Assembly: GCA_008125075.1 (NCBI GenBank)
Contig: VLTH01000003.1
Span: 7,199 to 71,198, forward strand
Direction: 5' to 3'
Length of the DNA stretch: 64,000 nucleotides
Source of the DNA: Acetivibrio alkalicellulosi
GTDB lineage: Bacteria > Bacillota > Clostridia > Acetivibrionales > Acetivibrionaceae
Shown: positions 1 through 64,000 of the stretch, in pieces
Numbering within the stretch: the first letter of the stretch is position 1
Layout of the letters: each line of letters begins with the position of its first letter
Translations under genes and position numbers: made by a program
Notes under the pieces: generated by a model
Databases searched by the model: none
What the model was told of the DNA's origin: nothing
The model's input: the letters and a program-made list of their open reading frames with translations, nothing else

Positions 1-1
1 C

Positions 2-340
2 AGAGGTTATGCAAATTATTGGAAACATGTAGTATCGAAGAAGGTATTCACGCATATGGATAACTATATATGGAAAAAATTATATAAACATCTAAGGAGA
101 CTACACCCTAAGAAAAGCTGGAAATGGATTACCAATAGATACTTTAAGAAACCAATAGATGTTACTAGAAATGACAAGTGGATTCTAACATGTCCAAAAA
201 CTAACAAACAATTATTGAAAATGGCATGGACTAAAATCGAGAGATATATTATGATAAGATTCAAAAATAGTCCAGATGACCCACTCTTATCAGATTATTG
301 GGAAAAAAGAAAAAGGAAAAAACTAAAAAATGCTACTTAA
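2..340 (+). CDS. ltrA: Group II intron reverse transcriptase/maturase, C-terminal part
   Basis: The frame is open to the left edge, so the protein is partial: 112 residues are visible. The visible part is the maturase (X) domain, which binds and folds the intron RNA for splicing. Key signatures are RGYANYWKHVVSKK at the left edge, and LHPKKSWKWITNRYF followed by DPLLSDYWEKR, typical of the end of these proteins. The polymerase motif (YADD) and any HNH endonuclease domain would lie outside the window or after this point; no HNH is present after the X domain here. It ends 50 bases before domain V, the normal arrangement. Assignment is firm from family knowledge; whether the intron still moves cannot be judged. 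Confidence 0.9.
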   Translation, partial: RGYANYWKHVVSKKVFTHMDNYIWKKLYKHLRRLHPKKSWKWITNRYFKKPIDVTRNDKWILTCPKTNKQLLKMAWTKIERYIMIRFKNSPDDPLLSDYWEKRKRKKLKNAT

Positions 341-390
341 TATTGGGAGAAATCAATAAAGCGACGCTGTGTTCGGATAAATGGAGGCTT

Positions 391-424
391 GAGCCTTATG
401 TCCTGAAAGGGACACGTAGGGTTC
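391..424 (+). ncRNA. Group II intron domain V
   Basis: A 34-base hairpin begins GAGCC and ends GGGTTC with a TGAAA-type tetraloop region. It matches the general pattern of bacterial domain V (GAGCCGUAUG, loop, CACGUACGGUUC). Domain V is the catalytic centre of the ribozyme. Its position just downstream of the maturase stop codon supports the intron call. Confidence 0.85.
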
Positions 425-440
425 TTAACTTGAAAGGCTT

Positions 441-2672
441 TTAGTTGCCTTCTTTATCAGCAATAAGTTCCTTAGCAAGCATCTCTACTTGAACTTTTAT
501 ATTTTCTAAGTCAACTTTTGAATTGTTTATATAGTCTAGTTGATGATTGCTTAATATGGTAACATTATCAATGGAGTGCGAAGTCTGTCCTATTAAATGA
601 GATATATTTTTAAATTCATTCAATACAGTATTTGCGATTGAAGTTACTTTTTGACTTTCATTTAAAATAATATCCGAATCAGTATAAATATTGTTTACAG
701 TATCCTTAATCTCTAAAAAAGAGTTGTAAGCTGCTTTAGAAAATTCAGAGTCTTTATTTGCTAAGTCTGCACATTGAGTTGCTTTTTGGCTGGCTGAATG
801 TATACTTTCTATAACTTCTTTTAAAATATCATTTATAGTAGTAGCAAAATCTGAAGACTGATTAGAAAGTTTTCTTATTTCGGCGGCTATCAATAAAAAT
901 CCTTTTCCCGCTTCACCAGCTTTCGCAGCTTCAATTGATGCATTTAAACTTAAAAGCTTAGTATTACTCGAAATTTGCTTAATTATTTCCAACAACTTAT
1001 TTATTTTGTTACTATTTTTACTCATCTCAGACAATATAGTACTCAAACTGTTTGCCAATCCTTTTGTTATTTCTAAATGCTGTATTATTTCCTGCATTTT
1101 TAAACTTTCTTTATATGAAATATCTTTTGTGTATAGAGATCTTTCTGTCATAACTATTGATTTTTTAGAGACGCTACTAATGTCAGTAACTAAATTATTC
1201 AAGTCGTTTACTGATGTTTGAATACTTTTATTTTCTTCATCAAGGCCTGCTGCATTTTTATTCATAGATTCTGTTGTTTGATTTGAAATATGTACTATTT
1301 CTGATAGCTTATTGTTAAGATTTGCAAGGGATGAATAAACTTCCATGCTAGTTCGCTTAAAAGCAGTTAATGTTTTTTCTATTTTTAGTTTATCTTCATT
1401 TGATTTTTTTGATAGTACTTCAACTTGCTCAAATGCTATGGAGAATTTTTTTGCAAGTATTATTGCAAGAGATAACATAACTAATATGAGTGCATAATTA
1501 ACCATGTAAGGAGTATTAATTACATCCATTGCAGAAAGTATATCGTTTATTGCGGCAAAGGCAAAAATCACAGAACTTCCAAGAGAAATATATGCACCCT
1601 CTCTTTTTCTAGCAGCTGCTAATATCACTCCAAAAAGTATTATTATAATTTTAATTATCATAAATACTTGAAAATATACTAAATTTGCTGAAAATATTTT
1701 AATTGGAAATATAAATATATTTAATACATAGATTAGGGTTGTAACTTCTGTTAATTTCATAAAAATGTTCTTAATTTCATTTGGAAACAAGCATTTAAAA
1801 AACTTTATGGTGAATAACAAACCAGGCATAATGCTTATATATTCAAGAAAAGTGTCGATATAAAAACTATTATTTGGTATAAGAACAGATATGAAGCCCT
1901 CTCCTGTTGAAATTGTCCTTGCAATTATCATGAAACAGATAAGCGAAAGATATATCATTGATCTATCTTTTCTTCTAAAATAATAAAAACAAATATAATA
2001 AAGGGCAATAATGAGTGCAGCACCAATTGTAAAGAGTTCAAATGCTAGTTTTAAGTATTTTTTATTTAGTATCTGCTTTTCTGTGCCGATATAAAAATCA
2101 TTCCATAAACCGCTGCGACAATGAAAATAATTAGAAACCTGGATTGTTATGATAGATTCCTTCTTATCGCTTACATTAAATGTAGATATGTTTCGACTAT
2201 AATTAGGCTTCATAGATTCCTTGCTTTTTCCAACAATACCGCTAGTATCAACAAGAGTATCATCAATCCACATTTTAAAAGCTGTAGAAATTGTATAAAA
2301 TTGTATAGCTAATCTTTCGTCAACACTTTCATTGAATTTTAGTTTTAACCTATAAGTGGCGAATCCGTCTCCTTCTAATTCCTTTCCATCTATAACAAAA
2401 TTATTCCAATAAGAAGGCACGTCAATGTAGCCAGATAGTTCTTTATCATCATTATTCTTACTAGGTTCTAATAATTGATTCCAGTAAAATTCCCATTCTC
2501 CACCAAGTTTGAGAATGCCGTCATCATTAAAATTCCAATTTGTTAAATCCATTACTCCATCTTTGGAAGTGGGAGCTGTTTTTACATTATTACTAAAACC
2601 TGTCAGTATTAGAATTGAAAATAAAAGAATAATCATAGCTAAAAGATATCTTAAGTACTTTGTATTCTTCAT
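441..2672 (-). CDS. Methyl-accepting chemotaxis-like protein with 7TMR-DISM sensor
   Basis: A membrane signal transducer of 743 residues. The N-terminus has one hydrophobic segment (residues 5-25). An extracellular beta-sandwich follows (about 40-210), with motifs LGGEWEFYW, VPSYWN and FATYRLKL typical of the 7TMR-DISM extracellular domain. Next is a block of about seven membrane helices (about 215-405), then a cytoplasmic chemoreceptor signalling hairpin containing LSLNASIEAAKAGEAGKGF. It probably senses a ligand, perhaps a carbohydrate, outside the cell and signals to CheA/CheW. The start at 2672 is preferred over one at 2738 because AAAGGAAG sits 8-9 bases upstream. The gene's 3' end abuts a group II intron, so the natural C-terminus may be altered. 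Confidence 0.85.
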   Translation of the reverse strand: MKNTKYLRYLLAMIILLFSILILTGFSNNVKTAPTSKDGVMDLTNWNFNDDGILKLGGEWEFYWNQLLEPSKNNDDKELSGYIDVPSYWNNFVIDGKELEGDGFATYRLKLKFNESVDERLAIQFYTISTAFKMWIDDTLVDTSGIVGKSKESMKPNYSRNISTFNVSDKKESIITIQVSNYFHCRSGLWNDFYIGTEKQILNKKYLKLAFELFTIGAALIIALYYICFYYFRRKDRSMIYLSLICFMIIARTISTGEGFISVLIPNNSFYIDTFLEYISIMPGLLFTIKFFKCLFPNEIKNIFMKLTEVTTLIYVLNIFIFPIKIFSANLVYFQVFMIIKIIIILFGVILAAARKREGAYISLGSSVIFAFAAINDILSAMDVINTPYMVNYALILVMLSLAIILAKKFSIAFEQVEVLSKKSNEDKLKIEKTLTAFKRTSMEVYSSLANLNNKLSEIVHISNQTTESMNKNAAGLDEENKSIQTSVNDLNNLVTDISSVSKKSIVMTERSLYTKDISYKESLKMQEIIQHLEITKGLANSLSTILSEMSKNSNKINKLLEIIKQISSNTKLLSLNASIEAAKAGEAGKGFLLIAAEIRKLSNQSSDFATTINDILKEVIESIHSASQKATQCADLANKDSEFSKAAYNSFLEIKDTVNNIYTDSDIILNESQKVTSIANTVLNEFKNISHLIGQTSHSIDNVTILSNHQLDYINNSKVDLENIKVQVEMLAKELIADKEGN

Positions 2673-3193
2673 GAATATACTTCCTTTGTTTTCATTTTTA
2701 AACAGTTTGTTTTTTACAAGTTTTTTTGTTCTAAGCAAGTTATAGCAAAGCTTAGATGGAGAACTAAGAATAAGAAGTTTAATACTCTTGAATTCTATGG
2801 GTCAAAATTTTTCCTACTGTACTACAGTAAATATTATTAAAGTTAATTCTATATTAATATCGGTTAATAATCAATTTGCTTTAACACTTGACTTATTAAA
2901 TTGAAATATTCTTAGATAATAAATTAAACATTTTTAAAATAGTAGATTATAGGAATTTCAATGGGAACTATTCTTGGTACAGCCTCTACTAATTGCTCTT
3001 CAATGTTTTTGAAACTTTAAGATAGCAATCTATTTTACTGGGTGAATCCTCTCGGAAATATCTCACAAATAAAATATGATGGTAGATTTTTTAATAATAG
3101 CGAATTTGTTTAGATAAAGCTAACATGAATGATTCAGGAGGAGAGTCTAATTCACTTTATAGATAAGAAGGGCATTAGAACAAGATAAAAATA
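2673..3193. other. Intergenic region without a recognisable gene
   Basis: About 520 A+T-rich bases separate the divergent chemoreceptor and membrane-protein genes. The minus strand of about 2926-3016 can be read as a short stretch (SFKNIEEQLVEAVPRIVP and so on) ending in a stop, but it has no start codon and a stop lies directly upstream. It could be a gene remnant and is too short to name. Confidence 0.4.
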
Positions 3194-3249
3194 TTGACAA
3201 ACCCAGACTACTATAATAGTATAACATTATAAACTATAATAGTAGTCTG
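3194..3249 (+). promoter_or_regulatory. Promoter with large operator-like inverted repeat
   Basis: A TTGACA -35 box (3194-3199) is followed by an inverted repeat whose 17-base arms, 3204-3220 and 3233-3249, match at 16 of 17 positions. The repeat covers the expected -10 position (TAGTAT at 3217-3222, 17-base spacer). This placement suggests a repressor site controlling the gene that starts at 3271. The arms resemble neither a Fur box nor the TACA/TGTA core of the BlaI site seen at 36323-36357. Confidence 0.6.
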
Positions 3250-3270
3250 AATTATTTAGGGGGGGAATTT

Positions 3271-3924
3271 GTGAGCAAAGTTTTAAAATTTTTTATAGTA
3301 ATAGGGCTGTTAATTACTGGTATTATTTTATTTATTAATGTTCAGTATAGTTGTGGGAATATAAAACCAGGTATTTTTTTATTTCATAAAAACAATGAAT
3401 ATCAATGGTTTCGTCTTAATTTGGGTTTATGGGAATACAAGGTATATCTTTTACCATTTCTTTTTGTATGTGTAAATTTACTTTTTGTATTTTTAAGTAA
3501 GTTCATAAAAGCATATAGATTTATATCTCTGATACTTGTAATGTCGCCAATGTTTTTATTAACAACAATAAGACATACTCCTCTAATTATAATAAGTTTA
3601 ATTTTTGCAGTGGTATTTTTATTATTTATAAAGTTTAAAGCTTGTTGGGAGACAGTTATTTTATTAAATTGCTTATATATTTTTATACATATTAACTGGA
3701 TTGGCTTGACTCATATTAATAGGAGTCCGTTTTCTTCACATGCATTTATAATAAAATACTCTAATTTAATCAGATATAATATTGAAAACATGTTTAACAA
3801 TAGAGGAATGGGATATTTTATTTCAAATGCAGGAGTAATTGTTGCTATATTATCAATTGTACTACTTATTATTTTCAATTACTTATTGCAGCGCAGATGT
3901 TCACATAAGTCCCAAATTAGTTAG
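3271..3924 (+). CDS. Multi-pass membrane protein, function unknown
   Basis: 217 residues, starting with GTG behind a strong GGGGGGGAA Shine-Dalgarno. About five to six hydrophobic helices (roughly residues 5-25, 55-75, 80-95, 97-117, 120-140 and 185-207) fill most of the protein. A short non-hydrophobic loop at 26-53 contains GNIKPGIFLFHKNNEY and is probably outside the cell. I see no catalytic motif and recognise no family. The gene stands alone behind a promoter with a large inverted repeat, so it is probably controlled by a dedicated repressor. It could belong to a transport or immunity-type membrane family, but this is not shown by the sequence. Confidence 0.7.
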   Translation: MSKVLKFFIVIGLLITGIILFINVQYSCGNIKPGIFLFHKNNEYQWFRLNLGLWEYKVYLLPFLFVCVNLLFVFLSKFIKAYRFISLILVMSPMFLLTTIRHTPLIIISLIFAVVFLLFIKFKACWETVILLNCLYIFIHINWIGLTHINRSPFSSHAFIIKYSNLIRYNIENMFNNRGMGYFISNAGVIVAILSIVLLIIFNYLLQRRCSHKSQIS

Positions 3925-4125
3925 AGAAAGAAAAAACACTTCGTATATTTTACAAAGCTTTAAAAGAGATAAAAACTGATTTATTCAGTTTTATAGTATA
4001 GCAATGAATCATTGAATTTCAACAACACAGGTAATACATGAATATGATATAATATTCAATAAGTTTAATACAATTATTCTTTGATCAAACTCAATAAATA
4101 TAAAATTGAGAGGTGAGATGCAATA

Positions 4126-5331
4126 ATGGAATTGTTTCGACCTACGGCGCAACTAAAAATTTCAATTACTCCTGATTGTAATAATAATTGTGCAATTTGC
4201 TTAAATAAAACAACTAGATCGAGAAATGATAGAGAAAAAAGACTTTCAATGGACGTAATATCTAGCCTTATTGATGAAGGCGCTGCCCTTGGGATGATTG
4301 GGGTCTATTGGACAGGAGGAGAGCCACTGATTGAATATAAGAACCTTCTGAAACTAATGGAGTATGCCAATAAAAAAGGATTACTTTCAACAATAGTAAC
4401 AAATGGAGGTCTTATTGGAGCATATGGAAATTACAAAAAACTCAACTATCAGTTTCTTGAAAAAGCAGGTATGAATGGCTTAAGTACTGCTAGCATTGTA
4501 AAATCTTTGAAAGAGTCTGGTCTTAAGAGGGTTTACTTTAGTGTTGATAATTGTCACACTACACTTAAAAGCCCACTGTCGGAAGTCAATGGAATTGTTC
4601 CTTCGGAGGTGGTTGCAAAAAGCATCCGAAGATTTTTATATGAAGGTTTTGGCAAAATTCATGAACTTGATGCTATTGGATATCAATTGAGGGTTACTGC
4701 AACGTCTAGTGGTATGTGGGACAAGCCTACAAATGACGTTATAATAGACGTGATGGGTAAAGCAGGACTCAAATTAAAAAAAATATTATCTACTTGTAAT
4801 AGTATTTATGGAGATGAAAAAGGGATAGTATTTTTAAAGAGATTAGGGATATCCAGTATTGGAGATGCACAAGAACTTGATGATAGCATTCTAGAAAACA
4901 AAAGGGGAAGCTATTTATTTAATACAAGATGTACCCAGTTTACTCCAAGAGATCAAGCATATGATGGTGGAAAATATCATGGGGATTTATTTGTAGATTA
5001 CAATGGAACTGTATACAGTTGTGGAAACCATGCTTATCCTATAGGTAATGTTTTTGAAGAGTCCTTATCATCAATAATAAAAGGAGTAAATACGCCAAAT
5101 TCAGATGGTGATTTTGCTATTTCAAGGAGAGTGTTTTATTCTTTGCTTTTACTTTCTCAAAACAAAAAAATAGGGAATAATGCTATAGGTGAAGCTTTTA
5201 GATTAATAAATATTAAAAATCCTGAGATGATAAAAAAACTGAAGACTCAGTGTGGAGGGTGTAATTGTCTAGGAAATAACAAAGAGTTGCAAAAGGCATT
5301 TTTAGAAGCTTTTCACATAAATAACTTATAA
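4126..5331 (+). CDS. Radical SAM enzyme with SPASM-like C-terminus
   Basis: 401 residues. The N-terminus carries CNNNCAIC (residues 19-26), the CX3CX2C motif that binds the catalytic [4Fe-4S] cluster and S-adenosylmethionine. WTGGEP (about 64-69) fits the family's SAM-binding GGE motif. The C-terminal third has cysteines in NTRCTQF, GTVYSCGNHAYPIGNVFEES and CGGCNCLGNN, consistent with a SPASM/twitch auxiliary cluster domain, as in peptide-modifying enzymes and anaerobic maturases. GAGAGGTGAG lies upstream of the ATG. No small precursor-peptide gene or transporter is evident next to it, so the substrate is unknown. The radical SAM assignment is firm; the SPASM subtype is inference. Confidence 0.85.
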   Translation: MELFRPTAQLKISITPDCNNNCAICLNKTTRSRNDREKRLSMDVISSLIDEGAALGMIGVYWTGGEPLIEYKNLLKLMEYANKKGLLSTIVTNGGLIGAYGNYKKLNYQFLEKAGMNGLSTASIVKSLKESGLKRVYFSVDNCHTTLKSPLSEVNGIVPSEVVAKSIRRFLYEGFGKIHELDAIGYQLRVTATSSGMWDKPTNDVIIDVMGKAGLKLKKILSTCNSIYGDEKGIVFLKRLGISSIGDAQELDDSILENKRGSYLFNTRCTQFTPRDQAYDGGKYHGDLFVDYNGTVYSCGNHAYPIGNVFEESLSSIIKGVNTPNSDGDFAISRRVFYSLLLLSQNKKIGNNAIGEAFRLINIKNPEMIKKLKTQCGGCNCLGNNKELQKAFLEAFHINNL

Positions 5332-5485
5332 TATTAGAGAAAATAGCAATTGTTTTTCATCTAATCCGTAGGCTGCTTGAAAATTTTTCCCAGTGCATAT
5401 TTTTCTTCATATATATCCAAATTTTTCTAAAGTGATTGACAAATAATAACAGATCAGATGCTATATTTTTTAATAGAAAAAATAT

Positions 5486-5504
5486 GATAATGATAATCAT
5501 TTTT
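5486..5504. promoter_or_regulatory. Fur box
   Basis: GATAATGATAATCATTTTT matches the classical 19-base Fur consensus GATAATGATAATCATTATC at 17 of 19 positions. It lies 17 bases upstream of a short decayed reading frame at 5521 and about 280 bases upstream of the RND efflux pair. Iron-dependent repression is inferred from the match. Confidence 0.75.
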
Positions 5505-5520
5505 ATATAAGGAGTATAGT

Positions 5521-5655
5521 ATGTTACATAGAATAATGATGAGCATAAGCTAAAACTTAAACTTAAACTACTAAGAATATGATAAAGTAACAGAAAAAAT
5601 TGCAAAAAAGTCAAGGTGTTTAGTTAATTCTAAAGATCCACTTTATAAAAAGTGA
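5521..5655 (+). pseudogene. Remnant of a small Fur-controlled gene
   Basis: An ATG preceded by AAGGAGTATAGT opens a 10-codon frame. Continuing in the same frame through two stop codons (TAA 5551-5553 and TAA 5572-5574) gives a protein-like tail, EYDKVTEKIAKKSRCLVNSK and more, ending at TGA 5653-5655. The good ribosome site and the Fur box directly upstream suggest a small iron-regulated gene once stood here. The stops could also mean only a 10-residue peptide is made. The family is not recognised. Confidence 0.35.
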
Positions 5656-5667
5656 GTTGTTTTTTTT
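5639..5667 (+). terminator. Rho-independent terminator
   Basis: CACTTT (5639-5644) and AAAGTG (5649-5654) form a short hairpin followed closely by a run of eight T. It would end the transcript started near the Fur box and insulate the efflux genes downstream. Confidence 0.55.
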
Positions 5668-5681
5668 CTAATGTTTATTTT

Positions 5682-5750
5682 AAAAAAATTAATTTTTTAT
5701 CAGACAAATTAATTTTTTTAGAGTATTATTTAAAAAAAGTTAATTTTATA
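5682..5750. promoter_or_regulatory. Three TTAATTTT repeats upstream of the efflux operon
   Basis: Three copies of a TTAATTTT-type element, two of them within palindromic AAATTAATTT, are spaced about 25 bases apart (near 5687, 5708 and 5740). They lie immediately upstream of the RND adaptor gene. They may be regulator sites, but in such A+T-rich DNA this is weak evidence. Confidence 0.3.
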
Positions 5751-5782
5751 ATCTAATAATAAAAAGAGAAGGAGGATAAGAA

Positions 5783-7078
5783 ATGAGACTTAGAATAATG
5801 CTAGCTGTTACATTGTTGTATATAATGTTTCTTTTGTCAGGGTGTGGAGCTCAAAGCTCAGCTATTGCCGAAGAAGCTTTTAAATATGTTGAAACAATGG
5901 AAGTTACCAGCAAAGAGATTGTTAAAACAGATGTTTTTTCAGGAAGAATCATCCCATCTACTGAAGTAAATGTGATAGGAAAATCAGCAGGTGAAGTAAA
6001 AGAAGTATTTTTTAGAGTTGGAGATAGTGTTAAAAATGGGGATGTACTTTTTAGAATGGACGAAAAAGCTTTAGAAAACAATATATTCATACTAAAGAGC
6101 CAACTTCAGGGAGCAGAATCGGCCATTGCTTCTGCAAGGAATATGTATGAAATATCAAGAGGAAGTCAAAAAACACAACAATTAAATCAATCAGAATCTG
6201 CTTTAGAACAAACAAGAATTCAATATGAAGAAGCAAAGAAAAATTATGGGGATATGAAACTTTTGTTTGAAAAGGATGCTGTGTCAAAAGTACAATTAGA
6301 TCAATTAAAGGCTTTATATGATCAGGCAGAAATTGCATATAAGTTAGCTAAAAGCTCTCATGATTTATTGCTTGAAAGTGTTTTAGAAGAAAACATATCT
6401 ATGTCAAGGCACCAACTAGATCAGGCAATATCATCAAGAGAAAGCTTAAAATCTCAGCTGCAAAATGCAAAGGATGTCTTAAATGATCTTGAAGTAAAAA
6501 GTCCAATTGATGGTGTAGTAGCGTCTAGAAATGTTGAAGCTGGAGAACTTGCAGGAGGTGGAATGCCATCTTTTACAATAGTAAATATAGATAAAGTATA
6601 TTTAGAAGTAGGTATTCCAGAAAATATTATTAATATAATAACCCTAGACAAAATAATAAATGTTGAAGTTGAGTCTGCAAATAATGGGATTTATAGTGGA
6701 AAAGTAGTTCAAATAAGTCCTGTGCCTGATCAGAGGACTCTTACCTATCCAGTAAAAATAGAAATACAAAATAATGAAGGTCTTATTAAGCCAGGTATGT
6801 TTGCAAAAGCTTATTTTGAATTAGAAAAAAAAGAAAATGTACTGGTAGCTCCAAGAAATGTATTTAGAGTTTCTGATAATAAATGGAGTGTATTCATTTT
6901 AGAGAATGATACAGCAAAAAGAGTAGAAGTTGAAATTGGTATAGATAACGGAAGTGAAGTGGAGATAATTTCAGGAATTAAGGAAAGAGATCAAATTATT
7001 ACAACAGGAAGACAATATTTAAGAGATGGAGAATTTGTAAAAAAGCTTGATTTGATTAATAAAACAGGGGTGGAATAA
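5783..7078 (+). CDS. RND efflux periplasmic adaptor-type lipoprotein (HlyD family)
   Basis: 431 residues. A signal peptide ends in a lipobox (LLSGCG, Cys about residue 21), so in this Gram-positive cell the protein would be lipid-anchored outside the membrane. The order is biotinyl-lipoyl-like half (VIGKSAGEVKEVFFRVGDSV, about 58-77), a long coiled coil (about 100-235), the second lipoyl half (VKSPIDGVVASRNVEAGELA, about 241-260), then beta-barrel and membrane-proximal domains. AGAAGGAGG precedes the ATG. Its stop overlaps the start of the RND permease by one base (TAATG), so the two are translationally coupled. Substrate is not predictable. No outer-membrane partner gene is present, as expected for a single-membrane cell. 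Confidence 0.88.
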   Translation: MRLRIMLAVTLLYIMFLLSGCGAQSSAIAEEAFKYVETMEVTSKEIVKTDVFSGRIIPSTEVNVIGKSAGEVKEVFFRVGDSVKNGDVLFRMDEKALENNIFILKSQLQGAESAIASARNMYEISRGSQKTQQLNQSESALEQTRIQYEEAKKNYGDMKLLFEKDAVSKVQLDQLKALYDQAEIAYKLAKSSHDLLLESVLEENISMSRHQLDQAISSRESLKSQLQNAKDVLNDLEVKSPIDGVVASRNVEAGELAGGGMPSFTIVNIDKVYLEVGIPENIINIITLDKIINVEVESANNGIYSGKVVQISPVPDQRTLTYPVKIEIQNNEGLIKPGMFAKAYFELEKKENVLVAPRNVFRVSDNKWSVFILENDTAKRVEVEIGIDNGSEVEIISGIKERDQIITTGRQYLRDGEFVKKLDLINKTGVE

Positions 7079-10000
7079 TGGAGCACAAAAATAGTGAAAA
7101 CAAAAATCATAACTACAATTTAAATGATATTCCAGAACTATCTATAAAAAAGAATTTTTTTGGGAATTGGACCAGATTTTTTGTAGATAGATTTCGTGTA
7201 ACCATATTGATAATTATTATTATGGTCTTTTGGGGACTTGGTAATGCAATGTCAATACAAAGAGAGTCAGAACCTAAAGTTACTATACCTATGGCTATAA
7301 TAAATGCTACATATACAGGTGCATCACCTGAGGAAGTAGAAATACTTATTACCAATCCTATTGAGAAAAAAATTGAAGAGATTGATGAAGTAACGAGAGT
7401 TTATTCATATTCTGGTTTTGGATACTCTACTATCCAAGTTGAGTTTGAAACAGGAGCAGATATAATAGAGAAGATTCGAGAGACGAAAGAAAAAATGTCT
7501 GAAATGAAACATTTACTTCCTGATGGAGTAGAAACACCATTTGTAAGCGATGTAAAGACAGGAGATAACCCAGTAGTTGTATTTTCACTAACAGGTGATG
7601 ATGATATAATTGCCCTACAGGATGCAGCAGCTAAAATAAAAGATAAAATTTTACTTGTAGATGGAGTCAGTGAAGTTGAATTTGTCGGAGATGTAAATAG
7701 AGAAGTTTTAATTTCAGTAGATCCACAAAAGCTTGCAACATATAATTTGTCCCTTGATCATATTAGAAATGCTGTTGCAAGTGGAAATATTAATTTTCCC
7801 GGTGGAGATATAGAGCTAAATGATACATACTACAATATTAGAACAGTAGGTCAGTTTACAGATATAAAAGATATAGAAAACACAATATTAAGTTATACAG
7901 ACAGAGGTCAGATATACTTAAAAGATATTGCTGTTATAAAAGACAGATACAGGCCAGAGCATATTTTAGTGCGCAGATTTTCACCTAATGATGACAATAT
8001 TTTATCTAATGAAAAAGCAATAGCAATAAGTGTTAGAAAAACACAGATGTCTGATGATATAAAGGTAAGAGATAATATATTAAAAATTATAGAGGAAAAC
8101 AAAGACAGCCTTTATCCAGATCATTATAAACTTGAAGTATATTCAGATAAGGCAAAAGATGTTGAAGAACAGTTAGGATCACTTGTCAGTAGTGCTATAT
8201 CAGGTTTGTGTCTTGTAATAGTTGTGTTGTTTATATTTATTGGTTTTAGAGAATCGGTTATTGTATCTACAGTAATACCTTTGTCCCTTATGGTATCATT
8301 AGGTCTTATGAATAGATCAGGTATGTCTTTAAATATGGTATCAATGTTTTCATTACTTCTTGCTGTAGGCATGCTGGTGGATAATGCCATTGTTGCAATG
8401 GAAAACATTGACAGACTAAGACTGAAGGGATTAAGTCCTGCTGATGCAGCTAAAACTGCGACTAATCAAATTGCACCTGCTGTATTTTCAGCAACATTAA
8501 CTACCATTGCTGCTTTTTTTCCTATTGCTTTGACTACTGGAATGATGGGAGATTATATTAGATCACTTCCCTATACAGTAATTTTTACACTTACAGCATC
8601 ATTTTTTGTTGCAATAACAATAACTCCATCCATATGTTCTATTCTTTTAAAAAAACATAGTGAAAAAAGTGATAGTAATAGTAAAATTAAAAGCATAGGA
8701 AAATACACATCTGTTATTACTGTTTTTACACTGGTTTTAATTTCATTTATAGATTGGAATAAAGATGGGTTTGAAAGAATAACCTTACTTTCTATAGTAA
8801 TGAGTATTTTGTTTGGGGCAGGTATGGCTGTCAAACAGTTTAGAAAAAAGAAATCTGAAGAACACAGTATAATAACCAAGTATATAACTATTTTAAACTG
8901 GCTTTTAAACAGAACTTACAGAAAGATACTTTTTTTATCTTCAGTATTTTTTATATTTTTAGTAAGTCTTGGGTTGATTTTTTCTGGAATCATTAAAGTA
9001 GAAATGTTTGGAAATGAAGATTTTCCAACATTTTATGTCTCAATTGAAACCCCTTCTGGAAGTACACTAGAGCAAACAAAGGAGATTCAAACAATTGTGG
9101 AAAACAATTTATTAGAACTAGAAGAAATAAAAAGTTTTGTTTCTTTTGTGGGACATTCTGGAGTTGATATGTACAGCTTTGGACCTGTAAGTGCTGATGT
9201 GGGAACTCCTAATAATGGAAGAATAATTGTTGAATTGTTTGATGCTAAAGATAGAGAGAGAACAAGCATGGAGGTGGCAAGTGAAGTAAGACAAAGAGTA
9301 AAAGAAATACCTGGAGCTCAAATAAGAGTTCAGGAAATAGAAATGGCTGGGGGTTTTGGAGCTCCAGTTTATATTATGGTTCTAGGAGAAAGCTTAGAGG
9401 ATATGGAAAATACAGCAAGAGACTTTGAAGGAATACTTGCAAGCTTAGAAGGTGTCACAGGAATAAGAACTAGTATGGGGGTACCTGCACCTGAGATCCA
9501 AATAATAGTTGATAAAAATAAAGCTGCATCAGTAGGTCTTGATAATTTATCAATTGCACTTTCCATACGAAATGCATTGCATGGTATTGAAGCATCAAAA
9601 TATAGAGTTAATCAGGATGAATATAATATTATAATAAAAACAGATGAAGGTGAATTTAATAGTGTACATGATATAGAAAAAATCAATTTCTATTCTCCTA
9701 CTGGTAGTGTAATACCTTTTACACAAATTGCTTCTAAAGTAGAAGGAGAAAGCAATCGTACAATTCTTCATAGGGACGGTAAAAGATATATAAGTGTTAC
9801 TTCCGGAGTTGAAGGAAATTATACTGCTTCAGAGGTACTAGGAATGTTTAATGATGCAATCAAAGATTATAATTATCCTGAAGGAGTAACTATTCAGATT
9901 GGTGGTGAAATGGAACAATTAGAAGAATCTTTTGAAGAAATGATGATGAACATGGTTATTGCATTAATACTTGTTTTTATTATCTTGACTATACAGTTTA

Positions 10001-10449
10001 ACTCTATGGCTCAGCCCTTTATTATACTTCTTACAGTTCCACTTTCTTTAATTGGAGTAATAGCAGGACTCTTTATTACAGGAAATAATTTTGGATTTCT
10101 ATCATTTGTAGGTGTTGTTGCTTTAGTTGGAATAGCCGTTAATGATGCTATTGTTCTTATTGATTATATTAATTATTTAAGAAAAATAGGCTATGATATG
10201 AAGGAGGCAATTGTAAAGACAGGTGTTACAAGATTTATTCCTGTTTTTGCAACTACAATAACAACGGCAGGGGGAATATTGCCCATCACCCTTTCAGACC
10301 CATTTTTTGCACCATTAGGAGTGACCCTTATCGCAGGTCTTTGTATGGCTACAGTTTTGACACTTGTTATAGTACCAACTGTATATTCAATTGTTGAAGG
10401 TACCAAGTTTAAGTTTAGAAGTGTAAAAGAAGTTAAAAGCTACTCATAG
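7078..10449 (+). CDS. RND-family efflux permease (AcrB/HAE1-like)
   Basis: 1123 residues, the usual length for a proton-driven RND pump. The N-terminal helix (about residues 38-56) is followed by a porter domain beginning ATYTGASPEEVE. Two sets of membrane helices (about 360-530 and 930-1100) contain GMLVDNAIVAMENIDR, the conserved helix-4 proton-relay region with its paired Asp equivalents, and a second-half counterpart GIAVNDAIVLIDYIN. A long cytoplasmic segment around 530-610 includes one or two extra hydrophobic stretches, longer than typical. It forms an operon with the upstream adaptor. It probably exports drugs, lipids or other amphiphiles; the substrate is unknown. Confidence 0.9.
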   Translation: MEHKNSENKNHNYNLNDIPELSIKKNFFGNWTRFFVDRFRVTILIIIIMVFWGLGNAMSIQRESEPKVTIPMAIINATYTGASPEEVEILITNPIEKKIEEIDEVTRVYSYSGFGYSTIQVEFETGADIIEKIRETKEKMSEMKHLLPDGVETPFVSDVKTGDNPVVVFSLTGDDDIIALQDAAAKIKDKILLVDGVSEVEFVGDVNREVLISVDPQKLATYNLSLDHIRNAVASGNINFPGGDIELNDTYYNIRTVGQFTDIKDIENTILSYTDRGQIYLKDIAVIKDRYRPEHILVRRFSPNDDNILSNEKAIAISVRKTQMSDDIKVRDNILKIIEENKDSLYPDHYKLEVYSDKAKDVEEQLGSLVSSAISGLCLVIVVLFIFIGFRESVIVSTVIPLSLMVSLGLMNRSGMSLNMVSMFSLLLAVGMLVDNAIVAMENIDRLRLKGLSPADAAKTATNQIAPAVFSATLTTIAAFFPIALTTGMMGDYIRSLPYTVIFTLTASFFVAITITPSICSILLKKHSEKSDSNSKIKSIGKYTSVITVFTLVLISFIDWNKDGFERITLLSIVMSILFGAGMAVKQFRKKKSEEHSIITKYITILNWLLNRTYRKILFLSSVFFIFLVSLGLIFSGIIKVEMFGNEDFPTFYVSIETPSGSTLEQTKEIQTIVENNLLELEEIKSFVSFVGHSGVDMYSFGPVSADVGTPNNGRIIVELFDAKDRERTSMEVASEVRQRVKEIPGAQIRVQEIEMAGGFGAPVYIMVLGESLEDMENTARDFEGILASLEGVTGIRTSMGVPAPEIQIIVDKNKAASVGLDNLSIALSIRNALHGIEASKYRVNQDEYNIIIKTDEGEFNSVHDIEKINFYSPTGSVIPFTQIASKVEGESNRTILHRDGKRYISVTSGVEGNYTASEVLGMFNDAIKDYNYPEGVTIQIGGEMEQLEESFEEMMMNMVIALILVFIILTIQFNSMAQPFIILLTVPLSLIGVIAGLFITGNNFGFLSFVGVVALVGIAVNDAIVLIDYINYLRKIGYDMKEAIVKTGVTRFIPVFATTITTAGGILPITLSDPFFAPLGVTLIAGLCMATVLTLVIVPTVYSIVEGTKFKFRSVKEVKSYS

Positions 10450-10470
10450 GTAGGGCAAATATTTAGAATA

Positions 10471-10532
10471 CAGGAGTCAGAAGATATAACTGTTTAAAAA
10501 ATTAAATAAAACTATTCTGTCTCCTACTCCTG
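10471..10532 (+). terminator. Hairpin after the efflux operon
   Basis: CAGGAGT (10471-10477) pairs with ACTCCTG (10526-10532), and the adjoining CAGAA pairs with TTCTG (10515-10519), around an A+T-rich loop. It sits 20 bases after the permease stop and could end or stabilise the transcript. The CAGGAGTCAGAA-type sequence also resembles short palindromic intergenic repeats. Confidence 0.4.
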
Positions 10533-10613
10533 AATTCTGAATTTTAAAAAAAAATTTTAAAAACTATTGACACATAAATAAGCCTTTGATAAAATATTAT
10601 CGAGTAGAGCAAA

Positions 10614-10628
10614 TGAAAATCATTTTCA
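10614..10628. promoter_or_regulatory. Fur-like box 1
   Basis: TGAAAATCATTTTCA is a perfect 7-1-7 palindrome of the Fur type. It lies about 165 bases upstream of the small gene at 10791, in a region with a second Fur-like palindrome. Iron control is inferred from the pattern. Confidence 0.65.
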
Positions 10629-10690
10629 GTATTTTGACATATTAAATAAATATCTGCTTTTTTAAAAAAAAGCAGCATTTTTTTAAAGTT

Positions 10691-10713
10691 GTATTGATAA
10701 TGAATATCAATAC
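10691..10713. promoter_or_regulatory. Fur-like box 2
   Basis: GTATTGATA (10691-10699) and TATCAATAC (10705-10713) are perfect inverted arms. The core TGATAATGAATATCA fits the 7-1-7 Fur pattern. With the box at 10614 it makes a double site upstream of the small gene and, further on, the flavodoxin. Confidence 0.65.
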
Positions 10714-10790
10714 TTGTTAATTCATAAGATTAATATATAATTCATAACAAAAACAATTATATTTACCGGTAATGAAAGGTGGAGAGAGAA

Positions 10791-10991
10791 TTGTTAAATC
10801 AAGAAGATCCGGTATGTGAAAAAATCATTGAGCTTTATGAGGAACTTTTGAAACACGATGGATTTGGAAAAATGTCTTTAGAAATTAACATTTTAAAAAG
10901 AGGGCAGAAAGAAGTTATTATTCACTGTGGAAAGCAGTACAGATTTGTAGTAGATCATCCAGGGAAGCTTGAAAACCAGAAGACAGGATGA
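10791..10991 (+). CDS. Small soluble protein, probably iron-regulated, function unknown
   Basis: 66 residues from a TTG start, chosen because GGTGGAG lies 5 bases upstream. A GTG at 10779 in the same frame overlaps that ribosome site and has none of its own. The protein is mixed charged with no membrane segment: an N-terminal helix (CEKIIELYEELLKH) is followed by beta-like segments (MSLEINILKR, KEVIIHCGKQYRFVV). It has two cysteines, one near each half. I do not recognise the family. Two Fur-like boxes upstream and a flavodoxin about 630 bases downstream suggest an iron-starvation role. It could be a small binding or regulatory protein; no catalytic motif is visible. Confidence 0.6.
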   Translation: MLNQEDPVCEKIIELYEELLKHDGFGKMSLEINILKRGQKEVIIHCGKQYRFVVDHPGKLENQKTG

Positions 10992-10999
10992 CAAAATAA

Positions 11000-11193
11000 T
11001 TTTTTAAGGAAACGGGGAGAAAAGAGTTTAAAAATTAGAGGGGCATAAAGCTAGAGAGTTCCTTTAAATAATAAGTACATATCGCAGCGGAAGCTGCAAT
11101 CATAGTAGTTATGCAGGCTGATATAAAAAGTTTTAAAAGACTTTTTGAGAAAAATAGTGTATTAAATAATAAAAAGAAATGGTTCTGTGGGTG
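11000..11193 (+). ncRNA. Putative structured leader RNA upstream of the 37-residue protein and flavodoxin
   Basis: The 430-base gap before the next gene contains pairing segments (AAGGAA near 11006 with TTCCTT near 11059) and a hairpin GGTTC (11181-11185), loop TGTGGGT (11186-11192), GAAC (11193-11196). The 3' side of that hairpin overlaps the left arm of a terminator at 11194-11240, so the two folds exclude each other, as in riboswitches. The same loop sequence on a covarying stem occurs upstream of the Flp pilin gene at 17219-17235. I could not match it to a known riboswitch class. Confidence 0.45.
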
Positions 11194-11240
11194 AACACTT
11201 CTAACAAAGTAACAAGTTTTATAAAAGAAGTGTTATTTTT
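11194..11240 (+). terminator. Rho-independent terminator in leader
   Basis: AACACTTCT (11194-11202) pairs with AGAAGTGTT (11226-11234), followed by ATTTTT. It overlaps the 3' arm of the TGTGGGT-loop hairpin just upstream, suggesting regulated attenuation. Confidence 0.65.
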
Positions 11241-11325
11241 ATGCTTAATACTAAAATTCAATATAATATTTAAAGATTACAAATTTAAAACTATAAAGAA
11301 TACTCCATGGTAAATCTATCCTCAA

Positions 11326-11361
11326 ACACATACAAGAAGGATACATCCTTCTTGTATGTGT
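11326..11361. repeat. Perfect 17-bp inverted repeat
   Basis: Arms 11326-11342 and 11345-11361 are perfectly complementary around a 2-base centre. No T run follows, so a simple terminator is less likely than a protein-binding site, a bidirectional terminator or a processing hairpin. It lies 67 bases before the 37-residue membrane protein gene. Confidence 0.75.
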
Positions 11362-11427
11362 ACATTATTAAAAAGCATGTATTAAAAAAGAAGAAAAATA
11401 TATTTTCCATTAGGGAGTGACTAATTT

Positions 11428-11541
11428 ATGAAAATACAAATATCAAATAGAAGAAAGGATTTTTTAAGAGCTTTAGTTTTGATAGCCTTATTTCTTTTGG
11501 TAGTTTGTCTTTTTATAAATGCAATGTTTTCAATAGTGTAG
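11428..11541 (+). CDS. Small membrane protein (37 residues)
   Basis: The ATG is preceded by a Shine-Dalgarno (GGGAGTGA) at a normal distance. The protein has a basic N-terminus (MKIQISNRRKDFLR) and then one hydrophobic helix of about 22 residues ending at the C-terminus. That design fits a single-pass membrane peptide with its N-terminus inside. It lies between a terminator-bearing leader and the flavodoxin gene, about 80 bases upstream of the latter, with no terminator between, so the two may be co-transcribed. Family not recognised. Its small size makes the call tentative, but the ribosome site and the clean topology support it. Confidence 0.6.
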   Translation: MKIQISNRRKDFLRALVLIALFLLVVCLFINAMFSIV

Positions 11542-11622
11542 TTTTGTACAATGATAAACACAAGCCTACATCTTCTAATTTTTTAGAAGAATAGTATATA
11601 AAAGTGAAGGAGATAGAGATTT

Positions 11623-12048
11623 ATGAAAAAAGTAGCAGTAATATTTTGGAGTGGAACTGGAAATACAGAAAAAATGGCAGAAGCTGTTGCAGAAGGAGCA
11701 AGAGAAGCAGGAGCTGAAGTTAAGCTATTACCGGTAGAAAAAGCAACTAAAGATGATGTATTAAGTGCTGATGCATTAGCTTTAGGATGCCCTTCAATGG
11801 GAGCAGAAGTTTTAGAAGAGGAAGAAATGGAACCTTTTGTGGAGGAAATTGAAAAAGAAAACATCAAAGACAAACCAATGATTCTATTTGGTTCCTATGA
11901 CTGGGGCGACGGTCAATGGATGAAGGATTGGGAAGAGAGAATGAAAAGTGCTGGAGTAAATCTATTAGACGATGGATTAATAGTTCAAAATACTCCTGAT
12001 GATTTTGGATTAAATCTTTGTAAGGAATTAGGCAAAAAAACTGTTTAA
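11623..12048 (+). CDS. Flavodoxin (short chain)
   Basis: 141 residues, the usual length for short-chain flavodoxins. The FMN phosphate-binding loop SGTGNTEKM is near residues 10-18, and later loops GCPSMGAEVL (about 55-64) and GSYDWGDGQW (about 90-99) fit the two isoalloxazine-binding loops. It is an acidic cytoplasmic one- or two-electron carrier that commonly replaces ferredoxin when iron is scarce. GAAGGAGATAGAG precedes the ATG. Fur-like boxes at 10614 and 10691 and an attenuator at 11194 lie upstream, so iron control is plausible. A hairpin terminator follows at 12122. Confidence 0.92.
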   Translation: MKKVAVIFWSGTGNTEKMAEAVAEGAREAGAEVKLLPVEKATKDDVLSADALALGCPSMGAEVLEEEEMEPFVEEIEKENIKDKPMILFGSYDWGDGQWMKDWEERMKSAGVNLLDDGLIVQNTPDDFGLNLCKELGKKTV

Positions 12049-12121
12049 CCTAACTGAGATTAAAAAAAGTGTACATAAAAAAACAGCTTTTCGAACTTAC
12101 TGTTTCTAAAGTTAAAGAGTT

Positions 12122-12162
12122 AGCTTCAGGTATATTAAATATCTATCTGAAGCTATATTTTA
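12122..12162 (+). terminator. Terminator after flavodoxin
   Basis: AGCTTCAG (12122-12129) pairs with CTGAAGCT (12147-12154), with ATATT/AATAT pairing inside, followed by ATATTTTA. It closes the flavodoxin unit. Confidence 0.6.
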
Positions 12163-12283
12163 AATTTGATACGTTTTCTATAAGTAGTATGAGTAAATAA
12201 AAAAAAATCTTTGAAAAAAATATGCCAATCAATGTAATACTTCAAGTATTCTAAAACACAAATTTTAGGAGGTAAAAACTATA

Positions 12284-12652
12284 ATGGAACTTTTAAATAA
12301 AGAAAATGGGGAGCATATTTGCACAAGTCTTAAGACAGCCTACACCTTCTGCTCTAGGCTTAAAGGACTTATGTTTACAAAAGATCTACCTAAAGGGCAT
12401 GGATTACATATAAAGCCCTGTAATTCTATCCATACATTTTTCATGAAATATCCTTTAGATGTTATATATTTAGACGGCAATGATAAAATTGTTGCTTTAG
12501 ATCAAAATGTGCTTCCCGGACGTATAGGGAAGTACCACAAAAATGCTGTTTCTGTAGTAGAATTGCCTGTTGGAACTATAAAAAAAGCTAAAGTTGAAGT
12601 AGGACAATTTATAATAATTAAAAAAGAAGAGTTAATTACATGCAAACAATAA
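12284..12652 (+). CDS. DUF192 family protein
   Basis: 122 residues covering a whole DUF192 domain: CSRLKGLMF (about 23-31), GLHIKPCNSIHTFFMKYPLD (about 40-59), VIYLD and the VVELPVGTI turn. DUF192 proteins are small beta-barrel proteins of unknown biochemical role, often near type II secretion or Tad pilus genes, as here. A strong TTAGGAGG ribosome site precedes the ATG. Its 3' end overlaps the next gene by 13 bases, so they are probably translated together. No signal peptide is present, so it likely acts in the cytoplasm, unlike secreted DUF192 relatives. Confidence 0.85.
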   Translation: MELLNKENGEHICTSLKTAYTFCSRLKGLMFTKDLPKGHGLHIKPCNSIHTFFMKYPLDVIYLDGNDKIVALDQNVLPGRIGKYHKNAVSVVELPVGTIKKAKVEVGQFIIIKKEELITCKQ

Positions 12653-15039
12653 AAAAAATTATAATTTATTCAGTATATATACTTTTAATTTTAGCGTTAC
12701 CAATAGGCATGTATGATAAAAGTAATGCGTTCTATAATACAGAATTTAATACAGCAACACAAATTAGCAATAGACAGAATAATTACAAAGATGCATATTA
12801 TGAACACTTAAAGGATTTAGTAAATATAAAAACACCTTCACAAGCCCATTTGAATATCAATGGTAATGTGAGGCATATCAATAGAGAAGCTTTACTTATT
12901 GATATAGACGGTGATGGGGTACCTGAACTTATAACAAATATAAGTTTTATACTTGATAGTTTTAATACTCGTATTCACAATAAACTTACAATACTTAAAT
13001 TTAACAATGGAATAATTGAAACTCTATACAGTGAAGAAGGTTGGAATAATGAAGAAGGATGTAATGATATATATTTAGCTAAAGATATAAGCACTGGAGA
13101 GTTTTATATAATAAAAATTGATATTGGCTATGGGCAATATATCTATGAGCACTTAGAGATTATAAAGATTGATAGTAGAGATATTGAGCCATTAAGAAAG
13201 TACTCTTTTATACTTCATGATAATGAGGAGTATTATATTGATGATATAAAGGTAAGCGAAGACATATATATAGATAGCATAAAAAAAGAACAACTACACA
13301 GAATCAAAAGAATCCGGCTAGATTCTTTAAGTCATACAGATAAAAGCATACAAAAAGTATTAAACAGTTTTAACAGTAATCAAATTGACTTTAATTCATT
13401 ACCACAAAAAATATATACAGTTAAAGACTCTAGAAATTTCCTTGGCGTAAATTTAAATAATATAGACTATGATGTAGATAAGCCTGATATAGTAAATGTA
13501 TATCCTAATGGAGAAATTGCAGGACTAAGTGAGGGAGTTGCAAATTTACAACTTATAATCAATAATGTTGAAGTAGTTATACCTATCATAGTAAAACCAA
13601 AACTTGAAATTGATTATGGAAAAATACGTGAAGGAAAAAAGATTAGTGGTATTTTAGAGTACTTAAAAGAGCTTGTCACTTCATCAGAACCCTTTTATTT
13701 TCAAGATAATGATACCCTTATTGAAATTGTAAGGTTTATTAATGAAGGTATTAAAAACACTTCAATAAAACCTGTTGGTGGATCTTCAAATACAGTATAT
13801 ATTACAGAAAAAGAGATTAAACCATCTATAATGGAAATAGAAAGGGTGATAAGAGAAATTGAAGCTTTTTTAGAATTACATAAAATAAAGCTTCCAAGAG
13901 AGATTTCTACAACAATTACTTTAGAAGCAAGAAGAATAACACAAAATAAACATGTATTTTTAAACTTAGACAAATCTATATTGAAAGAAACAGTCAATAT
14001 AAATTACATAAACATAATTCTTGGTAAATTAATGATTACTCTAGAGGTTAATTCTCTAGAAAAAGAATTTAAAAGCAAAGATGAGGTATACATAGAAATA
14101 AAACCTAAAGATAATTCTTATGAAATAATTTTTACAGATAAAGAGGGCAATAAATTAAAAGCTTTAGAAAACAATATAAATGTTTGCCTGCCTGTAGAAA
14201 ATGAAAATCCAGACTTTAGCGTAGTATTTTTAAATACAGGAACTAACATAGAGCAAATTGGAGGACAATATGACTCTTATAATAATGTAATATCTTTTCA
14301 AACAAGGCTTTCAGGAAATTACTATATTGTTGAAAATATGAAGAGCTATAGGGATATAGAGCATTTAAGTGGAGAAATGCAAGAGGCCATTATATTTATG
14401 ACATCAAAAGGATATATGATTGATAGATGTGATAATATATTTGATCCTGACACTGAAATTACCCGAGAAGAGTTTGCAGCACTTTTGATAAGTACTTTTT
14501 ATATGTTAGACAGGACATTAACCTCATCTTTTTCTGATGTAAACAAAGAGAATGAGTTTTATGATTATATAGCATCATCAGAAAAACAAGGAATTATATC
14601 AGGATACCCTGACAATACATTTAGAGGAGATCAGTTAATTAATAAGGAGCAAATGATTTTAATATGTGCAAAGGCACTTCATGAAAAGAAACAGTATTTA
14701 TATCCTGAGAATCCAAATGAGTATTTAAATTATATAGATGTAAAGGATATATCCTTATGGGCAACAAAAGAAATTGCACTGGCTATAAGAGAGGGTTTAA
14801 TAGTAATTCCTTATGATGGAATGCTTAATCCAAAAGATACAATGTCAAGAGGAGAAGCTGCTTTAATGGTATATAAATTATTTCAGCTTCTTTATGAAGT
14901 AAGCCCAGCCGTACCTGATGAGCAATCTGATTCTAAAAGCATTGTTAATTTAAGGCTGTTAATTATATTATTAGGCATAGGATTAGGGTTATGGCTTATA
15001 AAAATTCAATTGAGCCAAAACACATGCCGAGAAATTTAG
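12640..15039 (+). CDS. Secreted S-layer-homology protein with C-terminal membrane segment
   Basis: 799 residues. It has an N-terminal signal or anchor (about 5-27) and a calcium-loop-like DIDGDGVPELI (about 87-97). A bacterial-Ig-like segment follows (DKPDIVNVYPNGEIAGLSEG, about 285-304), then a long unassigned middle. Three SLH repeats come at about 570-780, with marks YRDIEHLSGEM, FSDVNKENEFYDYI/GYPDNTFRGD and DVKDISLWATKEI. A hydrophobic helix at about 770-790 ends the protein, so it may be membrane-anchored as well as bound to cell-wall polymers. It overlaps the DUF192 gene and precedes the Tad pilus genes, suggesting a surface role linked to the pilus; that link is inference. Confidence 0.82.
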   Translation: MQTIKKIIIYSVYILLILALPIGMYDKSNAFYNTEFNTATQISNRQNNYKDAYYEHLKDLVNIKTPSQAHLNINGNVRHINREALLIDIDGDGVPELITNISFILDSFNTRIHNKLTILKFNNGIIETLYSEEGWNNEEGCNDIYLAKDISTGEFYIIKIDIGYGQYIYEHLEIIKIDSRDIEPLRKYSFILHDNEEYYIDDIKVSEDIYIDSIKKEQLHRIKRIRLDSLSHTDKSIQKVLNSFNSNQIDFNSLPQKIYTVKDSRNFLGVNLNNIDYDVDKPDIVNVYPNGEIAGLSEGVANLQLIINNVEVVIPIIVKPKLEIDYGKIREGKKISGILEYLKELVTSSEPFYFQDNDTLIEIVRFINEGIKNTSIKPVGGSSNTVYITEKEIKPSIMEIERVIREIEAFLELHKIKLPREISTTITLEARRITQNKHVFLNLDKSILKETVNINYINIILGKLMITLEVNSLEKEFKSKDEVYIEIKPKDNSYEIIFTDKEGNKLKALENNINVCLPVENENPDFSVVFLNTGTNIEQIGGQYDSYNNVISFQTRLSGNYYIVENMKSYRDIEHLSGEMQEAIIFMTSKGYMIDRCDNIFDPDTEITREEFAALLISTFYMLDRTLTSSFSDVNKENEFYDYIASSEKQGIISGYPDNTFRGDQLINKEQMILICAKALHEKKQYLYPENPNEYLNYIDVKDISLWATKEIALAIREGLIVIPYDGMLNPKDTMSRGEAALMVYKLFQLLYEVSPAVPDEQSDSKSIVNLRLLIILLGIGLGLWLIKIQLSQNTCREI

Positions 15040-15487
15040 GGACGGTTCTTGAATTGAATATGTTGAATATACGAAAACTATGATTTTTTAATATAGGAAG
15101 CATAACATAATCATGTATCAATATAGCAGGATATAAAGTATTTTCTAGTAAGTCTATATTTAAATTACTACATTGTACATATTGAGAATACAAGCAGATA
15201 CATTTCCAATATCGCAACCAAGGCTTTCAGCAAAGGATCAAAATGGCAATTCTTATGTAGTTGAAACTAACTAGGTACAATGAACTTTTATGATTTTCAT
15301 GCAGAGATTTCTTAAAAAAGCATAAGTTCAGCAGATGAGACATATCTGCTGAGCTTATGTTTTTTTTAAATAAGAAACAAAAGAACCATACCTATGTTAT
15401 GTAAGACTTTATTACTACTTGCTAGGTAGTATGACGGATATTACTAAAAGAAAATTTTTGGTATAATTTAATAAAGGAGTGATGTTT
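15040..15487 (+). other. Intergenic region with a reading-frame remnant and a promoter
   Basis: The stretch 15164-15274 reads open and ends QADTFPISQPRLSAKDQNGN and a few more residues before TAG. It has no start codon, so it may be the tail of a lost gene; it is too short to assign. A strong terminator follows at 15321. TATAAT at 15461-15466 is a likely -10 box for the pilus gene at 15488. Confidence 0.45.
15321..15368 (+). terminator. Strong rho-independent terminator
   Basis: CATAAG..CAGCAGAT (15321-15336) pairs with ATCTGCTG..CTTATG (15344-15359), followed by nine T. It separates the SLH gene from the Tad-like gene downstream. Confidence 0.85.
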
Positions 15488-16411
15488 ATGTATAAAACAT
15501 TACACATATTAAAAAGTAAAAAAGGTAGTACAATAGTAGTTTTCGCATTTGCAATGACTTTTTTATTGGGTATTTGTGCGTTAGTAGTAGATTTAGGAAT
15601 GGTTGTTTACCAGAAGAATATAATAAGAAATGCTGTAGATGCAGCAGTTTTAGCTGGTGCACAAGAGTTAGTCTATAATAATAGCAATGCAAAAAACATA
15701 GCTAATGAATATTTAGAAAAGAATGGTATTGACAGTAATGATGCTGAGATAATTTTATCAGACTCAAATACAAAAATTCGTATTACAGTAAATAAAGAAG
15801 TAAAATATTATTTTGCAAAGATTTTAGGATTTGACCAAGAAAATCTGGTAGTAAGTGGTTCTGCAATATGTGCGCCTGTCTCTGGAGTATATAAGGGTAT
15901 AAGACCCTTTGCAATAGCCCATCAGACTTTATATTTTGGTGAAACCTATATACTAAAAGAAGGAGCAGGAGGTGACATCAATGGTAATTTCGCTGCTCTT
16001 GCCTTAGGTGGCACTGGTGCTAGTAATTATAGGGGAAATATTATAGAAGGATATAACGCACATTTAAAAGTAGGTGATTATATTTCTACGGAAACTGGAA
16101 ATATGAGCGGTCCTACTTTTCAAGGTGTCAATACTCTCTTAAATCAATGTGATAATTTCCCACCATGTACTTTCGATAATTATGACACAAAATGTCCGAG
16201 GGTAATAACTGTAATTATAGTAGAAACTCTCGATGTTAATGGTAGACAACCAGTTAAAATAACAGGCTTTGCAAAATTCTTTTTAGAAGGTGTACAAGGT
16301 CATGGTAACGAGTCTATAGTAACAGGCAAATTTATTCAAACAATTATGGAGGGTGACATAAGTTATACACAAACTGATTATGGAATTAAAGGAATAAAGC
16401 TTATTGAATAA
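15488..16411 (+). CDS. TadG-like pseudopilin/pilus assembly protein
   Basis: 307 residues from the ATG at 15488, chosen because AAGGAG lies 8 bases upstream; GTG 15479 and ATG 15482 overlap that site. The N-terminus has KKGSTIVVFAFAMTFLLGIC, a TadE/TadG-type transmembrane segment, followed by the conserved ALVVDLGMVVYQKNIIRNAV and AAVLAGAQELV. The remaining 200 residues form an extracellular domain rich in Gly, Asn and Thr with three cysteines near CDNFPPCTFDNYDTKC. It probably forms part of the Tad pilus tip or assembly platform, or an adhesive surface protein. It is separated from the main tad cluster by a decayed gene. Confidence 0.75.
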   Translation: MYKTLHILKSKKGSTIVVFAFAMTFLLGICALVVDLGMVVYQKNIIRNAVDAAVLAGAQELVYNNSNAKNIANEYLEKNGIDSNDAEIILSDSNTKIRITVNKEVKYYFAKILGFDQENLVVSGSAICAPVSGVYKGIRPFAIAHQTLYFGETYILKEGAGGDINGNFAALALGGTGASNYRGNIIEGYNAHLKVGDYISTETGNMSGPTFQGVNTLLNQCDNFPPCTFDNYDTKCPRVITVIIVETLDVNGRQPVKITGFAKFFLEGVQGHGNESIVTGKFIQTIMEGDISYTQTDYGIKGIKLIE

Positions 16412-16493
16412 ATACATATTTAACTTTTTTTTAGTCATTACGAATTACATAAAGTGATTCCTTTTTAACTTTGATACGGTTAAGCTTACTTAA

Positions 16494-16817
16494 TTAATCT
16501 ACTCCTTTAATATATATTTTGTAGCTCTGCTCAAGCCTGTTTTTAGAATCAAAAACTGCAACCTTGATATCAGAACCAGTCATGCCATAGTCTCTATGAA
16601 TAATAGCATTTACTATTGATTCACGAAGTGCTTCAGGAGGAATTTCATTTTCGTCAATACGGGTAATGAAATCCTTACCAACAATACCATTTAGATTTAT
16701 ATTAGCCAGTAAAAATTTCATTGTATTATCTAGTTGGTCGAAAAGATCTCCTCTAAACTCTTTGCGATCAATAAAAATATCCATAGTATCGCCCTTAAAT
16801 CTTGCGCCTTAATTTGT
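16494..16817 (-). pseudogene. Remnant of an AlbA_2/HATPase_c_4 (RecG-like) protein
   Basis: The frame reads ARFKGDTMDIFIDRKEF, then FRGDLFDQLD and PPEALRESIVNAIIHRDYG, the typical junction of Schlafen/AlbA_2 DNA-binding proteins with the C-terminal HATPase_c_4 domain. Only about 100 residues remain. A stop codon lies directly upstream of the first recognisable residues, and the 3' end stops before the expected fold is complete. These proteins are usually 400-550 residues, so this is a decayed fragment. It sits inside the pilus region and is probably a relic of insertion or transfer. Confidence 0.75.
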
Positions 16818-17011
16818 ACATGTTCAACAGACACCTAGAAAAATAGGTATTGCATTTGTCATTCTAACAGTGTTTCCCTCATTCCTCAGTAGCTTTAAAT
16901 TTAATAAGTCTTTTTTACTAAAGAAATAAAAGAACCGGCAGACTGTTTCCCTCTGTTTCGTAAGGGGGGGAGGGGCTTTTAAAAAAAATTAAAAAAAGTT
17001 TTAAAAAAGTG

Positions 17012-17040
17012 TTGACAGGTTTTTAGATTGATGGTAATAT
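17012..17040 (+). promoter_or_regulatory. Sigma-A-type promoter of the Tad/Flp operon leader
   Basis: TTGACA (17012-17017) and TAATAT (17035-17040) are separated by exactly 17 bases. Transcription would start near 17047, giving a leader of about 465 bases before the first Flp pilin gene. Confidence 0.75.
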
Positions 17041-17046
17041 ATTCAC

Positions 17047-17231
17047 AGATGAAAACAATTATCAATAGCAGCAAATGAATGCACTATAGATAAAGAGATG
17101 GAGTTAATGGTATCACGAGGATACAAAATGAAAAATAAAAAGACAATGATTGAATGTTTTGAGTAAATTATTTTTCGTAAAAATTCCAATCAATATCAAT
17201 TTAATAAGGTAGGAAGGCGATTCTGTGGGTG
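17047..17231 (+). ncRNA. Putative structured leader RNA of the Flp pilin operon
   Basis: The leader runs from the promoter at 17012 to a terminator at 17232. Its last element is a hairpin GATTC (17219-17223), loop TGTGGGT (17224-17230), GAATC (17231-17235). The 3' arm of this hairpin is also the start of the terminator's left arm, so only one can form. The same seven-base loop on a different but still complementary stem is found at 11181-11196. It behaves like a riboswitch expression platform. I could not match it to c-di-GMP, SAM, cobalamin or T-box patterns. Confidence 0.5.
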
Positions 17232-17277
17232 AATCCTTCTAAAGAAATGTTTGTATATTTCTTAGGAAGGATTTTTT
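17232..17277 (+). terminator. Attenuator-type terminator upstream of the Flp pilin gene
   Basis: Arms 17232-17248 and 17257-17273 pair almost perfectly (one wobble and one mismatch), followed by six T (17272-17277). It lies between the promoter at 17012 and the first flp gene at 17513, so pilus expression probably depends on read-through. Confidence 0.8.
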
Positions 17278-17357
17278 AGTTGTGTAGAATCAAAGCCTGA
17301 TGTTTGCTAAGTAAGTACATAAAAGTGCCAATCAATTAATCCTGCTGTTGATTTGGA

Positions 17358-17454
17358 GCTGGTTGTTCAACCATACAAGGTGATCCCGAGGTCTAGGAGG
17401 TGCACATCCGAAGAGAGTTTGTGGGTAACTAATGGCGGGAACCATGCAACAAGC
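17358..17454 (+). ncRNA. Second structured element in the pilin leader
   Basis: Between the terminator and the first pilin gene, GC..GTTG (17358-17365) pairs with CAAC..GC (17447-17454), and CCCG (near 17385) pairs with CGGG (near 17436). Inside is a small GGA/TCC hairpin around 17397-17409 and a hairpin AGTT, loop TGTGGGT (17420-17426), AACT. The loop repeats the one at 17224 and at 11186. G+C content is visibly higher than in surrounding DNA. The function is unknown; it may be a second aptamer, a partner for the first or an mRNA stabiliser. Confidence 0.4.
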
Positions 17455-17512
17455 TAATGAAAGTAGGAAAATAAAAAATAATATATTTAAAATACGAAAG
17501 GGGTAAATCGTA

Positions 17513-17815
17513 ATGATATTACAAAAAATTAAAGGATTATTTATTGAAGAAGAAGGTCAAGGTCTAGTTGAGTACGGAGTAGTTGTGGGTGTTGTAGCAG
17601 CACTAGCAATCGTAGCAGCAGTGATTTTCAGAGCAGAGTTAACAGCAGTGTGGACGGCAACTGCAGACGGTGTGCATGAAGGACATGAGTTCATCGAAGA
17701 TACTGTAGAAGCGGTTATGGATGCAGAGTATGATGATATCTGGTCAGACGATGGATTGTTAGGACGTACTTGCGATGGATCAGAAGCAGCGTTTGAATTT
17801 TTTACAAGAGACTAA
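17513..17815 (+). CDS. flp: Flp pilin 1 (long, acidic)
   Basis: 100 residues. The class III prepilin signature EEEGQGLVEYGVVVGVVAAL (about 11-30) has a Gly-Gln cleavage site followed by Glu+5 and Tyr+6, and a single hydrophobic helix forming the pilus core. The C-terminal half (about 45-100) is an unusual acidic extension (DAEYDDIWSDDG) with one cysteine, making it about twice the size of ordinary Flp pilins. A good AAAGGGG ribosome site precedes the ATG. It is the first gene after a long regulated leader and is followed by two shorter Flp pilins. It is probably the major pilin, or a decorated form of it. Confidence 0.88.
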   Translation: MILQKIKGLFIEEEGQGLVEYGVVVGVVAALAIVAAVIFRAELTAVWTATADGVHEGHEFIEDTVEAVMDAEYDDIWSDDGLLGRTCDGSEAAFEFFTRD

Positions 17816-17908
17816 TCCCAGACTAAAAACAACAATATAAAGCAGACATAAATTAGGGCCATCCTTAATGGGTGGTCCTAATATAAATATTTATGGAGTT
17901 GAATATAT

Positions 17909-18082
17909 GTGAAAGTATTATTTAGATTAAAAAACCTATGGTTAAAAGAAAAGGGGCAGAGTATTGTAGAATACGGACTTTTAGTGGGGCTTTCCTCGGT
18001 AATAGGGGTAATTGCTGTAACGATATTTCGAGAAAAGCTTGAAGAGTTATTTATAAAATTGGTGGAAGTCTTAAGTTTGTAA
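17909..18082 (+). CDS. flp: Flp pilin 2 (short)
   Basis: 57 residues from a GTG start preceded by ATGGAG. The sequence KEKGQSIVEYGLLVGLSSVI is a canonical Flp prepilin motif (Gly-Gln cleavage, Glu+5, Tyr+6) followed by one membrane helix and a short amphipathic tail (REKLEELFIKLVEVLSL). The length is typical of Flp pilins. An ATG two bases earlier is followed at once by a stop, so GTG at 17909 is the start. It lies 15 bases before the third pilin, to which it is closely similar (GLxVGLxSVxGVxAVTIF), showing a tandem duplication. Confidence 0.85.
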   Translation: MKVLFRLKNLWLKEKGQSIVEYGLLVGLSSVIGVIAVTIFREKLEELFIKLVEVLSL

Positions 18083-18096
18083 GGGGTTGAAAGGCT

Positions 18097-18330
18097 ATGA
18101 AATTGTTGCTGAAATTAAAAGAGCTATGTCTTAAAGAAGACGCACAAAATATTGTAGAGTATGGGCTTATTGTGGGGCTTGCTTCAGTAATGGGAGTGCT
18201 TGCTGTAACAATATTCAGAGGAGAAATTACAGCTTTAATAATAAAAGTTGCAGATGCCATATCTGCTGGAAGTTCTAGAATCGATGAAATGATAGATGCA
18301 TTAGGAAATATAGATGATTTAATAGATTGA
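18097..18330 (+). CDS. flp: Flp pilin 3
   Basis: 77 residues. KEDAQNIVEYGLIVGLASVM gives a prepilin motif in which the residue before the usual Gln is Ala, not Gly (DA-Q), so cleavage may be less efficient or shifted. One membrane helix follows, then an acidic tail (ISAGSSRIDEMIDALGNIDD). It closely resembles the preceding 57-residue pilin and carries an extra C-terminal 20 residues. AGGGGTTGAAAGG precedes the ATG. It is probably a minor pilin of the same Tad pilus. Confidence 0.85.
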   Translation: MKLLLKLKELCLKEDAQNIVEYGLIVGLASVMGVLAVTIFRGEITALIIKVADAISAGSSRIDEMIDALGNIDDLID

Positions 18331-18353
18331 GTGGTTAGTTCTATGGAGGGAAA

Positions 18354-18872
18354 ATGAAAATGATAGAAATAATAGATATCATATTAATAGGCATTATTGT
18401 TGTATGTATTATTACAGACTTGAAAAATAGAAAAATTTATAATAAAGTAATTTATCCAACCTTTATATTTGCAATCACATATCACTTTATAACAGGGGGA
18501 TGGAATGAACTAATGCATTCACTCATTGGAACCTTAGTTGGATTGGCACTACTTTTTATACCATATTACTTTAATAAATTTGGAGCAGGGGATATAAAAC
18601 TCCTTGCATTGGTTGGTGCCTTAAAGGGACCTGGTTTTGTGTTTCATACAGGTATTTATATGGGTGTAATAGGAGCTATTATTGCTTTATGCTATGTTGT
18701 TTTAAGCTTTGGTGGACCATTTAAAATACTAAGTGCAATCCTTACAACCACTATGTATAGAAAAAGACCTCAAAAATTAAAAGACTTAATGAAGTCAAAG
18801 ATGCCTTACGCAATTCCAATTTGTGGAGGAGCCCTTTTTTGTCTGCTGTTTGAGGGGTATCGTTTATGGTGA
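18354..18872 (+). CDS. tadV: Prepilin peptidase TadV/CpaA (A24 family)
   Basis: 172 residues with about five membrane helices. The two catalytic aspartates of A24 peptidases appear as ITDLKNRKI (about residue 22) and FGAGDIKLLALVGALKG (GxGD, about 80-96). It lacks the N-terminal methylase domain, as is usual for TadV/CpaA. It would cleave the three Flp prepilins encoded just upstream. GGAGGG precedes the start; an ATG six bases further in is an equally possible start. Its 3' end overlaps the TadE gene by 7 bases. Confidence 0.9.
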   Translation: MKMIEIIDIILIGIIVVCIITDLKNRKIYNKVIYPTFIFAITYHFITGGWNELMHSLIGTLVGLALLFIPYYFNKFGAGDIKLLALVGALKGPGFVFHTGIYMGVIGAIIALCYVVLSFGGPFKILSAILTTTMYRKRPQKLKDLMKSKMPYAIPICGGALFCLLFEGYRLW

Positions 18873-19264
18873 AAAGTGAAGCAGGTCAATCCATAGTAGA
18901 GTTTGCATTGGTGTTACCTGTAGCTATTTTATTGATTTTTGGGATTGTAGATATGGGTCGTTTGATTGTTACACATTTGCATTTAGAGCATAATTCTCAA
19001 CAAGTGGTGAGATTGGCAGGTTGGGGGGATAAGAGTCAAGAAGAGTTAGAAGAATTTGCACAAGAGATTATGAGTATTGGAAACCCTGAGAATCTACAGG
19101 TAATTCTAGAGGAAAAAGAAGGACAGCCAGGAGATGCTGGGACTTATGCAGTAGTAACATTAAATTATAATTTTAAGTTTATTACACCCTTTTTATCTAC
19201 TGCCTATGGAGAGCATGAGGTAAAGTCAAAGTCAATTATCCGAGTAGAAAATAATGGGGGATGA
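18866..19264 (+). CDS. tadE: TadE-like pseudopilin
   Basis: 132 residues. The N-terminus EAGQSIVEFALVLPVAILLI is the TadE prepilin-like motif and helix, followed by VDMGRLIVTHLHLEHNSQQV, the usual TadE region after the membrane segment. The C-terminal part is predicted extracellular beta structure. TadE-type proteins are minor pilins needed for assembly. It overlaps the peptidase gene and is followed by a TadG-like gene, consistent with one operon. Confidence 0.88.
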   Translation: MVKSEAGQSIVEFALVLPVAILLIFGIVDMGRLIVTHLHLEHNSQQVVRLAGWGDKSQEELEEFAQEIMSIGNPENLQVILEEKEGQPGDAGTYAVVTLNYNFKFITPFLSTAYGEHEVKSKSIIRVENNGG

Positions 19265-19287
19265 TGAATAGGTAGGTGCTTTTAGTG

Positions 19288-19716
19288 ATGAAAATAATTA
19301 AAACTTTACATAAAAATGAGCAGGGTAGTATTTTGGTCTTGATGTCTTTTTTCATAGTCATATTTTGTTTGTTTATGGCTGTGTTTTTTGATGCAGGATT
19401 TCTTTATATGCAAAAAAGCCGAGTTCAAAAAATAGCTAATGTGGCTGCTCTTTCAGGGATTCAGGTAATAGATGATGGAGTAGATGCAGTAGAAAATGTG
19501 ATAGAACACATAGTGAGGGAGCATGGAGAGAATTTAAGTGACGAAAATTCAAGCATTACAATAGTAATAAACATTAATGACGATGAAGTAGATGTAACAC
19601 TTAGTAAAGAAATATCATTAGGATTAAGCAGATTGATTGTAAATCAAGGAAGTAAAACCATAGATGTTAATGCAAAAGCTAAAAATGGCGGTCATGGCGC
19701 TATCCTAATAGAATAA
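19288..19716 (+). CDS. TadG-like pilus assembly protein
   Basis: 142 residues from ATG 19288; GTG at 19276 or 19285 are alternatives and the ribosome site (AGGTAGG) does not decide clearly. NEQGSILVLMSFFIVIFCLF is a TadE/G-type membrane segment, followed by DAGFLYMQKSRVQKIANVAAL, the conserved start of the TadG domain. It lacks the long von Willebrand factor domain of large TadG proteins, so it is a short minor-pilin-like form. Position between TadE and CpaB supports the pilus role. Confidence 0.82.
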   Translation: MKIIKTLHKNEQGSILVLMSFFIVIFCLFMAVFFDAGFLYMQKSRVQKIANVAALSGIQVIDDGVDAVENVIEHIVREHGENLSDENSSITIVININDDEVDVTLSKEISLGLSRLIVNQGSKTIDVNAKAKNGGHGAILIE

Positions 19717-19750
19717 ATTTAGAGATTAATGGATTGAGGGGAGATAAAAA

Positions 19751-20548
19751 ATGCATAAAAAAAAGCTGATATTTTTAGCAGGGTTAATGGGTATATTAAT
19801 GACCTTTATAATTTTCCTTGCTTTTACACGTATATCGTTAAGGTCAAAGGCAACAGTAGCCCAAAGACCTGTAGTGGTGGCTTTACAGGGTATAAGGCAG
19901 TATGACAGGATTACTCAACAAAATGTAGGAATTGTAATGATGCCAGAGGAAGTAGTGCATCCTGCTGCACCAAGTAGCTTAAGAGATGTGGTAGGTAAAT
20001 TTGCAGGGGCAGATCTAATAAGGGATGAGGTTATATTATCTCATCGAATTATGACTGAGCAGCAGATAAAAATGCCCATTTCTTATATGGTACAGGATAA
20101 TTATAGAGCTGCTTCAGTAAAAGTGGACTATATTGATGCCATTTCACACTCTATAAAACCAGGAGATTATGTAGATGTGATTTTTATAAAAGACCCTGAT
20201 GATGATGAATATCAAGAAGTGAGTATTCTAATTAGAAGAGTCCGTGTACTTCATGTGGCATGGGATCAGGATAAAACAGAAGAAGATAGTGGACAAAGAA
20301 GAAGACAAGAGGATAGATTTGTCACTTTACAAGTTAGTCAGAATGATTTGATGAAACTAGTAAACGCTCAGGTGACAGGTAAACTTCAACTGGTCATTCA
20401 CGGAATTGGAAATAATATGACAGAAGAAATCAGTTTAGTTGATGAGCTTGAACAAGAACAAGTAGTAGAAGTAAATGAAGAGCAGTCAGATGAAATAAGT
20501 GATGAACAGCCAATTGATGACTCAGAAAGGACTGCGGAAGATGAGTAA
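19751..20548 (+). CDS. cpaB: Flp pilus assembly protein CpaB/RcpC
   Basis: 265 residues. An N-terminal membrane anchor (about 5-27) is followed by an SAF domain (about 40-105; VVVALQGIRQYDRITQQNV and IRDEVILSHRI), then a conserved C-terminal RcpC/CpaB domain with SIKPGDYVDVIFI. The last 40 residues are highly acidic. CpaB sits outside the membrane and may bind peptidoglycan or shape the assembly complex; in Gram-positives there is no secretin partner. Its stop overlaps the tadZ start (ATGAGTAA). Confidence 0.87.
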   Translation: MHKKKLIFLAGLMGILMTFIIFLAFTRISLRSKATVAQRPVVVALQGIRQYDRITQQNVGIVMMPEEVVHPAAPSSLRDVVGKFAGADLIRDEVILSHRIMTEQQIKMPISYMVQDNYRAASVKVDYIDAISHSIKPGDYVDVIFIKDPDDDEYQEVSILIRRVRVLHVAWDQDKTEEDSGQRRRQEDRFVTLQVSQNDLMKLVNAQVTGKLQLVIHGIGNNMTEEISLVDELEQEQVVEVNEEQSDEISDEQPIDDSERTAEDE

Positions 20549-21437
20549 GACCGAAAGTTTTAAAAAATATACACCCCTTGAAGAAAAGGGAAAAGGTGAA
20601 ATGGTTGTGATATGCAGTGCTAAGGGAGGAGTAGGAAAAACCGTTGTTTCAACAAATTTAGCAGTGGCTCTATCAAAGAAAAAATACAAGGTGGCGCTTT
20701 TAGATGGAGACTTTCAGTTTGGAGACTTGAATGTAGCACTAAATGTAATACCCAACTTTACTATTAAAGAAGCAGCAGAAGGACTTCAGTTTTTAGATGA
20801 AAGTACTATAAATACTTATTTAACATCCCACTTAAGTGGTATAAAGCTACTTGCAGCACCTGAAGCTCCTGAATATGCAGACCTTATAACTCCTGTTGCG
20901 TTAAAAAAGATTTATAGTGTATTACTTGAAGAATATGACTTTGTTATTGTAGATACAGGAGTAGGTCTAGAAGAAAAGACTTTACAAATAATAGAAGATG
21001 CACATCATATATGGATTATGAGTAATTTAGATATTACCTCCATTAAAAATACAAGACTTATGCTTGATACTTTAGAAAAGCTTCAGTTAGGTGGAAAATC
21101 AAAGTTGATTATTAATAATACATCGGAAGTAGTTATAGTTGGAGAAAAAGAGGCAGAGGACAGTATAGGAAAATCTATTTTTTCCTCTTTGCCCTATGAT
21201 GATAAGACTGTTACCCAGTCTATAAATTATGGAACTCCCTTTGTATTAGACTCAAATTATAAAAAAAGCATTATAACTAAAAGAGTGATGAATCTAGCAA
21301 CCTATATAAGTGGTAAGTCAAATGTTGATTTAAAGGAAAACATACAGAGCTCAAAATTGAGCTTCTTTACTGATAAAATAAAGAAAATGACAGCAAGGAG
21401 TGATATTAATGAATCTATTACAGAGAATAGAAAATAA
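20541..21437 (+). CDS. tadZ: TadZ/CpaE-like MinD-family ATPase
   Basis: 298 residues from ATG 20541, chosen because AAGG lies just upstream and it overlaps the cpaB stop in an ATGAGTAA junction. The deviant Walker A KGGVGKTVVSTNLA (about 26-39) and DGDFQFGDLNVAL identify a ParA/MinD ATPase. Unlike many TadZ proteins it lacks an N-terminal receiver-like domain. TadZ places the pilus machinery at a cell pole or site. The last 29 bases overlap the start of tadA, indicating coupled translation. Confidence 0.88.
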   Translation: MSKTESFKKYTPLEEKGKGEMVVICSAKGGVGKTVVSTNLAVALSKKKYKVALLDGDFQFGDLNVALNVIPNFTIKEAAEGLQFLDESTINTYLTSHLSGIKLLAAPEAPEYADLITPVALKKIYSVLLEEYDFVIVDTGVGLEEKTLQIIEDAHHIWIMSNLDITSIKNTRLMLDTLEKLQLGGKSKLIINNTSEVVIVGEKEAEDSIGKSIFSSLPYDDKTVTQSINYGTPFVLDSNYKKSIITKRVMNLATYISGKSNVDLKENIQSSKLSFFTDKIKKMTARSDINESITENRK

Positions 21438-22818
21438 AGCAAAGGAAAAAGAAATGTCTGTTTTAAATTCAGGCACAAAACCCCAAGACAATAATATAGT
21501 GAGTGAGCCTTTAGCCAATCAAGCTAAAAAAACAAAGTTATTAGATACTCAATCCGAATTATACACTATCAAGTACAGTGAATTTAAAGACAGGATTTAT
21601 AAAAGAATACTAGTAGAGCTACGGAGTAAACCAGTAGAAGAAGTTATACCCCTTGTTGATGAAGTTGCTCTGGAGATTCTTTCAAATAATGAAGAGTATA
21701 AAGAAGTTGAAAGAGATAAATTGGTAAATGAAATTATAAATGATTTAGAAGGATTTGGGCCCATTAATCCTCTGTTACTTGATCATGACATAAATGAAAT
21801 AATGGTAAATGGTCCATATCAGGTCTATGTGGAGCGAAAAGGTAAAATAGAGATGACAGATGTCAAGTTTCGAAATGATGAACATGTACTAAATGTAATT
21901 GACAAAATTGTTGCTCCTATAGGTAGAAGAATTGATGAGAGTAGCCCCATGGTAGACGCAAGACTTCCTGATGGATCAAGGGTAAATGCCATTATATCAC
22001 CACTTGCATTAGACGGTCCTACCATTACCATTAGAAAGTTTTCAAAAATACCCTTTGAAATTGACGATCTCATTCGATTTGGCACCTTAAATGGAAATGT
22101 GGCAAGATTTTTAGAGGCATGTGTAAAGGCAAGGTTAAATGTTTTTGTAAGCGGAGGTACAGGTTCAGGAAAGACCACAACTTTAAACGTACTTTCGTCT
22201 TTTATTCCAAGTGAAGAAAGGATTGTTACAATAGAGGACTCTGCTGAGTTGCAATTGTCTCAGGAGCATGTCATAAGACTAGAATCCCGTCCTGCAAATA
22301 TAGAGGGAAGGGGTGAAATAACCATAAGGGATTTGGTGAAAAACTCCCTTAGAATGAGACCTGAGAGAATAATTGTAGGGGAAGTAAGGGGAGCTGAAGC
22401 ATTAGATATGCTACAGGCAATGAATACTGGACATGATGGTTCATTGGCTACCGGTCACTCCAACAGTCCAAGGGATATGATTGCCAGACTTGAAACTATG
22501 GTATTGATGGCTGGATATGATCTGCCCATTCGAGCTATAAGAGAGCAAATTGCAGGGGCTCTGGATTTAATCATTCAACAGACCCGCTGTAAAGACGGAG
22601 TGAGAAGAATTACAAATGTCACAGAAGTGCAGGGAATGGAAGGAGATGTCATAGTTTTGCAGGATATTTTTACTTTTGATCATGAAAGTATAGACAGTTC
22701 TGGAAAGGTGGCGGGCAAGCTCCTGCCCAATGGAATTGTTCCTGGGTTTTATCCTTTATTTGAAAGATCAGGAATTGATCTTCCAACAGGCATTTTTGAT
22801 TACCTATGTATTTCCTAA
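21409..22818 (+). CDS. tadA: Pilus assembly ATPase TadA/CpaF
   Basis: 469 residues from ATG 21409, with AAGGAG 8 bases upstream. The secretion ATPase motifs are all present: Walker A SGGTGSGKTTTLN (about 247-259), the Asp box TIEDSAELQ, Walker B RPERIIVGEVRGAEALDML (about 320-338) and the His box TGHDGSLATGHSN. TadA powers extension, and in some systems retraction, of Flp pili and works as a hexamer at the membrane with TadB and TadC. It overlaps tadZ and is followed by tadB after a 195-base gap containing no gene. Confidence 0.93.
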   Translation: MNLLQRIENKAKEKEMSVLNSGTKPQDNNIVSEPLANQAKKTKLLDTQSELYTIKYSEFKDRIYKRILVELRSKPVEEVIPLVDEVALEILSNNEEYKEVERDKLVNEIINDLEGFGPINPLLLDHDINEIMVNGPYQVYVERKGKIEMTDVKFRNDEHVLNVIDKIVAPIGRRIDESSPMVDARLPDGSRVNAIISPLALDGPTITIRKFSKIPFEIDDLIRFGTLNGNVARFLEACVKARLNVFVSGGTGSGKTTTLNVLSSFIPSEERIVTIEDSAELQLSQEHVIRLESRPANIEGRGEITIRDLVKNSLRMRPERIIVGEVRGAEALDMLQAMNTGHDGSLATGHSNSPRDMIARLETMVLMAGYDLPIRAIREQIAGALDLIIQQTRCKDGVRRITNVTEVQGMEGDVIVLQDIFTFDHESIDSSGKVAGKLLPNGIVPGFYPLFERSGIDLPTGIFDYLCIS

Positions 22819-23013
22819 CAGATTTTACTATTGTATTTCAGGCTCCATGGAGCTATATTATTTAGAATTGACTAAATATAAGTTCTAATATTATTCATTA
22901 TAGATCTTATTTATTGACAGATAAGGGCTGTGAAAAGTGAAAGCAATATTTTAGCTAATCCTTAAATGCTTTAAATAATGAATGTTTAAAAATACTCTGA
23001 GTAGGTGAGAGAA

Positions 23014-23970
23014 TTGAGTAAGTTACAGATTTTGACTATGTTTTTAATAATATTTTTTATTATGTCTGCTTTTTGTATGCTTATATTAAAAGCAATAATA
23101 GTTGATGGTAAAAAAAAGCAAACTCCAATAAAGGTTAAAGGAGATGTGAAAAAACCATTATACAGTGCCAATAAAGGGATGAATAACATTAAACAAAAGA
23201 TCAGGTATGACGTATTAACTCCAGAAAGAATAAATGTTTTAGACTTAATGTTGGTTCGAGCGGGAGTAAAGCTAAGGCCTGAGGAATTCTTTATTATTAA
23301 TTGGGCTTGTTTACTTTTTACAGTGATTGTTCTATTCCTTATTACAAGATTTATTCTTATTTTACCTATTGCAGCTCTTGTAGGATACTTTACTCCATTA
23401 TTTATTATACAAGCAAAGAAAGACACTAGGCTTAAAAAATTTCACAAAGAACTTCCAAATTTACTTACCATGTTAATTGGTTCATTAAGATCGGGATTTA
23501 GCTTTATGCAGGCTCTTACAGCAGTGGCAGATGATTCAGAAGAAGTTATGAAAGAAGAATTAAATATTGTTATTAAGGAGCTTAAGATTGGAAGAGGAAT
23601 GGAGGAGGTTTTTGACGAGTGGTATCAGAGAGTTCCCATTGAAGATTTAAATTTGATGCTTCATGCAGTTGTAATTCAAAAGGAAACTGGTGGAAACCTG
23701 ACTACTATTTTAGAATCTATTTTAAATACCATAAAGGAAAAAATAAGTCTACATAGAAAATTATCAGCCCTAACGGCACAAGGAAAGATATCAGGTATTA
23801 TTATGACAGTACTTCCTATTGTAATAGGAATACTTAGTTATTTAGTAGACCGGGAGCATGCATCGATTATGTTTACCCATCCATTAGGTAAATTAATGCT
23901 TGCTTCTAGTGTAAGTGGAATGGTTGCGTGTTTTTTTATTATGCGTAAAATGACGAGAATGGAGGTGTAA
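23014..23970 (+). CDS. tadB: Pilus assembly membrane protein TadB
   Basis: 318 residues from a TTG start at 23014 placed 5 bases after AGGTGAG; a GTG at 23005 overlaps that ribosome site. An N-terminal helix pair, a cytoplasmic type II secretion F domain (LPNLLTMLIGSLRSGFSFMQ, about 150-170; and the FDEWYQRVP region) and two C-terminal helices follow the TadB pattern. It forms the membrane platform with TadC on which TadA acts. The stop lies 2 bases before tadC. Confidence 0.9.
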   Translation: MSKLQILTMFLIIFFIMSAFCMLILKAIIVDGKKKQTPIKVKGDVKKPLYSANKGMNNIKQKIRYDVLTPERINVLDLMLVRAGVKLRPEEFFIINWACLLFTVIVLFLITRFILILPIAALVGYFTPLFIIQAKKDTRLKKFHKELPNLLTMLIGSLRSGFSFMQALTAVADDSEEVMKEELNIVIKELKIGRGMEEVFDEWYQRVPIEDLNLMLHAVVIQKETGGNLTTILESILNTIKEKISLHRKLSALTAQGKISGIIMTVLPIVIGILSYLVDREHASIMFTHPLGKLMLASSVSGMVACFFIMRKMTRMEV

Positions 23971-23972
23971 AG

Positions 23973-24899
23973 ATGATATATTTTTTATTTTTTGCAGTAA
24001 TCAGCTTATGTGTTTATTTTCTTTTAATGTTCCTTTATGAACCAAGAGAACTTGTAAGGAAAAGATTATCTTTGTATGTAAAGAAAAAGCCTTTGAATAT
24101 AGGCAAAAAATCTTTATCAGTAAGTGTCAGAGAAAAAGGCTTTAGAGAAAGAATTATAAAGCCCCGCTGGAATAAACTAAAAAACAAATATGAAAATCTA
24201 ACCTCAGAAAAAAACCTGATTAAGGTGGAAAGGATGTTGATACAGGCTGGTTCACCTTTAAGAATTACAGCATTAGATTATAGACTTATTCAATATGGAC
24301 TATTTATTTCTTTTCCTTTTGCAGCTTTTTTGTTTTCAGTTGTAGTAAGACTTAACATTAAATTTTCATTTTTATGTATAGTATTAAGTTTATTAATAGC
24401 ATTTGTAATTCCAAGGTTTTGTGTAAAAAGGTGTATTAGAAATAGAAATAATAAAGCTTTAAAGGAACTACCCGATATATTGGACTTAATTAATGTTTCT
24501 TTGGAAGCAGGTCTTGGATTTGATGCATCCATTAAAAAAGTAGTTGATAAAAAGACAGGTGTTTTGGCACAGGCACTTAGGGATTGTCTTGAAGCCATGA
24601 GATTTGGTAAGACAAGGAAAGAAGCGTTAATTGAAATGGCAGAGAGTTTTCAGTTGGAAGAATTAAAATCATTGGTAAAAAGCATACTTCAAGGAGAGCG
24701 GTTTGGTATTAGCATGGTACAGGTCTTAAATGCACAGGTCATTGATATGAGAGAAAAAAGAAGGACATGGGCAGAAGAAAAAGCTATGAAGGTCCCCGTC
24801 AAAATGATTTTTCCAATTGTGTTTTTTGTTTTCCCAAGCCTTTTTATAATAACATTGGGACCTTCTGTGCTTCAACTATTATCAGGCCCAGGGCTATAA
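23973..24899 (+). CDS. tadC: Pilus assembly membrane protein TadC
   Basis: 308 residues, with GGAGGTG upstream of the ATG. A type II secretion F domain with LPDILDLINVSLEAGLGFDA (about 167-186) is flanked by two N-terminal and one or two C-terminal helices, the TadC layout. The C-terminus KVPVKMIFPIVFFVFPSLFI is strongly conserved in TadC proteins. It is the last gene of the tad operon; the next gene is convergent and its stop codon directly abuts that of tadC. Confidence 0.9.
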   Translation: MIYFLFFAVISLCVYFLLMFLYEPRELVRKRLSLYVKKKPLNIGKKSLSVSVREKGFRERIIKPRWNKLKNKYENLTSEKNLIKVERMLIQAGSPLRITALDYRLIQYGLFISFPFAAFLFSVVVRLNIKFSFLCIVLSLLIAFVIPRFCVKRCIRNRNNKALKELPDILDLINVSLEAGLGFDASIKKVVDKKTGVLAQALRDCLEAMRFGKTRKEALIEMAESFQLEELKSLVKSILQGERFGISMVQVLNAQVIDMREKRRTWAEEKAMKVPVKMIFPIVFFVFPSLFIITLGPSVLQLLSGPGL

Positions 24900-25226
24900 C
24901 TAATTAAAGTAGTAGGATAAAGCAATCATTGAAGTATTCCATACTACAATTAAACCCATTGCTATGGAAATATACTTAAACGTTTTTAATGTCATTTTAA
25001 AATTTCTACCAGCTAAGAATTTTAGCAACACAAATACAATCAGAGGGCTTAAAAATAATTTAAGAAGGATACCTTCCCAGGAAGTAATAATAGGAGCCAA
25101 TACGGGATTAACTTCTGATGCACCTAATGAAAGACCATAATAAGTTGTAATTAGGTCAAGGCATATTAGTATATACAAAATATAAAAACGCTCTTTGAAA
25201 ACATATCTTTGAACATTAGTTAACAT
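24900..25226 (-). CDS. DUF5658-like membrane protein
   Basis: 108 residues from ATG 25226, chosen because GGAGGTGTGTACA lies directly upstream; an ATG 15 bases earlier lacks a ribosome site. About three membrane helices fill the protein. LDLITTYYGLSLGASEVNPVL near the N-terminus is the signature I associate with DUF5658 membrane proteins. Its function is unknown. It converges on tadC with no intervening base, and there is no clear terminator between them. Confidence 0.65.
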   Translation of the reverse strand: MLTNVQRYVFKERFYILYILICLDLITTYYGLSLGASEVNPVLAPIITSWEGILLKLFLSPLIVFVLLKFLAGRNFKMTLKTFKYISIAMGLIVVWNTSMIALSYYFN

Positions 25227-25352
25227 TGTACACACCTCCATTATTAGTATTATAATATTATTCCCTTACTAGTCAGATTTAAACATAAGCCCAACCTCCC
25301 TGTTATATTTTTCATTATTATATATCGGCAACTTTTGGTTTTAGTTAACGAA

Positions 25353-25389
25353 ACAGTCTGCCGTCCCTGCGTTTCCCCTGCGTTTCGGA
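25353..25389 (+). repeat. Short dispersed GAAACAGTCTGCCG element
   Basis: GAAACAGTCTGCCG also occurs in inverted orientation at about 16935-16949 in the pilus leader region. Here it is followed by CGTCCCTGCGTTT and CCCTGCGTTTCGG, and a related CCCTGCGTTT lies near 26502. These G+C-rich scraps look like parts of a small intergenic repeat family. Confidence 0.4.
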
Positions 25390-25399
25390 GGTAAAGGTT

Positions 25400-25726
25400 A
25401 TGAAAAGCGTGTTTTTGATAGATGGCGATAATGAATTAACTAATGGATTGACTGGTATAGAAATGCTCTGTGAAGAGGATACCGTTTTGATTTTTTAGAG
25501 TTAAGGTATACAACTTACAAAAGCAAAACGAAGTTGTTCAGGCAGTAAAGCAAACATTCAGTTTATTGAAAGTGTAAAAGTGGGCAAAAATTCTGTTGAC
25601 TTTCAAATTGTAGCAGAATTAGGAGTTTTAATGGATAATCATCTTAAGCAAATATTTTTAGGTCAGGACAAGTCAGAAGATAAGCCCATTGCAGAAAAGA
25701 AAAGAATCAATAAGACAAATGGTTAA
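25400..25726 (+). pseudogene. PIN-like domain gene inactivated by two in-frame stops
   Basis: A good ribosome site (GGAGGTAAAGG) precedes ATG 25400, and the frame reads MKSVFLIDGDNELTNGLTGI to EDTVLIF, then TAG (25496-25498), one codon, TAA (25502-25504). It then continues in the same frame, with GIQLTKAKR, IQFIESVKVGKNSVDFQIVA and ELGVLMDN, to TAA at 25726. The whole is 108 codons. LIDGDN and VDFQIVAELG fit a PIN/NYN-type nuclease fold. Two different stop codons within three codons, probably replacing Tyr and Lys, argue for inactivation rather than recoding. Confidence 0.75.
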
Positions 25727-25969
25727 TCAGTTATTCACATCTATTTATTATCATATTAATCATATGTATATAGAAAAGATAAAAATTTAAACATTTTCGG
25801 CTCTACCAGTAAAATAAAATTCCAAGTTTATTTTGCTAAACTTTAAATCAACATTAATTTTTTTCTGTTTTTAAAATGTACATCTACAAAGAAAAGCGTA
25901 TTAATGTGTTTTAATGTTTTAAATTATGGGAAAGAAGAAAATAAGGATCAAGTGTAAAGGAGTATAAAA

Positions 25970-26491
25970 ATGAATATTACAGATAAAAAAGTTTTAAGTT
26001 TTATCCATTCAGATTTTGAAGATCTTGAATTTTGGTATCCAGTTTTAAGACTTACAGAAGAAGGTGTTAAAGTTTATATTGCAGGTGAAAAAGCTAATGA
26101 GACCTATATTGGTAAATATGGGGTTCCTGCTGTATCAGACATTGACTTTAATGAAATAAATCCTGATGACTATGATGGTCTGCTTGTTCCTGGAGGATGG
26201 GCTCCAGATAAACTAAGACGCTTTCCTAAAGTTTTAGAAGTTGTTAGAGAAATAAACAGACAAAATAAGCCAATTGGTCATATTTGTCATGCAGGATGGG
26301 TATTAATATCTGCTGGCATTGTAAAAGGTAAAAAGGTTACCAGTACACCTGGAATAAAAGATGATCTTCAAAACGCTGGTGCTACATGGTTAGATCAACC
26401 GGTTGTAGTAGACGGCAACATAGTATCAAGTAGAAAACCAATGGATCTTCCAGCATATATGAAGGCCTACATCAATTTGCTGAAAGAGTGA
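25970..26491 (+). CDS. DJ-1/PfpI family protein
   Basis: 173 residues, a complete PfpI-type domain. The nucleophile elbow is HICHAGWVL (Cys about residue 105), with GLLVPGGWAPDKLRR (about 64-78) and the conserved TSTPGIKDDLQNAGA region. Family members act as glyoxalases, deglycase-like or chaperone-type stress proteins; some are annotated as proteases without strong evidence. AAAGGAG precedes the ATG. It stands alone in a region of decayed genes and lies immediately upstream of an IS3 remnant. Confidence 0.88.
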   Translation: MNITDKKVLSFIHSDFEDLEFWYPVLRLTEEGVKVYIAGEKANETYIGKYGVPAVSDIDFNEINPDDYDGLLVPGGWAPDKLRRFPKVLEVVREINRQNKPIGHICHAGWVLISAGIVKGKKVTSTPGIKDDLQNAGATWLDQPVVVDGNIVSSRKPMDLPAYMKAYINLLKE

Positions 26492-26559
26492 AACAAAGAT
26501 CCCTGCGTTTTGTTTTCGGCTTTGATGCATTATGATATACTTAAAGAAAAAGACAGAGG

Positions 26560-26842
26560 TGATTATTTGGGAATAATTATCGGAAGCTTCATGAAGCCTC
26601 TGTCTGTTGTAAAATATCTCTATGAACTCAAATACTGCTGCACGAGCTTCATCACGTGTTTTAAAGTGCGTATCTACAAGCCAGTCATACTTCATTTTAC
26701 CCAAAAATGATTCCATAGGGGAACTATCCCAACAGTTGCCTTTCCTTGACATACTTCAAACAAAGCTATAATTTTTAACTAAATATTGGTAGTCATTGGA
26801 GCAGTACTGAGACCCCCAATCTGAGTTATGCTGAATTCGTCA
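26560..26842 (-). pseudogene. IS3-family transposase (OrfB) remnant
   Basis: The minus strand reads HNSDWGSQYCSNDYQYLVKN, a stop (TGA), then SMSRKGNCWDSSPMESFLG, KTRDEARAAVFEFIEIFYNR and QRLHEA. These are the C-terminal integrase-core motifs of IS3-group transposases, including the final DDE Glu in PMESFLG. The rest of the element, including OrfA and clear terminal repeats, is missing, and the frame carries a nonsense codon. It is a dead fragment. An inverted repeat (CTGAGTTATG and CATAACTCAG) lies at its 5' edge at 26821-26850. Confidence 0.85.
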
Positions 26843-26940
26843 TAACTCAGACTATATCGAAGAAAAAACTATGCAGAAGTTTTTATTCATCCATTGTGGA
26901 AGACTTACCTATCACATTTTCTTCGGCAGAGTATTTATAC

Positions 26941-27222
26941 CTAATCAAGAGAGTAAATTGCTTTCCTAACAGCCTCTTGTTTCCATATTTTATAGCTGTC
27001 ACCGAAATTTGGAGCAGCTTTGTTCATTGCTTCACTCATCATTTCAAGAGTGGCAAATGCATAAAAGCCTGAGGTTGTAGACATACTCTTATGTCCAAGT
27101 AGTTGCATGATGAATGGTAAGGGTACACCATTTTTATATAGATCTGAAAGAGGAGTAAAAGGAGCTAATTGTCGTACAAATAGATAATCATTATTAGATT
27201 TTGGTCTTTCAGGAGAAAGTTA
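26941..27222 (-). pseudogene. Tyrosine recombinase remnant with internal deletion
   Basis: The frame reads [18 protein letters not shown], then directly [20 protein letters not shown] and [15 protein letters not shown], to a TAG stop at 26941. The first part and the second part are both typical of XerC/D-like integrases, but about 60 residues that should lie between them, including the RHT catalytic motif, are missing. The LLGHKS box and the nucleophilic-Tyr region (GFYAFA) remain. The N-terminal part is also absent. It is a non-functional relic. Confidence 0.8.
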
Positions 27223-27339
27223 GATGAAGAAAAATTTTGAACATTAAAATATGGAGATGATTATAAAGATTATATGAAGAAAGTGCCAAGGTATTTTGGA
27301 TTTTATAGATATTTAAGTAAAAAGGAGATAACCCAATAA
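27214..27339 (+). pseudogene. C-terminal remnant of an isoprenylcysteine methyltransferase-like gene
   Basis: The frame reads [11 protein letters not shown] stop, TLKYGDDYKDYMKKVPRYFG and FYRYLSKK, ending at TAA 27337-27339. The EExF..LKYGDDYKEYMKKVPR tail is characteristic of bacterial ICMT-like membrane methyltransferases. The membrane part is gone and a nonsense codon interrupts the tail. Its left end runs into the recombinase remnant on the opposite strand, marking a deletion or insertion junction. Confidence 0.65.
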
Positions 27340-27364
27340 AAAACTAAAATTCCTATTGGGTTTT
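27332..27364 (+). terminator. Terminator
   Basis: CCCAATA (27332-27338) pairs with TATTGGG (27354-27360), followed by TTTT. It was probably the terminator of the lost ICMT-like gene, whose stop codon lies in the left arm. Confidence 0.7.
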
Positions 27365-27475
27365 GCTACAAAATACTGAGGGAAATGTTTTCATTTCAAA
27401 AATTTATTTTTTAAAATCTCTTGGGTATACTAAATCTATTAAAGGATCATCCAATAATACAAGGCAGGTGATTTT

Positions 27476-27682
27476 ATGACAATTAAGAGTGATTTGGAAA
27501 AAGTTGTGGCTTACTGTGAAGCAATAAGAGGAAACTATGCTTTGATGGCCCAGTCAACTGAAGAAAAACAAGCAAAAGAAATGTATAGTAGTATGAAGGC
27601 GGATATTGAAAATCACATCCAGTTTCTTACTGAAAGATTGGAGTATCTCAGTGAAAATAATGACTTAATCAAAAGTAATTAG
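27476..27682 (+). CDS. DUF1657 family protein
   Basis: 68 residues, all alpha-helical in character and charged, with no membrane segment: SDLEKVVAYCEAIRGNYALM and MKADIENHIQFLTERLEYL. Size and sequence fit DUF1657, a family of unknown function found in spore-forming Firmicutes, often close to spoVA and DUF421 genes. AGGCAGGTGA precedes the ATG. A ClC channel and a DUF421 protein follow at once, suggesting a sporulation or spore-membrane cluster; that association is from family knowledge, not shown by promoters here. Confidence 0.8.
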   Translation: MTIKSDLEKVVAYCEAIRGNYALMAQSTEEKQAKEMYSSMKADIENHIQFLTERLEYLSENNDLIKSN

Positions 27683-27728
27683 TCTTTAGAAATTATAAGA
27701 TTAATTTATGAAGGAGATCTGTCTTTAT

Positions 27729-29036
27729 ATGCTGAGTTTAAATAATAAATTCTTTAACTCTACTATAAAAGCTAAATATATTACATTTTTTTCAACTTTT
27801 CTTAAGTGGGTGGTTTGGGGGAGCATAATAGGTATAGTTGTAGGCTCAATGTCAGCATTTCTTCTAAAACTTAATGATTTCCTTACAGATACAAGGGAGG
27901 CAAATCCTTATTTGCTGTTTTTTCTTCCATTAGGTGGTATAGTAATAGGCTACATCTACATGTATTATGGCAAGGGTTCACGTAAAGGAAACGATTTGAT
28001 TATTGGTCATATTCATCACGGACAGGGAGAGATTCCTTTAAGAACAGGACCTATTGTATTCTTGTGTACATTTATTACTCATCTTTTTGGTGGTTCGACG
28101 GGAAGAGAAGGTGCAGCTATACAGATGGGAGCAAGTATATCTGAGGGAGTTAACAGGTTGTTTAAAGTTAACAAAATTGATAGAAGAATTCTAATAATAA
28201 GTGGAATAAGCGGAGGATTTGGCTCAGCTTTTGGAACTCCCTTAGCAGGAACAATTTTTGGAATGGAGGTTATCTCTATTGGAAAAACCAAATATGAAGC
28301 ATTGGTTCCTTGTCTTGTATCTAGCTTTGTTGGACATTTTGTGGCAACAGCATGGGGAGTTGAACATGAACATTTTATTATAAAAAATATGCCTGATATT
28401 AATTCAATTAATTTTATGAAAGTTGTTGGTTTATCAATTGTTTTTGGATTTGCTAGCGTTTTATACAGTCAGCTTAGACATGAAATAAAAAGTTTTTGTG
28501 ATAAACACTTAAAGAATCTTATGTTAAGAGCGTTTGTAGGAGGAGTTATTATAATAATACTTACCTATATCATAGGCTCTAGAGATTATCTTGGACGTGG
28601 TTTACCAATGGTTGAAAGAGCATTTACGGGAAATGTTCCTCCATTTGCTTTTTTAGGCAAAATTGTCTTCACTGCCATTACAATGGCAACAGGATTTCGA
28701 GGTGGTGAAGTAATTCCTCTTTTCTTTGTTGGCTCAACGTTAGGAAATACCTTATCTACTGTAACAGGTTTGTCGCCTTCTTTCCTTGCTGCCATAGGAA
28801 TGATTGCGGTATTTTGTGGAGCAGCTAATACACCAATATCTGCTTTTATTTTAGGTATTGAAATGTTTGATGGTAAAGGTGCAACTTACTTTTTTGTTGC
28901 TTGTATAATCAGTTTCATATTTTCTGGGCATCATGGTATCTATGGTGCACAAAAATTATATGAGCCAAAAAGCAGAATGTTAAATCTCCCAATCGGAAAA
29001 ACTATTACTTATATAGAAGAAAATAAAAAAGAATAA
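27729..29036 (+). CDS. ClC-family chloride channel or antiporter
   Basis: 435 residues from ATG 27729; an ATG at 27708 overlaps the AAGGAG ribosome site. About ten to twelve membrane helices. Family motifs are present: GSTGREGAAIQMG (about 121-133, with the gating Glu in GREG), GSAFGTPLAGTIFGMEV (about 166-182) and a late GFRGGEVIPLFFVGS. No CBS domains follow the channel, so it is a short ClC form. ClC proteins move chloride, or fluoride in some subfamilies, across the membrane; the subfamily cannot be fixed by eye. Its neighbours DUF1657 and DUF421 suggest a role in the spore. Confidence 0.88.
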   Translation: MLSLNNKFFNSTIKAKYITFFSTFLKWVVWGSIIGIVVGSMSAFLLKLNDFLTDTREANPYLLFFLPLGGIVIGYIYMYYGKGSRKGNDLIIGHIHHGQGEIPLRTGPIVFLCTFITHLFGGSTGREGAAIQMGASISEGVNRLFKVNKIDRRILIISGISGGFGSAFGTPLAGTIFGMEVISIGKTKYEALVPCLVSSFVGHFVATAWGVEHEHFIIKNMPDINSINFMKVVGLSIVFGFASVLYSQLRHEIKSFCDKHLKNLMLRAFVGGVIIIILTYIIGSRDYLGRGLPMVERAFTGNVPPFAFLGKIVFTAITMATGFRGGEVIPLFFVGSTLGNTLSTVTGLSPSFLAAIGMIAVFCGAANTPISAFILGIEMFDGKGATYFFVACIISFIFSGHHGIYGAQKLYEPKSRMLNLPIGKTITYIEENKKE

Positions 29037-29102
29037 GCTTTTAAGGAAATAATTGTTGGCAAAACTATATAATAATATTTTATCCTGAAAGGAAAGAAAT
29101 CT

Positions 29103-29816
29103 ATGTTCTGGGAAATAATAAATTCAAGCATCAGAGTTTTAATTGGATATTTAATGCTTCTTGTATTTACACGTTTAATGGGTAGAAAAATGGTTTCTCA
29201 AATAACCTTTTTTGATTTTGTTTTGGCAATAATTATTGGCTCTGTTGTTGCCAATATGGCTGTAAACTTTGAAAGTCCAGTAATATCAGGTGTTACATCC
29301 CTTGCTGTTCTGACACTTATGACAGTCCTTTTACAATTTTCAATGCTAAAAAGCCTTTTTTTAAGAAAGCTTATTGATTTTGAATCAATTGTTGTTATTG
29401 AAAATGGCAAAATAAATGCAGAAAATTTAAAAAAAACCAGGTTGAGGATAGATAATTTGTTGATGATGTTAAGGGAGCAAAATGCATTTAATGTAGCAGA
29501 TGTTGAATTTGCAGTGCTTGAAACAGATGGGAAATTATCTGTATTAAAAAAATCCCACAAATTACCCCTAACTCCTGAACACATGAGCATGTCAACACCT
29601 TATGTGGGGCTTAGTAAAGATATTATTTTAGATGGAAAAGTTATGTATGAGAATTTGTCAGATGCAAAGTTAGATAAAGAATGGTTATTTAATAAACTAA
29701 GAAACAGAAATATTCATAGTATAAGTGAAGTGTTTTATGCGGGCCTTGATACATCTGGCAATCTATACATCTCTTTAATTAATAATACTGAAAAAAACAC
29801 TAACTATGGTATATAG
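29103..29816 (+). CDS. DUF421 (YetF/YkjA-like) membrane protein
   Basis: 237 residues. Three N-terminal helices (about 8-25, 38-55 and 60-80) contain TRLMGRKMVSQITFFDFVLA, the DUF421 hallmark, and two small cytoplasmic domains follow (about 90-150 and 160-230), each with a beta-rich YetF fold. Members are widespread in endospore formers; they have been linked to spore and membrane functions but the activity is unsettled. GAAAGGAAAGAAA precedes the ATG. It follows the ClC gene by 66 bases in the same direction. Confidence 0.85.
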   Translation: MFWEIINSSIRVLIGYLMLLVFTRLMGRKMVSQITFFDFVLAIIIGSVVANMAVNFESPVISGVTSLAVLTLMTVLLQFSMLKSLFLRKLIDFESIVVIENGKINAENLKKTRLRIDNLLMMLREQNAFNVADVEFAVLETDGKLSVLKKSHKLPLTPEHMSMSTPYVGLSKDIILDGKVMYENLSDAKLDKEWLFNKLRNRNIHSISEVFYAGLDTSGNLYISLINNTEKNTNYGI

Positions 29817-29976
29817 CAATGTATAGTTCTATTATAAAAATACTTTTCAGAAATAGAATCTTTTAATTTAATGGTGTAGCATTACTATCGCAAACAGGCA
29901 CATGCCAATATACATTCATTCCCACTTAATGTTTGATCTTATGTTAGTGAGTTTTATCCTCTTAAATCACACATTA

Positions 29977-30873
29977 TCAAAATACCTGCTTAAAAAAATC
30001 CCATTTAGGGTATAAGAGTCTACAATTATTTACTTTGGCAGACTGGGGCAAATGCAAATCAGGATAAGAGGGAATAATGTCTCCCTGATCTCTAAGGAGT
30101 TTTTGATGTTCCTGGCCTAATATGATATTTTTAAAATCATTAAAAACTTTTAAAGGTACAGTTTTTTTAACTGCTACATAAGATGGAATAGCTATTGCTC
30201 CTTCTTTAGGCCATATAGACACAAGATTATCAATACCTGCGCGTTTTGCAAAAATAGTTGGTACAACAGCTGCCATAACCTCCCCGGATCTTACTTTTTG
30301 AAAAGCTTGCGCTGGCATTGAAGTAACTATTGCATTAGAAAGAAACTCTTCTGCGGCTTGTTGACCGTAAAGATACCAAATCCCCCTAAAAAGTGACTTG
30401 CCGGCAGAATTGTGCATGCCCCCAAAAGCATATTTTTTACTAAATGCCGGGTCTAATAGGTCTTTTAAGCTTAAAGGCATTTTAGTGTCATTTAAAGCCC
30501 TTGTGTTAACAACAATTACCAAAGGGATAACAATAAAAGGATAGAAATACCCCGTGGGATGATGAATTGTAGAGTTTAAGAGCTCTTCTCTTGATGGAAG
30601 CAATGAAATGTCATTGCGAAATAGTTCATAGAAATTCTTGCAAATACTAGTATCTTGAAAAATATCTAAATCTGTTGAAACAATAATATCCCCTTTGATA
30701 TCTCCTTTTCTTAAATCATCGATAATTTTGTCTTTCATTGATTGGTTGCGTCCTAAACCATAATATTTAAATTTATATTCATAGTCATTTTGTTTAGATA
30801 TATTACTTTTAATAAAGTTTTCTTCCATATTACTAAGAAGACAAATGTTATTCCAATACACTGTGTAAGACAA
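29977..30873 (-). CDS. Substrate-binding-like protein without signal peptide
   Basis: 298 residues from a TTG start with GGGGGTAGA upstream; the start lies 26 bases inside the ABC ATPase gene. The first strand (SYTVYWNN) leads straight into a two-lobed binding-protein fold of the iron/thiamine type: GDIIVSTDLDIFQD, PFIVIPLVIVVNTRAL, PLSLKDLLDPAFSKKYAFGG and KVRSGEVMAAVVPT. There is no signal peptide or lipobox, so it should stay in the cytoplasm. Together with an ATPase and a GTPase but no permease gene, it is unlikely to serve a normal importer. It may bind a metal complex or cofactor precursor inside the cell. The fold assignment is good; the role is inference. Confidence 0.75.
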   Translation of the reverse strand: MSYTVYWNNICLLSNMEENFIKSNISKQNDYEYKFKYYGLGRNQSMKDKIIDDLRKGDIKGDIIVSTDLDIFQDTSICKNFYELFRNDISLLPSREELLNSTIHHPTGYFYPFIVIPLVIVVNTRALNDTKMPLSLKDLLDPAFSKKYAFGGMHNSAGKSLFRGIWYLYGQQAAEEFLSNAIVTSMPAQAFQKVRSGEVMAAVVPTIFAKRAGIDNLVSIWPKEGAIAIPSYVAVKKTVPLKVFNDFKNIILGQEHQKLLRDQGDIIPSYPDLHLPQSAKVNNCRLLYPKWDFFKQVF

Positions 30874-31657
30874 ATTCGTCTACCCCCTTTAAAGTTTTTC
30901 CTGTTCTAATCAGTTCTCTTGTAATATCAATTTTTTTATTAAAAGCAGCTAGAAATTCGGCAAGTTTTTTTTCATGTTCACTTCTGTCAATAACAGAATA
31001 AATACCGCCATTTTGCATAACTATTCTCTTATTACCATGTAGTGCTATTAGTGGATCGTGAGTTATGATTAAAGTGATTTTTTCTTTTTTTGTAAGAAGT
31101 GAAAGTGCTTTCACCTTGTCTATACCTGCATTTTCTATTTCGTCTATTAAAATGACCGGAGCCTCATTATTTAATGCTACATCTGAAATCATAAGGGATC
31201 TTCCCTGACCTCCACTTAGTCTAGTTAAAACTTCATGGGGTTTTATTTTTTCTCCAGCTAGTTCATTAGCTGTATCAAGAATTTCTTCTGGAGATGTATT
31301 TTTATTTTTTGAAGTTTTAAGCTTTTGGCGCATTTTTAAAAATTCTATTACAGGCATATCTAAAATATAGTTCATATTTTGAGATAGGTGAGCAATAAAT
31401 CCACTTCGATACTCATTACGCAATTTTTCATCAGGCAACTTTCCATCAATGAGAATAATCCTTTTAGTTAGACCCTCACCATTATTTAAAGATTCTATAT
31501 CTTCTATTAATTGGGTCTTTCCCGACCCGGTTTTACCTACAATAGAATAAACATTACCCCTTTCAAAGGAAATATAGCTTATTTTTTCACTATTTCCATC
31601 CTTGTCGTACCCACCTGATACTTGAATCTCATTAAACATATTTTTTAAAACCCCCAA
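30848..31657 (-). CDS. Soluble ABC-type ATPase
   Basis: 269 residues with one complete ABC domain: Walker A GKTGSGKTQLIEDIE (about 40-54), Q-loop region SGFIAHLSQNMNY, signature LSGGQGRSLMISDV (about 150-163), Walker B PVILIDEIENAGID and the switch His in ITHDP. No membrane domain and no permease gene are adjacent. The form LIDEIENAGID differs from the LLDEP of importers and resembles specialised non-transport ABC ATPases. It overlaps the binding-protein gene (26 bases) and lies 17 bases after the GTPase gene. It probably drives a conformational or insertion step together with these two partners. Confidence 0.82.
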   Translation of the reverse strand: MGVLKNMFNEIQVSGGYDKDGNSEKISYISFERGNVYSIVGKTGSGKTQLIEDIESLNNGEGLTKRIILIDGKLPDEKLRNEYRSGFIAHLSQNMNYILDMPVIEFLKMRQKLKTSKNKNTSPEEILDTANELAGEKIKPHEVLTRLSGGQGRSLMISDVALNNEAPVILIDEIENAGIDKVKALSLLTKKEKITLIITHDPLIALHGNKRIVMQNGGIYSVIDRSEHEKKLAEFLAAFNKKIDITRELIRTGKTLKGVDEFVLHSVLE

Positions 31658-31674
31658 TCTAATTTTGCTTTACT

Positions 31675-32361
31675 CTAAAAAGACATTTTATTTATCATTC
31701 CCTGCTGATAATCCTTGCCAATTCGAATTTCACCTACACAATAGGCACAGTTGGCAGACGGCATTGGATATTTTAATTTAGAACCTTCTAAATCTTCTAT
31801 AGAGTTGGATTTATTGATTATTAAATTTGCCAGTGTTTGTGAACCAAAACCTGAAAGCCCATTAATGCATATTATTTCAGCTGTTGGATTAAGCTTAGAT
31901 AAATGATAAGACAAAACTTCCCTTTCTGCTTGGGAAATAACATCTGTCTTTGTCATAGAAATAATGTCTGCTGTTGTTACTAAAGGCCCTAATTTTTCAG
32001 GACTCTTAATACTGCTCATGGAATCAATTACACATATATTAAGTGTTTTATCTGTAAAAGGTGCGCAGCGATTACACAGGCCTGCAGTTTCAATAAATAA
32101 ATGAGTACAGCTGTTTTTTGTACTCCACATAAAGATATCTGGAAGATTAGTAGCAAGAAAATGATCAGGACAGATGCTGTCACTTAAACCTTGAATAACA
32201 GGTATGTTCATTGATTTATATATCAAATCATCATTGCTTTTAATACAATCAATTTTGCATACAGAAGGCTTTAGACCACAGTGAGTCATATAGCTTATAA
32301 TATGTAAAAGCATACTGGTTTTTCCCGAAGAAGGGCCTCCACCAATTATTATAGTGTTCAT
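31675..32361 (-). CDS. HypB/CobW/UreG-like GTPase
   Basis: 228 residues. The G1 loop GGPSSGKTS (about 7-15), Walker B-like HLFIETAGL (about 90-98) and a TKTD base-recognition motif (about 137-140) place it in the SIMIBI GTPase group with HypB, UreG and CobW, which load metals into enzymes. Two cysteine motifs, CNRCAP after the ETAGL motif and CAYCVGEIRIGKDYQQG near the C-terminus, are likely metal or redox sites. GAAAGGATG precedes the ATG. It heads the operon that also encodes the soluble ABC ATPase and the cytoplasmic binding-like protein, and its promoter region holds a Fur-like box. Confidence 0.82.
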   Translation of the reverse strand: MNTIIIGGGPSSGKTSMLLHIISYMTHCGLKPSVCKIDCIKSNDDLIYKSMNIPVIQGLSDSICPDHFLATNLPDIFMWSTKNSCTHLFIETAGLCNRCAPFTDKTLNICVIDSMSSIKSPEKLGPLVTTADIISMTKTDVISQAEREVLSYHLSKLNPTAEIICINGLSGFGSQTLANLIINKSNSIEDLEGSKLKYPMPSANCAYCVGEIRIGKDYQQGMINKMSF

Positions 32362-32419
32362 AAAATCATCCTTTCAATAAATAGCTGCGTATTTTTCTTC
32401 ACTTTTGTATCATACACCA

Positions 32420-32466
32420 GATAATGATATTCATTATTGACTACTATAATATAATTATATTATAAT
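32420..32466 (+). promoter_or_regulatory. Fur-like box and promoter in the divergent regulatory region
   Basis: GATAATGATATTCATTATT (32420-32438) matches the 19-base Fur consensus at 17 positions. It overlaps the -35 box TTGACT (32437-32442) of a plus-strand promoter whose -10 TATAAT is at 32461-32466 (18-base spacer). It also lies about 60 bases upstream of the divergent GTPase operon, so one Fur-type site could govern both directions. Confidence 0.7.
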
Positions 32467-32544
32467 AAAGATAATTTGAATGTATCATTTAAGACATTAG
32501 TTAAAATTAATTATAATCAAAATAAACTTATTAATGAGGCAAAT

Positions 32545-33189
32545 ATGTATAACTATATAGAAAATGTTTTTTTATTTAATCACTTGGACAAAGGAGAGCT
32601 AATAGGTGTGCTGGACAAATTTAAATATAAAATTGTCCACTATAAAAAAGGTCAATTTGTCTATGACAATCTTAAATTTAATAGAGAAATAGGTATTATT
32701 TTAAGGGGGAAAGCTGAAGTAACAAAAAACCTTTTCAGTGGAAAAAAAGTAATTGTAAATCAGCTTAAAGAAGGAGATGTCTTTGGAATTGCAGCAATTT
32801 TTCAAAAAAAAGACTATTACATAAGCTCAATATATACAAAAGACAAGTGTAGTATATTTTTTATTGAAGAAAGTCAAATGCTAAGGTTATTTGAAATAGA
32901 TCAACGAATCTTAAAGAATTATCTATATTATGTTAATGAACGCATATATTTTTTGAATAATAGAATTGAGTGTTTTACACATGAACAGGCAAAGGACAGA
33001 GTTTTGTACTACTTACAAGATCTAAAAAATGAAAATTCTAAAAAAGAGTATATTATACTTCCCCTTAGTAAGGTTGAACTTGCTGATTATTTAGGTATAA
33101 GCAGGGCATCATTATATAGAGTTTTAGGACGTTTAGAAGAAGAGAATTATATTAGAATAAATAAGAAAAATATAACACTGTTGAATTAA
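32545..33189 (+). CDS. Crp/Fnr-family transcription regulator
   Basis: 214 residues from ATG 32545, with GAGG six bases upstream; a TTG at 32476 lies almost at the predicted transcription start and is unlikely. An N-terminal cyclic-nucleotide-binding-type beta-barrel (about 10-125; LRGKAEVTKNLFSGK, LKEGDVFGIAAIF) is followed by a C-terminal HTH (ELADYLGISRASLYRVLGRL, about 180-199). The barrel lacks an obvious cAMP-binding Arg-Ser pair, and no four-cysteine FNR motif is seen at the N-terminus, so the effector is unknown. It is divergent from the GTPase-ABC-binding protein operon and probably regulates it. Confidence 0.85.
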   Translation: MYNYIENVFLFNHLDKGELIGVLDKFKYKIVHYKKGQFVYDNLKFNREIGIILRGKAEVTKNLFSGKKVIVNQLKEGDVFGIAAIFQKKDYYISSIYTKDKCSIFFIEESQMLRLFEIDQRILKNYLYYVNERIYFLNNRIECFTHEQAKDRVLYYLQDLKNENSKKEYIILPLSKVELADYLGISRASLYRVLGRLEEENYIRINKKNITLLN

Positions 33190-33300
33190 TGCTTTATGTT
33201 ATTTTAAGACTCCAGTTTCTATAGGGGTTGAGTTCTTTTATAATCTCCAGGTGGAGTAAAGCCTCCAATGTTCAGCTTTAGCTAAGGATTAGCTCAAATT

Positions 33301-33371
33301 ACTTCCACTTTTCACTAAGGGGCTATTTGGTGTCAAATAAGGCCTGTAGTGAAAAGTGGAAGTTATATTTT
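33301..33371. repeat. Inverted repeat and member of a dispersed repeat family
   Basis: Arms 33301-33317 and 33347-33363 are perfect 17-base complements around a 29-base loop, able to act as a terminator for either flanking gene. The right part, AATAAGGCCTGT to GTGGAAGTTATATTTT (33336-33371), recurs at 44542-44579 with small changes, so this is also part of an intergenic repeat family. Confidence 0.65.
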
Positions 33372-33392
33372 CGGCAATACTAAACGATTCTA

Positions 33393-35927
33393 CTAACCAG
33401 TTGTATAACTATCCACTCTCCAGACACCGTCATCTCCTTTAACTAGATGTACAAAGAAAAATGTTTTGGTTGATGGATAAAGGGCAGACTCTTTTGCAGT
33501 TTTCATCTCAACTGCAACTCCAAAACGCAATTTGTTATTATAAAAGCCATCGTAGCTTATTTCAGTTGCCTTTGCCCACTCCATGCCATTTATATGATTA
33601 GGTTTCATATATAATTCATTGTGGCTTGATGTAGAAAGGCTTCTTATTTTATCATAATCCTTTTTAGAAAAGGCATCAAAATATTCTTCTACAACCTTTA
33701 AAGCATCTACTGGTTTTATAAGCTGTGGCTCAGTTCCAACAATCTTATAAAGGTACTCTAATACTATGACTCCATCCTCTGTTTTTTTGTTAAAAGATAC
33801 TAAATCAAATCCATCACTTGTTTTACTTTGAGATGTTTCATAAATATATCTGATACCATTCTGAATATATTCTTTTGTACCTATCCAATAGGGAAAGTTG
33901 TTTAGTTCCATATCGTAATTTGTAAATTCAGAAAACAGCTTGTTTGATGCATGAATATCTATATTTACTAGATGTCTGTCTACATAATTGGCACTTACAG
34001 CAGCTTTTCTTCCAATAGATTGAAGGTATTGTTCAGCCTGTGCTTCTTGTTGCTTGGCAAGGTCATTATAGTATTGAGTTCCATTAAGTACTTTATTAAG
34101 TAAGGCTTTAGGAAACATCTGTTTTAATGACTTAGAGTATTCTGAACCATCTAGTGGTTGTTGATATTCAAGGAGTGTATACTCTCCCCTCTGGTTTTTA
34201 GAAAAAACCATCACAGTTGGGATAGATCCGCTGCCGCTAACTTTTGTAAAAACTCCGTTTTCAAAACCAAAGTATCCAAAACTTGCAAGGGTATACGCGG
34301 TAACCTTACCATCTTTCTCTTTTTTATCAAGTATTATATGACCTTCTGTGGCAACTTCACCATCCCTATAACCTGACTCTCTACTTAGAATTGCCTGACT
34401 TACTGCCTGACTTAAATCGGTTATAGGTTTAAAATCTTCTTCTAAATATAACAATGTGTTTGGAAAAATTGTACTTTGTAATTGATTTAAAAACTGATCA
34501 AAATCTTCCTTGTTCTTTGAATAAAGTCTTAAATCTTTAAAATATTCTTCCAGACTTTCTCTTGTGTAAACATACTGGTAGTGAGTATTATTATCTGTTA
34601 TTTTTATATTTATAATGTCTATATTATCAATTAAACTAAAAATAATTGCAGAATTCATTAAAAATTTACTATTTCTCATATAAATATCATCTGTATAATC
34701 TTTTGTTATTTCATAGTTAACAGTCATTCCAAAGGATTCTTTTTCAGTGTGAAGTATTATATCTTTTCTAAACTCATTAAGAGGAAGATTACTTAAAAGG
34801 TTTGAAACATTGCTTGCGTTTCCAATGTAAGGGTGTTTATATTTTAACAATCTTTCAGAATCAGTTATTGAAATTACTGAAGAGGTAGTATCTTTATCAT
34901 TATTTTTGCTGCTGGTTAGAAGCAACCCACTTAAGGTTATAACACAAATGATGCCAAGTACCATAAAAAGTTTTGTTTTTTCTTTAAAAAACTTAGCCAT
35001 TTTAATCATCCTTATTCTTCTCTCAATATTTTTTTTGTCATCTACCATACCTATAAGTTTTGGTGCAAGTCTTACAGAATTGAAGTTTTCCAGAATAGCT
35101 AAAAGTGCCTTTCCATATTCCATATGCTCTTTATTCTCTAAAATGGACAAAACCTTTTCATCTGTGGCTATTTCCATATCATGGCGTATTCTTTTAAAGC
35201 AGTACCATATGACAGGATTAAACCAGTGAATGGTTTGAAACACTAGCAATAAGTAATTTACAAATACATCTTTTCTCTGATAATGTGCCAATTCATGCAA
35301 AAGAATATATTCCAACTCCTTGTCACTTAAGCTCAAAATAGAAGGAGAAAGCAGAATTTTAGGATTAATTAATCCAAACAATGCTGGTGTACTAATACTG
35401 TCTTGAAATACCAAATCTATATCTTTTTTAATTCCCATTTTATTTTTACACGCCATAAAAATAAGAGTTACTCTTTTATCAATATTAAAATTACTCTTTT
35501 TTAATTTTTTATAAAAAGTATAGTGAGTAAATAGAAGCCATAAAAACATAAAAACAAACCCTAAATACCAAACAAAAGGAATTAAATTTTCTAATGCAGC
35601 TCCTGTTTTTGCTATACTAACTATTTCCCGGGAAGGTGAATTGATAGTCTCACTTGACATAATAGCTTTGTAATAGTTTTGCTCCAATTGGAGAGCAATA
35701 TTAGAAACAGATGATGAAGAAATATCCACAGGTACGCTATTAAATATACTTAAAGCACTTTGAGGCCCAAAAGGAATAAATAGCTTTGTTATTAGTATAA
35801 TCCAAACTAAATAGTGCCAACGAGGGTTTATTTTATCTTTTAAAATTGACTTAAGTATTAAAATTACAATCCCCACAATGCTTCCATATATGGATGTAGT
35901 AAGAATAATATTCCACAACTTATCCAT
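33393..35927 (-). CDS. M56-family (BlaR1-like) membrane metallopeptidase with DUF4825 and other sensor domains
   Basis: 844 residues. Three N-terminal helices precede a cytoplasmic-facing zinc peptidase domain with HELAHYQRKD (HExxH, about 213-222) and the downstream glutamate segment EIATDEKV. A fourth helix (about 318-338) follows. Outside lies a sensor region that is not the penicillin-binding domain of BlaR1: a DUF4825 segment (LLKYKHPYIGNASNVSNLLS, about 359-378), then unassigned domains and an NTF2-like end (VEEYFDAFSKKDYDKIRSLS). It forms an operon with the BlaI repressor (1-base gap) and would trigger BlaI cleavage when the sensor is occupied. The signal is unknown. Confidence 0.85.
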   Translation of the reverse strand: MDKLWNIILTTSIYGSIVGIVILILKSILKDKINPRWHYLVWIILITKLFIPFGPQSALSIFNSVPVDISSSSVSNIALQLEQNYYKAIMSSETINSPSREIVSIAKTGAALENLIPFVWYLGFVFMFLWLLFTHYTFYKKLKKSNFNIDKRVTLIFMACKNKMGIKKDIDLVFQDSISTPALFGLINPKILLSPSILSLSDKELEYILLHELAHYQRKDVFVNYLLLVFQTIHWFNPVIWYCFKRIRHDMEIATDEKVLSILENKEHMEYGKALLAILENFNSVRLAPKLIGMVDDKKNIERRIRMIKMAKFFKEKTKLFMVLGIICVITLSGLLLTSSKNNDKDTTSSVISITDSERLLKYKHPYIGNASNVSNLLSNLPLNEFRKDIILHTEKESFGMTVNYEITKDYTDDIYMRNSKFLMNSAIIFSLIDNIDIINIKITDNNTHYQYVYTRESLEEYFKDLRLYSKNKEDFDQFLNQLQSTIFPNTLLYLEEDFKPITDLSQAVSQAILSRESGYRDGEVATEGHIILDKKEKDGKVTAYTLASFGYFGFENGVFTKVSGSGSIPTVMVFSKNQRGEYTLLEYQQPLDGSEYSKSLKQMFPKALLNKVLNGTQYYNDLAKQQEAQAEQYLQSIGRKAAVSANYVDRHLVNIDIHASNKLFSEFTNYDMELNNFPYWIGTKEYIQNGIRYIYETSQSKTSDGFDLVSFNKKTEDGVIVLEYLYKIVGTEPQLIKPVDALKVVEEYFDAFSKKDYDKIRSLSTSSHNELYMKPNHINGMEWAKATEISYDGFYNNKLRFGVAVEMKTAKESALYPSTKTFFFVHLVKGDDGVWRVDSYTTG

Positions 35928-35928
35928 G

Positions 35929-36303
35929 TTACACCTCCTCCTCTAGGAGTCTTTTTAAGTCGTCAATTTCTTTTTTTGTAAGTTTCTTTTCTTTTAAAAA
36001 GCTTGCAATCATAAGGTTTAATGATCCATTATATACTTTTTGTAAAAAAGACTTATTGGCAAAGCGTTTATACTCGTCCTCATTTACAATTGGTGAGTAT
36101 ATAAATGCCTTAGAATTAATTTTTTCTGTATTAATTGCATTCTTTGACGCAAGGCGAGTAATAAGAGTTTGAATGGTTTTTGGCTTCCAGTCTGTAGTTT
36201 GCGTCAACCTTTCTATAATTTGTGAACTTGTTGCCTTTTCTAACTCCCACAATATTTTCATAACTTCTAATTCAGCTTCTGATATTTGGGGCATATTTTT
36301 CAT
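35929..36303 (-). CDS. blaI: BlaI/MecI-family repressor
   Basis: 124 residues. A winged HTH covers about residues 8-75 (SEAELEVMKILWELEKATSS, WKPKTIQTLITRLASKNAI), followed by the C-terminal helix pair used for dimerisation. The cleavage region after the wing (FIYSPIVNEDEYK) fits the family. GGAGGTATT precedes the ATG. Two BlaI-like dyads upstream (36323-36357) overlap its own promoter, so it probably represses itself and the M56 gene. Despite the family name nothing here indicates a beta-lactamase target. Confidence 0.92.
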   Translation of the reverse strand: MKNMPQISEAELEVMKILWELEKATSSQIIERLTQTTDWKPKTIQTLITRLASKNAINTEKINSKAFIYSPIVNEDEYKRFANKSFLQKVYNGSLNLMIASFLKEKKLTKKEIDDLKRLLEEEV

Positions 36304-36322
36304 ACAATAATACCTCCGTTTA

Positions 36323-36370
36323 GATTACGTATGTAAGTATAATATTACACCTGTAATCCAAAAACGTCAA
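36323..36370 (-). promoter_or_regulatory. BlaI-type operators and promoter of the blaI operon
   Basis: On the minus strand TTGACG (36365-36370) and TAATAT (36342-36347) are spaced 17 bases. ATTACA/TGTAAT (36344-36357) is a perfect dyad with the TACA-TGTA core of BlaI sites and lies across the spacer and -10 box. A second, imperfect dyad ATTACgtatGTAAg is at 36324-36337, just downstream. The arrangement predicts strong autorepression. Confidence 0.8.
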
Positions 36371-36738
36371 TAGGGTTTAAAAAAAATTGGTGATTTTGTT
36401 TAGAGATAGGATAGTATTAAAATCATTTGCATAGTCAGCTTGGAACTGATTATTTTCAAAAAATAGTATTTATCTATGATGAAGTTTGGCATGATTTATA
36501 ACAGTATATATTTTGTAGATATATTTCAACAAAATACATGAAAATTTTTAAAGATTCAAGTTTATTTTATAAAATTTTCAAATTTATCTTGACAAATTAA
36601 TCCATAGTTATATAATATTATTAATACTTGTTCTCCAATATAAAACATATATATTCATTATTTTGCAATTATGTAAACTAATTACCATGCTACATGCTCA
36701 TAAGAGAAACAGGTAAAAAAAACAAAGGAGATGGGGAA
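36371..36738. other. Intergenic region before the giant subtilase
   Basis: No gene is visible. A possible plus-strand promoter, CTTGACAAATT at about 36591-36601 followed by TATAATATT near 36612, would serve the protease gene and leave a leader of about 115 bases. Confidence 0.45.
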
Positions 36739-39700
36739 ATGAAAAAGAAGAGGTCAAAGTTTTTAACAACAGTATCAATTATTACGGCACTACTATTGGT
36801 ATCAACACAAAGCATTTTTGCCAGCACAGCTTTAGTAACATCTAGTAATCAGACACAAAATAATTTATTTAGCAGATCAGAGCAAGCAATTTTCTTCACA
36901 AGAAAAGACGGAGTAACCCAGTATTTTAAGCCCAATCAACTAAATGATATGATGACTGTAAATGATAGTCAGTCAACTTTCAAAGCTTCCAGCAATGAAG
37001 ATTCAGACACCCCAAACATCCGAAAAAGTGAACTTAAAGGTCAGTCAGATGAATACAAGAACAACAATCAAGAATCTATCGAAGTTAACAAAAACAAGAC
37101 TAGTAGAAGAAAATTAATGTCAAAAGATGAGAATACACTTATGGTAGAGCATGCTCCTGGAGAATTAATAATAAAATTTACAGATGATGTTCAGGAAAAT
37201 GCAAAAGCTTCGTTAATGGGACAAAATAATCTAAGGTCTATAAAAAAACTAAGTTCCATAAGTGCGGAACTGGTATCAATACCAGATAATGTAGATATTG
37301 ATACATTTATATCAACATTAAGTTCAGACCCAAGAATAGAATATGCAGAAAAGAACTACGTGTATTATCCTCTAAACGCTCTTCCAGATCCATTAAGTGG
37401 AGAATTATGGGGGTTGCATAATGTAGGACAGGAAATTTTGGGAGTTCCAGGTGTGCCAGGTATTGATATTAATGTTTTAAATGCTTGGGAATTTACTCAA
37501 GGCTCAGACGAAGTAGTTGTAGCAGTTATAGATACAGGTATCGATATTAATCATACTGATTTAATTGATAGAATTTGGGTAAATCCTGGTGAAACTTTAG
37601 ATGGGACAGATAGTGATGGAAATGGCTACATAGATGACATTCATGGATGGGATTTTTATAATTATAATAACTCAGTTTTTAATTCAGAAGATGGTGATGA
37701 ACATGGTACACATGTTGCTGGTACCATAGCTGCTAGTCTTAACGATTTAGGTATAGTTGGAGTAGCTCCTAATGTAAAAATAATGCCACTTAAATTTTTA
37801 GGACCATTTGGTGGTTTTACAAGTGATGCAATATTAGCTATAGAATATGCTTCAAATATGGGAGTTAAAATTTCAAATAACAGTTGGGGTGGAGGAGGTT
37901 ACTCCCATGCCCTAAAAGAAGCAATAGAAAACTCTGGTATGCTATTTGTTGCAGCTACAGGAAACTGGGGAGAAAACGCAGATATTTACCCTATGTATCC
38001 AGCAGCCTATGATTGTCCAAACATAATATCAGTAGCAGCTATAGACAATCGTGGTGAACTTGCATTTTTTTCAAATTACGGCCAAGAGTCAGTTCATTTA
38101 GCAGCTCCTGGTTTAGATGTATATAGTACAATTCCATCAAGACCAGAAATGGGAGCAGCTATACAAAGCGATACAGGCGTATACAAAACATTGTTTAAAG
38201 GATTTGGATTAGAAATTGTAGATAACGATGAGTCAAGAATACAAATGATAGAAAGTTCAATGGAGTTTTTCGGTGTTGATCATGAAAGCTCAATATTGAT
38301 TGTTCAAGATGACGCAAGTGATAGTGGTCTTAGAAATGTATTAAGTTATTATGAAGATCCTATAAAGCAATTAGGGTATGAAAACATAGAAGTACATAAA
38401 GTACCAACTGATTTAAATGGACCTGATTTAGAAAAACTATTACAATTTGATTTAGTTGTATGGTTTACAGGTGAACATTGGGGGTATTATGATACAACAA
38501 TAACCTATCAGGATCAAATGAATCTTATTAATTATTTAGATCAAGGTGGAAAGCTATATCTATCAGGAAGAGATGCAGGTTTTGCAATTGAACATACAGA
38601 GTTTTACAGGTTTTATCTGAATGCTGAGTTTCTAGGAGAAACGGATAATTTAGATTTAGTAGTTGGAAATGAAGGAACAGTATTTGAGGATCAAGTATAT
38701 AACTTACTTCCATGTATTTGGATGGATTATTTAGCTCCTTCAAATGATAATGGAGAAGTAGCATTAGTTTATCCGGGAGATCCTTTATATGAAAGAGCAT
38801 ATGCTCATTATAGTGGTACTTCTATGGCAGCACCCCATGTAGCAGGTGTGGCTGCATTACTTATGAGTAATGGAACGGAAGAACCTTTTCATATGAAAAC
38901 TAAAATTATACGTAGTGCTACTCCTTTACCGAGCTTAGATGGTAAGGTGTTTAGCGGTGGTATGTTAAACGCAGAAGCAGCTTTGATGATGGATGATATT
39001 AAACTGATTGATGATATACCTGGAGTTCCGCTATTAGAAGTTAACGAAGGATATCTTCACTACTTAGAAGACAAAGATGATGTATACAATGTAAACTTAG
39101 AACTAGGAGATACAATTCAGATCTATTTAACAGCAGATGAAGGAACAGACTTTGATTTACATATATATTCTCCTTCTACTAGAACAGTTAAAAGTGGAGC
39201 AGGATTGTTAGTTTCTTCTGAAAATGAAGGTAGCAATGAATACATAGAATACACTGCAAATCAAAAAGGTAGATTTTTCATTAATGTATATGCTTACAGT
39301 GGAGAAGGGTCATATACTTTAACGTATAATAAATTAGAAGATAGAATAGTGGACGATCGTAACGCTGGTTTAATTTATAGTGGAGACTGGCAAGAAATTG
39401 ACTCAGATGTTCATGAAAATGGTACAGCTAAAGTGCTAAATAGTACTGGAAGTGTACGTTTAAACTTTGCTGGATCAAAAATTACATGGACTGGATTTAA
39501 AGATTCATCACAAGGTGTTGCAAGAGTATTGGTTAATGGAAAGTTTGTTGAAGATGTTAATTTATACTCGTCACAAGCAGAATATAAGCAAGTTCTCTTT
39601 GAAAAAGAACTTCATTATGGAAATCATGAGATTGAAATTAGATGGACAGGGGTAAGTGATCCGGATGCAAGAAAGTCAGCTACTTCTATTAATCTAGATA

Positions 39701-42222
39701 CATTTGTTATTTCATCAGTTAAAACAGTGCCTCAAGCACCAGAAATAATATATGTAGATACATGGCTTAATTTGATTTACTTAGAATTCACAGAAAGTGG
39801 ATATGGAGATGTTTTGTACTACAACATTTACAGATCATTTGATGATGAAAACTATGAGATAATAGATAAAGTTTTGCCATATTCACCTTACTATAATTAC
39901 TATATTGATGAAGCAACAGAAAGTATAGAGCATTTTTATAAAATAACTGCAGTAAATAGCGTTGGTGAGTCAGAATTTTCAAATACAGTAGTTGCTCATC
40001 CAGCAGTAATTAATAGCACATATATACTTGAAGATACAAGTAGACATGTTGAGTATATAGGTGATTGGACTGTTGAGACAAATGATAATTACAGTAATGG
40101 AACAAGGCATGTAACTTTAGAAGTAGGCGCTAAAGTAATGATACCATTTACAGGTCACTATTCAGAGATAAACTTTTGGTCTGGTTCTGATATGGGAATT
40201 GCAAAAGTTTATTTTCCAGGTGAAAATTATGGAAGTACTGAAGTCTATTTAAATGATTATTATGAAGGACTATGGGGATTTGGGATTTACGAAAATGAAA
40301 GAGTTGAGGGCCAGTATTGGATAATAGAGTGTTTATCTGGTAAAATTAATTTTGATTATGCCTACATACAAGATAATACAAATATTGAACCATCAATTCC
40401 TACAGGATTAGAAGGCTCAAGAACAGATAATACAGTAGAATTAGAATGGAATCACAATCCTGAAGTAGATTTGATGGGATATAATGTATGGAGAAGGGCC
40501 GCTAACGAAAATGATTACACAATGATAGCTTTCGTAGAGGATAACCAATACAAAGATACTACAATTCAGTCAGGCACATACTATTATGCCTTAACTTCTG
40601 TAAATTATGCAGGTCTTGAATCAGATTATACTGATGAGGTGGAAATTGTTGGAAAAACAATTTTGAAAGCAGGATACTATGAAGAAAATGCAAAAGGAAT
40701 AACTTATCATGGAGATTGGGTAGTTCATTCCTTCCGTAATCATAGCGGTGGTACCATGAAATATTCTCAGGATACAGCAGCTTATGTAGAGTTTGAGTTT
40801 GAAGGAACTGGAATCAAATGGGTTAGTAATACCCGTGAAAATCGAGGAATTGCAAAAGTAACTATTAATGATGGTGAACCAGAGTACATTGACCTTTATA
40901 GTCCTACTAATGATCATCAAGTAGTAGTTTATGATAAACAAGGTTTATCATCTGGAGTTCATAGGGTGAAAATTGAAGTTACTGGAACTAAAAACTCAGA
41001 ATCTAATAATATAAGGGTAAGTGTAGATTCCTTTGTTGTATATAATATACCTGCATATAGTAAAATAATTGAAGAAGATTCAAACCAAGTTCAATATTAT
41101 GGCGATTGGGTAGTTAATTCAAACCCTAATCATAGTGGTAGTTCCATGAAATATACTCAAGACACAGGAGCTTATGTAGAATTTGAGTTTGAGGGGACTG
41201 GTATTGAATGGGTTAGTACTGCACGTGAAAATCGAGGAATTGCAAAAGTAACTATTAATGATGGCGAGCCAGTATACATTGACCTTTATAGCCCAACTAT
41301 TAAATATCAGGAAGTAGTCTATAATATACAAGGCTTATCACCTGGAGTTCATACAATAAAAATTGAGGCAACTGGTACTAAAAACCCAGCCTCTAATAAT
41401 ATCAGGATAAGTCTTGATGCCTTTATTGTAAGTAATGTACCTGCATATGGCACAATACTTGAAGAAGATTCAGAGCAAATAAAATATTATGGAAACTGGG
41501 TAGTGCATAACCATTCTTCTCATAGCGGTGGTACCATGAGATATTCTCAAGATACAGGAGCTTATGTTGAGTTTGAGTTTGAAGGAACTGGAGTTAAATG
41601 GGTTGGCAATCCCCGTGAAAATCGAGGAATTGCAAAGGTAATTATTAATGATGGTGAACCAGAGTATATTGACCTTTATAGCCCTACTAATGATTATCAA
41701 GTAGTAGTTTATGATATACAAGGCTTGTCACCTGGAGTTCATACAATGAAAATTGAGGTTACCGGTACTAAAAATCCAGAATCTAATAATGTAAGGGTAA
41801 GTGTAGATGCCTTTGTTGTTAGTAATATACCGGCATATATTACAATAATTGAAGAAGACTCAAATAAAATTCAATTTAACAAAAATTGGGTAACTCATTC
41901 CAATCCTAAGCATAGCGGAGGTACCATGAGGTATTCTCAAGATACAGGAGCGTATGTTGAGTTTGAGTTTGAAGGAACTGGAATTAAATGGATTAGCAAT
42001 CCTCGTGAAAATCGAGGAATTGCAAAAGTGATTATTAATGACAGTGAACCAGTGTACATTGATCTTTATAGACCAACTAATGATCACCAGGTAGTAGTTT
42101 ATAATATACAAGGCTTATCACCTGGAGTTCATTCAATAAAAATTGAGGTAACTGGAACTAAAAACCCAGCTTCTAGTAATACTAGAGTAAGCGTTGATGC
42201 CTTTTTAGTATCACAATATTAA
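36739..42222 (+). CDS. Giant secreted subtilisin-like protease (S8) with inserted domain and C-terminal repeats
   Basis: 1827 residues from ATG 36739 (AAAGGAGATGGGGAA upstream). A signal peptide (1-30) and a propeptide (about 135-215) precede an S8 domain with Asp265 in AVIDTGID, His322 in EHGTHVAG and Ser695 in YSGTSMAAPHVAG. Between the oxyanion region (AATGN, about 408) and Ser695 lie some 220 extra residues containing a Rossmann-like domain (ILIVQDDASDSG, FDLVVWFTG, KLYLSGRDAG). A pre-peptidase C-terminal domain (about 777-865), beta-sandwich repeats, two fibronectin type III domains (about 1000-1085 and 1220-1300) and four 130-residue repeats (1315-1827) follow. It has no SLH or LPXTG anchor, so it is probably released or held by its repeats. 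Confidence 0.9.
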   Translation: MKKKRSKFLTTVSIITALLLVSTQSIFASTALVTSSNQTQNNLFSRSEQAIFFTRKDGVTQYFKPNQLNDMMTVNDSQSTFKASSNEDSDTPNIRKSELKGQSDEYKNNNQESIEVNKNKTSRRKLMSKDENTLMVEHAPGELIIKFTDDVQENAKASLMGQNNLRSIKKLSSISAELVSIPDNVDIDTFISTLSSDPRIEYAEKNYVYYPLNALPDPLSGELWGLHNVGQEILGVPGVPGIDINVLNAWEFTQGSDEVVVAVIDTGIDINHTDLIDRIWVNPGETLDGTDSDGNGYIDDIHGWDFYNYNNSVFNSEDGDEHGTHVAGTIAASLNDLGIVGVAPNVKIMPLKFLGPFGGFTSDAILAIEYASNMGVKISNNSWGGGGYSHALKEAIENSGMLFVAATGNWGENADIYPMYPAAYDCPNIISVAAIDNRGELAFFSNYGQESVHLAAPGLDVYSTIPSRPEMGAAIQSDTGVYKTLFKGFGLEIVDNDESRIQMIESSMEFFGVDHESSILIVQDDASDSGLRNVLSYYEDPIKQLGYENIEVHKVPTDLNGPDLEKLLQFDLVVWFTGEHWGYYDTTITYQDQMNLINYLDQGGKLYLSGRDAGFAIEHTEFYRFYLNAEFLGETDNLDLVVGNEGTVFEDQVYNLLPCIWMDYLAPSNDNGEVALVYPGDPLYERAYAHYSGTSMAAPHVAGVAALLMSNGTEEPFHMKTKIIRSATPLPSLDGKVFSGGMLNAEAALMMDDIKLIDDIPGVPLLEVNEGYLHYLEDKDDVYNVNLELGDTIQIYLTADEGTDFDLHIYSPSTRTVKSGAGLLVSSENEGSNEYIEYTANQKGRFFINVYAYSGEGSYTLTYNKLEDRIVDDRNAGLIYSGDWQEIDSDVHENGTAKVLNSTGSVRLNFAGSKITWTGFKDSSQGVARVLVNGKFVEDVNLYSSQAEYKQVLFEKELHYGNHEIEIRWTGVSDPDARKSATSINLDTFVISSVKTVPQAPEIIYVDTWLNLIYLEFTESGYGDVLYYNIYRSFDDENYEIIDKVLPYSPYYNYYIDEATESIEHFYKITAVNSVGESEFSNTVVAHPAVINSTYILEDTSRHVEYIGDWTVETNDNYSNGTRHVTLEVGAKVMIPFTGHYSEINFWSGSDMGIAKVYFPGENYGSTEVYLNDYYEGLWGFGIYENERVEGQYWIIECLSGKINFDYAYIQDNTNIEPSIPTGLEGSRTDNTVELEWNHNPEVDLMGYNVWRRAANENDYTMIAFVEDNQYKDTTIQSGTYYYALTSVNYAGLESDYTDEVEIVGKTILKAGYYEENAKGITYHGDWVVHSFRNHSGGTMKYSQDTAAYVEFEFEGTGIKWVSNTRENRGIAKVTINDGEPEYIDLYSPTNDHQVVVYDKQGLSSGVHRVKIEVTGTKNSESNNIRVSVDSFVVYNIPAYSKIIEEDSNQVQYYGDWVVNSNPNHSGSSMKYTQDTGAYVEFEFEGTGIEWVSTARENRGIAKVTINDGEPVYIDLYSPTIKYQEVVYNIQGLSPGVHTIKIEATGTKNPASNNIRISLDAFIVSNVPAYGTILEEDSEQIKYYGNWVVHNHSSHSGGTMRYSQDTGAYVEFEFEGTGVKWVGNPRENRGIAKVIINDGEPEYIDLYSPTNDYQVVVYDIQGLSPGVHTMKIEVTGTKNPESNNVRVSVDAFVVSNIPAYITIIEEDSNKIQFNKNWVTHSNPKHSGGTMRYSQDTGAYVEFEFEGTGIKWISNPRENRGIAKVIINDSEPVYIDLYRPTNDHQVVVYNIQGLSPGVHSIKIEVTGTKNPASSNTRVSVDAFLVSQY
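40681..42222 (+). repeat. Four tandem 390-bp coding repeats
   Basis: Inside the protease gene, a unit of exactly 390 bases (130 codons) repeats four times, with equivalent points at 40681, 41071, 41461 and 41851. There are no insertions or deletions between copies. Each unit begins near EEDSN, contains HSGGTMKYSQDT, YVEFEFEGTGI, RENRGIAKV and GVHTIKIEVTGTKN, and folds as a beta-sandwich likely to bind carbohydrate or a surface polymer. Nucleotide similarity is high, so the array can expand or shrink by recombination. Confidence 0.9.
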
Positions 42223-42247
42223 GAAAAGATATAATTAAATATTCACT

Positions 42248-42283
42248 AAACCCCATAATCTCTTTGATTATGGGGTTTTTTAA
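42248..42283 (+). terminator. Terminator after the protease gene
   Basis: AAACCCCATAATC (42248-42260) and GATTATGGGGTTT (42266-42278) form a perfect 13-base stem with a 5-base loop, followed by a T run. Confidence 0.92.
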
Positions 42284-42353
42284 TATATTATATTTTATAA
42301 TATATTTCAATACATATTGCAATATAATGTCAATTGTGATACTATTTTATTAG

Positions 42354-42420
42354 AAGTCTTGGAACGTAGTGAAAGACTTAAAAGTGAAGGGGCTCGATGC
42401 CCCAAGCTTTTATTAAGCTG
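42354..42420. repeat. Dispersed AAGTCTT/AAGACTT repeat, copy 1
   Basis: AAGTCTT (42354-42360) and AAGACTT (42373-42379) bracket a loop containing AGTGA. Read on the minus strand this matches the unit at 44514-44539 (AAGTCTTTC, about nine bases, AAGACTT). A second hairpin (GGGGC..GCCCC) follows at about 42390-42405. It looks like a small intergenic repeat. Confidence 0.5.
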
Positions 42421-42480
42421 TTTTATAAATTATGTCTATCATCTGTCTTAATGATTAATTAATCTAAAGAAGTATATTTA

Positions 42481-42521
42481 AATACAAAAAAACAATTCTT
42501 ATTAAGAATTTTTTGTATTTT
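42481..42521 (+). terminator. Hairpin before the SLH gene
   Basis: AATACAAAAAA (42481-42491) and AATTCTT pair with AAGAATT and TTTTTTGTATT (to 42520) around a 3-base loop. It sits 36 bases upstream of the next start codon. It may be an attenuator or the end of an upstream transcript. Confidence 0.45.
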
Positions 42522-42556
42522 AATTATAAATAAGTATTTAAATTAGGGGGATAGCA

Positions 42557-44290
42557 ATGAAAAACAATCTTTTCAAAACATTTCAAAGTATTCTTTCAGT
42601 TGTCGTTTTAGTTACGCTATTAGTAGGAGTATTAACAAGCGGAGTGGTATTTGGCAGTGGTCCATTATCTCCAGAAAATGGCCTGCAAAGTCTAATAAAC
42701 GAAGCGCAGGAGCTTTTAGTGAGTGACAGAAATCAATTTGTGTACAATTTGACCCAAGCAGAACTGGATGTTTTGAGGAAAGAAGCAAAGGAACTGACAC
42801 AAAATCAAAGAAATTCTCTTGTATCTAAATTGGATCGAAATGATAATTTTGATGTGCTTATGAGAAACATATTACTTGCAGATGGTGGGGAAAGCTTAAT
42901 TCTAAAAGATATTATTGATAAATTAGAAAACAGAGTAATGAGTGACCTTGAAAAGCTTATCAAAGAGGCATTATTTTTAACAACTATTGATGAAAGACGT
43001 AATCTTGCTATAGATTTTATTGACAATATTCTTCCTGAAATAACAAAGGATACTTATCTTGACTATGTTGATAAGGTAAATAACATTTTTCTTGGTATGA
43101 GCAAGGAAGAAGTAGAAAAAGCCCTTAGGGAATTTTCTGATTACTCAAAATCTCAAAGAGATAACATTATATTTGTCATAAGATTTTTTGATTTGACAAA
43201 TCTCGAACTTGATACAACTGGTTTTGAATCAATTGCATATGACATTAATGAAAAGATAATGAATTGTGAATATGACAATTTAGGAACAAAGATATTTATA
43301 AGAATGTTACAAGTTGCTTCTAATATTGGAGGAGTAGCTATTGTAAATGATCATAAGGATGATGTTTACAAGATTAGTTTTGTTTTAAAATTACCTTCAG
43401 AAATGAGGCAAGTGATAGATAATGGTTTACAAACAACCAGTATATTAGGGAAAGATGTTAGAACGTTAGAGGATTTCCTTAAAAAAGTAGAAAGCTCTAT
43501 AAACAGACATAGTAACACAGAAATATATTACTTTAAATTGTACTTAAGAAATGAATTTGGTAGATCCGTTTATAGCGGTAATTTACCTATTCCATCAACA
43601 GAGTCTCCAACGACACCAGAACCAATAGACACTCCTGTAACTCCAACTACAAAACCTTCTGAAGATGAGGGAACTATAATTTCTCCTACACCTAAACCTG
43701 AACCAGGGGAAGTTGAGGGTGGAAAAGATGAAGTGCCAGCTGTTGTTACTTTTACAGATATTGAAGGTCACTGGGGAATAGAATACATAATGAAGTTATT
43801 AGAATTAGGAATTGTAAGTGGTTACCCTGATGGAAGTATAAGACCGGATAACAATATAACTAGGGCAGAAATGTCAGTAATTGTTGTAAAAGCTGCTGGA
43901 TTAGAGCCATCTGATGGAGCCAATTTGAATTTTAAAGATAGTGATCAAATTCCAAAGTGGGCTGCTGGATTTATTCAAACAGCCGTTGATAATGGAATAA
44001 TAGTTGGATATGAAGATAATACTTTTAGGGCTTCCAGAAATATTACCAGAGAGGAAATGGTTGTACTGATTCTTAAAGCATTTGGTATTTTAAATGAACA
44101 GGATTTAGAAGCACCAGCATTTATAGATGCTGACCAAATAGGTTCATGGTCATTAGATTATGTAAAAAAATCGGTTGACTTAAACATCGTTGTAGGTTAT
44201 CAAGACAACTCATTTAGACCTAAAAGAAGTGTAACTAGAGCAGAAGCATTTACAGTACTGGTTAAAACTATGGAATTTGATATAGATTAA
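42557..44290 (+). CDS. S-layer-homology protein with helical N-terminal region
   Basis: 577 residues. A signal peptide ends near residue 35. A long, mainly helical region (about 40-345) has no recognised domain, then comes a Pro/Thr/Glu-rich linker (TPEPIDTPVTPTTKPSEDEG, about 355-374). Three SLH repeats follow (about 398-575), marked by FTDIEGHWGIEYI, GYPDGSIRPDNNITRAEM, GYEDNTFRASRNITREEM and GYQDNSFRPKRSVTRAE. The SLH part should bind pyruvylated cell-wall polymers, exposing the helical part on the cell surface. TAGGGGGGATAG precedes the ATG. A perfect hairpin terminator follows. It may act with the large protease upstream as a surface module. Confidence 0.88.
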   Translation: MKNNLFKTFQSILSVVVLVTLLVGVLTSGVVFGSGPLSPENGLQSLINEAQELLVSDRNQFVYNLTQAELDVLRKEAKELTQNQRNSLVSKLDRNDNFDVLMRNILLADGGESLILKDIIDKLENRVMSDLEKLIKEALFLTTIDERRNLAIDFIDNILPEITKDTYLDYVDKVNNIFLGMSKEEVEKALREFSDYSKSQRDNIIFVIRFFDLTNLELDTTGFESIAYDINEKIMNCEYDNLGTKIFIRMLQVASNIGGVAIVNDHKDDVYKISFVLKLPSEMRQVIDNGLQTTSILGKDVRTLEDFLKKVESSINRHSNTEIYYFKLYLRNEFGRSVYSGNLPIPSTESPTTPEPIDTPVTPTTKPSEDEGTIISPTPKPEPGEVEGGKDEVPAVVTFTDIEGHWGIEYIMKLLELGIVSGYPDGSIRPDNNITRAEMSVIVVKAAGLEPSDGANLNFKDSDQIPKWAAGFIQTAVDNGIIVGYEDNTFRASRNITREEMVVLILKAFGILNEQDLEAPAFIDADQIGSWSLDYVKKSVDLNIVVGYQDNSFRPKRSVTRAEAFTVLVKTMEFDID

Positions 44291-44303
44291 ATTGGTTAAT
44301 ACC

Positions 44304-44343
44304 AAAATTTTCAGGTGGAACAGCGTTTCCACCTGAAAATTTT
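44304..44343 (+). terminator. Terminator after the SLH gene
   Basis: Perfect 17-base arms, 44304-44320 and 44327-44343, around a 6-base loop, ending in TTTT. Confidence 0.85.
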
Positions 44344-44513
44344 AAGAGGAACTTTACTTTGCAGAAAGTGGAGCATTAAAATTAGAAAAACTATTCTTAC
44401 AAAGCGAAATGTAATTTGCCTAACTTCTAATTTAGAAACTTTAGTTTTTATAAATAGTTTACCCTCTAGGATAATAGGTTATTCATTGAAAAAGACACAT
44501 TAAAAAAAGTATT

Positions 44514-44579
44514 AAGTCTTTCGCTTTGCTTTAAGACTTCTAATAAGGCCTGTGAAATAGTAGTGGAAGTTATATTTTA
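44514..44579. repeat. Dispersed AAGTCTT/AAGACTT repeat, copy 2, fused to AATAAGGCCTGT element
   Basis: AAGTCTT (44514-44520) and AAGACTT (44533-44539) form a hairpin like the one at 42354. Directly after it, AATAAGGCCTGT to GTGGAAGTTATATTTT (44542-44579) repeats the element at 33336-33371. So two repeat types are joined here. The end overlaps the stop region of the convergent ABC ATPase gene. Confidence 0.55.
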
Positions 44580-44584
44580 TAAGT

Positions 44585-45373
44585 TCACTCATTACTGCAG
44601 CTTTTTAGTATGCTAGGAATGACAATAGATCTATTATCATAATGCCTTACATTACAAAAATCCCCATAAATTTGGTGAATGACTTTATCAGTTAACACTT
44701 CTATAGGGTTTCCCTGAGATATAATGCTACCTTCACGGCCTAATAGGATTATGCTATCGCAAAACCAAAAAACATGATTAGGATCATGAGTACATATAAT
44801 TGCTGTTTTACCTTTAGATGTTATCTTTTTAATGGTGTTCCAGAGAGTAATCTGATTCTTAAAATCAAGATTTGAAGTTGGCTCGTCAAGGAGTAGTATT
44901 TTTGTATCTTGAGCAAAGGCACGCGCAAGGAGTACCAGTTGTCTTTGACCTCCGCTTAAATTTGTATAAAGTCTATTAGCTAGATGAGATATACCTGCCA
45001 ATTCCATTGCTTCTATAGTTGCTTTTATATCTTTTTTACAAGGTCCAAAAATTCCACCCATGTGAGGTGTTCTTCCCATAAGTACCACTTCTTTAACAGT
45101 ATAGGGAAAAGGAGGTTTGTGTTCTTGAGGTACATATGCTATTATTCGAGCAATCTGATGGGACTTCATTTCACGAATATTCTTGTTATCAATAAGGATT
45201 TCGCCTTGCTTTTTTATATCATATAGTTTGGTTATGCACTTAAATAAAGTTGTCTTACCTGTTCCGTTAGGACCAAACAATGCACATAAGCTACCCTTTT
45301 TAACATTAAATGTGACGTCTTTAAGCACATCAATATTTCCATAACTGTAATACAAATTTTTAACACTTAACAT
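44585..45373 (-). CDS. ABC importer ATPase, iron-siderophore/cobalamin type
   Basis: 262 residues. Walker A GPNGTGKTTLFK (about 34-45), Q-loop YVPQEHKPPF, signature LSGGQRQLVLLARAFAQ (about 139-155), Walker B ILLLDEPTSNLD (about 159-170) and the His switch in ICTHDPNH. The family (FecE/BtuD/FhuC) powers uptake of iron chelates, heme or cobalamin. GGAGGATAA precedes the ATG. It is the last gene of a three-gene operon (binding protein, permease, ATPase), 3 bases after the permease gene. Confidence 0.93.
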   Translation of the reverse strand: MLSVKNLYYSYGNIDVLKDVTFNVKKGSLCALFGPNGTGKTTLFKCITKLYDIKKQGEILIDNKNIREMKSHQIARIIAYVPQEHKPPFPYTVKEVVLMGRTPHMGGIFGPCKKDIKATIEAMELAGISHLANRLYTNLSGGQRQLVLLARAFAQDTKILLLDEPTSNLDFKNQITLWNTIKKITSKGKTAIICTHDPNHVFWFCDSIILLGREGSIISQGNPIEVLTDKVIHQIYGDFCNVRHYDNRSIVIPSILKSCSNE

Positions 45374-45376
45374 TTT

Positions 45377-46423
45377 TTATCCTCCAAAATAATTTGCTCG
45401 TCTTCTTAAAAGATATAAAAGATAAGGAGCTCCAAGAATTGAAGTAACAATTCCTATTGGTACTTCTCCAGTTGATATAGTCCGTGCTATTGTATCACAA
45501 ATAATCATAAAAGTTGCTCCCATTATGGCAGACAAAGGAAGCAAATAACGATGATCCGGACCTACAATTAATCTTGCTGCATGGGGAACCATTAAACCAA
45601 CCCAGCCTATAATTCCAGCTAAGGAAACTGAGATAGCCGTTATTGCAGTAGATGAAATCATTAGTATTAGTTTTACTCTTTCGGTTCTTATGCCTAAGGA
45701 CTTGGCCTCTTCTTCACCTAATGATAAAACATTTAATTTCCAACTATTAAGCCAAAGTATTACAAAACCTAACACTACAACTGGAACAATTATTTTTACA
45801 TCTTGCCATTTTGCATGATACAATCCTCCCATCAACCAGAAGACAAGTTTTTTTAACTGTTCTTCAGTTCCAACATATTGAAAGATGGAAACCATTGCAG
45901 AAAACAAAGATCCTATAATTACTCCTGCAAGAATAAGGGTTATAAGTGGTGTTTGACCGTTAACTCTTGATAGAGAATATGTTGCCAAAACAGCAAGCAT
46001 ACCAAACACAAATGCTAGAAGCTGAAGTGAAAAGGGAAATTTGAATAATATAGCTAAAGCAGCACCAAAAGCAGCTCCAGATGAAACACCAAGGATATAT
46101 GGTTCTATAAGAGGATTTCTAAATACCCCTTGATATACAACTCCACTTGAAGAAAGAGAAGTACCTACTGCTATAGCTAGAATAATTCTTGTTATTCTAA
46201 TATCCCAGATTATTGTACTGACAACTCCTTGATGGTAGTTATATATTATCCTTTGCCATAGAGTATTTATAACAACATTTAAAGGAATAAAATAAGCTCC
46301 TATGCAAATTGATGCAAAAATCACAACTAACAAAACTCCTGCAAAAATAATAATTGTATATATTTTTCTCTTGTTACCAAAAGATATATCAGTTTGATTA
46401 TAGCTTTTTAAATCTAAATTATT
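45377..46423 (-). CDS. FecCD-family ABC permease
   Basis: 348 residues from a TTG start at 46423 placed 7 bases after AAGGGG; a TTG at 46444 has no ribosome site. About ten membrane helices. Typical BtuC/FecCD motifs include RITRIILAIAVGTSLSSSGV (about 72-91), GAAFGAALAI, the GxIGWVGLMVPHAAR coupling region with RLIVGPDHRYLLPLSA (about 280-310), and GEVPIGIVTSILGAPYLLYL near the C-terminus. It forms the channel for the binding protein encoded upstream. Confidence 0.92.
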   Translation of the reverse strand, partial: NNLDLKSYNQTDISFGNKRKIYTIIIFAGVLLVVIFASICIGAYFIPLNVVINTLWQRIIYNYHQGVVSTIIWDIRITRIILAIAVGTSLSSSGVVYQGVFRNPLIEPYILGVSSGAAFGAALAILFKFPFSLQLLAFVFGMLAVLATYSLSRVNGQTPLITLILAGVIIGSLFSAMVSIFQYVGTEEQLKKLVFWLMGGLYHAKWQDVKIIVPVVVLGFVILWLNSWKLNVLSLGEEEAKSLGIRTERVKLILMISSTAITAISVSLAGIIGWVGLMVPHAARLIVGPDHRYLLPLSAIMGATFMIICDTIARTISTGEVPIGIVTSILGAPYLLYLLRRRANYFGG

Positions 46424-46483
46424 CAAAATAATTCCCCTTATCAAGGGTGTATAGTAACATACACTCCCTTATTAATTAAAATA

Positions 46484-47605
46484 TTAAGACCCTAAAGAAG
46501 CTGTATATTTTTGTGCTTCAATTACTCTTAGAGCTTCTTCTTTGCTAAGATTGTAGTCTTCCATGTACATCTTTAGTTCTTCAGTATCTATATCAATATC
46601 TTCAAATTTTTCAGGATATATTGCCTTTGCCATTTTTAAAAGAGCTATAGGAGTTTCTATAGTGGCACGCCACTCTTCATAACCAAGGCTAACAACTCTA
46701 TTATTTTTTATAGCCGACAGGTCTTGAACATTACCCCAATTAATACCACATTGTTCTCCGTTGAAAATAATGGATGGGTCAAGATATCCATCATGTCCTG
46801 TTACAATTAATACTTCAGGATCAAAATTTAAAAGTTGCTCTTCTGATATTTTAACAAAATCACCTGAAAGTACTAAGTTATTTGCATTTATTATTTCTGT
46901 GAGAAAATAAGATTGAATACTCTTTTTACCCATTACATAATTACTTGTTGCAAAGATTACAACATTTGCTTTTTCATCTTCTGGTATGTCCTTTGTTCGC
47001 TCACGTATAAACTCTATTTTATCATTAAGACTATCAATTAGTTTTTTTGCCTCCTTCTGTTTGTTAAAAACTTCACCTACAATGCTAATGTGTCTCCAAG
47101 CTGTTTCTATGTCTGGAGTTTCATAACAAGATGGGGAAACAAAGGCTATTACGGGGATTCCTAAGCTTTCTATTTTATCAATAGCGTCAGCATGTAAGTC
47201 TTTTTCTGATTCATTTGTAACCCATAATTCCATAAAAACAACATCTGGGTTTAATTTAGCAAGAGTTTCATAATTAACACCCGTCCATGCTGAACCTATA
47301 TCTGGAATATCCTTTAAAACAGGAGCTATTTCATTTCTAAAAGTATTCTTTTTAGCATAATTGTCAACTCCTACTATATTTTCTTCTAAACCAAATATCT
47401 TCATTGATTTTGTTGCTAGTCCTTCCCATTCCATAATAACTGCACTTTTTACATCCCTTTTGATTAGAACTTCTCTGTCCCACATATCTTTGACAGTTTT
47501 ATAGCTGTCACTTTCATTTTGAACCTCAATGTTTTTATTACATCCTGAAAATATGTATGATAATAAAAAACAAAGAATTACTCCAAATAGTAATTTTTTA
47601 AACAT
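46484..47605 (-). CDS. ABC substrate-binding lipoprotein, iron-siderophore/cobalamin type
   Basis: 373 residues from ATG 47605 with AAGGGAGG directly upstream. A signal peptide with lipobox (YIFSGC, Cys about 21) is followed by a BtuF/FecB-type two-lobe fold joined by one long helix: TVKDMWDREVLIKRDVKSAV, ETLAKLNPDVVFMELW and a second lobe with SIQSYFLTEIINANNLV. The substrate could be a siderophore, heme, cobalamin or another metal chelate; no family signature decides. It heads the operon, and an inverted repeat near its transcription start suggests specific regulation. Confidence 0.9.
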   Translation of the reverse strand: MFKKLLFGVILCFLLSYIFSGCNKNIEVQNESDSYKTVKDMWDREVLIKRDVKSAVIMEWEGLATKSMKIFGLEENIVGVDNYAKKNTFRNEIAPVLKDIPDIGSAWTGVNYETLAKLNPDVVFMELWVTNESEKDLHADAIDKIESLGIPVIAFVSPSCYETPDIETAWRHISIVGEVFNKQKEAKKLIDSLNDKIEFIRERTKDIPEDEKANVVIFATSNYVMGKKSIQSYFLTEIINANNLVLSGDFVKISEEQLLNFDPEVLIVTGHDGYLDPSIIFNGEQCGINWGNVQDLSAIKNNRVVSLGYEEWRATIETPIALLKMAKAIYPEKFEDIDIDTEELKMYMEDYNLSKEEALRVIEAQKYTASLGS

Positions 47606-47631
47606 TAGTATACCTCCCTTAAAATTCGTCA

Positions 47632-47691
47632 AAAAATGCAAACAATATGCATTTTCAAATAAATTGTAATATAGTTGGCTAACATTGTCAA
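47632..47691 (-). promoter_or_regulatory. Promoter and operator-like dyad of the ABC operon
   Basis: On the minus strand TTGACA (47686-47691) and TACAAT (47663-47668) are 17 bases apart. AAAATGCA and TGCATTTT form an inverted repeat at 47632-47656, at and just after the expected transcription start. It is not a Fur-type sequence, so another regulator is likely. Confidence 0.6.
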
Positions 47692-47946
47692 GAGGGTATA
47701 CTATTTCCCCTATAGGTCTTAGGTAATGAAAATACACCCCTGTAAAAAGTAGAAGTAATAATATTGACATTCATTAGGTGAAAAAACAATGTCTATAGGG
47801 TGCATTGTTTTCTTCATATCTATTAAATAAATCCATAAGTTAAAAATTATTATGGAAAGTGAATTTTTATTGATTGTAACTGGAATACTTATAATATATA
47901 ATAACTAGTAAACCAAATACAATATTTTTGAGGAGATGGTAATCAA
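47692..47946. other. Divergent intergenic region with an inverted repeat
   Basis: AAAACAATG (47783-47791) and CATTGTTTT (47803-47811) form a perfect 9-base dyad around TCTATAGGGTG. A related CCTATAGG palindrome lies near 47709. The region separates the ABC operon from the gene at 47947. No gene is visible. Confidence 0.45.
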
Positions 47947-49284
47947 ATGGATAAAAAGAAAGCCATTATTATAGGTGCAGCAGGAAGGGATTTTCACAAT
48001 TTTAATACATACTATCGTGACAATGATAATTATAGGGTAGTAGCTTTTACTGCTGCTCAGATTCCAGATATAGATAATAGAAAATATCCATCTGAGCTGT
48101 CAGGTAGCTTATATCCAAAAGGAATACCTATATTTCCTCAAGAAAATCTTCAACAGCTTATTAAAGATTTAAAAGTTGATGAATGCGTTTTTGCATATAG
48201 TGATATAAGGTATGAAGCTGTAATGGCCATAAGTGCAATTGTAAATGCAGCAGGCGCCGATTTTAAGCTTTTAGGATCAAATAATACAATGATCAAAAGC
48301 AATAAACCTGTAATATCAGTTTGTGCTGTTAGAACTGGCTGTGGGAAAAGTCAGACATCACGCAAAGTTATTGAATTACTCATGGAACATAATATTAAGG
48401 TGGTTGCTATCAGGCATCCAATGCCCTATGGAGACCTTGTTGCACAAAAAGTACAAAGATTTGCTACTATAGAAGATTTAAAAAAGCATAATTGTACTGT
48501 AGAGGAAATGGAAGAATACGAACCTCATGTTATACGTGGTAACATAATATATGCAGGCGTTGATTATGAAGCTATTTTAAGAGAAGCTGAAAATGACCCA
48601 GATGGCTGTGATGTTATTTTGTGGGATGGTGGAAATAATGATTTTTCATTCTACACGCCAGATTTAGCTATAACAGTATTAGATCCACATCGACCAGGTC
48701 ATGAATTGAGCTATTATCCAGGAGAAGTCAACTTAATTATTGGTGATGTAGCAATAATAAATAAGATTGACAGTGCTAGTATAGAATCGGTACTTAAAGT
48801 AGAAGAGAATATAAAAAATGCAAATCCAAATGCTGCAATAATTAAGGCAGAATCTAAGATTACTGTTGACAACCCAGATTTAATTAAAGGAAAAAGGGTT
48901 TTGGTTGTAGAAGACGGTCCTACACTAACTCATGGAGAAATGACAATAGGAGCTGGAACTGTTGCAGCACAACGTTTTGATGCGAAGGAACTTGTTGATC
49001 CTCGTCCTTATACAGTGGGAAAACTAAAAGAGACTTTTAATATTTACAAGGATATTGGTACTCTGTTGCCAGCAATGGGCTATGGTGAACAGCAATTAAA
49101 AGATCTTGAAGAAACAGTCAATAATACGGAATGTGATAGTGTTATTATTGGCACGCCAATAGATCTAACAAGGATAATTGATATTAAAAAACCTTGTACT
49201 AGAGTACATTATGAACTTGATGAAATGGGCAGCCCAAATCTCAATGAAATTATAAATGATTTTATTAAAAAACATAAACTATAA
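47947..49284 (+). CDS. Cyclic 2,3-diphosphoglycerate synthetase-like P-loop protein
   Basis: 445 residues, the length of the archaeal cyclic 2,3-diphosphoglycerate synthetase family. The N-terminus KKAIIIGAAGRDFHNFNTYY (about 4-23) is a Rossmann-like nucleotide-binding part, followed by a P-loop AVRTGCGKSQTSRKV (about 127-141) and conserved blocks IRHPMPYGDL, DVILWDGGNNDFSFY, TVLDPHRPGHELSYYPGE and VEDGPTLTHGEMTIGAGTVA. In methanogens the enzyme closes 2,3-diphosphoglycerate into the cyclic osmolyte. Many bacteria carry homologues of unproven function. GAGGAGATGG precedes the ATG. It stands alone. Confidence 0.85.
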   Translation: MDKKKAIIIGAAGRDFHNFNTYYRDNDNYRVVAFTAAQIPDIDNRKYPSELSGSLYPKGIPIFPQENLQQLIKDLKVDECVFAYSDIRYEAVMAISAIVNAAGADFKLLGSNNTMIKSNKPVISVCAVRTGCGKSQTSRKVIELLMEHNIKVVAIRHPMPYGDLVAQKVQRFATIEDLKKHNCTVEEMEEYEPHVIRGNIIYAGVDYEAILREAENDPDGCDVILWDGGNNDFSFYTPDLAITVLDPHRPGHELSYYPGEVNLIIGDVAIINKIDSASIESVLKVEENIKNANPNAAIIKAESKITVDNPDLIKGKRVLVVEDGPTLTHGEMTIGAGTVAAQRFDAKELVDPRPYTVGKLKETFNIYKDIGTLLPAMGYGEQQLKDLEETVNNTECDSVIIGTPIDLTRIIDIKKPCTRVHYELDEMGSPNLNEIINDFIKKHKL

Positions 49285-49446
49285 ACAATAAGGCATGCTA
49301 TAAATTTGCAATTGGGTGAATTTAAGTTTTATTTTTGAGAATTTTAGGTAAAGAGGGGTAAAGAAAAGTTTTGTATTATGTGATGGGACGAAGTAAACTT
49401 TATTGTTCTAGGAATAATAGAATATGAACTTTTTAGAAAAGCTATA

Positions 49447-50685
49447 ATGAATATATTTCATTTTAAATTATTTAAAGGACTTCCAAAAAGTATATATGTT
49501 TTACTAGTTGTCCAGACCATTATAGGGTTTGGAAACTTTGTGGTACCTTATTTAAGTCTTTATTTAAATACTAATTGGGATTTAAATAAAGACTTTATAG
49601 GGTTATTTGTGTCAATACCCACTTTTTGCTTTATTCCTGGGGTAATCATTGGCGGAAAGTTGTCAGATCACTATAGCAAAAAGATAGTTTTAGTAGTTTC
49701 CAGATTATTGTCGTCTTTTTGTCTGATTTGTGTCTTATTTAGTGGAAACTTTTTATTTAAGCTCATATTGATTAGCATGTTTACATTGTTTTCAGCAGTA
49801 GCTACTCCATCTAATGACTCACTTATAGCCGATTTAACTTCAAGAGAGCAAAGAAAGCAGGCATATTCTCTTATATATCTAGGTTACAATATAGGAGGAA
49901 CCATAGGGCCCCTTGTGGCAGGCTACGCATTTTTAAATTATCCAGACATAATTTTTATTGGAGAAGCATTTTCAATACTCATCTCAGGATTTCTTATTTT
50001 ATTAAAGGTAAAAGAACCCAAAAGACAAACTAATGAATTGAAAATTGAAAATAACAAAACATCTCTTTCGGGAAACTCTCTTTCTATTTTATTTAAGCAG
50101 CCTGCGCTTGTTGTATATATGATACTCTCAGCGTTTTATACCTTTAGCTATGCACAAAACTATTTCTGCCTTCCTTTATTTATGGACTTTGTTTTTCCAA
50201 ACAATAGTTCTTATTATTTCGGTATATTAATGATGGTAAACGGTATATGTATAATATGTTTTACAGCGGTTTTAGTAAAGCTTACTGTTAAATTTTCCAC
50301 TGCATTTAATATGTTTATAACTGGATTGTTTTATTCAGTTGGTTTTGGAATGTTTTTTTTCATATCAAGCTTATATATGATTATTGTTGCTACAGTATTT
50401 TGGACTTTAGGAGAAATTCTTTTCAATACAAATTTCACTGTTTACATAGTAGAAAAAAGTCCATATAACTACAGGGCAAGAATGATTTCCATATCTTCTA
50501 TAATTACTAGATCTGCTATTAGTATTAACCCTGTATTAATGGGAAATATTATGCAAAATGGTGGTGTGCGTATAGTTTGGTTAATTGTATTTGTTGTAAT
50601 GACTATAGCGTCAATAGGTATGTTTTACTTATATCAATTAGAAAAAAGACCTAAAGTAAATTCGTTTATTCATTCAATAGATTGA
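49447..50685 (+). CDS. MFS transporter
   Basis: 412 residues with about twelve membrane helices. The loop between helices 2 and 3 reads GGKLSDHYSKKIVL (about 67-80), the MFS signature. A central cytoplasmic loop (about 185-215; EPKRQTNELKIENNKTSLSG) splits the protein into two halves, as usual. The type resembles drug or metabolite exporters; the substrate cannot be predicted. The ribosome site is weak (TTTTTAGAAAAGC). The end of the coding sequence (SFIHSID and stop) lies inside an exact 76-base repeat also found at 55053. Confidence 0.85.
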   Translation: MNIFHFKLFKGLPKSIYVLLVVQTIIGFGNFVVPYLSLYLNTNWDLNKDFIGLFVSIPTFCFIPGVIIGGKLSDHYSKKIVLVVSRLLSSFCLICVLFSGNFLFKLILISMFTLFSAVATPSNDSLIADLTSREQRKQAYSLIYLGYNIGGTIGPLVAGYAFLNYPDIIFIGEAFSILISGFLILLKVKEPKRQTNELKIENNKTSLSGNSLSILFKQPALVVYMILSAFYTFSYAQNYFCLPLFMDFVFPNNSSYYFGILMMVNGICIICFTAVLVKLTVKFSTAFNMFITGLFYSVGFGMFFFISSLYMIIVATVFWTLGEILFNTNFTVYIVEKSPYNYRARMISISSIITRSAISINPVLMGNIMQNGGVRIVWLIVFVVMTIASIGMFYLYQLEKRPKVNSFIHSID

Positions 50686-50740
50686 CAAGCTTTTTTAAAT
50701 AATTGAGTATTACTGGTGTATATGATAATGATAAAATATT
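50665..50740 (+). repeat. 76-bp direct repeat, copy 1
   Basis: All 76 bases are identical to 55053-55128. It covers the last seven codons and stop of the MFS gene and the first 55 bases of the intergenic region upstream of the germinant receptor operon. It contains TTGACA (a -35-like site) and TGATAATGATAA. The copies lie 4388 bases apart, in the same orientation, on either side of the ger operon. Confidence 0.95.
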
Positions 50741-50896
50741 GTTATTTTTATCTTATTCTAATATCATGGGATTATTTACATTTTTATTTGTCAATAATAT
50801 TAAATAGATTTGGATGCACACACTATTATTGAGCACGATTATTAAATGCACACCAATAGGTTTAAATGCTGTATAAATTTAAATGGAGAAATAATA

Positions 50897-52384
50897 ATGG
50901 TAATTAAGCAAGATATAAGTCAATCAATAATTAAAAACATAAATATGTTAAAGGAGAGTTATGAATGCAGCGACAGCCTTGAGATAAAATATTTCACATT
51001 AGAAAGTGAAAATGAGCTTTTATGTGCTAACATATACTTTAAAGATATGGTGGATAAAAATAGTGTAAATAATTTAGCTTTAGAAATTACTGATATTAAG
51101 CGAGAAGTCTCTAAATGCACAATGAAAGTAAAAGCTGAAACAATTAAGGAAATAATTATTGGATTCAGGCAAATAAAAGAGGGGGATAATCTTGAAGACT
51201 TATATTCAGAATTACTAATGGGAAATTGTGTATTTTTAATAGAGGGAAATAATAAGTTTTACTCTGTTTTTACAAGCCGTTTAAAAAGCAGGTCTGTCGA
51301 AGAACCAGGTTCTCAATCTGTTGTAAGAGGTCCGCGAGAAGGATTTACTGAAGACATGGGAAACAATGTTTTACTTATTAGTAAGAGAGTAAACAATAAT
51401 TCTTTAAGAATGATTAATTTAACGGTAGGCAAAATATCCAAAACAAAAGTGGCATTAATGTATATAGATGGAATTGCAAAAAAAGATATTGTCAATGAAA
51501 TAAGATCGAGGATTAAAAGAATTCAAATAGATGCAATACAAGATACTAACTATATTGAAGAACTAATAAAAGACGATCCATATTCAGTATTTCCGACTTT
51601 TTTAAGTTCAGAAAAATCTGATACAGTTTCATCTGCATTATTTGATGGTAAAATAGTAATATTGGTTGATGGATCTCCATTTACAATAATTGCGCCAGCA
51701 ACTTTATTTGATTTTCTTAAAGTTAGTGAAGACTATTATCATCATTTTATAGTTGCTTCTATGATGCGTTTGATTAGGTTTATAACTTTTTATTTTGTTC
51801 TTTTAGTACCATCATTATATGTTGCAATCACAACATTTCATCAGGAAATACTACCTACTCCCTTGCTTATAAATATTGCAGCACAGCGTGAAGGTGTTCC
51901 TTTTCCAGCTCTATTAGAGGCACTTTTAATGGAGTTTACTTTTGAAATATTGCGTGAAGCAGGTATAAGAATGCCAAGAGCTATTGGGCCAGCAATTTCA
52001 ATAGTGGGAGCTTTAGTAATCGGTCAGGCTGCTGTAGAAGCAGGTATTATTTCAGCAGCGGTTGTAATAGTTGTTTCATTTACTGCTATATCAAGTTTTT
52101 CCATACCAAATTATGAAATGTCAAGTGCACTTAGAACGATAAGATTTATTTTCATGATTTTGGCAGGTGTATTAGGTATTTATGGCCTTTTTATGGGATT
52201 AATTATTTTATGGCTTCACTTGTGTAAAATAAAATCTGTTACAGTACCATATCTAACATCAATAGCTCCATTGACAAATCAGGGGTTAAGAGATGGGATT
52301 ATCAGGTTCCCTTTTTGGAAAATGAAATACAAATCTTTAGTCATTAATAAATCAAAAAGCATTAAAACTAAACCAAAACGATAA
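50897..52384 (+). CDS. Spore germinant receptor subunit A (GerA family)
   Basis: 495 residues from ATG 50897 (TGGAGAAATA upstream). An N-terminal hydrophilic domain (about 1-235) leads into a membrane domain of about five helices (about 240-440) with signatures FLKVSEDYYHHFIVASMMRL, PSLYVAITTFHQEILPTPLL and EALLMEFTFEILREAGIRMP, all strongly conserved in GerAA proteins. A short basic tail ends the protein. The subunit forms the ligand-gated part of the receptor in the spore inner membrane. Operon order is A, C, D, B. The germinant is unknown. Confidence 0.95.
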   Translation: MVIKQDISQSIIKNINMLKESYECSDSLEIKYFTLESENELLCANIYFKDMVDKNSVNNLALEITDIKREVSKCTMKVKAETIKEIIIGFRQIKEGDNLEDLYSELLMGNCVFLIEGNNKFYSVFTSRLKSRSVEEPGSQSVVRGPREGFTEDMGNNVLLISKRVNNNSLRMINLTVGKISKTKVALMYIDGIAKKDIVNEIRSRIKRIQIDAIQDTNYIEELIKDDPYSVFPTFLSSEKSDTVSSALFDGKIVILVDGSPFTIIAPATLFDFLKVSEDYYHHFIVASMMRLIRFITFYFVLLVPSLYVAITTFHQEILPTPLLINIAAQREGVPFPALLEALLMEFTFEILREAGIRMPRAIGPAISIVGALVIGQAAVEAGIISAAVVIVVSFTAISSFSIPNYEMSSALRTIRFIFMILAGVLGIYGLFMGLIILWLHLCKIKSVTVPYLTSIAPLTNQGLRDGIIRFPFWKMKYKSLVINKSKSIKTKPKR

Positions 52385-52435
52385 GAGAATTAGAATTTAG
52401 AAGATACAGAAAAAGCAGAAATGGAGTGATATAAT

Positions 52436-53623
52436 TTGAAATGGTTAGCCATAATAGTTACTTTGTTTGTTTTATTTCTTTCAGGATGCTGGAGTAGCGA
52501 TGAAATAGATACATTAGCTATTAATATGGTTGTGGGTATAGACAAGTCAGAAAACGGCTTCATTATTTCTCATCAAGTTATAAACCCTCGTGCTATAGCA
52601 GTGGGAGAAAATGCTAGCGAATCCCCTGTTGTGTTATTTGAAGAAGAAGGAGTAGATATAGATGAGACAATATCAAAATTTGTATCTAAATCAGCCAGGA
52701 AAACATTTAATTTACATTTAAGAATGGTTATAATAGGAGAAGAAGTTGCAAAAGATGGTATAAAAGACATAATTGATTACTTTCTTAGAAATAATGAATA
52801 CCGAACAGATTTTTATATAGCTATAGCCAGAAATACTACTGCTAAAGAAATTTTAAAAATATTAACTCCAATAGAAGCAATACCAGGTGTTGATTTGTAT
52901 AATTCACTTGAATTATCAAGTCAAAGGCTGGCTTCTACAAAGCCTATGAGAATTATTGAATTAGCTAATACTATAATTTCTGAAGGGAACAATCCTGTTA
53001 TATCAGGAATTACAATGGATTACAAGGGAGATATCATACCTGATTCTTTAGAAGAACTTCAAAAAAGCAAGAACATAATAAAATTAGTTTATTCTGGCAT
53101 GGGCATTTTGAAAGAAGACAAGCTTATTGGTTGGTTAAGTGACACAGAAGCAAGGGGAGTTAACTACATTACAGGCAATGTAGTCAGATCAGTTGGACAT
53201 TCCTATTATAAAGATGACATTAAAATCACTTATGAAGTTATAAAATCAGATTCAAAGATAACAGCTAGATTGATTGACGATAAACCTGTAATAAAAGTTA
53301 AGATTAATGTTTTAGCTAATGTTACAAATGTAACTGGTGAATTAGATGTATCAGATATGAATAATACAAAAATTTTAAGTGAAGTTTTAGAAAATAGACT
53401 TAGACAAATTTGTGAGGATACTTTGAGTAAAGTTCAACGTGAATTCAAAACAGATATTTTTGGATTTGGGGATACTATATACAGAAAACACCCTAAACTC
53501 TGGAGAGAGCTGAAAAGTGACTGGGCATCTGAATTTTCAAAATTGGATGTTAATATTGATATTATTGTTAAAATAAATCAATTAGGGGAAATTACAAAAC
53601 CTATATTCATGAAAGGAGATTAA
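52436..53623 (+). CDS. Spore germinant receptor subunit C (Ger(x)C lipoprotein)
   Basis: 395 residues from a TTG start with ATGGAGTGA upstream. The signal peptide ends in LFLSGCWSSDEIDTLAINMV, a lipobox followed by the hallmark GerC start. Three domains typical of Ger(x)C follow, with FVSKSARKTFNLHLRMVIIG and FLRNNEYRTDFYIA in the first and YRKHPKLWRELKSDW near the C-terminus. It sits on the outer face of the spore inner membrane. It is spaced normally after gerA and is followed 1 base later by the small D subunit gene. Confidence 0.94.
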   Translation: MKWLAIIVTLFVLFLSGCWSSDEIDTLAINMVVGIDKSENGFIISHQVINPRAIAVGENASESPVVLFEEEGVDIDETISKFVSKSARKTFNLHLRMVIIGEEVAKDGIKDIIDYFLRNNEYRTDFYIAIARNTTAKEILKILTPIEAIPGVDLYNSLELSSQRLASTKPMRIIELANTIISEGNNPVISGITMDYKGDIIPDSLEELQKSKNIIKLVYSGMGILKEDKLIGWLSDTEARGVNYITGNVVRSVGHSYYKDDIKITYEVIKSDSKITARLIDDKPVIKVKINVLANVTNVTGELDVSDMNNTKILSEVLENRLRQICEDTLSKVQREFKTDIFGFGDTIYRKHPKLWRELKSDWASEFSKLDVNIDIIVKINQLGEITKPIFMKGD

Positions 53624-53624
53624 T

Positions 53625-53864
53625 ATGCCTGTACTGCTTATTACAGTAACTCTATTATTTAATACCACATTATGTATCGTTGAAATCCCAAAAATGATTG
53701 AAAAAAAACTCTTTAAGGAACTATATGTTTTTGGCATATTTGTATTTTTAGGTACATTACTTGCAATACTTAAAAGTGTTGATGTCAATATACCAAATCC
53801 ATCTGAGTGGATAGCGTGGATATATTCTCCTGTCGCAGATGTTTTTAAATCAATGTTGGAATGA
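53625..53864 (+). CDS. Small germinant receptor D-type subunit
   Basis: 79 residues with two membrane helices (about 2-20 and 33-50) and a hydrophilic C-terminus (SVDVNIPNPSEWIAWIYSPV). Size, topology and location inside a ger operon fit the small D subunits described for several Bacillus and Clostridium germinant receptors, which tune receptor function. GAAAGGAG lies upstream, within the end of gerC. Its stop lies about 10 bases before the gerB start. Confidence 0.75.
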   Translation: MPVLLITVTLLFNTTLCIVEIPKMIEKKLFKELYVFGIFVFLGTLLAILKSVDVNIPNPSEWIAWIYSPVADVFKSMLE

Positions 53865-53874
53865 GGATAAAGCT

Positions 53875-54972
53875 ATGGAAATAAAAATAACAAATAATCA
53901 GCTGTTTTCATTGACAGTGTCAACATCAATTGGTGGTTCAATTTTAGTTGTAAGCTCTGTTTTATCAATTATAGCAAAGCAGGATGCATGGATTGTTGGA
54001 TTAGTTACACCTCTAATTGGTGTATTTATAGTACTACTATATTGTTATCTAGGTAGTAAGTTCCCTAATATGACCATTGTAGAAATTATTAAAAAAATAT
54101 TAGGGAAATGGATAGGGAGCATTGTAGCAGCTAGTCTGGTGTTTTTATCCTTTATACTATGTATTAATTTACCCTGGTATGTTAGTAATTTTTTAACTAC
54201 TCATGCCATACCAGAAACTCCACCGTATGCTATAAATTTTCTTTTTGTAGTTGCAGTTGTAATAGCTGTTATATATGGCCTTGAGGCAATTGCCCGTGTT
54301 TCTGAACTAATCTTTTACTTCTCAAGTGTACTATTTATTATAACTATATTACTTTTGATACCTAATATAAAAATAGAGAATATTCAGCCTGTATTAGAGC
54401 ATGGGATTAGACCTGTATTGGAAGGCTCTATATTTTTGTCGGCTTTTATTACTTTTCCGTTAATTAATATTTTGATGGTGTTCCCAAAAAACATATATGA
54501 TATAAAAAAAGCAAGAGCAGCCATTATAAAAGGTTATTTATGTTCTTCTTTCTTTGTATTCATTTTTTTAATTGTGACAATACTTGTGCTTGGGTTTGCA
54601 ATAACAGCATCTTCTCAGTATCCTACATATCTTTTGGGTAAGGAAATTAAAATTGGTAGAGTATTAACCAGATTGGAATTTGTTGTTGCAATTGTATGGT
54701 TCGCAACTCAATTTATAATAAATGTATTTTTCTACTATTCAACACTAATTGGTCTTTCACAACTTATTGGACTTAAGGATTACAAAAAAATAGCAATACC
54801 TTTAGGTTTTATTATTTTTATTATGACAGGAGTAATTTTCCCTAATGTTATATATCAGGGATTTTGGGCAAGTATTGTTTGGACTCCGTACATAGTAACT
54901 CATGGATTAATACTGCCTTTAGTTTTACTTATTGTATATCTAATAAGAAAACATATTTTTAAAAATGTTTAA
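53875..54972 (+). CDS. Spore germinant receptor subunit B (GerB family permease)
   Basis: 365 residues from ATG 53875; an earlier in-frame ATG at 53839 would overlap the D gene and lacks a ribosome site. Ten membrane helices in the amino-acid permease (APC) fold. The start EIKITNNQLFSLTVSTSIGG and the region VGLVTPLIGVFIVLLYCYLG are typical of GerAB. The subunit is thought to bind the germinant. It ends the ger operon; 80 bases later begins the second copy of the 76-base repeat. Confidence 0.93.
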   Translation: MEIKITNNQLFSLTVSTSIGGSILVVSSVLSIIAKQDAWIVGLVTPLIGVFIVLLYCYLGSKFPNMTIVEIIKKILGKWIGSIVAASLVFLSFILCINLPWYVSNFLTTHAIPETPPYAINFLFVVAVVIAVIYGLEAIARVSELIFYFSSVLFIITILLLIPNIKIENIQPVLEHGIRPVLEGSIFLSAFITFPLINILMVFPKNIYDIKKARAAIIKGYLCSSFFVFIFLIVTILVLGFAITASSQYPTYLLGKEIKIGRVLTRLEFVVAIVWFATQFIINVFFYYSTLIGLSQLIGLKDYKKIAIPLGFIIFIMTGVIFPNVIYQGFWASIVWTPYIVTHGLILPLVLLIVYLIRKHIFKNV

Positions 54973-55052
54973 ATTATATCCAAGATAATAGTAAAAGGTA
55001 TATTTATTATTTGTTTTATAGCAATCACCATATCTGCTACTACCATTAACCC

Positions 55053-55128
55053 TTTATTCATTCAATAGATTGACAAGCTTTTTTAAATAATTGAGTATTA
55101 CTGGTGTATATGATAATGATAAAATATT
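55053..55128 (+). repeat. 76-bp direct repeat, copy 2
   Basis: Identical to 50665-50740 over all 76 bases. This copy lies between the germinant receptor operon and the sigma factor gene. Upstream and downstream flanks of the two copies differ at once, so the repeat boundaries are sharp. Confidence 0.95.
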
Positions 55129-55253
55129 ATCATATTTATTAATTGATGAATAAAAGATATAAAAGAAAGTTTTTATTTAATGGAAACTTCTAAAATTTTC
55201 TGTCATATTTCATTTTTTTATGCGTCTAATTAGTGAAAGGAGTGTGAGGTGTT

Positions 55254-55778
55254 ATTTTAATATTTACAATAAATCAAAATGAAAAGCCTGATATTGACTG
55301 GATTATTGATAGATACAGTAAATATTTAGTGCGTTTGTGTTACATATATCTAAAAGACTATCATCTTGCAGAAGATGCAGTTCAAGAAACTCTTTATAAA
55401 GCTTATAAAGGCTATGGTAGTTTTCGAAAGGAAAGCAGTGAGAAAACTTGGATTACAAGAATAGCCATTAATACATGTAAAAGTTATTTGAGAAAATCTT
55501 CAAGCAAGGAGATTGCAGACAGTAATTATATTTCATTAAATTATGCATCTATAAATGAAGATAACAGGAGTTACAGGGATGAAGGATCAATAGAGCTTTT
55601 AAATGCTATTTACAACTTGCCTGTTATATATAAACAGGTAATACTTTTGAATTGTTATACTGGTCTTAGCATTTCTGAAATATCAAAAATAGTTAAGCAA
55701 AAAGAAAATACCATATCAGTGAGGCTAAAAAGAGCAAAAGAAATGCTAAAGAAATCATTAAAGGAGGAAGTGAAGTGA
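55254..55778 (+). CDS. ECF-type RNA polymerase sigma factor
   Basis: Up to 174 residues if translation begins at ATT 55254; the first ordinary start codon in frame is GTG 55329 (149 residues). The upstream reading, INQNEKPDIDWIIDRYSKYL, is just the beginning of region 2 expected before LCYIYLKDYHLAEDAVQETL, and no ATG, GTG or TTG exists in it. GAAAGGAGTGTGAGG lies directly before 55254. Region 2 (YKAYKGYGSFRKESSEKTWI) and region 4 (LPVIYKQVILLNCYTGLSIS, EISKIVKQKENTISVRLKRA) are complete. It overlaps the serpin gene by 4 bases (ATGA-type coupling with GTGAGT), placing the serpin where an anti-sigma factor is normal. Confidence 0.85.
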   Translation: MLIFTINQNEKPDIDWIIDRYSKYLVRLCYIYLKDYHLAEDAVQETLYKAYKGYGSFRKESSEKTWITRIAINTCKSYLRKSSSKEIADSNYISLNYASINEDNRSYRDEGSIELLNAIYNLPVIYKQVILLNCYTGLSISEISKIVKQKENTISVRLKRAKEMLKKSLKEEVK

Positions 55779-57145
55779 GTAAAATTGATAAAATTAAGGA
55801 CATAATTGATGCTAATCTAGAGAAAATGGATATTTCAAATGAAGCAAAAAAAAGACTAAGAGAAAAAGCAGATTATATGGGAAAGAATAAAGTGAAAAAA
55901 AAGTTTAGGATTTTAGGTGTTGTGGCAGCTACAATTATATTGGCTTTGTTGATTACTTTGTATAATTCTAAAGATTTGAACATATATGCTATAGACTTAA
56001 TGGAAAATATTACCCCTAGGGAAATAGAAGCATATAATTTAAGTGATGATTTTATTTTATCTACATTAGATTTTTCCATTGAACTTTTTAAACATGCTTA
56101 TGATAAAGACAAAAACAGCCTTATATCTCCAACATCAGTTTTACTTGCATTAGCAATAACAGCTAATGGAGCTGATGGAGAAACTTTAGAAGAATTTCAA
56201 ACATTACTTGGAGGTTCTGATCTTACACTAGATCAACTTAATAAATACTATTACAGTATGTCAAAAAAGTTAACAAAAGTAGAAATAGGAGAGGTCAATA
56301 TTGCAAATTCCATATGGTACAGTCAGGAATTAGATATTAAAAAAGATTTTCTTCAAACCAATGGGGATTATTATAGTTCAGATGCATATAAAGTAAACTT
56401 TAAGCTACCAGGAATAGATAGGAAAATTAATGATTGGGTAAAAAATAAAACGAAGAACAAAATTGATAAAATAGTTGATGAAATTAATCCAGATACTATT
56501 ATGCATATTATTAATGCTATTTATTTCAAGTCAGAGTGGAAAGACAAGTATATGGTTCGTAACACCAAAAAAGAAGATTTTTATGTTGATAACAATAAAA
56601 CTATATCAGTAGATTTTATGTCCTCAAATGAGTATACATATTTAAAAGATAATATGGCCCAGGGGTTTATGAAGCTTTACAAATATGGAGAATACAGTTT
56701 TGTTGCTCTTTTGCCTGATGAAGGTATAAGCATTGAAAGCTATATTAATTCTATGACAGGGGAAGGTTTTTTGAATATATTAAATAGTAAATTATATGAG
56801 AATGTTTTTGTATCAATTCCGAAATTTAAATTTGAATTTGATACTTGTCTAATTTCTCCACTAATAGAGATGGGATTAAATAAGTGCTTCAGTGAATTAG
56901 CTGGTTTTAGTAAAATGGTGGAAACTCCTGAAGGGATTTTTATAGGGAAAATAAATCACAAGACATTTATTGAAGTTAATGAAGGTGGAACAGAAGCAGC
57001 AGCTTTAACAGACCTTAGGCTTTATGGGGGAGTAAGTATACCTGAATACATTACATTTAATCGTCCTTTTGTATTTGCTATTGTTAATAATGAAACAAAT
57101 CTACCCCTGTTTATAGGAACAATGAATAATCCATCAATGGAATAA
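55775..57145 (+). CDS. Membrane-anchored serpin in anti-sigma-factor position
   Basis: 456 residues from a GTG start overlapping the sigma gene, with AAAGGAGG upstream. A basic, helical N-terminal tail of about 44 residues (MSKIDKIKDIIDANLEKMDI) should be cytoplasmic. One membrane helix follows (about 46-64), then a full serpin domain (about 90-456) outside the cell: NSLISPTSVLLALAITANGA, NAIYFKSEWKDKY, the hinge VNEGGTEAAALTD (about 408-420) and the closing FNRPFVFAIVNNETNLPLFI and GTMNNP. The short Ala-rich hinge suggests an inhibitory serpin able to insert its loop. Anti-sigma action by the tail is inference from gene position and topology. Confidence 0.88.
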   Translation: MSKIDKIKDIIDANLEKMDISNEAKKRLREKADYMGKNKVKKKFRILGVVAATIILALLITLYNSKDLNIYAIDLMENITPREIEAYNLSDDFILSTLDFSIELFKHAYDKDKNSLISPTSVLLALAITANGADGETLEEFQTLLGGSDLTLDQLNKYYYSMSKKLTKVEIGEVNIANSIWYSQELDIKKDFLQTNGDYYSSDAYKVNFKLPGIDRKINDWVKNKTKNKIDKIVDEINPDTIMHIINAIYFKSEWKDKYMVRNTKKEDFYVDNNKTISVDFMSSNEYTYLKDNMAQGFMKLYKYGEYSFVALLPDEGISIESYINSMTGEGFLNILNSKLYENVFVSIPKFKFEFDTCLISPLIEMGLNKCFSELAGFSKMVETPEGIFIGKINHKTFIEVNEGGTEAAALTDLRLYGGVSIPEYITFNRPFVFAIVNNETNLPLFIGTMNNPSME

Positions 57146-57181
57146 AACCTATTTTGTTAAAAAATAAGGAGAATATATTTT

Positions 57182-58009
57182 ATGAAAAATATAAAATTAA
57201 TATTTATTGTTATATTTATTTTTGTTTCATCTTTATCATTTAGTGTAAATGCTAAAGATGATATACCTAAAGAGGTATACAAGGAAGCTCAAGAAGGAGT
57301 AGCAATCTTTAAAGAAATTATAACAGGATTATATGAAGGCAAAGAAATAGCAATTGACTATGGTTATAAAGTTTTCGGCTTAGACTATGTATTGTTACGT
57401 GATAATAAGTATGAAAATATTATGGATCTCATAGTAGAAATTGATAAGTGGGAATTTATACTTTCAACTAACGGAGAAGCAATTGCTTCTTTAGTTGTAA
57501 CAAAAAATGATGGTAAGTATTCAGCTGTAGAATTTTGTGAGAGTATAACTAATTTAAATATAATATACCAGAGAAAAGTTCAAGATGAAAGGGTTAAAAA
57601 CCTTATTGTTATAGAAGATGGTTCAAGTAGTTATATTTTATACGAAACTTCTTCTAAGGAATATGAGTTAATTGGTAATCGTCAAGGGCCTATAAAGAGC
57701 GATATTTTTTTAAATGATATTAAAGAAAGAATATATAGTTTAAACAATGAGTTAATTAAAAGAACTGGAGTGTTCTCTCATGAGTATGATATTAATGGTC
57801 AAGGGTCTATAAAAAGCGATATTTTTTTAAATGATATTAAAGAAAGAATGTATAGTTTAAATAATGATTTAATTGAAAGAACTGGAGTGTCCTCTTATGA
57901 ATATGATAGTAATGAAAGTAGCAATTATTACTTTTTAATTGCTATAGGGGTGTTAATTGTTTTTCTTAGTTTTATAATATTCTATTTAAAAAAAATAAAG
58001 AAAACATAA
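57182..58009 (+). CDS. Secreted single-pass membrane protein with internal duplication
   Basis: 275 residues. A signal peptide (1-24) precedes an unassigned extracellular domain (about 25-165; DIPKEVYKEAQEGVAIFKEI, YGYKVFGLDYVLL, AIASLVVTKNDGKYSAVEF). Two copies of a 39-residue unit (about 168-245) follow, each containing IKSDIFLNDIKER, YSLNN and RTGV, then one C-terminal membrane helix (about 250-270) and a short basic tail. AATAAGGAGAATA precedes the ATG. It lies 36 bases after the serpin gene with no terminator and is probably the third gene of the sigma/serpin operon. Family not recognised. Confidence 0.75.
   Translation: MKNIKLIFIVIFIFVSSLSFSVNAKDDIPKEVYKEAQEGVAIFKEIITGLYEGKEIAIDYGYKVFGLDYVLLRDNKYENIMDLIVEIDKWEFILSTNGEAIASLVVTKNDGKYSAVEFCESITNLNIIYQRKVQDERVKNLIVIEDGSSSYILYETSSKEYELIGNRQGPIKSDIFLNDIKERIYSLNNELIKRTGVFSHEYDINGQGSIKSDIFLNDIKERMYSLNNDLIERTGVSSYEYDSNESSNYYFLIAIGVLIVFLSFIIFYLKKIKKT
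57683..57916 (+). repeat. Tandem 117-bp coding duplication
   Basis: 57683-57799 and 57800-57916 are two adjacent copies of a 117-base (39-codon) unit with only scattered base differences and no indels. They encode the paired IKSDIFLNDIKER segments of the membrane protein. The high identity points to a recent duplication. Confidence 0.9.
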
Positions 58010-58497
58010 TCTAAATAACCTGTCTCGTGAAAACTAAAGGAAATAAGCGCACCTTTTATTATTATCTTCCTTAACTATGAAAAGGAGATTGTCTATATAG
58101 TTGAGTATTTTTCATGATGTTTTGTTAAGAGGAGATTTATAAGATAGAGGGTTATATGAGATAAAAAATAATAAATATCTAAAAAACCTAAAAAAATACC
58201 CCGCGCATTCCAAAGAAGAGAAGGGAGAATGCTACGGGATTTAGGGGAGTAACTTTTTAAAATTACTATATTTAATATACATTAAAAATTTATATTATGG
58301 AACATAAACTTAATACTTTCTAAAATTCGACAAAAAACGCTAATAAAAGCAACAGTATGAAGTATACCAGAGGATACCTAAAGCTGCTCTTTTGTATAAA
58401 AAAGTCGGGTCAACATCATCTAAACAGTTATTCTAATGTGGGATGAAATACCTTTAAAGTATATTGTATTATAAACATGTAACATGTAAAACAATAT
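58010..58497. other. Intergenic region without a clear gene
   Basis: About 490 bases follow the sigma/serpin operon. A G+C-richer segment at about 58198-58250 can form a stem (CCC..GCATTC with GAATGC..GGG) around a purine-rich loop, but lacks a T run. The minus strand near 58330-58415 gives a short open stretch (YKRAALGILWYTSYCCFY) that could be a remnant of a mobile element and is too short to assign. Confidence 0.4.
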
Positions 58498-58746
58498 ATG
58501 TTTTTAGTAGGAGTGCACCGTGAAAAAAGGAATGTAATAAATCTTCTCAAAAGTAAAAAAACTAATTCGTATTTTATTTATCCATTGGCAGGTATAACAA
58601 TTATGATTATTCTTGCAGTTGTTCAGATAGGAAGCAGTTCATTTCAGACTTTAATATATGAGGTATCAGAAACAGGGGGATGGGTGATAGGGAATAGTCC
58701 TAAAAGTATCGTAGAAGGAATTAAAAAAGCAATTATTTTTGATTAA
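58498..58746 (+). CDS. Hypothetical small protein, doubtful
   Basis: 82 residues with one hydrophobic segment (about 28-50; YFIYPLAGITIMIILAVVQI) between polar ends. No ribosome site stands at a proper distance before the ATG. Inside the frame a GTG with TAGGAG upstream opens a different frame that stops after five codons. The sequence SETGGWVIGNSPKSIVEGIK looks protein-like. It may be a fragment of a longer lost gene. A strong terminator overlaps its last codons. Confidence 0.3.
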   Translation: MFLVGVHREKRNVINLLKSKKTNSYFIYPLAGITIMIILAVVQIGSSSFQTLIYEVSETGGWVIGNSPKSIVEGIKKAIIFD

Positions 58747-58776
58747 AAATTAACAAAAATAATTGCTTTTTTATGT
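58723..58776 (+). terminator. Long-stem terminator
   Basis: Arms 58723-58741 and 58754-58772 form a perfect 19-base stem ending in a T run. On the opposite strand it also reads as a terminator-like hairpin, so it may serve both the plus-strand unit and the convergent abrB gene. Confidence 0.85.
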
Positions 58777-58845
58777 AAGTTAATTCAAATAGAAAAAATA
58801 CCCCTTTAAAGTTCCTGAAGATAGATTCAGTCTTAGTAAGTTTTA

Positions 58846-59106
58846 CTATTTAATTTCAAGACCAGCAGCTTTAGCTAGTTCTATAATAGTAGCTTTAGAA
58901 ACTTTTTTCCCTTTAAAGTCAACTAAATCATCCATGCTTCCAGTAAAGATGTCAGCAGGTTGGTATTTCTTTAATATAACTTTATCATCGTCAACAAAAA
59001 TTTCCAAAGCATCTTTTTCATTAATGTCTAGAGTTCTCCTTAATTCGATAGGCAAAACTACTCTTCCAAGCTCGTCAACTTTTCTTACAATTCCAGTAGA
59101 TTTCAT
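58846..59106 (-). CDS. AbrB/SpoVT-family transition regulator
   Basis: 86 residues. The N-terminal swapped-hairpin DNA-binding domain is complete: MKSTGIVRKVDELGRVVLPI, ELRRTLDINEKDALEIFVDD and KVILKKY. A 35-residue C-terminal tail differs from AbrB of Bacillus. Such regulators control transition-state and early sporulation genes. CAAGGAGGATAATT precedes the ATG. It is monocistronic, bounded by a terminator-like hairpin at 58723. Confidence 0.92.
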   Translation of the reverse strand: MKSTGIVRKVDELGRVVLPIELRRTLDINEKDALEIFVDDDKVILKKYQPADIFTGSMDDLVDFKGKKVSKATIIELAKAAGLEIK

Positions 59107-59350
59107 AATTATCCTCCTTGTTTTTTCGACATATTATTACAATGACGAGTTTATCATATACCATGCATAATAGTCAACAATTTTTTAAATTAATTTGTTT
59201 TATAAGTAAAATAAAACAGAAAAAATTTCATTCACATTACTTTTTATCCTATTTTGATGAGTTTTTTGCTCATGAATGTCTATATACAAAAGATTGTATA
59301 ACATTGCTTTTAAATTATCAGCCTAAAATACATTAACCTCTTATTGCTGC

Positions 59351-59773
59351 TTATAGTAGTAACTTAATCATAAACATTTCCATTGGTTGTTCAAGCCCTG
59401 GTATATTTAGCACTAAGCATCCCGTATCCATATATCCTAATTTTCTATAAAAATGTTGGGAGCCTTCATTAACTTGTGTTGATGTCATAACCGTTCTATA
59501 TCCCTTCATGCGCATCTCTTCTTCCCAATGTAGCATTGCTTCTTTTCCAAATTCTTTTCTCCTATATTGTTCCTCTAAATAGATTAAGGTCAAAAATGGT
59601 ATGTTATCCCAAAACAAATTGTATCTTAAGATACCAATTGGTTTTTCATGGTCTTTTATAATATATCCTCTTTTATCTCTTATTTTAAGTAAAAACTCAC
59701 TTTCAGGCATATGTTTGTCAAGTGAAAACCAAAAGTCTTTATCTTTTTCTGTAACATAGTCAATGATAAACAT
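59351..59773 (-). CDS. GNAT-family N-acetyltransferase
   Basis: 140 residues. The acetyl-CoA-binding segment is EEQYRRKEFGKEAMLHWEEE (about 77-96; Q-x-x-R/K-x-x-G/K variant), followed by TSTQVNEGSQHFYRKLGYMD, the typical motif-B end. The substrate is unknown; relatives modify amines, peptides or antibiotics. ATGGAGGATTAAA precedes the ATG. It lies downstream of ahpF in the same direction, 31 bases away, and may be co-transcribed. Confidence 0.88.
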   Translation of the reverse strand: MFIIDYVTEKDKDFWFSLDKHMPESEFLLKIRDKRGYIIKDHEKPIGILRYNLFWDNIPFLTLIYLEEQYRRKEFGKEAMLHWEEEMRMKGYRTVMTSTQVNEGSQHFYRKLGYMDTGCLVLNIPGLEQPMEMFMIKLLL

Positions 59774-59804
59774 TTTAATCCTCCATAAAATTATAATAGC
59801 ACAT

Positions 59805-61334
59805 CTAGTTCCTGATTAAATAATCGAAGGCACTAAGTGCTGCTGTTGCACCAGAACCCATGGAAATAATAATCTGCTTATAGGGACTGTCTGTACAGTC
59901 ACCAGCTGCAAATACACCTGGCATGGAGGTTGCACTCTTTTGGTTAACAATAATTTCACCTAAAGGATTTCGCTCAATACTGTCATCTAGCCATTCAGTA
60001 TTTGGTATAAGTCCAATTTGAATAAAAACTCCCTGTAGTTCAATGTGTTTTTCTTCCTTGGTATCACGTTCTATGTAAGTGATACCATCAAGTTTTTCCT
60101 TACCAGTAAATTCTTTGGTTTGAACATTTGTAAGTACGGTAATATTGGGAAGTCTATACAAACGTTCCTGTAGCACCCTGTCAGCCTTTAACTCTGGCAT
60201 AAATTCTAGTACAGTCACGTGTCGGACAATTCCTGCCAAATCAATAGCAGCTTCTACACCCGAATTACCACCACCAATTACTGCTACATCTTTTCCGGCA
60301 AATAAAGGTCCATCACAATGAGGGCAATAAGCTACTCCTTTGTTTTTTAACTCTTTTTCTCCTGGAACATTTACATTACGCCATCTAGCACCTGTTGCAA
60401 TTATAACTGTCTTGCTTTTTACAACTGCTCCTTTTTCCAATTCTACTTCCAGTAATTCCTTCCGGGATATATTTTTTGCTTTTTGAAGATTTATGATATC
60501 CACATTATATCGTTTTACATGATCTTTAAGATTTTCTGCCAGCTTAGGACCTTCTGTATATGGAACAGAAATAAAATTTTCTATTCCCATGGTATCTAAA
60601 ACCTGCCCGCCAAATCTTTCAGCTATAATGCCAGTACGAAGTCCCTTACGGGCAGAGTAAATAGCAGAACTTACACTAGCAGGGCCGCCACCAATAACCA
60701 GAACATCAAAAGGCTCCTTTTCATTAAGAGAAGATGTATCTGCACTTTGTCCAAGCTTTGCTAGAATTTCCTCCAGTGTTAAACGACCACTTTCGAAGAA
60801 ATTACCATTTAGGTATACAGCAGGTACTGCCATTATATCCTTACTTTCAACTTCTTCTTTAAAGACAGCCCCATCAATCATAGTATGGGTAATATTTGGA
60901 TTAATCACGCTCATTATATTAAGTGCTTGAACTACATCAGGACAATTGTGGCAGCTAAGACTAATGTAGGTTTCAAAATGGTATTTTCCTTTTAACTGTT
61001 TAATCTGATTAATATAAGTATCATCTACCTTAGGTGCTCTTCCTCCTACTTGAAGAAGGGCTAGAACTAAAGAAGTAAATTCGTGACCTAATGGGATACC
61101 GGCAAAAACAATACCGGTATCCTCATTTAATCGGTTAACGCTAAAGCTTGGGGTTCGATCTAATTCTGCTTTTTCAACATGTATTTTAGATGAAAGCTTA
61201 GCAAGTTCATCAATTAGTAGAAGCATGTCAGTAGATATACTATCACTTCCAGCACTAACCTTTATGACAATATCACCTTCTAGTAAAGCTAGATACTGTT
61301 CTAGTTGCTGTTTGATTTCTACATCTAGAAGCAT
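59805..61334 (-). CDS. ahpF: Alkyl hydroperoxide reductase subunit F (NAD(P)H:peroxiredoxin reductase)
   Basis: 509 residues. Two fused thioredoxin-like folds at the N-terminus (about 1-195) carry the redox centre SCHNCPDV (about 126-133). A thioredoxin-reductase-like flavoprotein part follows, with FAD-binding GGGPASVSSAIYSARKG (about 213-229), NAD-binding IGGGNSGVEAAIDLAG and the active dithiol CPHCDGPLF. It passes electrons from NAD(P)H to AhpC. Length and domain order match AhpF. AGAGGTAACT precedes the ATG, 12 bases after ahpC. Confidence 0.95.
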   Translation of the reverse strand: MLLDVEIKQQLEQYLALLEGDIVIKVSAGSDSISTDMLLLIDELAKLSSKIHVEKAELDRTPSFSVNRLNEDTGIVFAGIPLGHEFTSLVLALLQVGGRAPKVDDTYINQIKQLKGKYHFETYISLSCHNCPDVVQALNIMSVINPNITHTMIDGAVFKEEVESKDIMAVPAVYLNGNFFESGRLTLEEILAKLGQSADTSSLNEKEPFDVLVIGGGPASVSSAIYSARKGLRTGIIAERFGGQVLDTMGIENFISVPYTEGPKLAENLKDHVKRYNVDIINLQKAKNISRKELLEVELEKGAVVKSKTVIIATGARWRNVNVPGEKELKNKGVAYCPHCDGPLFAGKDVAVIGGGNSGVEAAIDLAGIVRHVTVLEFMPELKADRVLQERLYRLPNITVLTNVQTKEFTGKEKLDGITYIERDTKEEKHIELQGVFIQIGLIPNTEWLDDSIERNPLGEIIVNQKSATSMPGVFAAGDCTDSPYKQIIISMGSGATAALSAFDYLIRN

Positions 61335-61346
61335 GATAGTTACCTC

Positions 61347-61910
61347 TTATATCTTTCCAACCAATTCAAGGCTTGGTTTAAGTGTTTGGCTTCCTTCTTT
61401 CCATTTTGCCGGGCAAACTTCACCTGGATGATTGCGCACATATTGGGCAGCTTTTATTTTACCAAGAAGAACATCGGCATCACGCCCTATACCTCCTGCC
61501 GATATTTCAACAGATTGGATAACTCCATCAGGATCTATAATAAAAGTACCTCTATCGGCCAATCCAGATTCTTCAATAAGAACATCAAAGTTTCTAGAAA
61601 GAGTATGAGAAGGATCACCAATCATTATATAAGTAATTTTCTTTATAGCCTCTGATGTATCATGCCATGCCTTATGAGTAAAATGTGTATCGGTAGAAAC
61701 AGAATAAACTTCCGCTCCTAATGATTTTAATTGTTCATAATTATTTTGGAGATCTTCAAGTTCAGTAGGGCAAACAAAAGTAAAGTCAGCAGGATAAAAG
61801 CATATTACAGTCCATTTTCCTTTAAAATCCTCTTCAGTTACCGTTAGAAACTTTCCATTCTGATAAGCTTGCGCAGTAAAAGGTTTAACTTCAGTTCCGA
61901 TTAATGACAT
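61347..61910 (-). CDS. ahpC: Peroxiredoxin AhpC
   Basis: 187 residues, a typical 2-Cys peroxiredoxin. The peroxidatic cysteine is in [17 protein letters not shown] (Cys47) and the resolving cysteine in [12 protein letters not shown] (about 166). It detoxifies hydrogen peroxide and organic peroxides, using AhpF encoded next door. AGGAGGAATTTG precedes the ATG. The upstream region carries an inverted repeat and tandem 20-base repeats that may be regulator sites. In anaerobes this pair protects oxygen-sensitive enzymes such as the hydrogenase matured by the neighbouring hydF. Confidence 0.96.
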
Positions 61911-61943
61911 AACAAATTCCTCCTATTAATTTATTGTTTTATT

Positions 61944-62030
61944 AGTCTATTGGATAGTTTTTGAATGTATTTAATAGACTTTTTAAATATACCCACTTTT
62001 TTTAACTACTACCCACTTTTTTTATAAAAA
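61944..62030 (-). promoter_or_regulatory. Upstream region of ahpC with dyad and tandem repeats
   Basis: AGTCTATT (61944-61951) and AATAGACT (61973-61980) form an inverted repeat in the ahpC leader/promoter. Two 20-base units, each starting ACCCACTTTTTTTA, stand head to tail at 61991-62010 and 62011-62030. These could be sites for a peroxide or redox regulator; they do not clearly match the PerR/Fur box. Confidence 0.45.
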
Positions 62031-62064
62031 TATCTGATTTTAATTTAACATTGCCAAAAATAAT

Positions 62065-63291
62065 TTAGTCTTCTTCGAGAATGAGTGCAGCCGACGGAAA
62101 GGGCTTAAGTGCCCTATTTAAAATTCCATGTGTATAGGCTATCAAAACTCCATAGTTTGTTATAAAAACATTACTTTCTTTTGATGACTCTATCCTAAAT
62201 TGCATCTCTTTTCTGTTAATCATGCAGCCACCACAATGAACTATTAAATCATACCCATTAATATCTTTGGGGAAATGTGCTCCTGAGGCCCATTCGAAGT
62301 TGATGTCATATCCACAAATTTGTCTTATCCATCTAGGAATTTTAACCTTTCCAATATCATCTGCCTGTCTGTGATGTGTACATCCTTCAACAATTAAAAC
62401 TTTACTTCCTTGTTTTAACTCTTGAATTTTTTTAATACCTTTTACCAGTTCTGCTAAGTCCCCTTTTTGCCTAGCGAATAGTATAGAAAAGGATGTAAGC
62501 GGAACGTCAGAAGGAGTGTCTGCGGATACTTTTAAAAATGCCTGAGAATCTGTTATTACTAATGAAGGCTTTACTTTTAGATTGTCAAGGGTGTGCTTTA
62601 ACTCATGTTCCTTTGTAACAATAGCTATTGCATCATTATCAATAATATCTCTTATTGTTTGTTGTTGTGGCAATATAAGCCTTCCTTTGGGGGCTGATTT
62701 ATCAATAGGAGTGACAAGTACTACTGTATCTCCTGGCTTTATAAGGTCTCCAATCAAACTAATCTCTGATTTATCATACTTTGCATTATCTATAATAAGG
62801 TTCTTGACGCTATCAATACCTTCACCCGTGCCTGCGCTTGTTTTTACAAAGGGGATACCCAATATCTTGCTATATTCCATTACATCACTTTGTAAAACAT
62901 CTTTTATATCACATTTATTTATAACCCCAACTAATGGTATCTCTCTTTTCTTTAACATTGCTGCAAAATCTTTTTCAAATTCAGTGATTCCTTCAGTTGC
63001 ACTTATAACAAGTATTGCTATATTTGATTTTCTTAATACTTCATGTGCCTTTTCAATTCTTAAGTTACCTAAATCTCCACTGTCATCAAGCCCAGCTGTG
63101 TCAATAATGACTACAGGACCTATAGGTAAAAGCTCCATTGTCTTATATACTGGATCTGTTGTTGTTCCTGGAACATTTGAAACCACTGCTATTTGTTGTC
63201 CTGTAAGTGCATTTATCAGTGATGATTTTCCAGCATTTCTTCTTCCAAAAATAGCTATATGAAGCCTATTTGAAATTGGTGTTGTATTCAA
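62065..63291 (-). CDS. hydF: [FeFe]-hydrogenase maturation GTPase HydF
   Basis: 408 residues from a TTG start at 63291 with AAAGGAG 8 bases upstream; a longer frame from 63363 would run back through the end of aspA. The N-terminal GTPase domain has G1 GRRNAGKSSLIN (about 16-27), G3 DTAGLDDSG and G4 NKCD. The dimerisation domain follows. The C-terminal cluster-binding domain has CTHHRQADDIG (CxH) and HCGGCMINRKE (HCxxC). HydF is the scaffold on which HydE and HydG build the 2Fe subcluster before delivery to hydrogenase. It follows aspA by 13 bases. Confidence 0.95.
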   Translation of the reverse strand: MNTTPISNRLHIAIFGRRNAGKSSLINALTGQQIAVVSNVPGTTTDPVYKTMELLPIGPVVIIDTAGLDDSGDLGNLRIEKAHEVLRKSNIAILVISATEGITEFEKDFAAMLKKREIPLVGVINKCDIKDVLQSDVMEYSKILGIPFVKTSAGTGEGIDSVKNLIIDNAKYDKSEISLIGDLIKPGDTVVLVTPIDKSAPKGRLILPQQQTIRDIIDNDAIAIVTKEHELKHTLDNLKVKPSLVITDSQAFLKVSADTPSDVPLTSFSILFARQKGDLAELVKGIKKIQELKQGSKVLIVEGCTHHRQADDIGKVKIPRWIRQICGYDINFEWASGAHFPKDINGYDLIVHCGGCMINRKEMQFRIESSKESNVFITNYGVLIAYTHGILNRALKPFPSAALILEED

Positions 63292-63304
63292 TATTATCAC
63301 TCCT

Positions 63305-64000
63305 TTACTTTTTTCCCGGTATGCCTGGCGTTGTAATTGACACAGTATCAAATATCTTGTCAATTTCGGCTTTATCTAAAATATTCTCTGATAGAAGTAC
63401 TTCTCGAACTGTCTTACTTGTCTTAATGCATGATTTTGAAACTTCACTAGCTCTATCATATCCAATATGACCAGTAAGTGCAGTAACTAAGGTAAAACTT
63501 TTTTCTAAAAGTTCACTACATCTTGATATATCAGCGGAAATTCCCTTTATGCATTTTTCAATAAAAATACTTAAAGTGTTATTTAAAATGTCTAGCATTT
63601 CAAATAAATTATGTGCGATAACAGGTAAAAATGCATTTAATTCAAGTTGTCCAGACTGAGCAGCTAGTGTAATAGCAAAATCATTAGACATTATCTGAAA
63701 AGCAGCTTGATTAACTGCTTCTGCTATCACAGGGTTTACTTTTCCAGGCATTATTGAAGACCCTGCTTGGACAGGTGGGAGATTAATCTCACCTAATCCA
63801 GCTATAGGACCAGAAGATAAAAGCCTTATATCACTAGATACTTTAGATAGATTTACGGCTGATGTTTTTAAAAGCCCTGATACTTCAACAAAAACATCAC
63901 AGTTTTGAGTACAATCTATCATATATTCAGATCTTGCAAGACCAATTCCAGTAATTTCTCTAAGCTTTTCAATTACATTAAAAATATACTTTTTTTCAGC
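63305..64000 (-). CDS. aspA: Aspartate ammonia-lyase, C-terminal part (runs off window)
   Basis: 231 codons are visible and the frame stays open to the right edge (AEKKYIFNVIEKLREITGIG), so the start lies outside. The fumarase/aspartase signature GSSIMPGKVNP is present, with the catalytic Ser loop, followed by FLPVIAHNLFEMLDILN and the C-terminal domain (TALTGHIGYDRASEVSKSCI). Argininosuccinate lyase and fumarase share the signature, but the following segment and the hydF neighbour fit the aspA-like gene found in hydE/hydG/hydF clusters of clostridia. It would convert aspartate to fumarate and ammonia. Confidence 0.88.
   Translation of the reverse strand, partial: AEKKYIFNVIEKLREITGIGLARSEYMIDCTQNCDVFVEVSGLLKTSAVNLSKVSSDIRLLSSGPIAGLGEINLPPVQAGSSIMPGKVNPVIAEAVNQAAFQIMSNDFAITLAAQSGQLELNAFLPVIAHNLFEMLDILNNTLSIFIEKCIKGISADISRCSELLEKSFTLVTALTGHIGYDRASEVSKSCIKTSKTVREVLLSENILDKAEIDKIFDTVSITTPGIPGKK

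Follow-up and report, generated by a model that had tools for sequence, protein, structure and literature searches.

An ECF sigma factor gene of Acetivibrio alkalicellulosi overlaps a gene for a putative membrane-bound anti-sigma factor with a complete serpin as its outside domain, and the genome carries this arrangement twice. The first pair lies in the window, the 64,000-nucleotide stretch of contig VLTH01000003.1 that was analyzed (Table 1). That a serpin stands here in the place of an anti-sigma sensor domain was the core of the original prediction, and sequence comparison largely supports it: the tails encoded 3' of the closest related sigma genes are homologous to the tail of the serpin protein.

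The serpin gene begins with GTG at 55775 and the sigma gene stops at 55778, giving an overlap of 4 bases. The tail of the encoded protein is basic (15 K/R versus 8 D/E in residues 1-46), which suggests an orientation with one membrane helix and the serpin outside. The PF00079 match spans profile positions 4-370 of 370, showing that the serpin domain (serpin, MEROPS I4) is complete, and it was the only Pfam match of the protein; DUF4179 (and DUF3298) were absent. The hinge, E-G-G-T-E-A-A-A-L-T, corresponds to residues 403-412. The gene overlap, the basic tail, the single helix, the complete serpin and the Ala-rich hinge had all been read from the sequence beforehand; the Pfam match, the hydropathy profile and the hinge residues confirm this layout, and the overlap recurs in the second copy.

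Table 1. Features of the sigma-serpin locus (positions in the window)
Feature	Position	Strand	Evidence or remark
Predicted autoregulatory promoter: TGTCATATTTC, 11 bases, CGTCTAATTAG (ECF-type -35, -10)	55201..55233	+	Sequence prediction
Shine-Dalgarno AAAGGAG of the sigma gene	55236..55242	+	Read from sequence; identical in second copy
ECF sigma factor gene	55254..55778	+	Pfam Sigma70_r2 and r4_2; start codon ambiguous
Putative anti-sigma factor with serpin as outside domain, 456 aa	55775..57145	+	
Predicted cytoplasmic anti-sigma tail, residues 1-45, motif IKxxIDxxL.....S...K..(I/L)	55775..55909	+	hhalign
Membrane helix, residues 46-63	55910..55963	+	Hydropathy peak 2.49 over residues 44-62
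Linker matching tengpin arm (YAIDLMENI), residues 64-97	55964..56065	+	Alignment to 2PEE
Serpin domain, residues 98-453	56066..57133	+	PF00079, 314 bits; tengpin 2PEF, E 4.5e-87
Hinge and reactive loop, EGGTEAAALTDLRLYGGVSIPEYITF	56981..57058	+	Hinge conserved in second copy, loop tip diverged
Downstream gene, secreted, with C-terminal membrane anchor, probably co-transcribed	57182..58009	+	36 bases after serpin gene

The 5.3-Mb genome (3 contigs) encodes six serpins. The second pair, at G000:C1:31833-33182, repeats the whole arrangement, again with a 4-base overlap. The two copies share 73% identity in the sigma factor and 57% in the tail-helix-serpin protein, and dN/dS between them is about 0.19 for sigma and about 0.28 for the serpin part (NG86), indicating that both have been kept under purifying selection for function. 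Since the arrangement occurs twice and both of its genes are under such selection, it is not a product of chance. Three of the remaining serpins have dockerin-like repeats before the serpin domain, and one is lipoprotein-like. The former resemble cellulosomal dockerin serpins and differ from the paired serpins in having neither the tail nor a sigma gene. Downstream of the second pair (L007, 7678-8319), a secreted 213-residue protein contains the stretches FSGHASS and GGCRTA, which possibly form a protease-like His-Cys pair; its only Pfam match was a weak one to DUF6345. Elsewhere in the genome, an ECF sigma gene and its downstream membrane gene are tandemly duplicated (L094 and L095; G000:C1:230313 and 231623), with a mobile element-like ORF close by.

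In other Clostridia, the closest sigma genes are mostly followed by a gene for a one-pass membrane protein, usually overlapping. The outside domains of these proteins are unrelated to each other (DUF4179, leucine-rich repeats and unnamed domains), and their tails share the pattern IKxxIDxxL.....S...K..I with the serpin protein. We built an HMM from 18 such tails, leaving out the serpin proteins, and used 2826 ORF starts and 2000 shuffles as background. It detected the window tail with an E value of 1.9e-7 and that of the second copy with 5e-5; the other matches better than 0.01 were likewise encoded 3' of sigma genes, except for one shuffle (0.0069). Profile-profile comparison by hhalign with 14 tails of non-serpin anti-sigma genes, which are presumed anti-sigmas by position and partly by DUF4179, gave 95.4% and an E value of 1.8e-8. 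When the cytoplasmic tail was compared without the membrane helix, the score was 28.5, and 1000 column shuffles reached at most 19.2. As a single sequence without the helix, the window tail scored 19.9 bits against 15.7 for the highest-scoring of about 10,000 shuffles, and that of the second copy scored a nonsignificant 6.9 bits. A search of PDB and Pfam with the tail family retrieved no solved anti-sigma structure and no family that names the tail. An AlphaFold model built without an alignment was set aside (pLDDT 31.4). No separate anti-sigma gene adjoins the sigma gene at either locus. Because the tail is homologous to those encoded after related sigmas, the serpin occupies the position usually taken by an anti-sigma sensor.

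In the sigma tree, the two serpin-linked sigmas are sisters (support 100/99). Together with 22 related sigmas they form a 24-row group, which includes cases with DUF4179 and leucine-rich repeats and whose support (93/91) falls short of what the tree requires of a firm branch. None of this genome's other sigmas fell inside the group.

Anti-sigma factors swap sensor domains. DUF4179 occurs in anti-sigma factors including RsiV (PMC6066255). RsiV shows that ligand binding can open an anti-sigma factor to attack by signal peptidase (PMC4183432, PMC6066255). The window protein is like RsiV, the lysozyme receptor of the sigma V system (ECF30), and like other DUF4179 anti-sigmas in being a one-pass protein with an outside sensor and an adjoining ECF sigma gene, and the sigma group of the window pair also contains DUF4179 members. 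However, its outside domain is a serpin, and its signal is presumably a protease rather than lysozyme. Lacking DUF4179, it is not a member of the RsiV family, although it may work like RsiV. A second parallel is offered by the SigI/RsgI systems of Clostridium thermocellum, in which a conserved anti-sigma module carries exchangeable, polysaccharide-responsive outside sensors (PMC3990059, PMC12203970). Here too, a swappable outside sensor sits on an anti-sigma module in a cellulosome bacterium, a likeness of layout. SigI does not belong to the ECF sigma factors. In the open-access literature, a scope that leaves out most subscription journals, we found no report of a serpin as the sensor domain of an anti-sigma factor, and papers mentioning both serpins and anti-sigma factors drew no link between the two in their titles and abstracts.

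Among solved structures, the serpin body is closest to those of tengpin, 2PEF and 2PEE (E about 1e-87). Features of inhibitory serpins were present, namely Glu at P17, Gly-Thr at P15-P14, small residues at P12-P10, and the shutter and breach. Across the eight serpins aligned, the residues which we take to be the hinge, breach and shutter positions were intact. By its hinge and core positions, the serpin looks able to act as an inhibitor. The hinge reads EGGTEAAALT in the window versus ENGTKASAAT in the second copy, and the loop tip has diverged. Such diverged tips next to a kept hinge are expected if the two copies face different proteases.

The linker between helix and serpin aligns to 2PEE from residue 2 on, a segment that is missing in the truncated construct 2PEF, and the protein has the tengpin-type N-terminal arm with an LM-x-x-I motif before the serpin body. 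In tengpin, this arm attaches to a patch close to strand s1A and keeps the protein in its native state (PMC8233489, PMC12702362). The pattern A-x-(D/N)LM-x-(G/N)-I is common to lipoprotein serpins of other Clostridia, where it stands behind a lipoprotein-like signal. Thus, the window protein shares with tengpin and the tengpin-type lipoprotein serpins a serpin body and an arm of the native state-holding kind, whereas a predicted sigma-binding-type tail and a membrane helix replace the lipoprotein-like signal.

We consider it somewhat probable that the protein is a membrane anti-sigma factor with a serpin sensor, so that a protease consumes the serpin, sigma is freed and the serpin is replaced. 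At rest, the tail would hold sigma at the membrane. An extracellular protease attacking the reactive loop would cause loop insertion, leaving the serpin spent; loop cleavage is a plausible signal. Since the membrane linker corresponds to the arm that stabilizes the native state in tengpin, the arm should come loose once the serpin is spent, and the linker could then become exposed to a site-1 protease. As in RsiV, signal peptidase would be a candidate for this step, with an I-Y-A motif at residues 70-72 as its site. The motif is weak evidence, because it is common to lipoprotein serpins, in which it would not be a signal-peptidase site. A site-2 protease would then cleave, and sigma would become free as the tail is either degraded or let go; a homologue of this protease is encoded in the genome, as in all control genomes. 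Free sigma would transcribe its own operon, yielding new sigma and serpin in a replenishment loop.

More tentatively, and at slightly less than an even chance, we propose a serpin as a bacterial signal receptor: its irreversible consumption would be read via arm and helix and would release an ECF sigma that has no obvious targets besides the inhibitor operons, so that spent inhibitor is replaced. If true, the bacterium would gain a molecular counter of protease attack, since the shape change of a serpin is single and irreversible, and the loop would explain how the supply of a single-use inhibitor is maintained. It would also offer a signaling role for the conformational arm, which has so far been studied in isolated tengpin alone.

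Sigma-serpin linkage was also found beyond this genome. Of the other serpin genes, 89 have 1 kb or more of DNA upstream, and in 7 of these an ECF sigma gene lies there on the same strand, compared with 0.2-0.5 expected from an estimated sigma density. The serpin loci were the ones most similar to the query and hence no random sample. These rows represent about four independent lineages and several different sigma families. In most of them, the ECF sigma and a lipoprotein serpin are separated by the gene for a distinct membrane protein, in one case with DUF4367. Two close tengpin relatives follow an ECF sigma gene (L204 in G800, whose row includes the DUF4367 membrane protein, and L200), suggesting that tengpin itself is perhaps under ECF control. 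The exact fusion of tail and serpin behind a sigma gene was found in none of the other genomes sampled, which numbered 58 for the order, 391 for the class and 398 for the phylum. The serpin query found no relative in a first scan of genome contigs, nor in viral contigs. A lack of conserved pairing in relatives, which the original prediction had named as a refuting result, is therefore borne out in part: among the genomes sampled, the exact fusion was seen in this one only, but it is present there as two old paralogues, and separate sigma/anti-sigma/serpin rows exist elsewhere. The fusion could reasonably have arisen when an anti-sigma tail was joined to a serpin under sigma control.

Those rows, the one with the tengpin relative L204 included, bear on a different reading, in which the serpin is output and not sensor: a protective serpin under sigma control would be fused to the tail and helix of the neighboring anti-sigma gene as an anchor to the cell, and the tail would answer some other envelope cue. 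The rows look ancestral, which would make the serpin a controlled product. We nevertheless regard this as unlikely, because neither copy keeps another outside domain, leaving the serpin as the only outside part able to sense, and because the arm couples the state of the serpin to the membrane linker. The two roles are not mutually exclusive. The serpin could also be a passive plug, with any cut in the stalk starting intramembrane proteolysis and loop insertion being irrelevant. In its favor, the linker between helix and serpin has 34 residues, and stalk cutting is a usual site-1 step, but the conserved hinge, breach and shutter, together with a loop tip that differs between the copies while the hinge does not, a pattern to be expected where loop specificity matters, make it improbable. 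That the tail is something other than an anti-sigma domain, its adjacency and overlap being incidental and the partner of sigma lying elsewhere, is very improbable: although the tail family lacks a structural or Pfam match, the tail is homologous to those of membrane proteins overlapping related sigmas, some of them with DUF4179, the pair exists in two copies, and no other candidate gene adjoins it.

Returning to the serpin as sensor, the DNA upstream of the two operons is consistent with the proposed replenishment. Both copies have TGTCATATTTC, a spacer of 11 (window) or 12 (second copy) bases, CGTCTAAT and the Shine-Dalgarno stretch, and the flanking upstream DNA differs. The pattern TGTCATATT-N13/14-CGTC was found exactly at two sites in 5.3 Mb, and the reversed control gave none. 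With the exact motif at these two operons only, the visible regulon consists of the two operons themselves. When up to 3 mismatches were allowed, few extra sites appeared, about as many as with the reversed control, and a wider regulon was rejected for this reason. The shared predicted promoter suggests a self-contained autoregulatory loop. The -10 part (GTCTAAT.AGTGAAAGG) is present upstream of most related sigma genes.

In one respect the original description of the locus needs correction. Its layout was accurate, but the window sigma gene (174 codons; Sigma70_r2, 58 bits; r4_2, 37 bits) lacks an in-frame ATG, GTG or TTG upstream of position 55329. Region 2 is kept only with the rare starts ATT (55254) or ATA (55260). 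Six bases 3' of the Shine-Dalgarno stretch there is a GTG in the wrong frame, which is followed by TAA after three codons (55245-55265). The second-copy sigma has a normal in-frame ATG start. The window gene may have lost a base, use a rare ATT or ATA start, depend on a frameshift (as regulation), be damaged or contain a sequencing error. Lacking a canonical start codon, this copy is perhaps weakly expressed, damaged or misread.

The third gene of the window locus encodes a protein with an N-terminal signal-like helix and a C-terminal helix, according to hydropathy; a stretch of about 38 residues is repeated in tandem, the repeats starting at residues 168 and 207. It had been suggested as a partner of the sigma-serpin pair. 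This was not borne out by conservation: the gene is absent beside the second copy, and 13 other family genomes contain no relative except for one distant ORF of 100 residues (31% identity over 94 residues). That ORF lies 24 bases before the gene for a secreted 412-residue protein (L226, 1582-3146) with the stretch GFLITGHG, which by eye resembles the active site of a trypsin-fold protease; the protein had no protease match in Pfam. The large secreted subtilase expected near 36739 is present in the window as ORF 36694-42222 (Peptidase_S8, 174 bits).

Other membrane-anchored serpins with a short basic tail were found at L052, L053, L087 and L088. They have a YPKAYAFDD linker, and no sigma gene was detected nearby. 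L052, L053 and their relatives were considered as members and rejected, since no sigma was detected in the surrounding DNA; they match the tail model at chance level only. In the window, GerA-type spore germination genes (52436-54972) are located directly upstream of the sigma-serpin pair.
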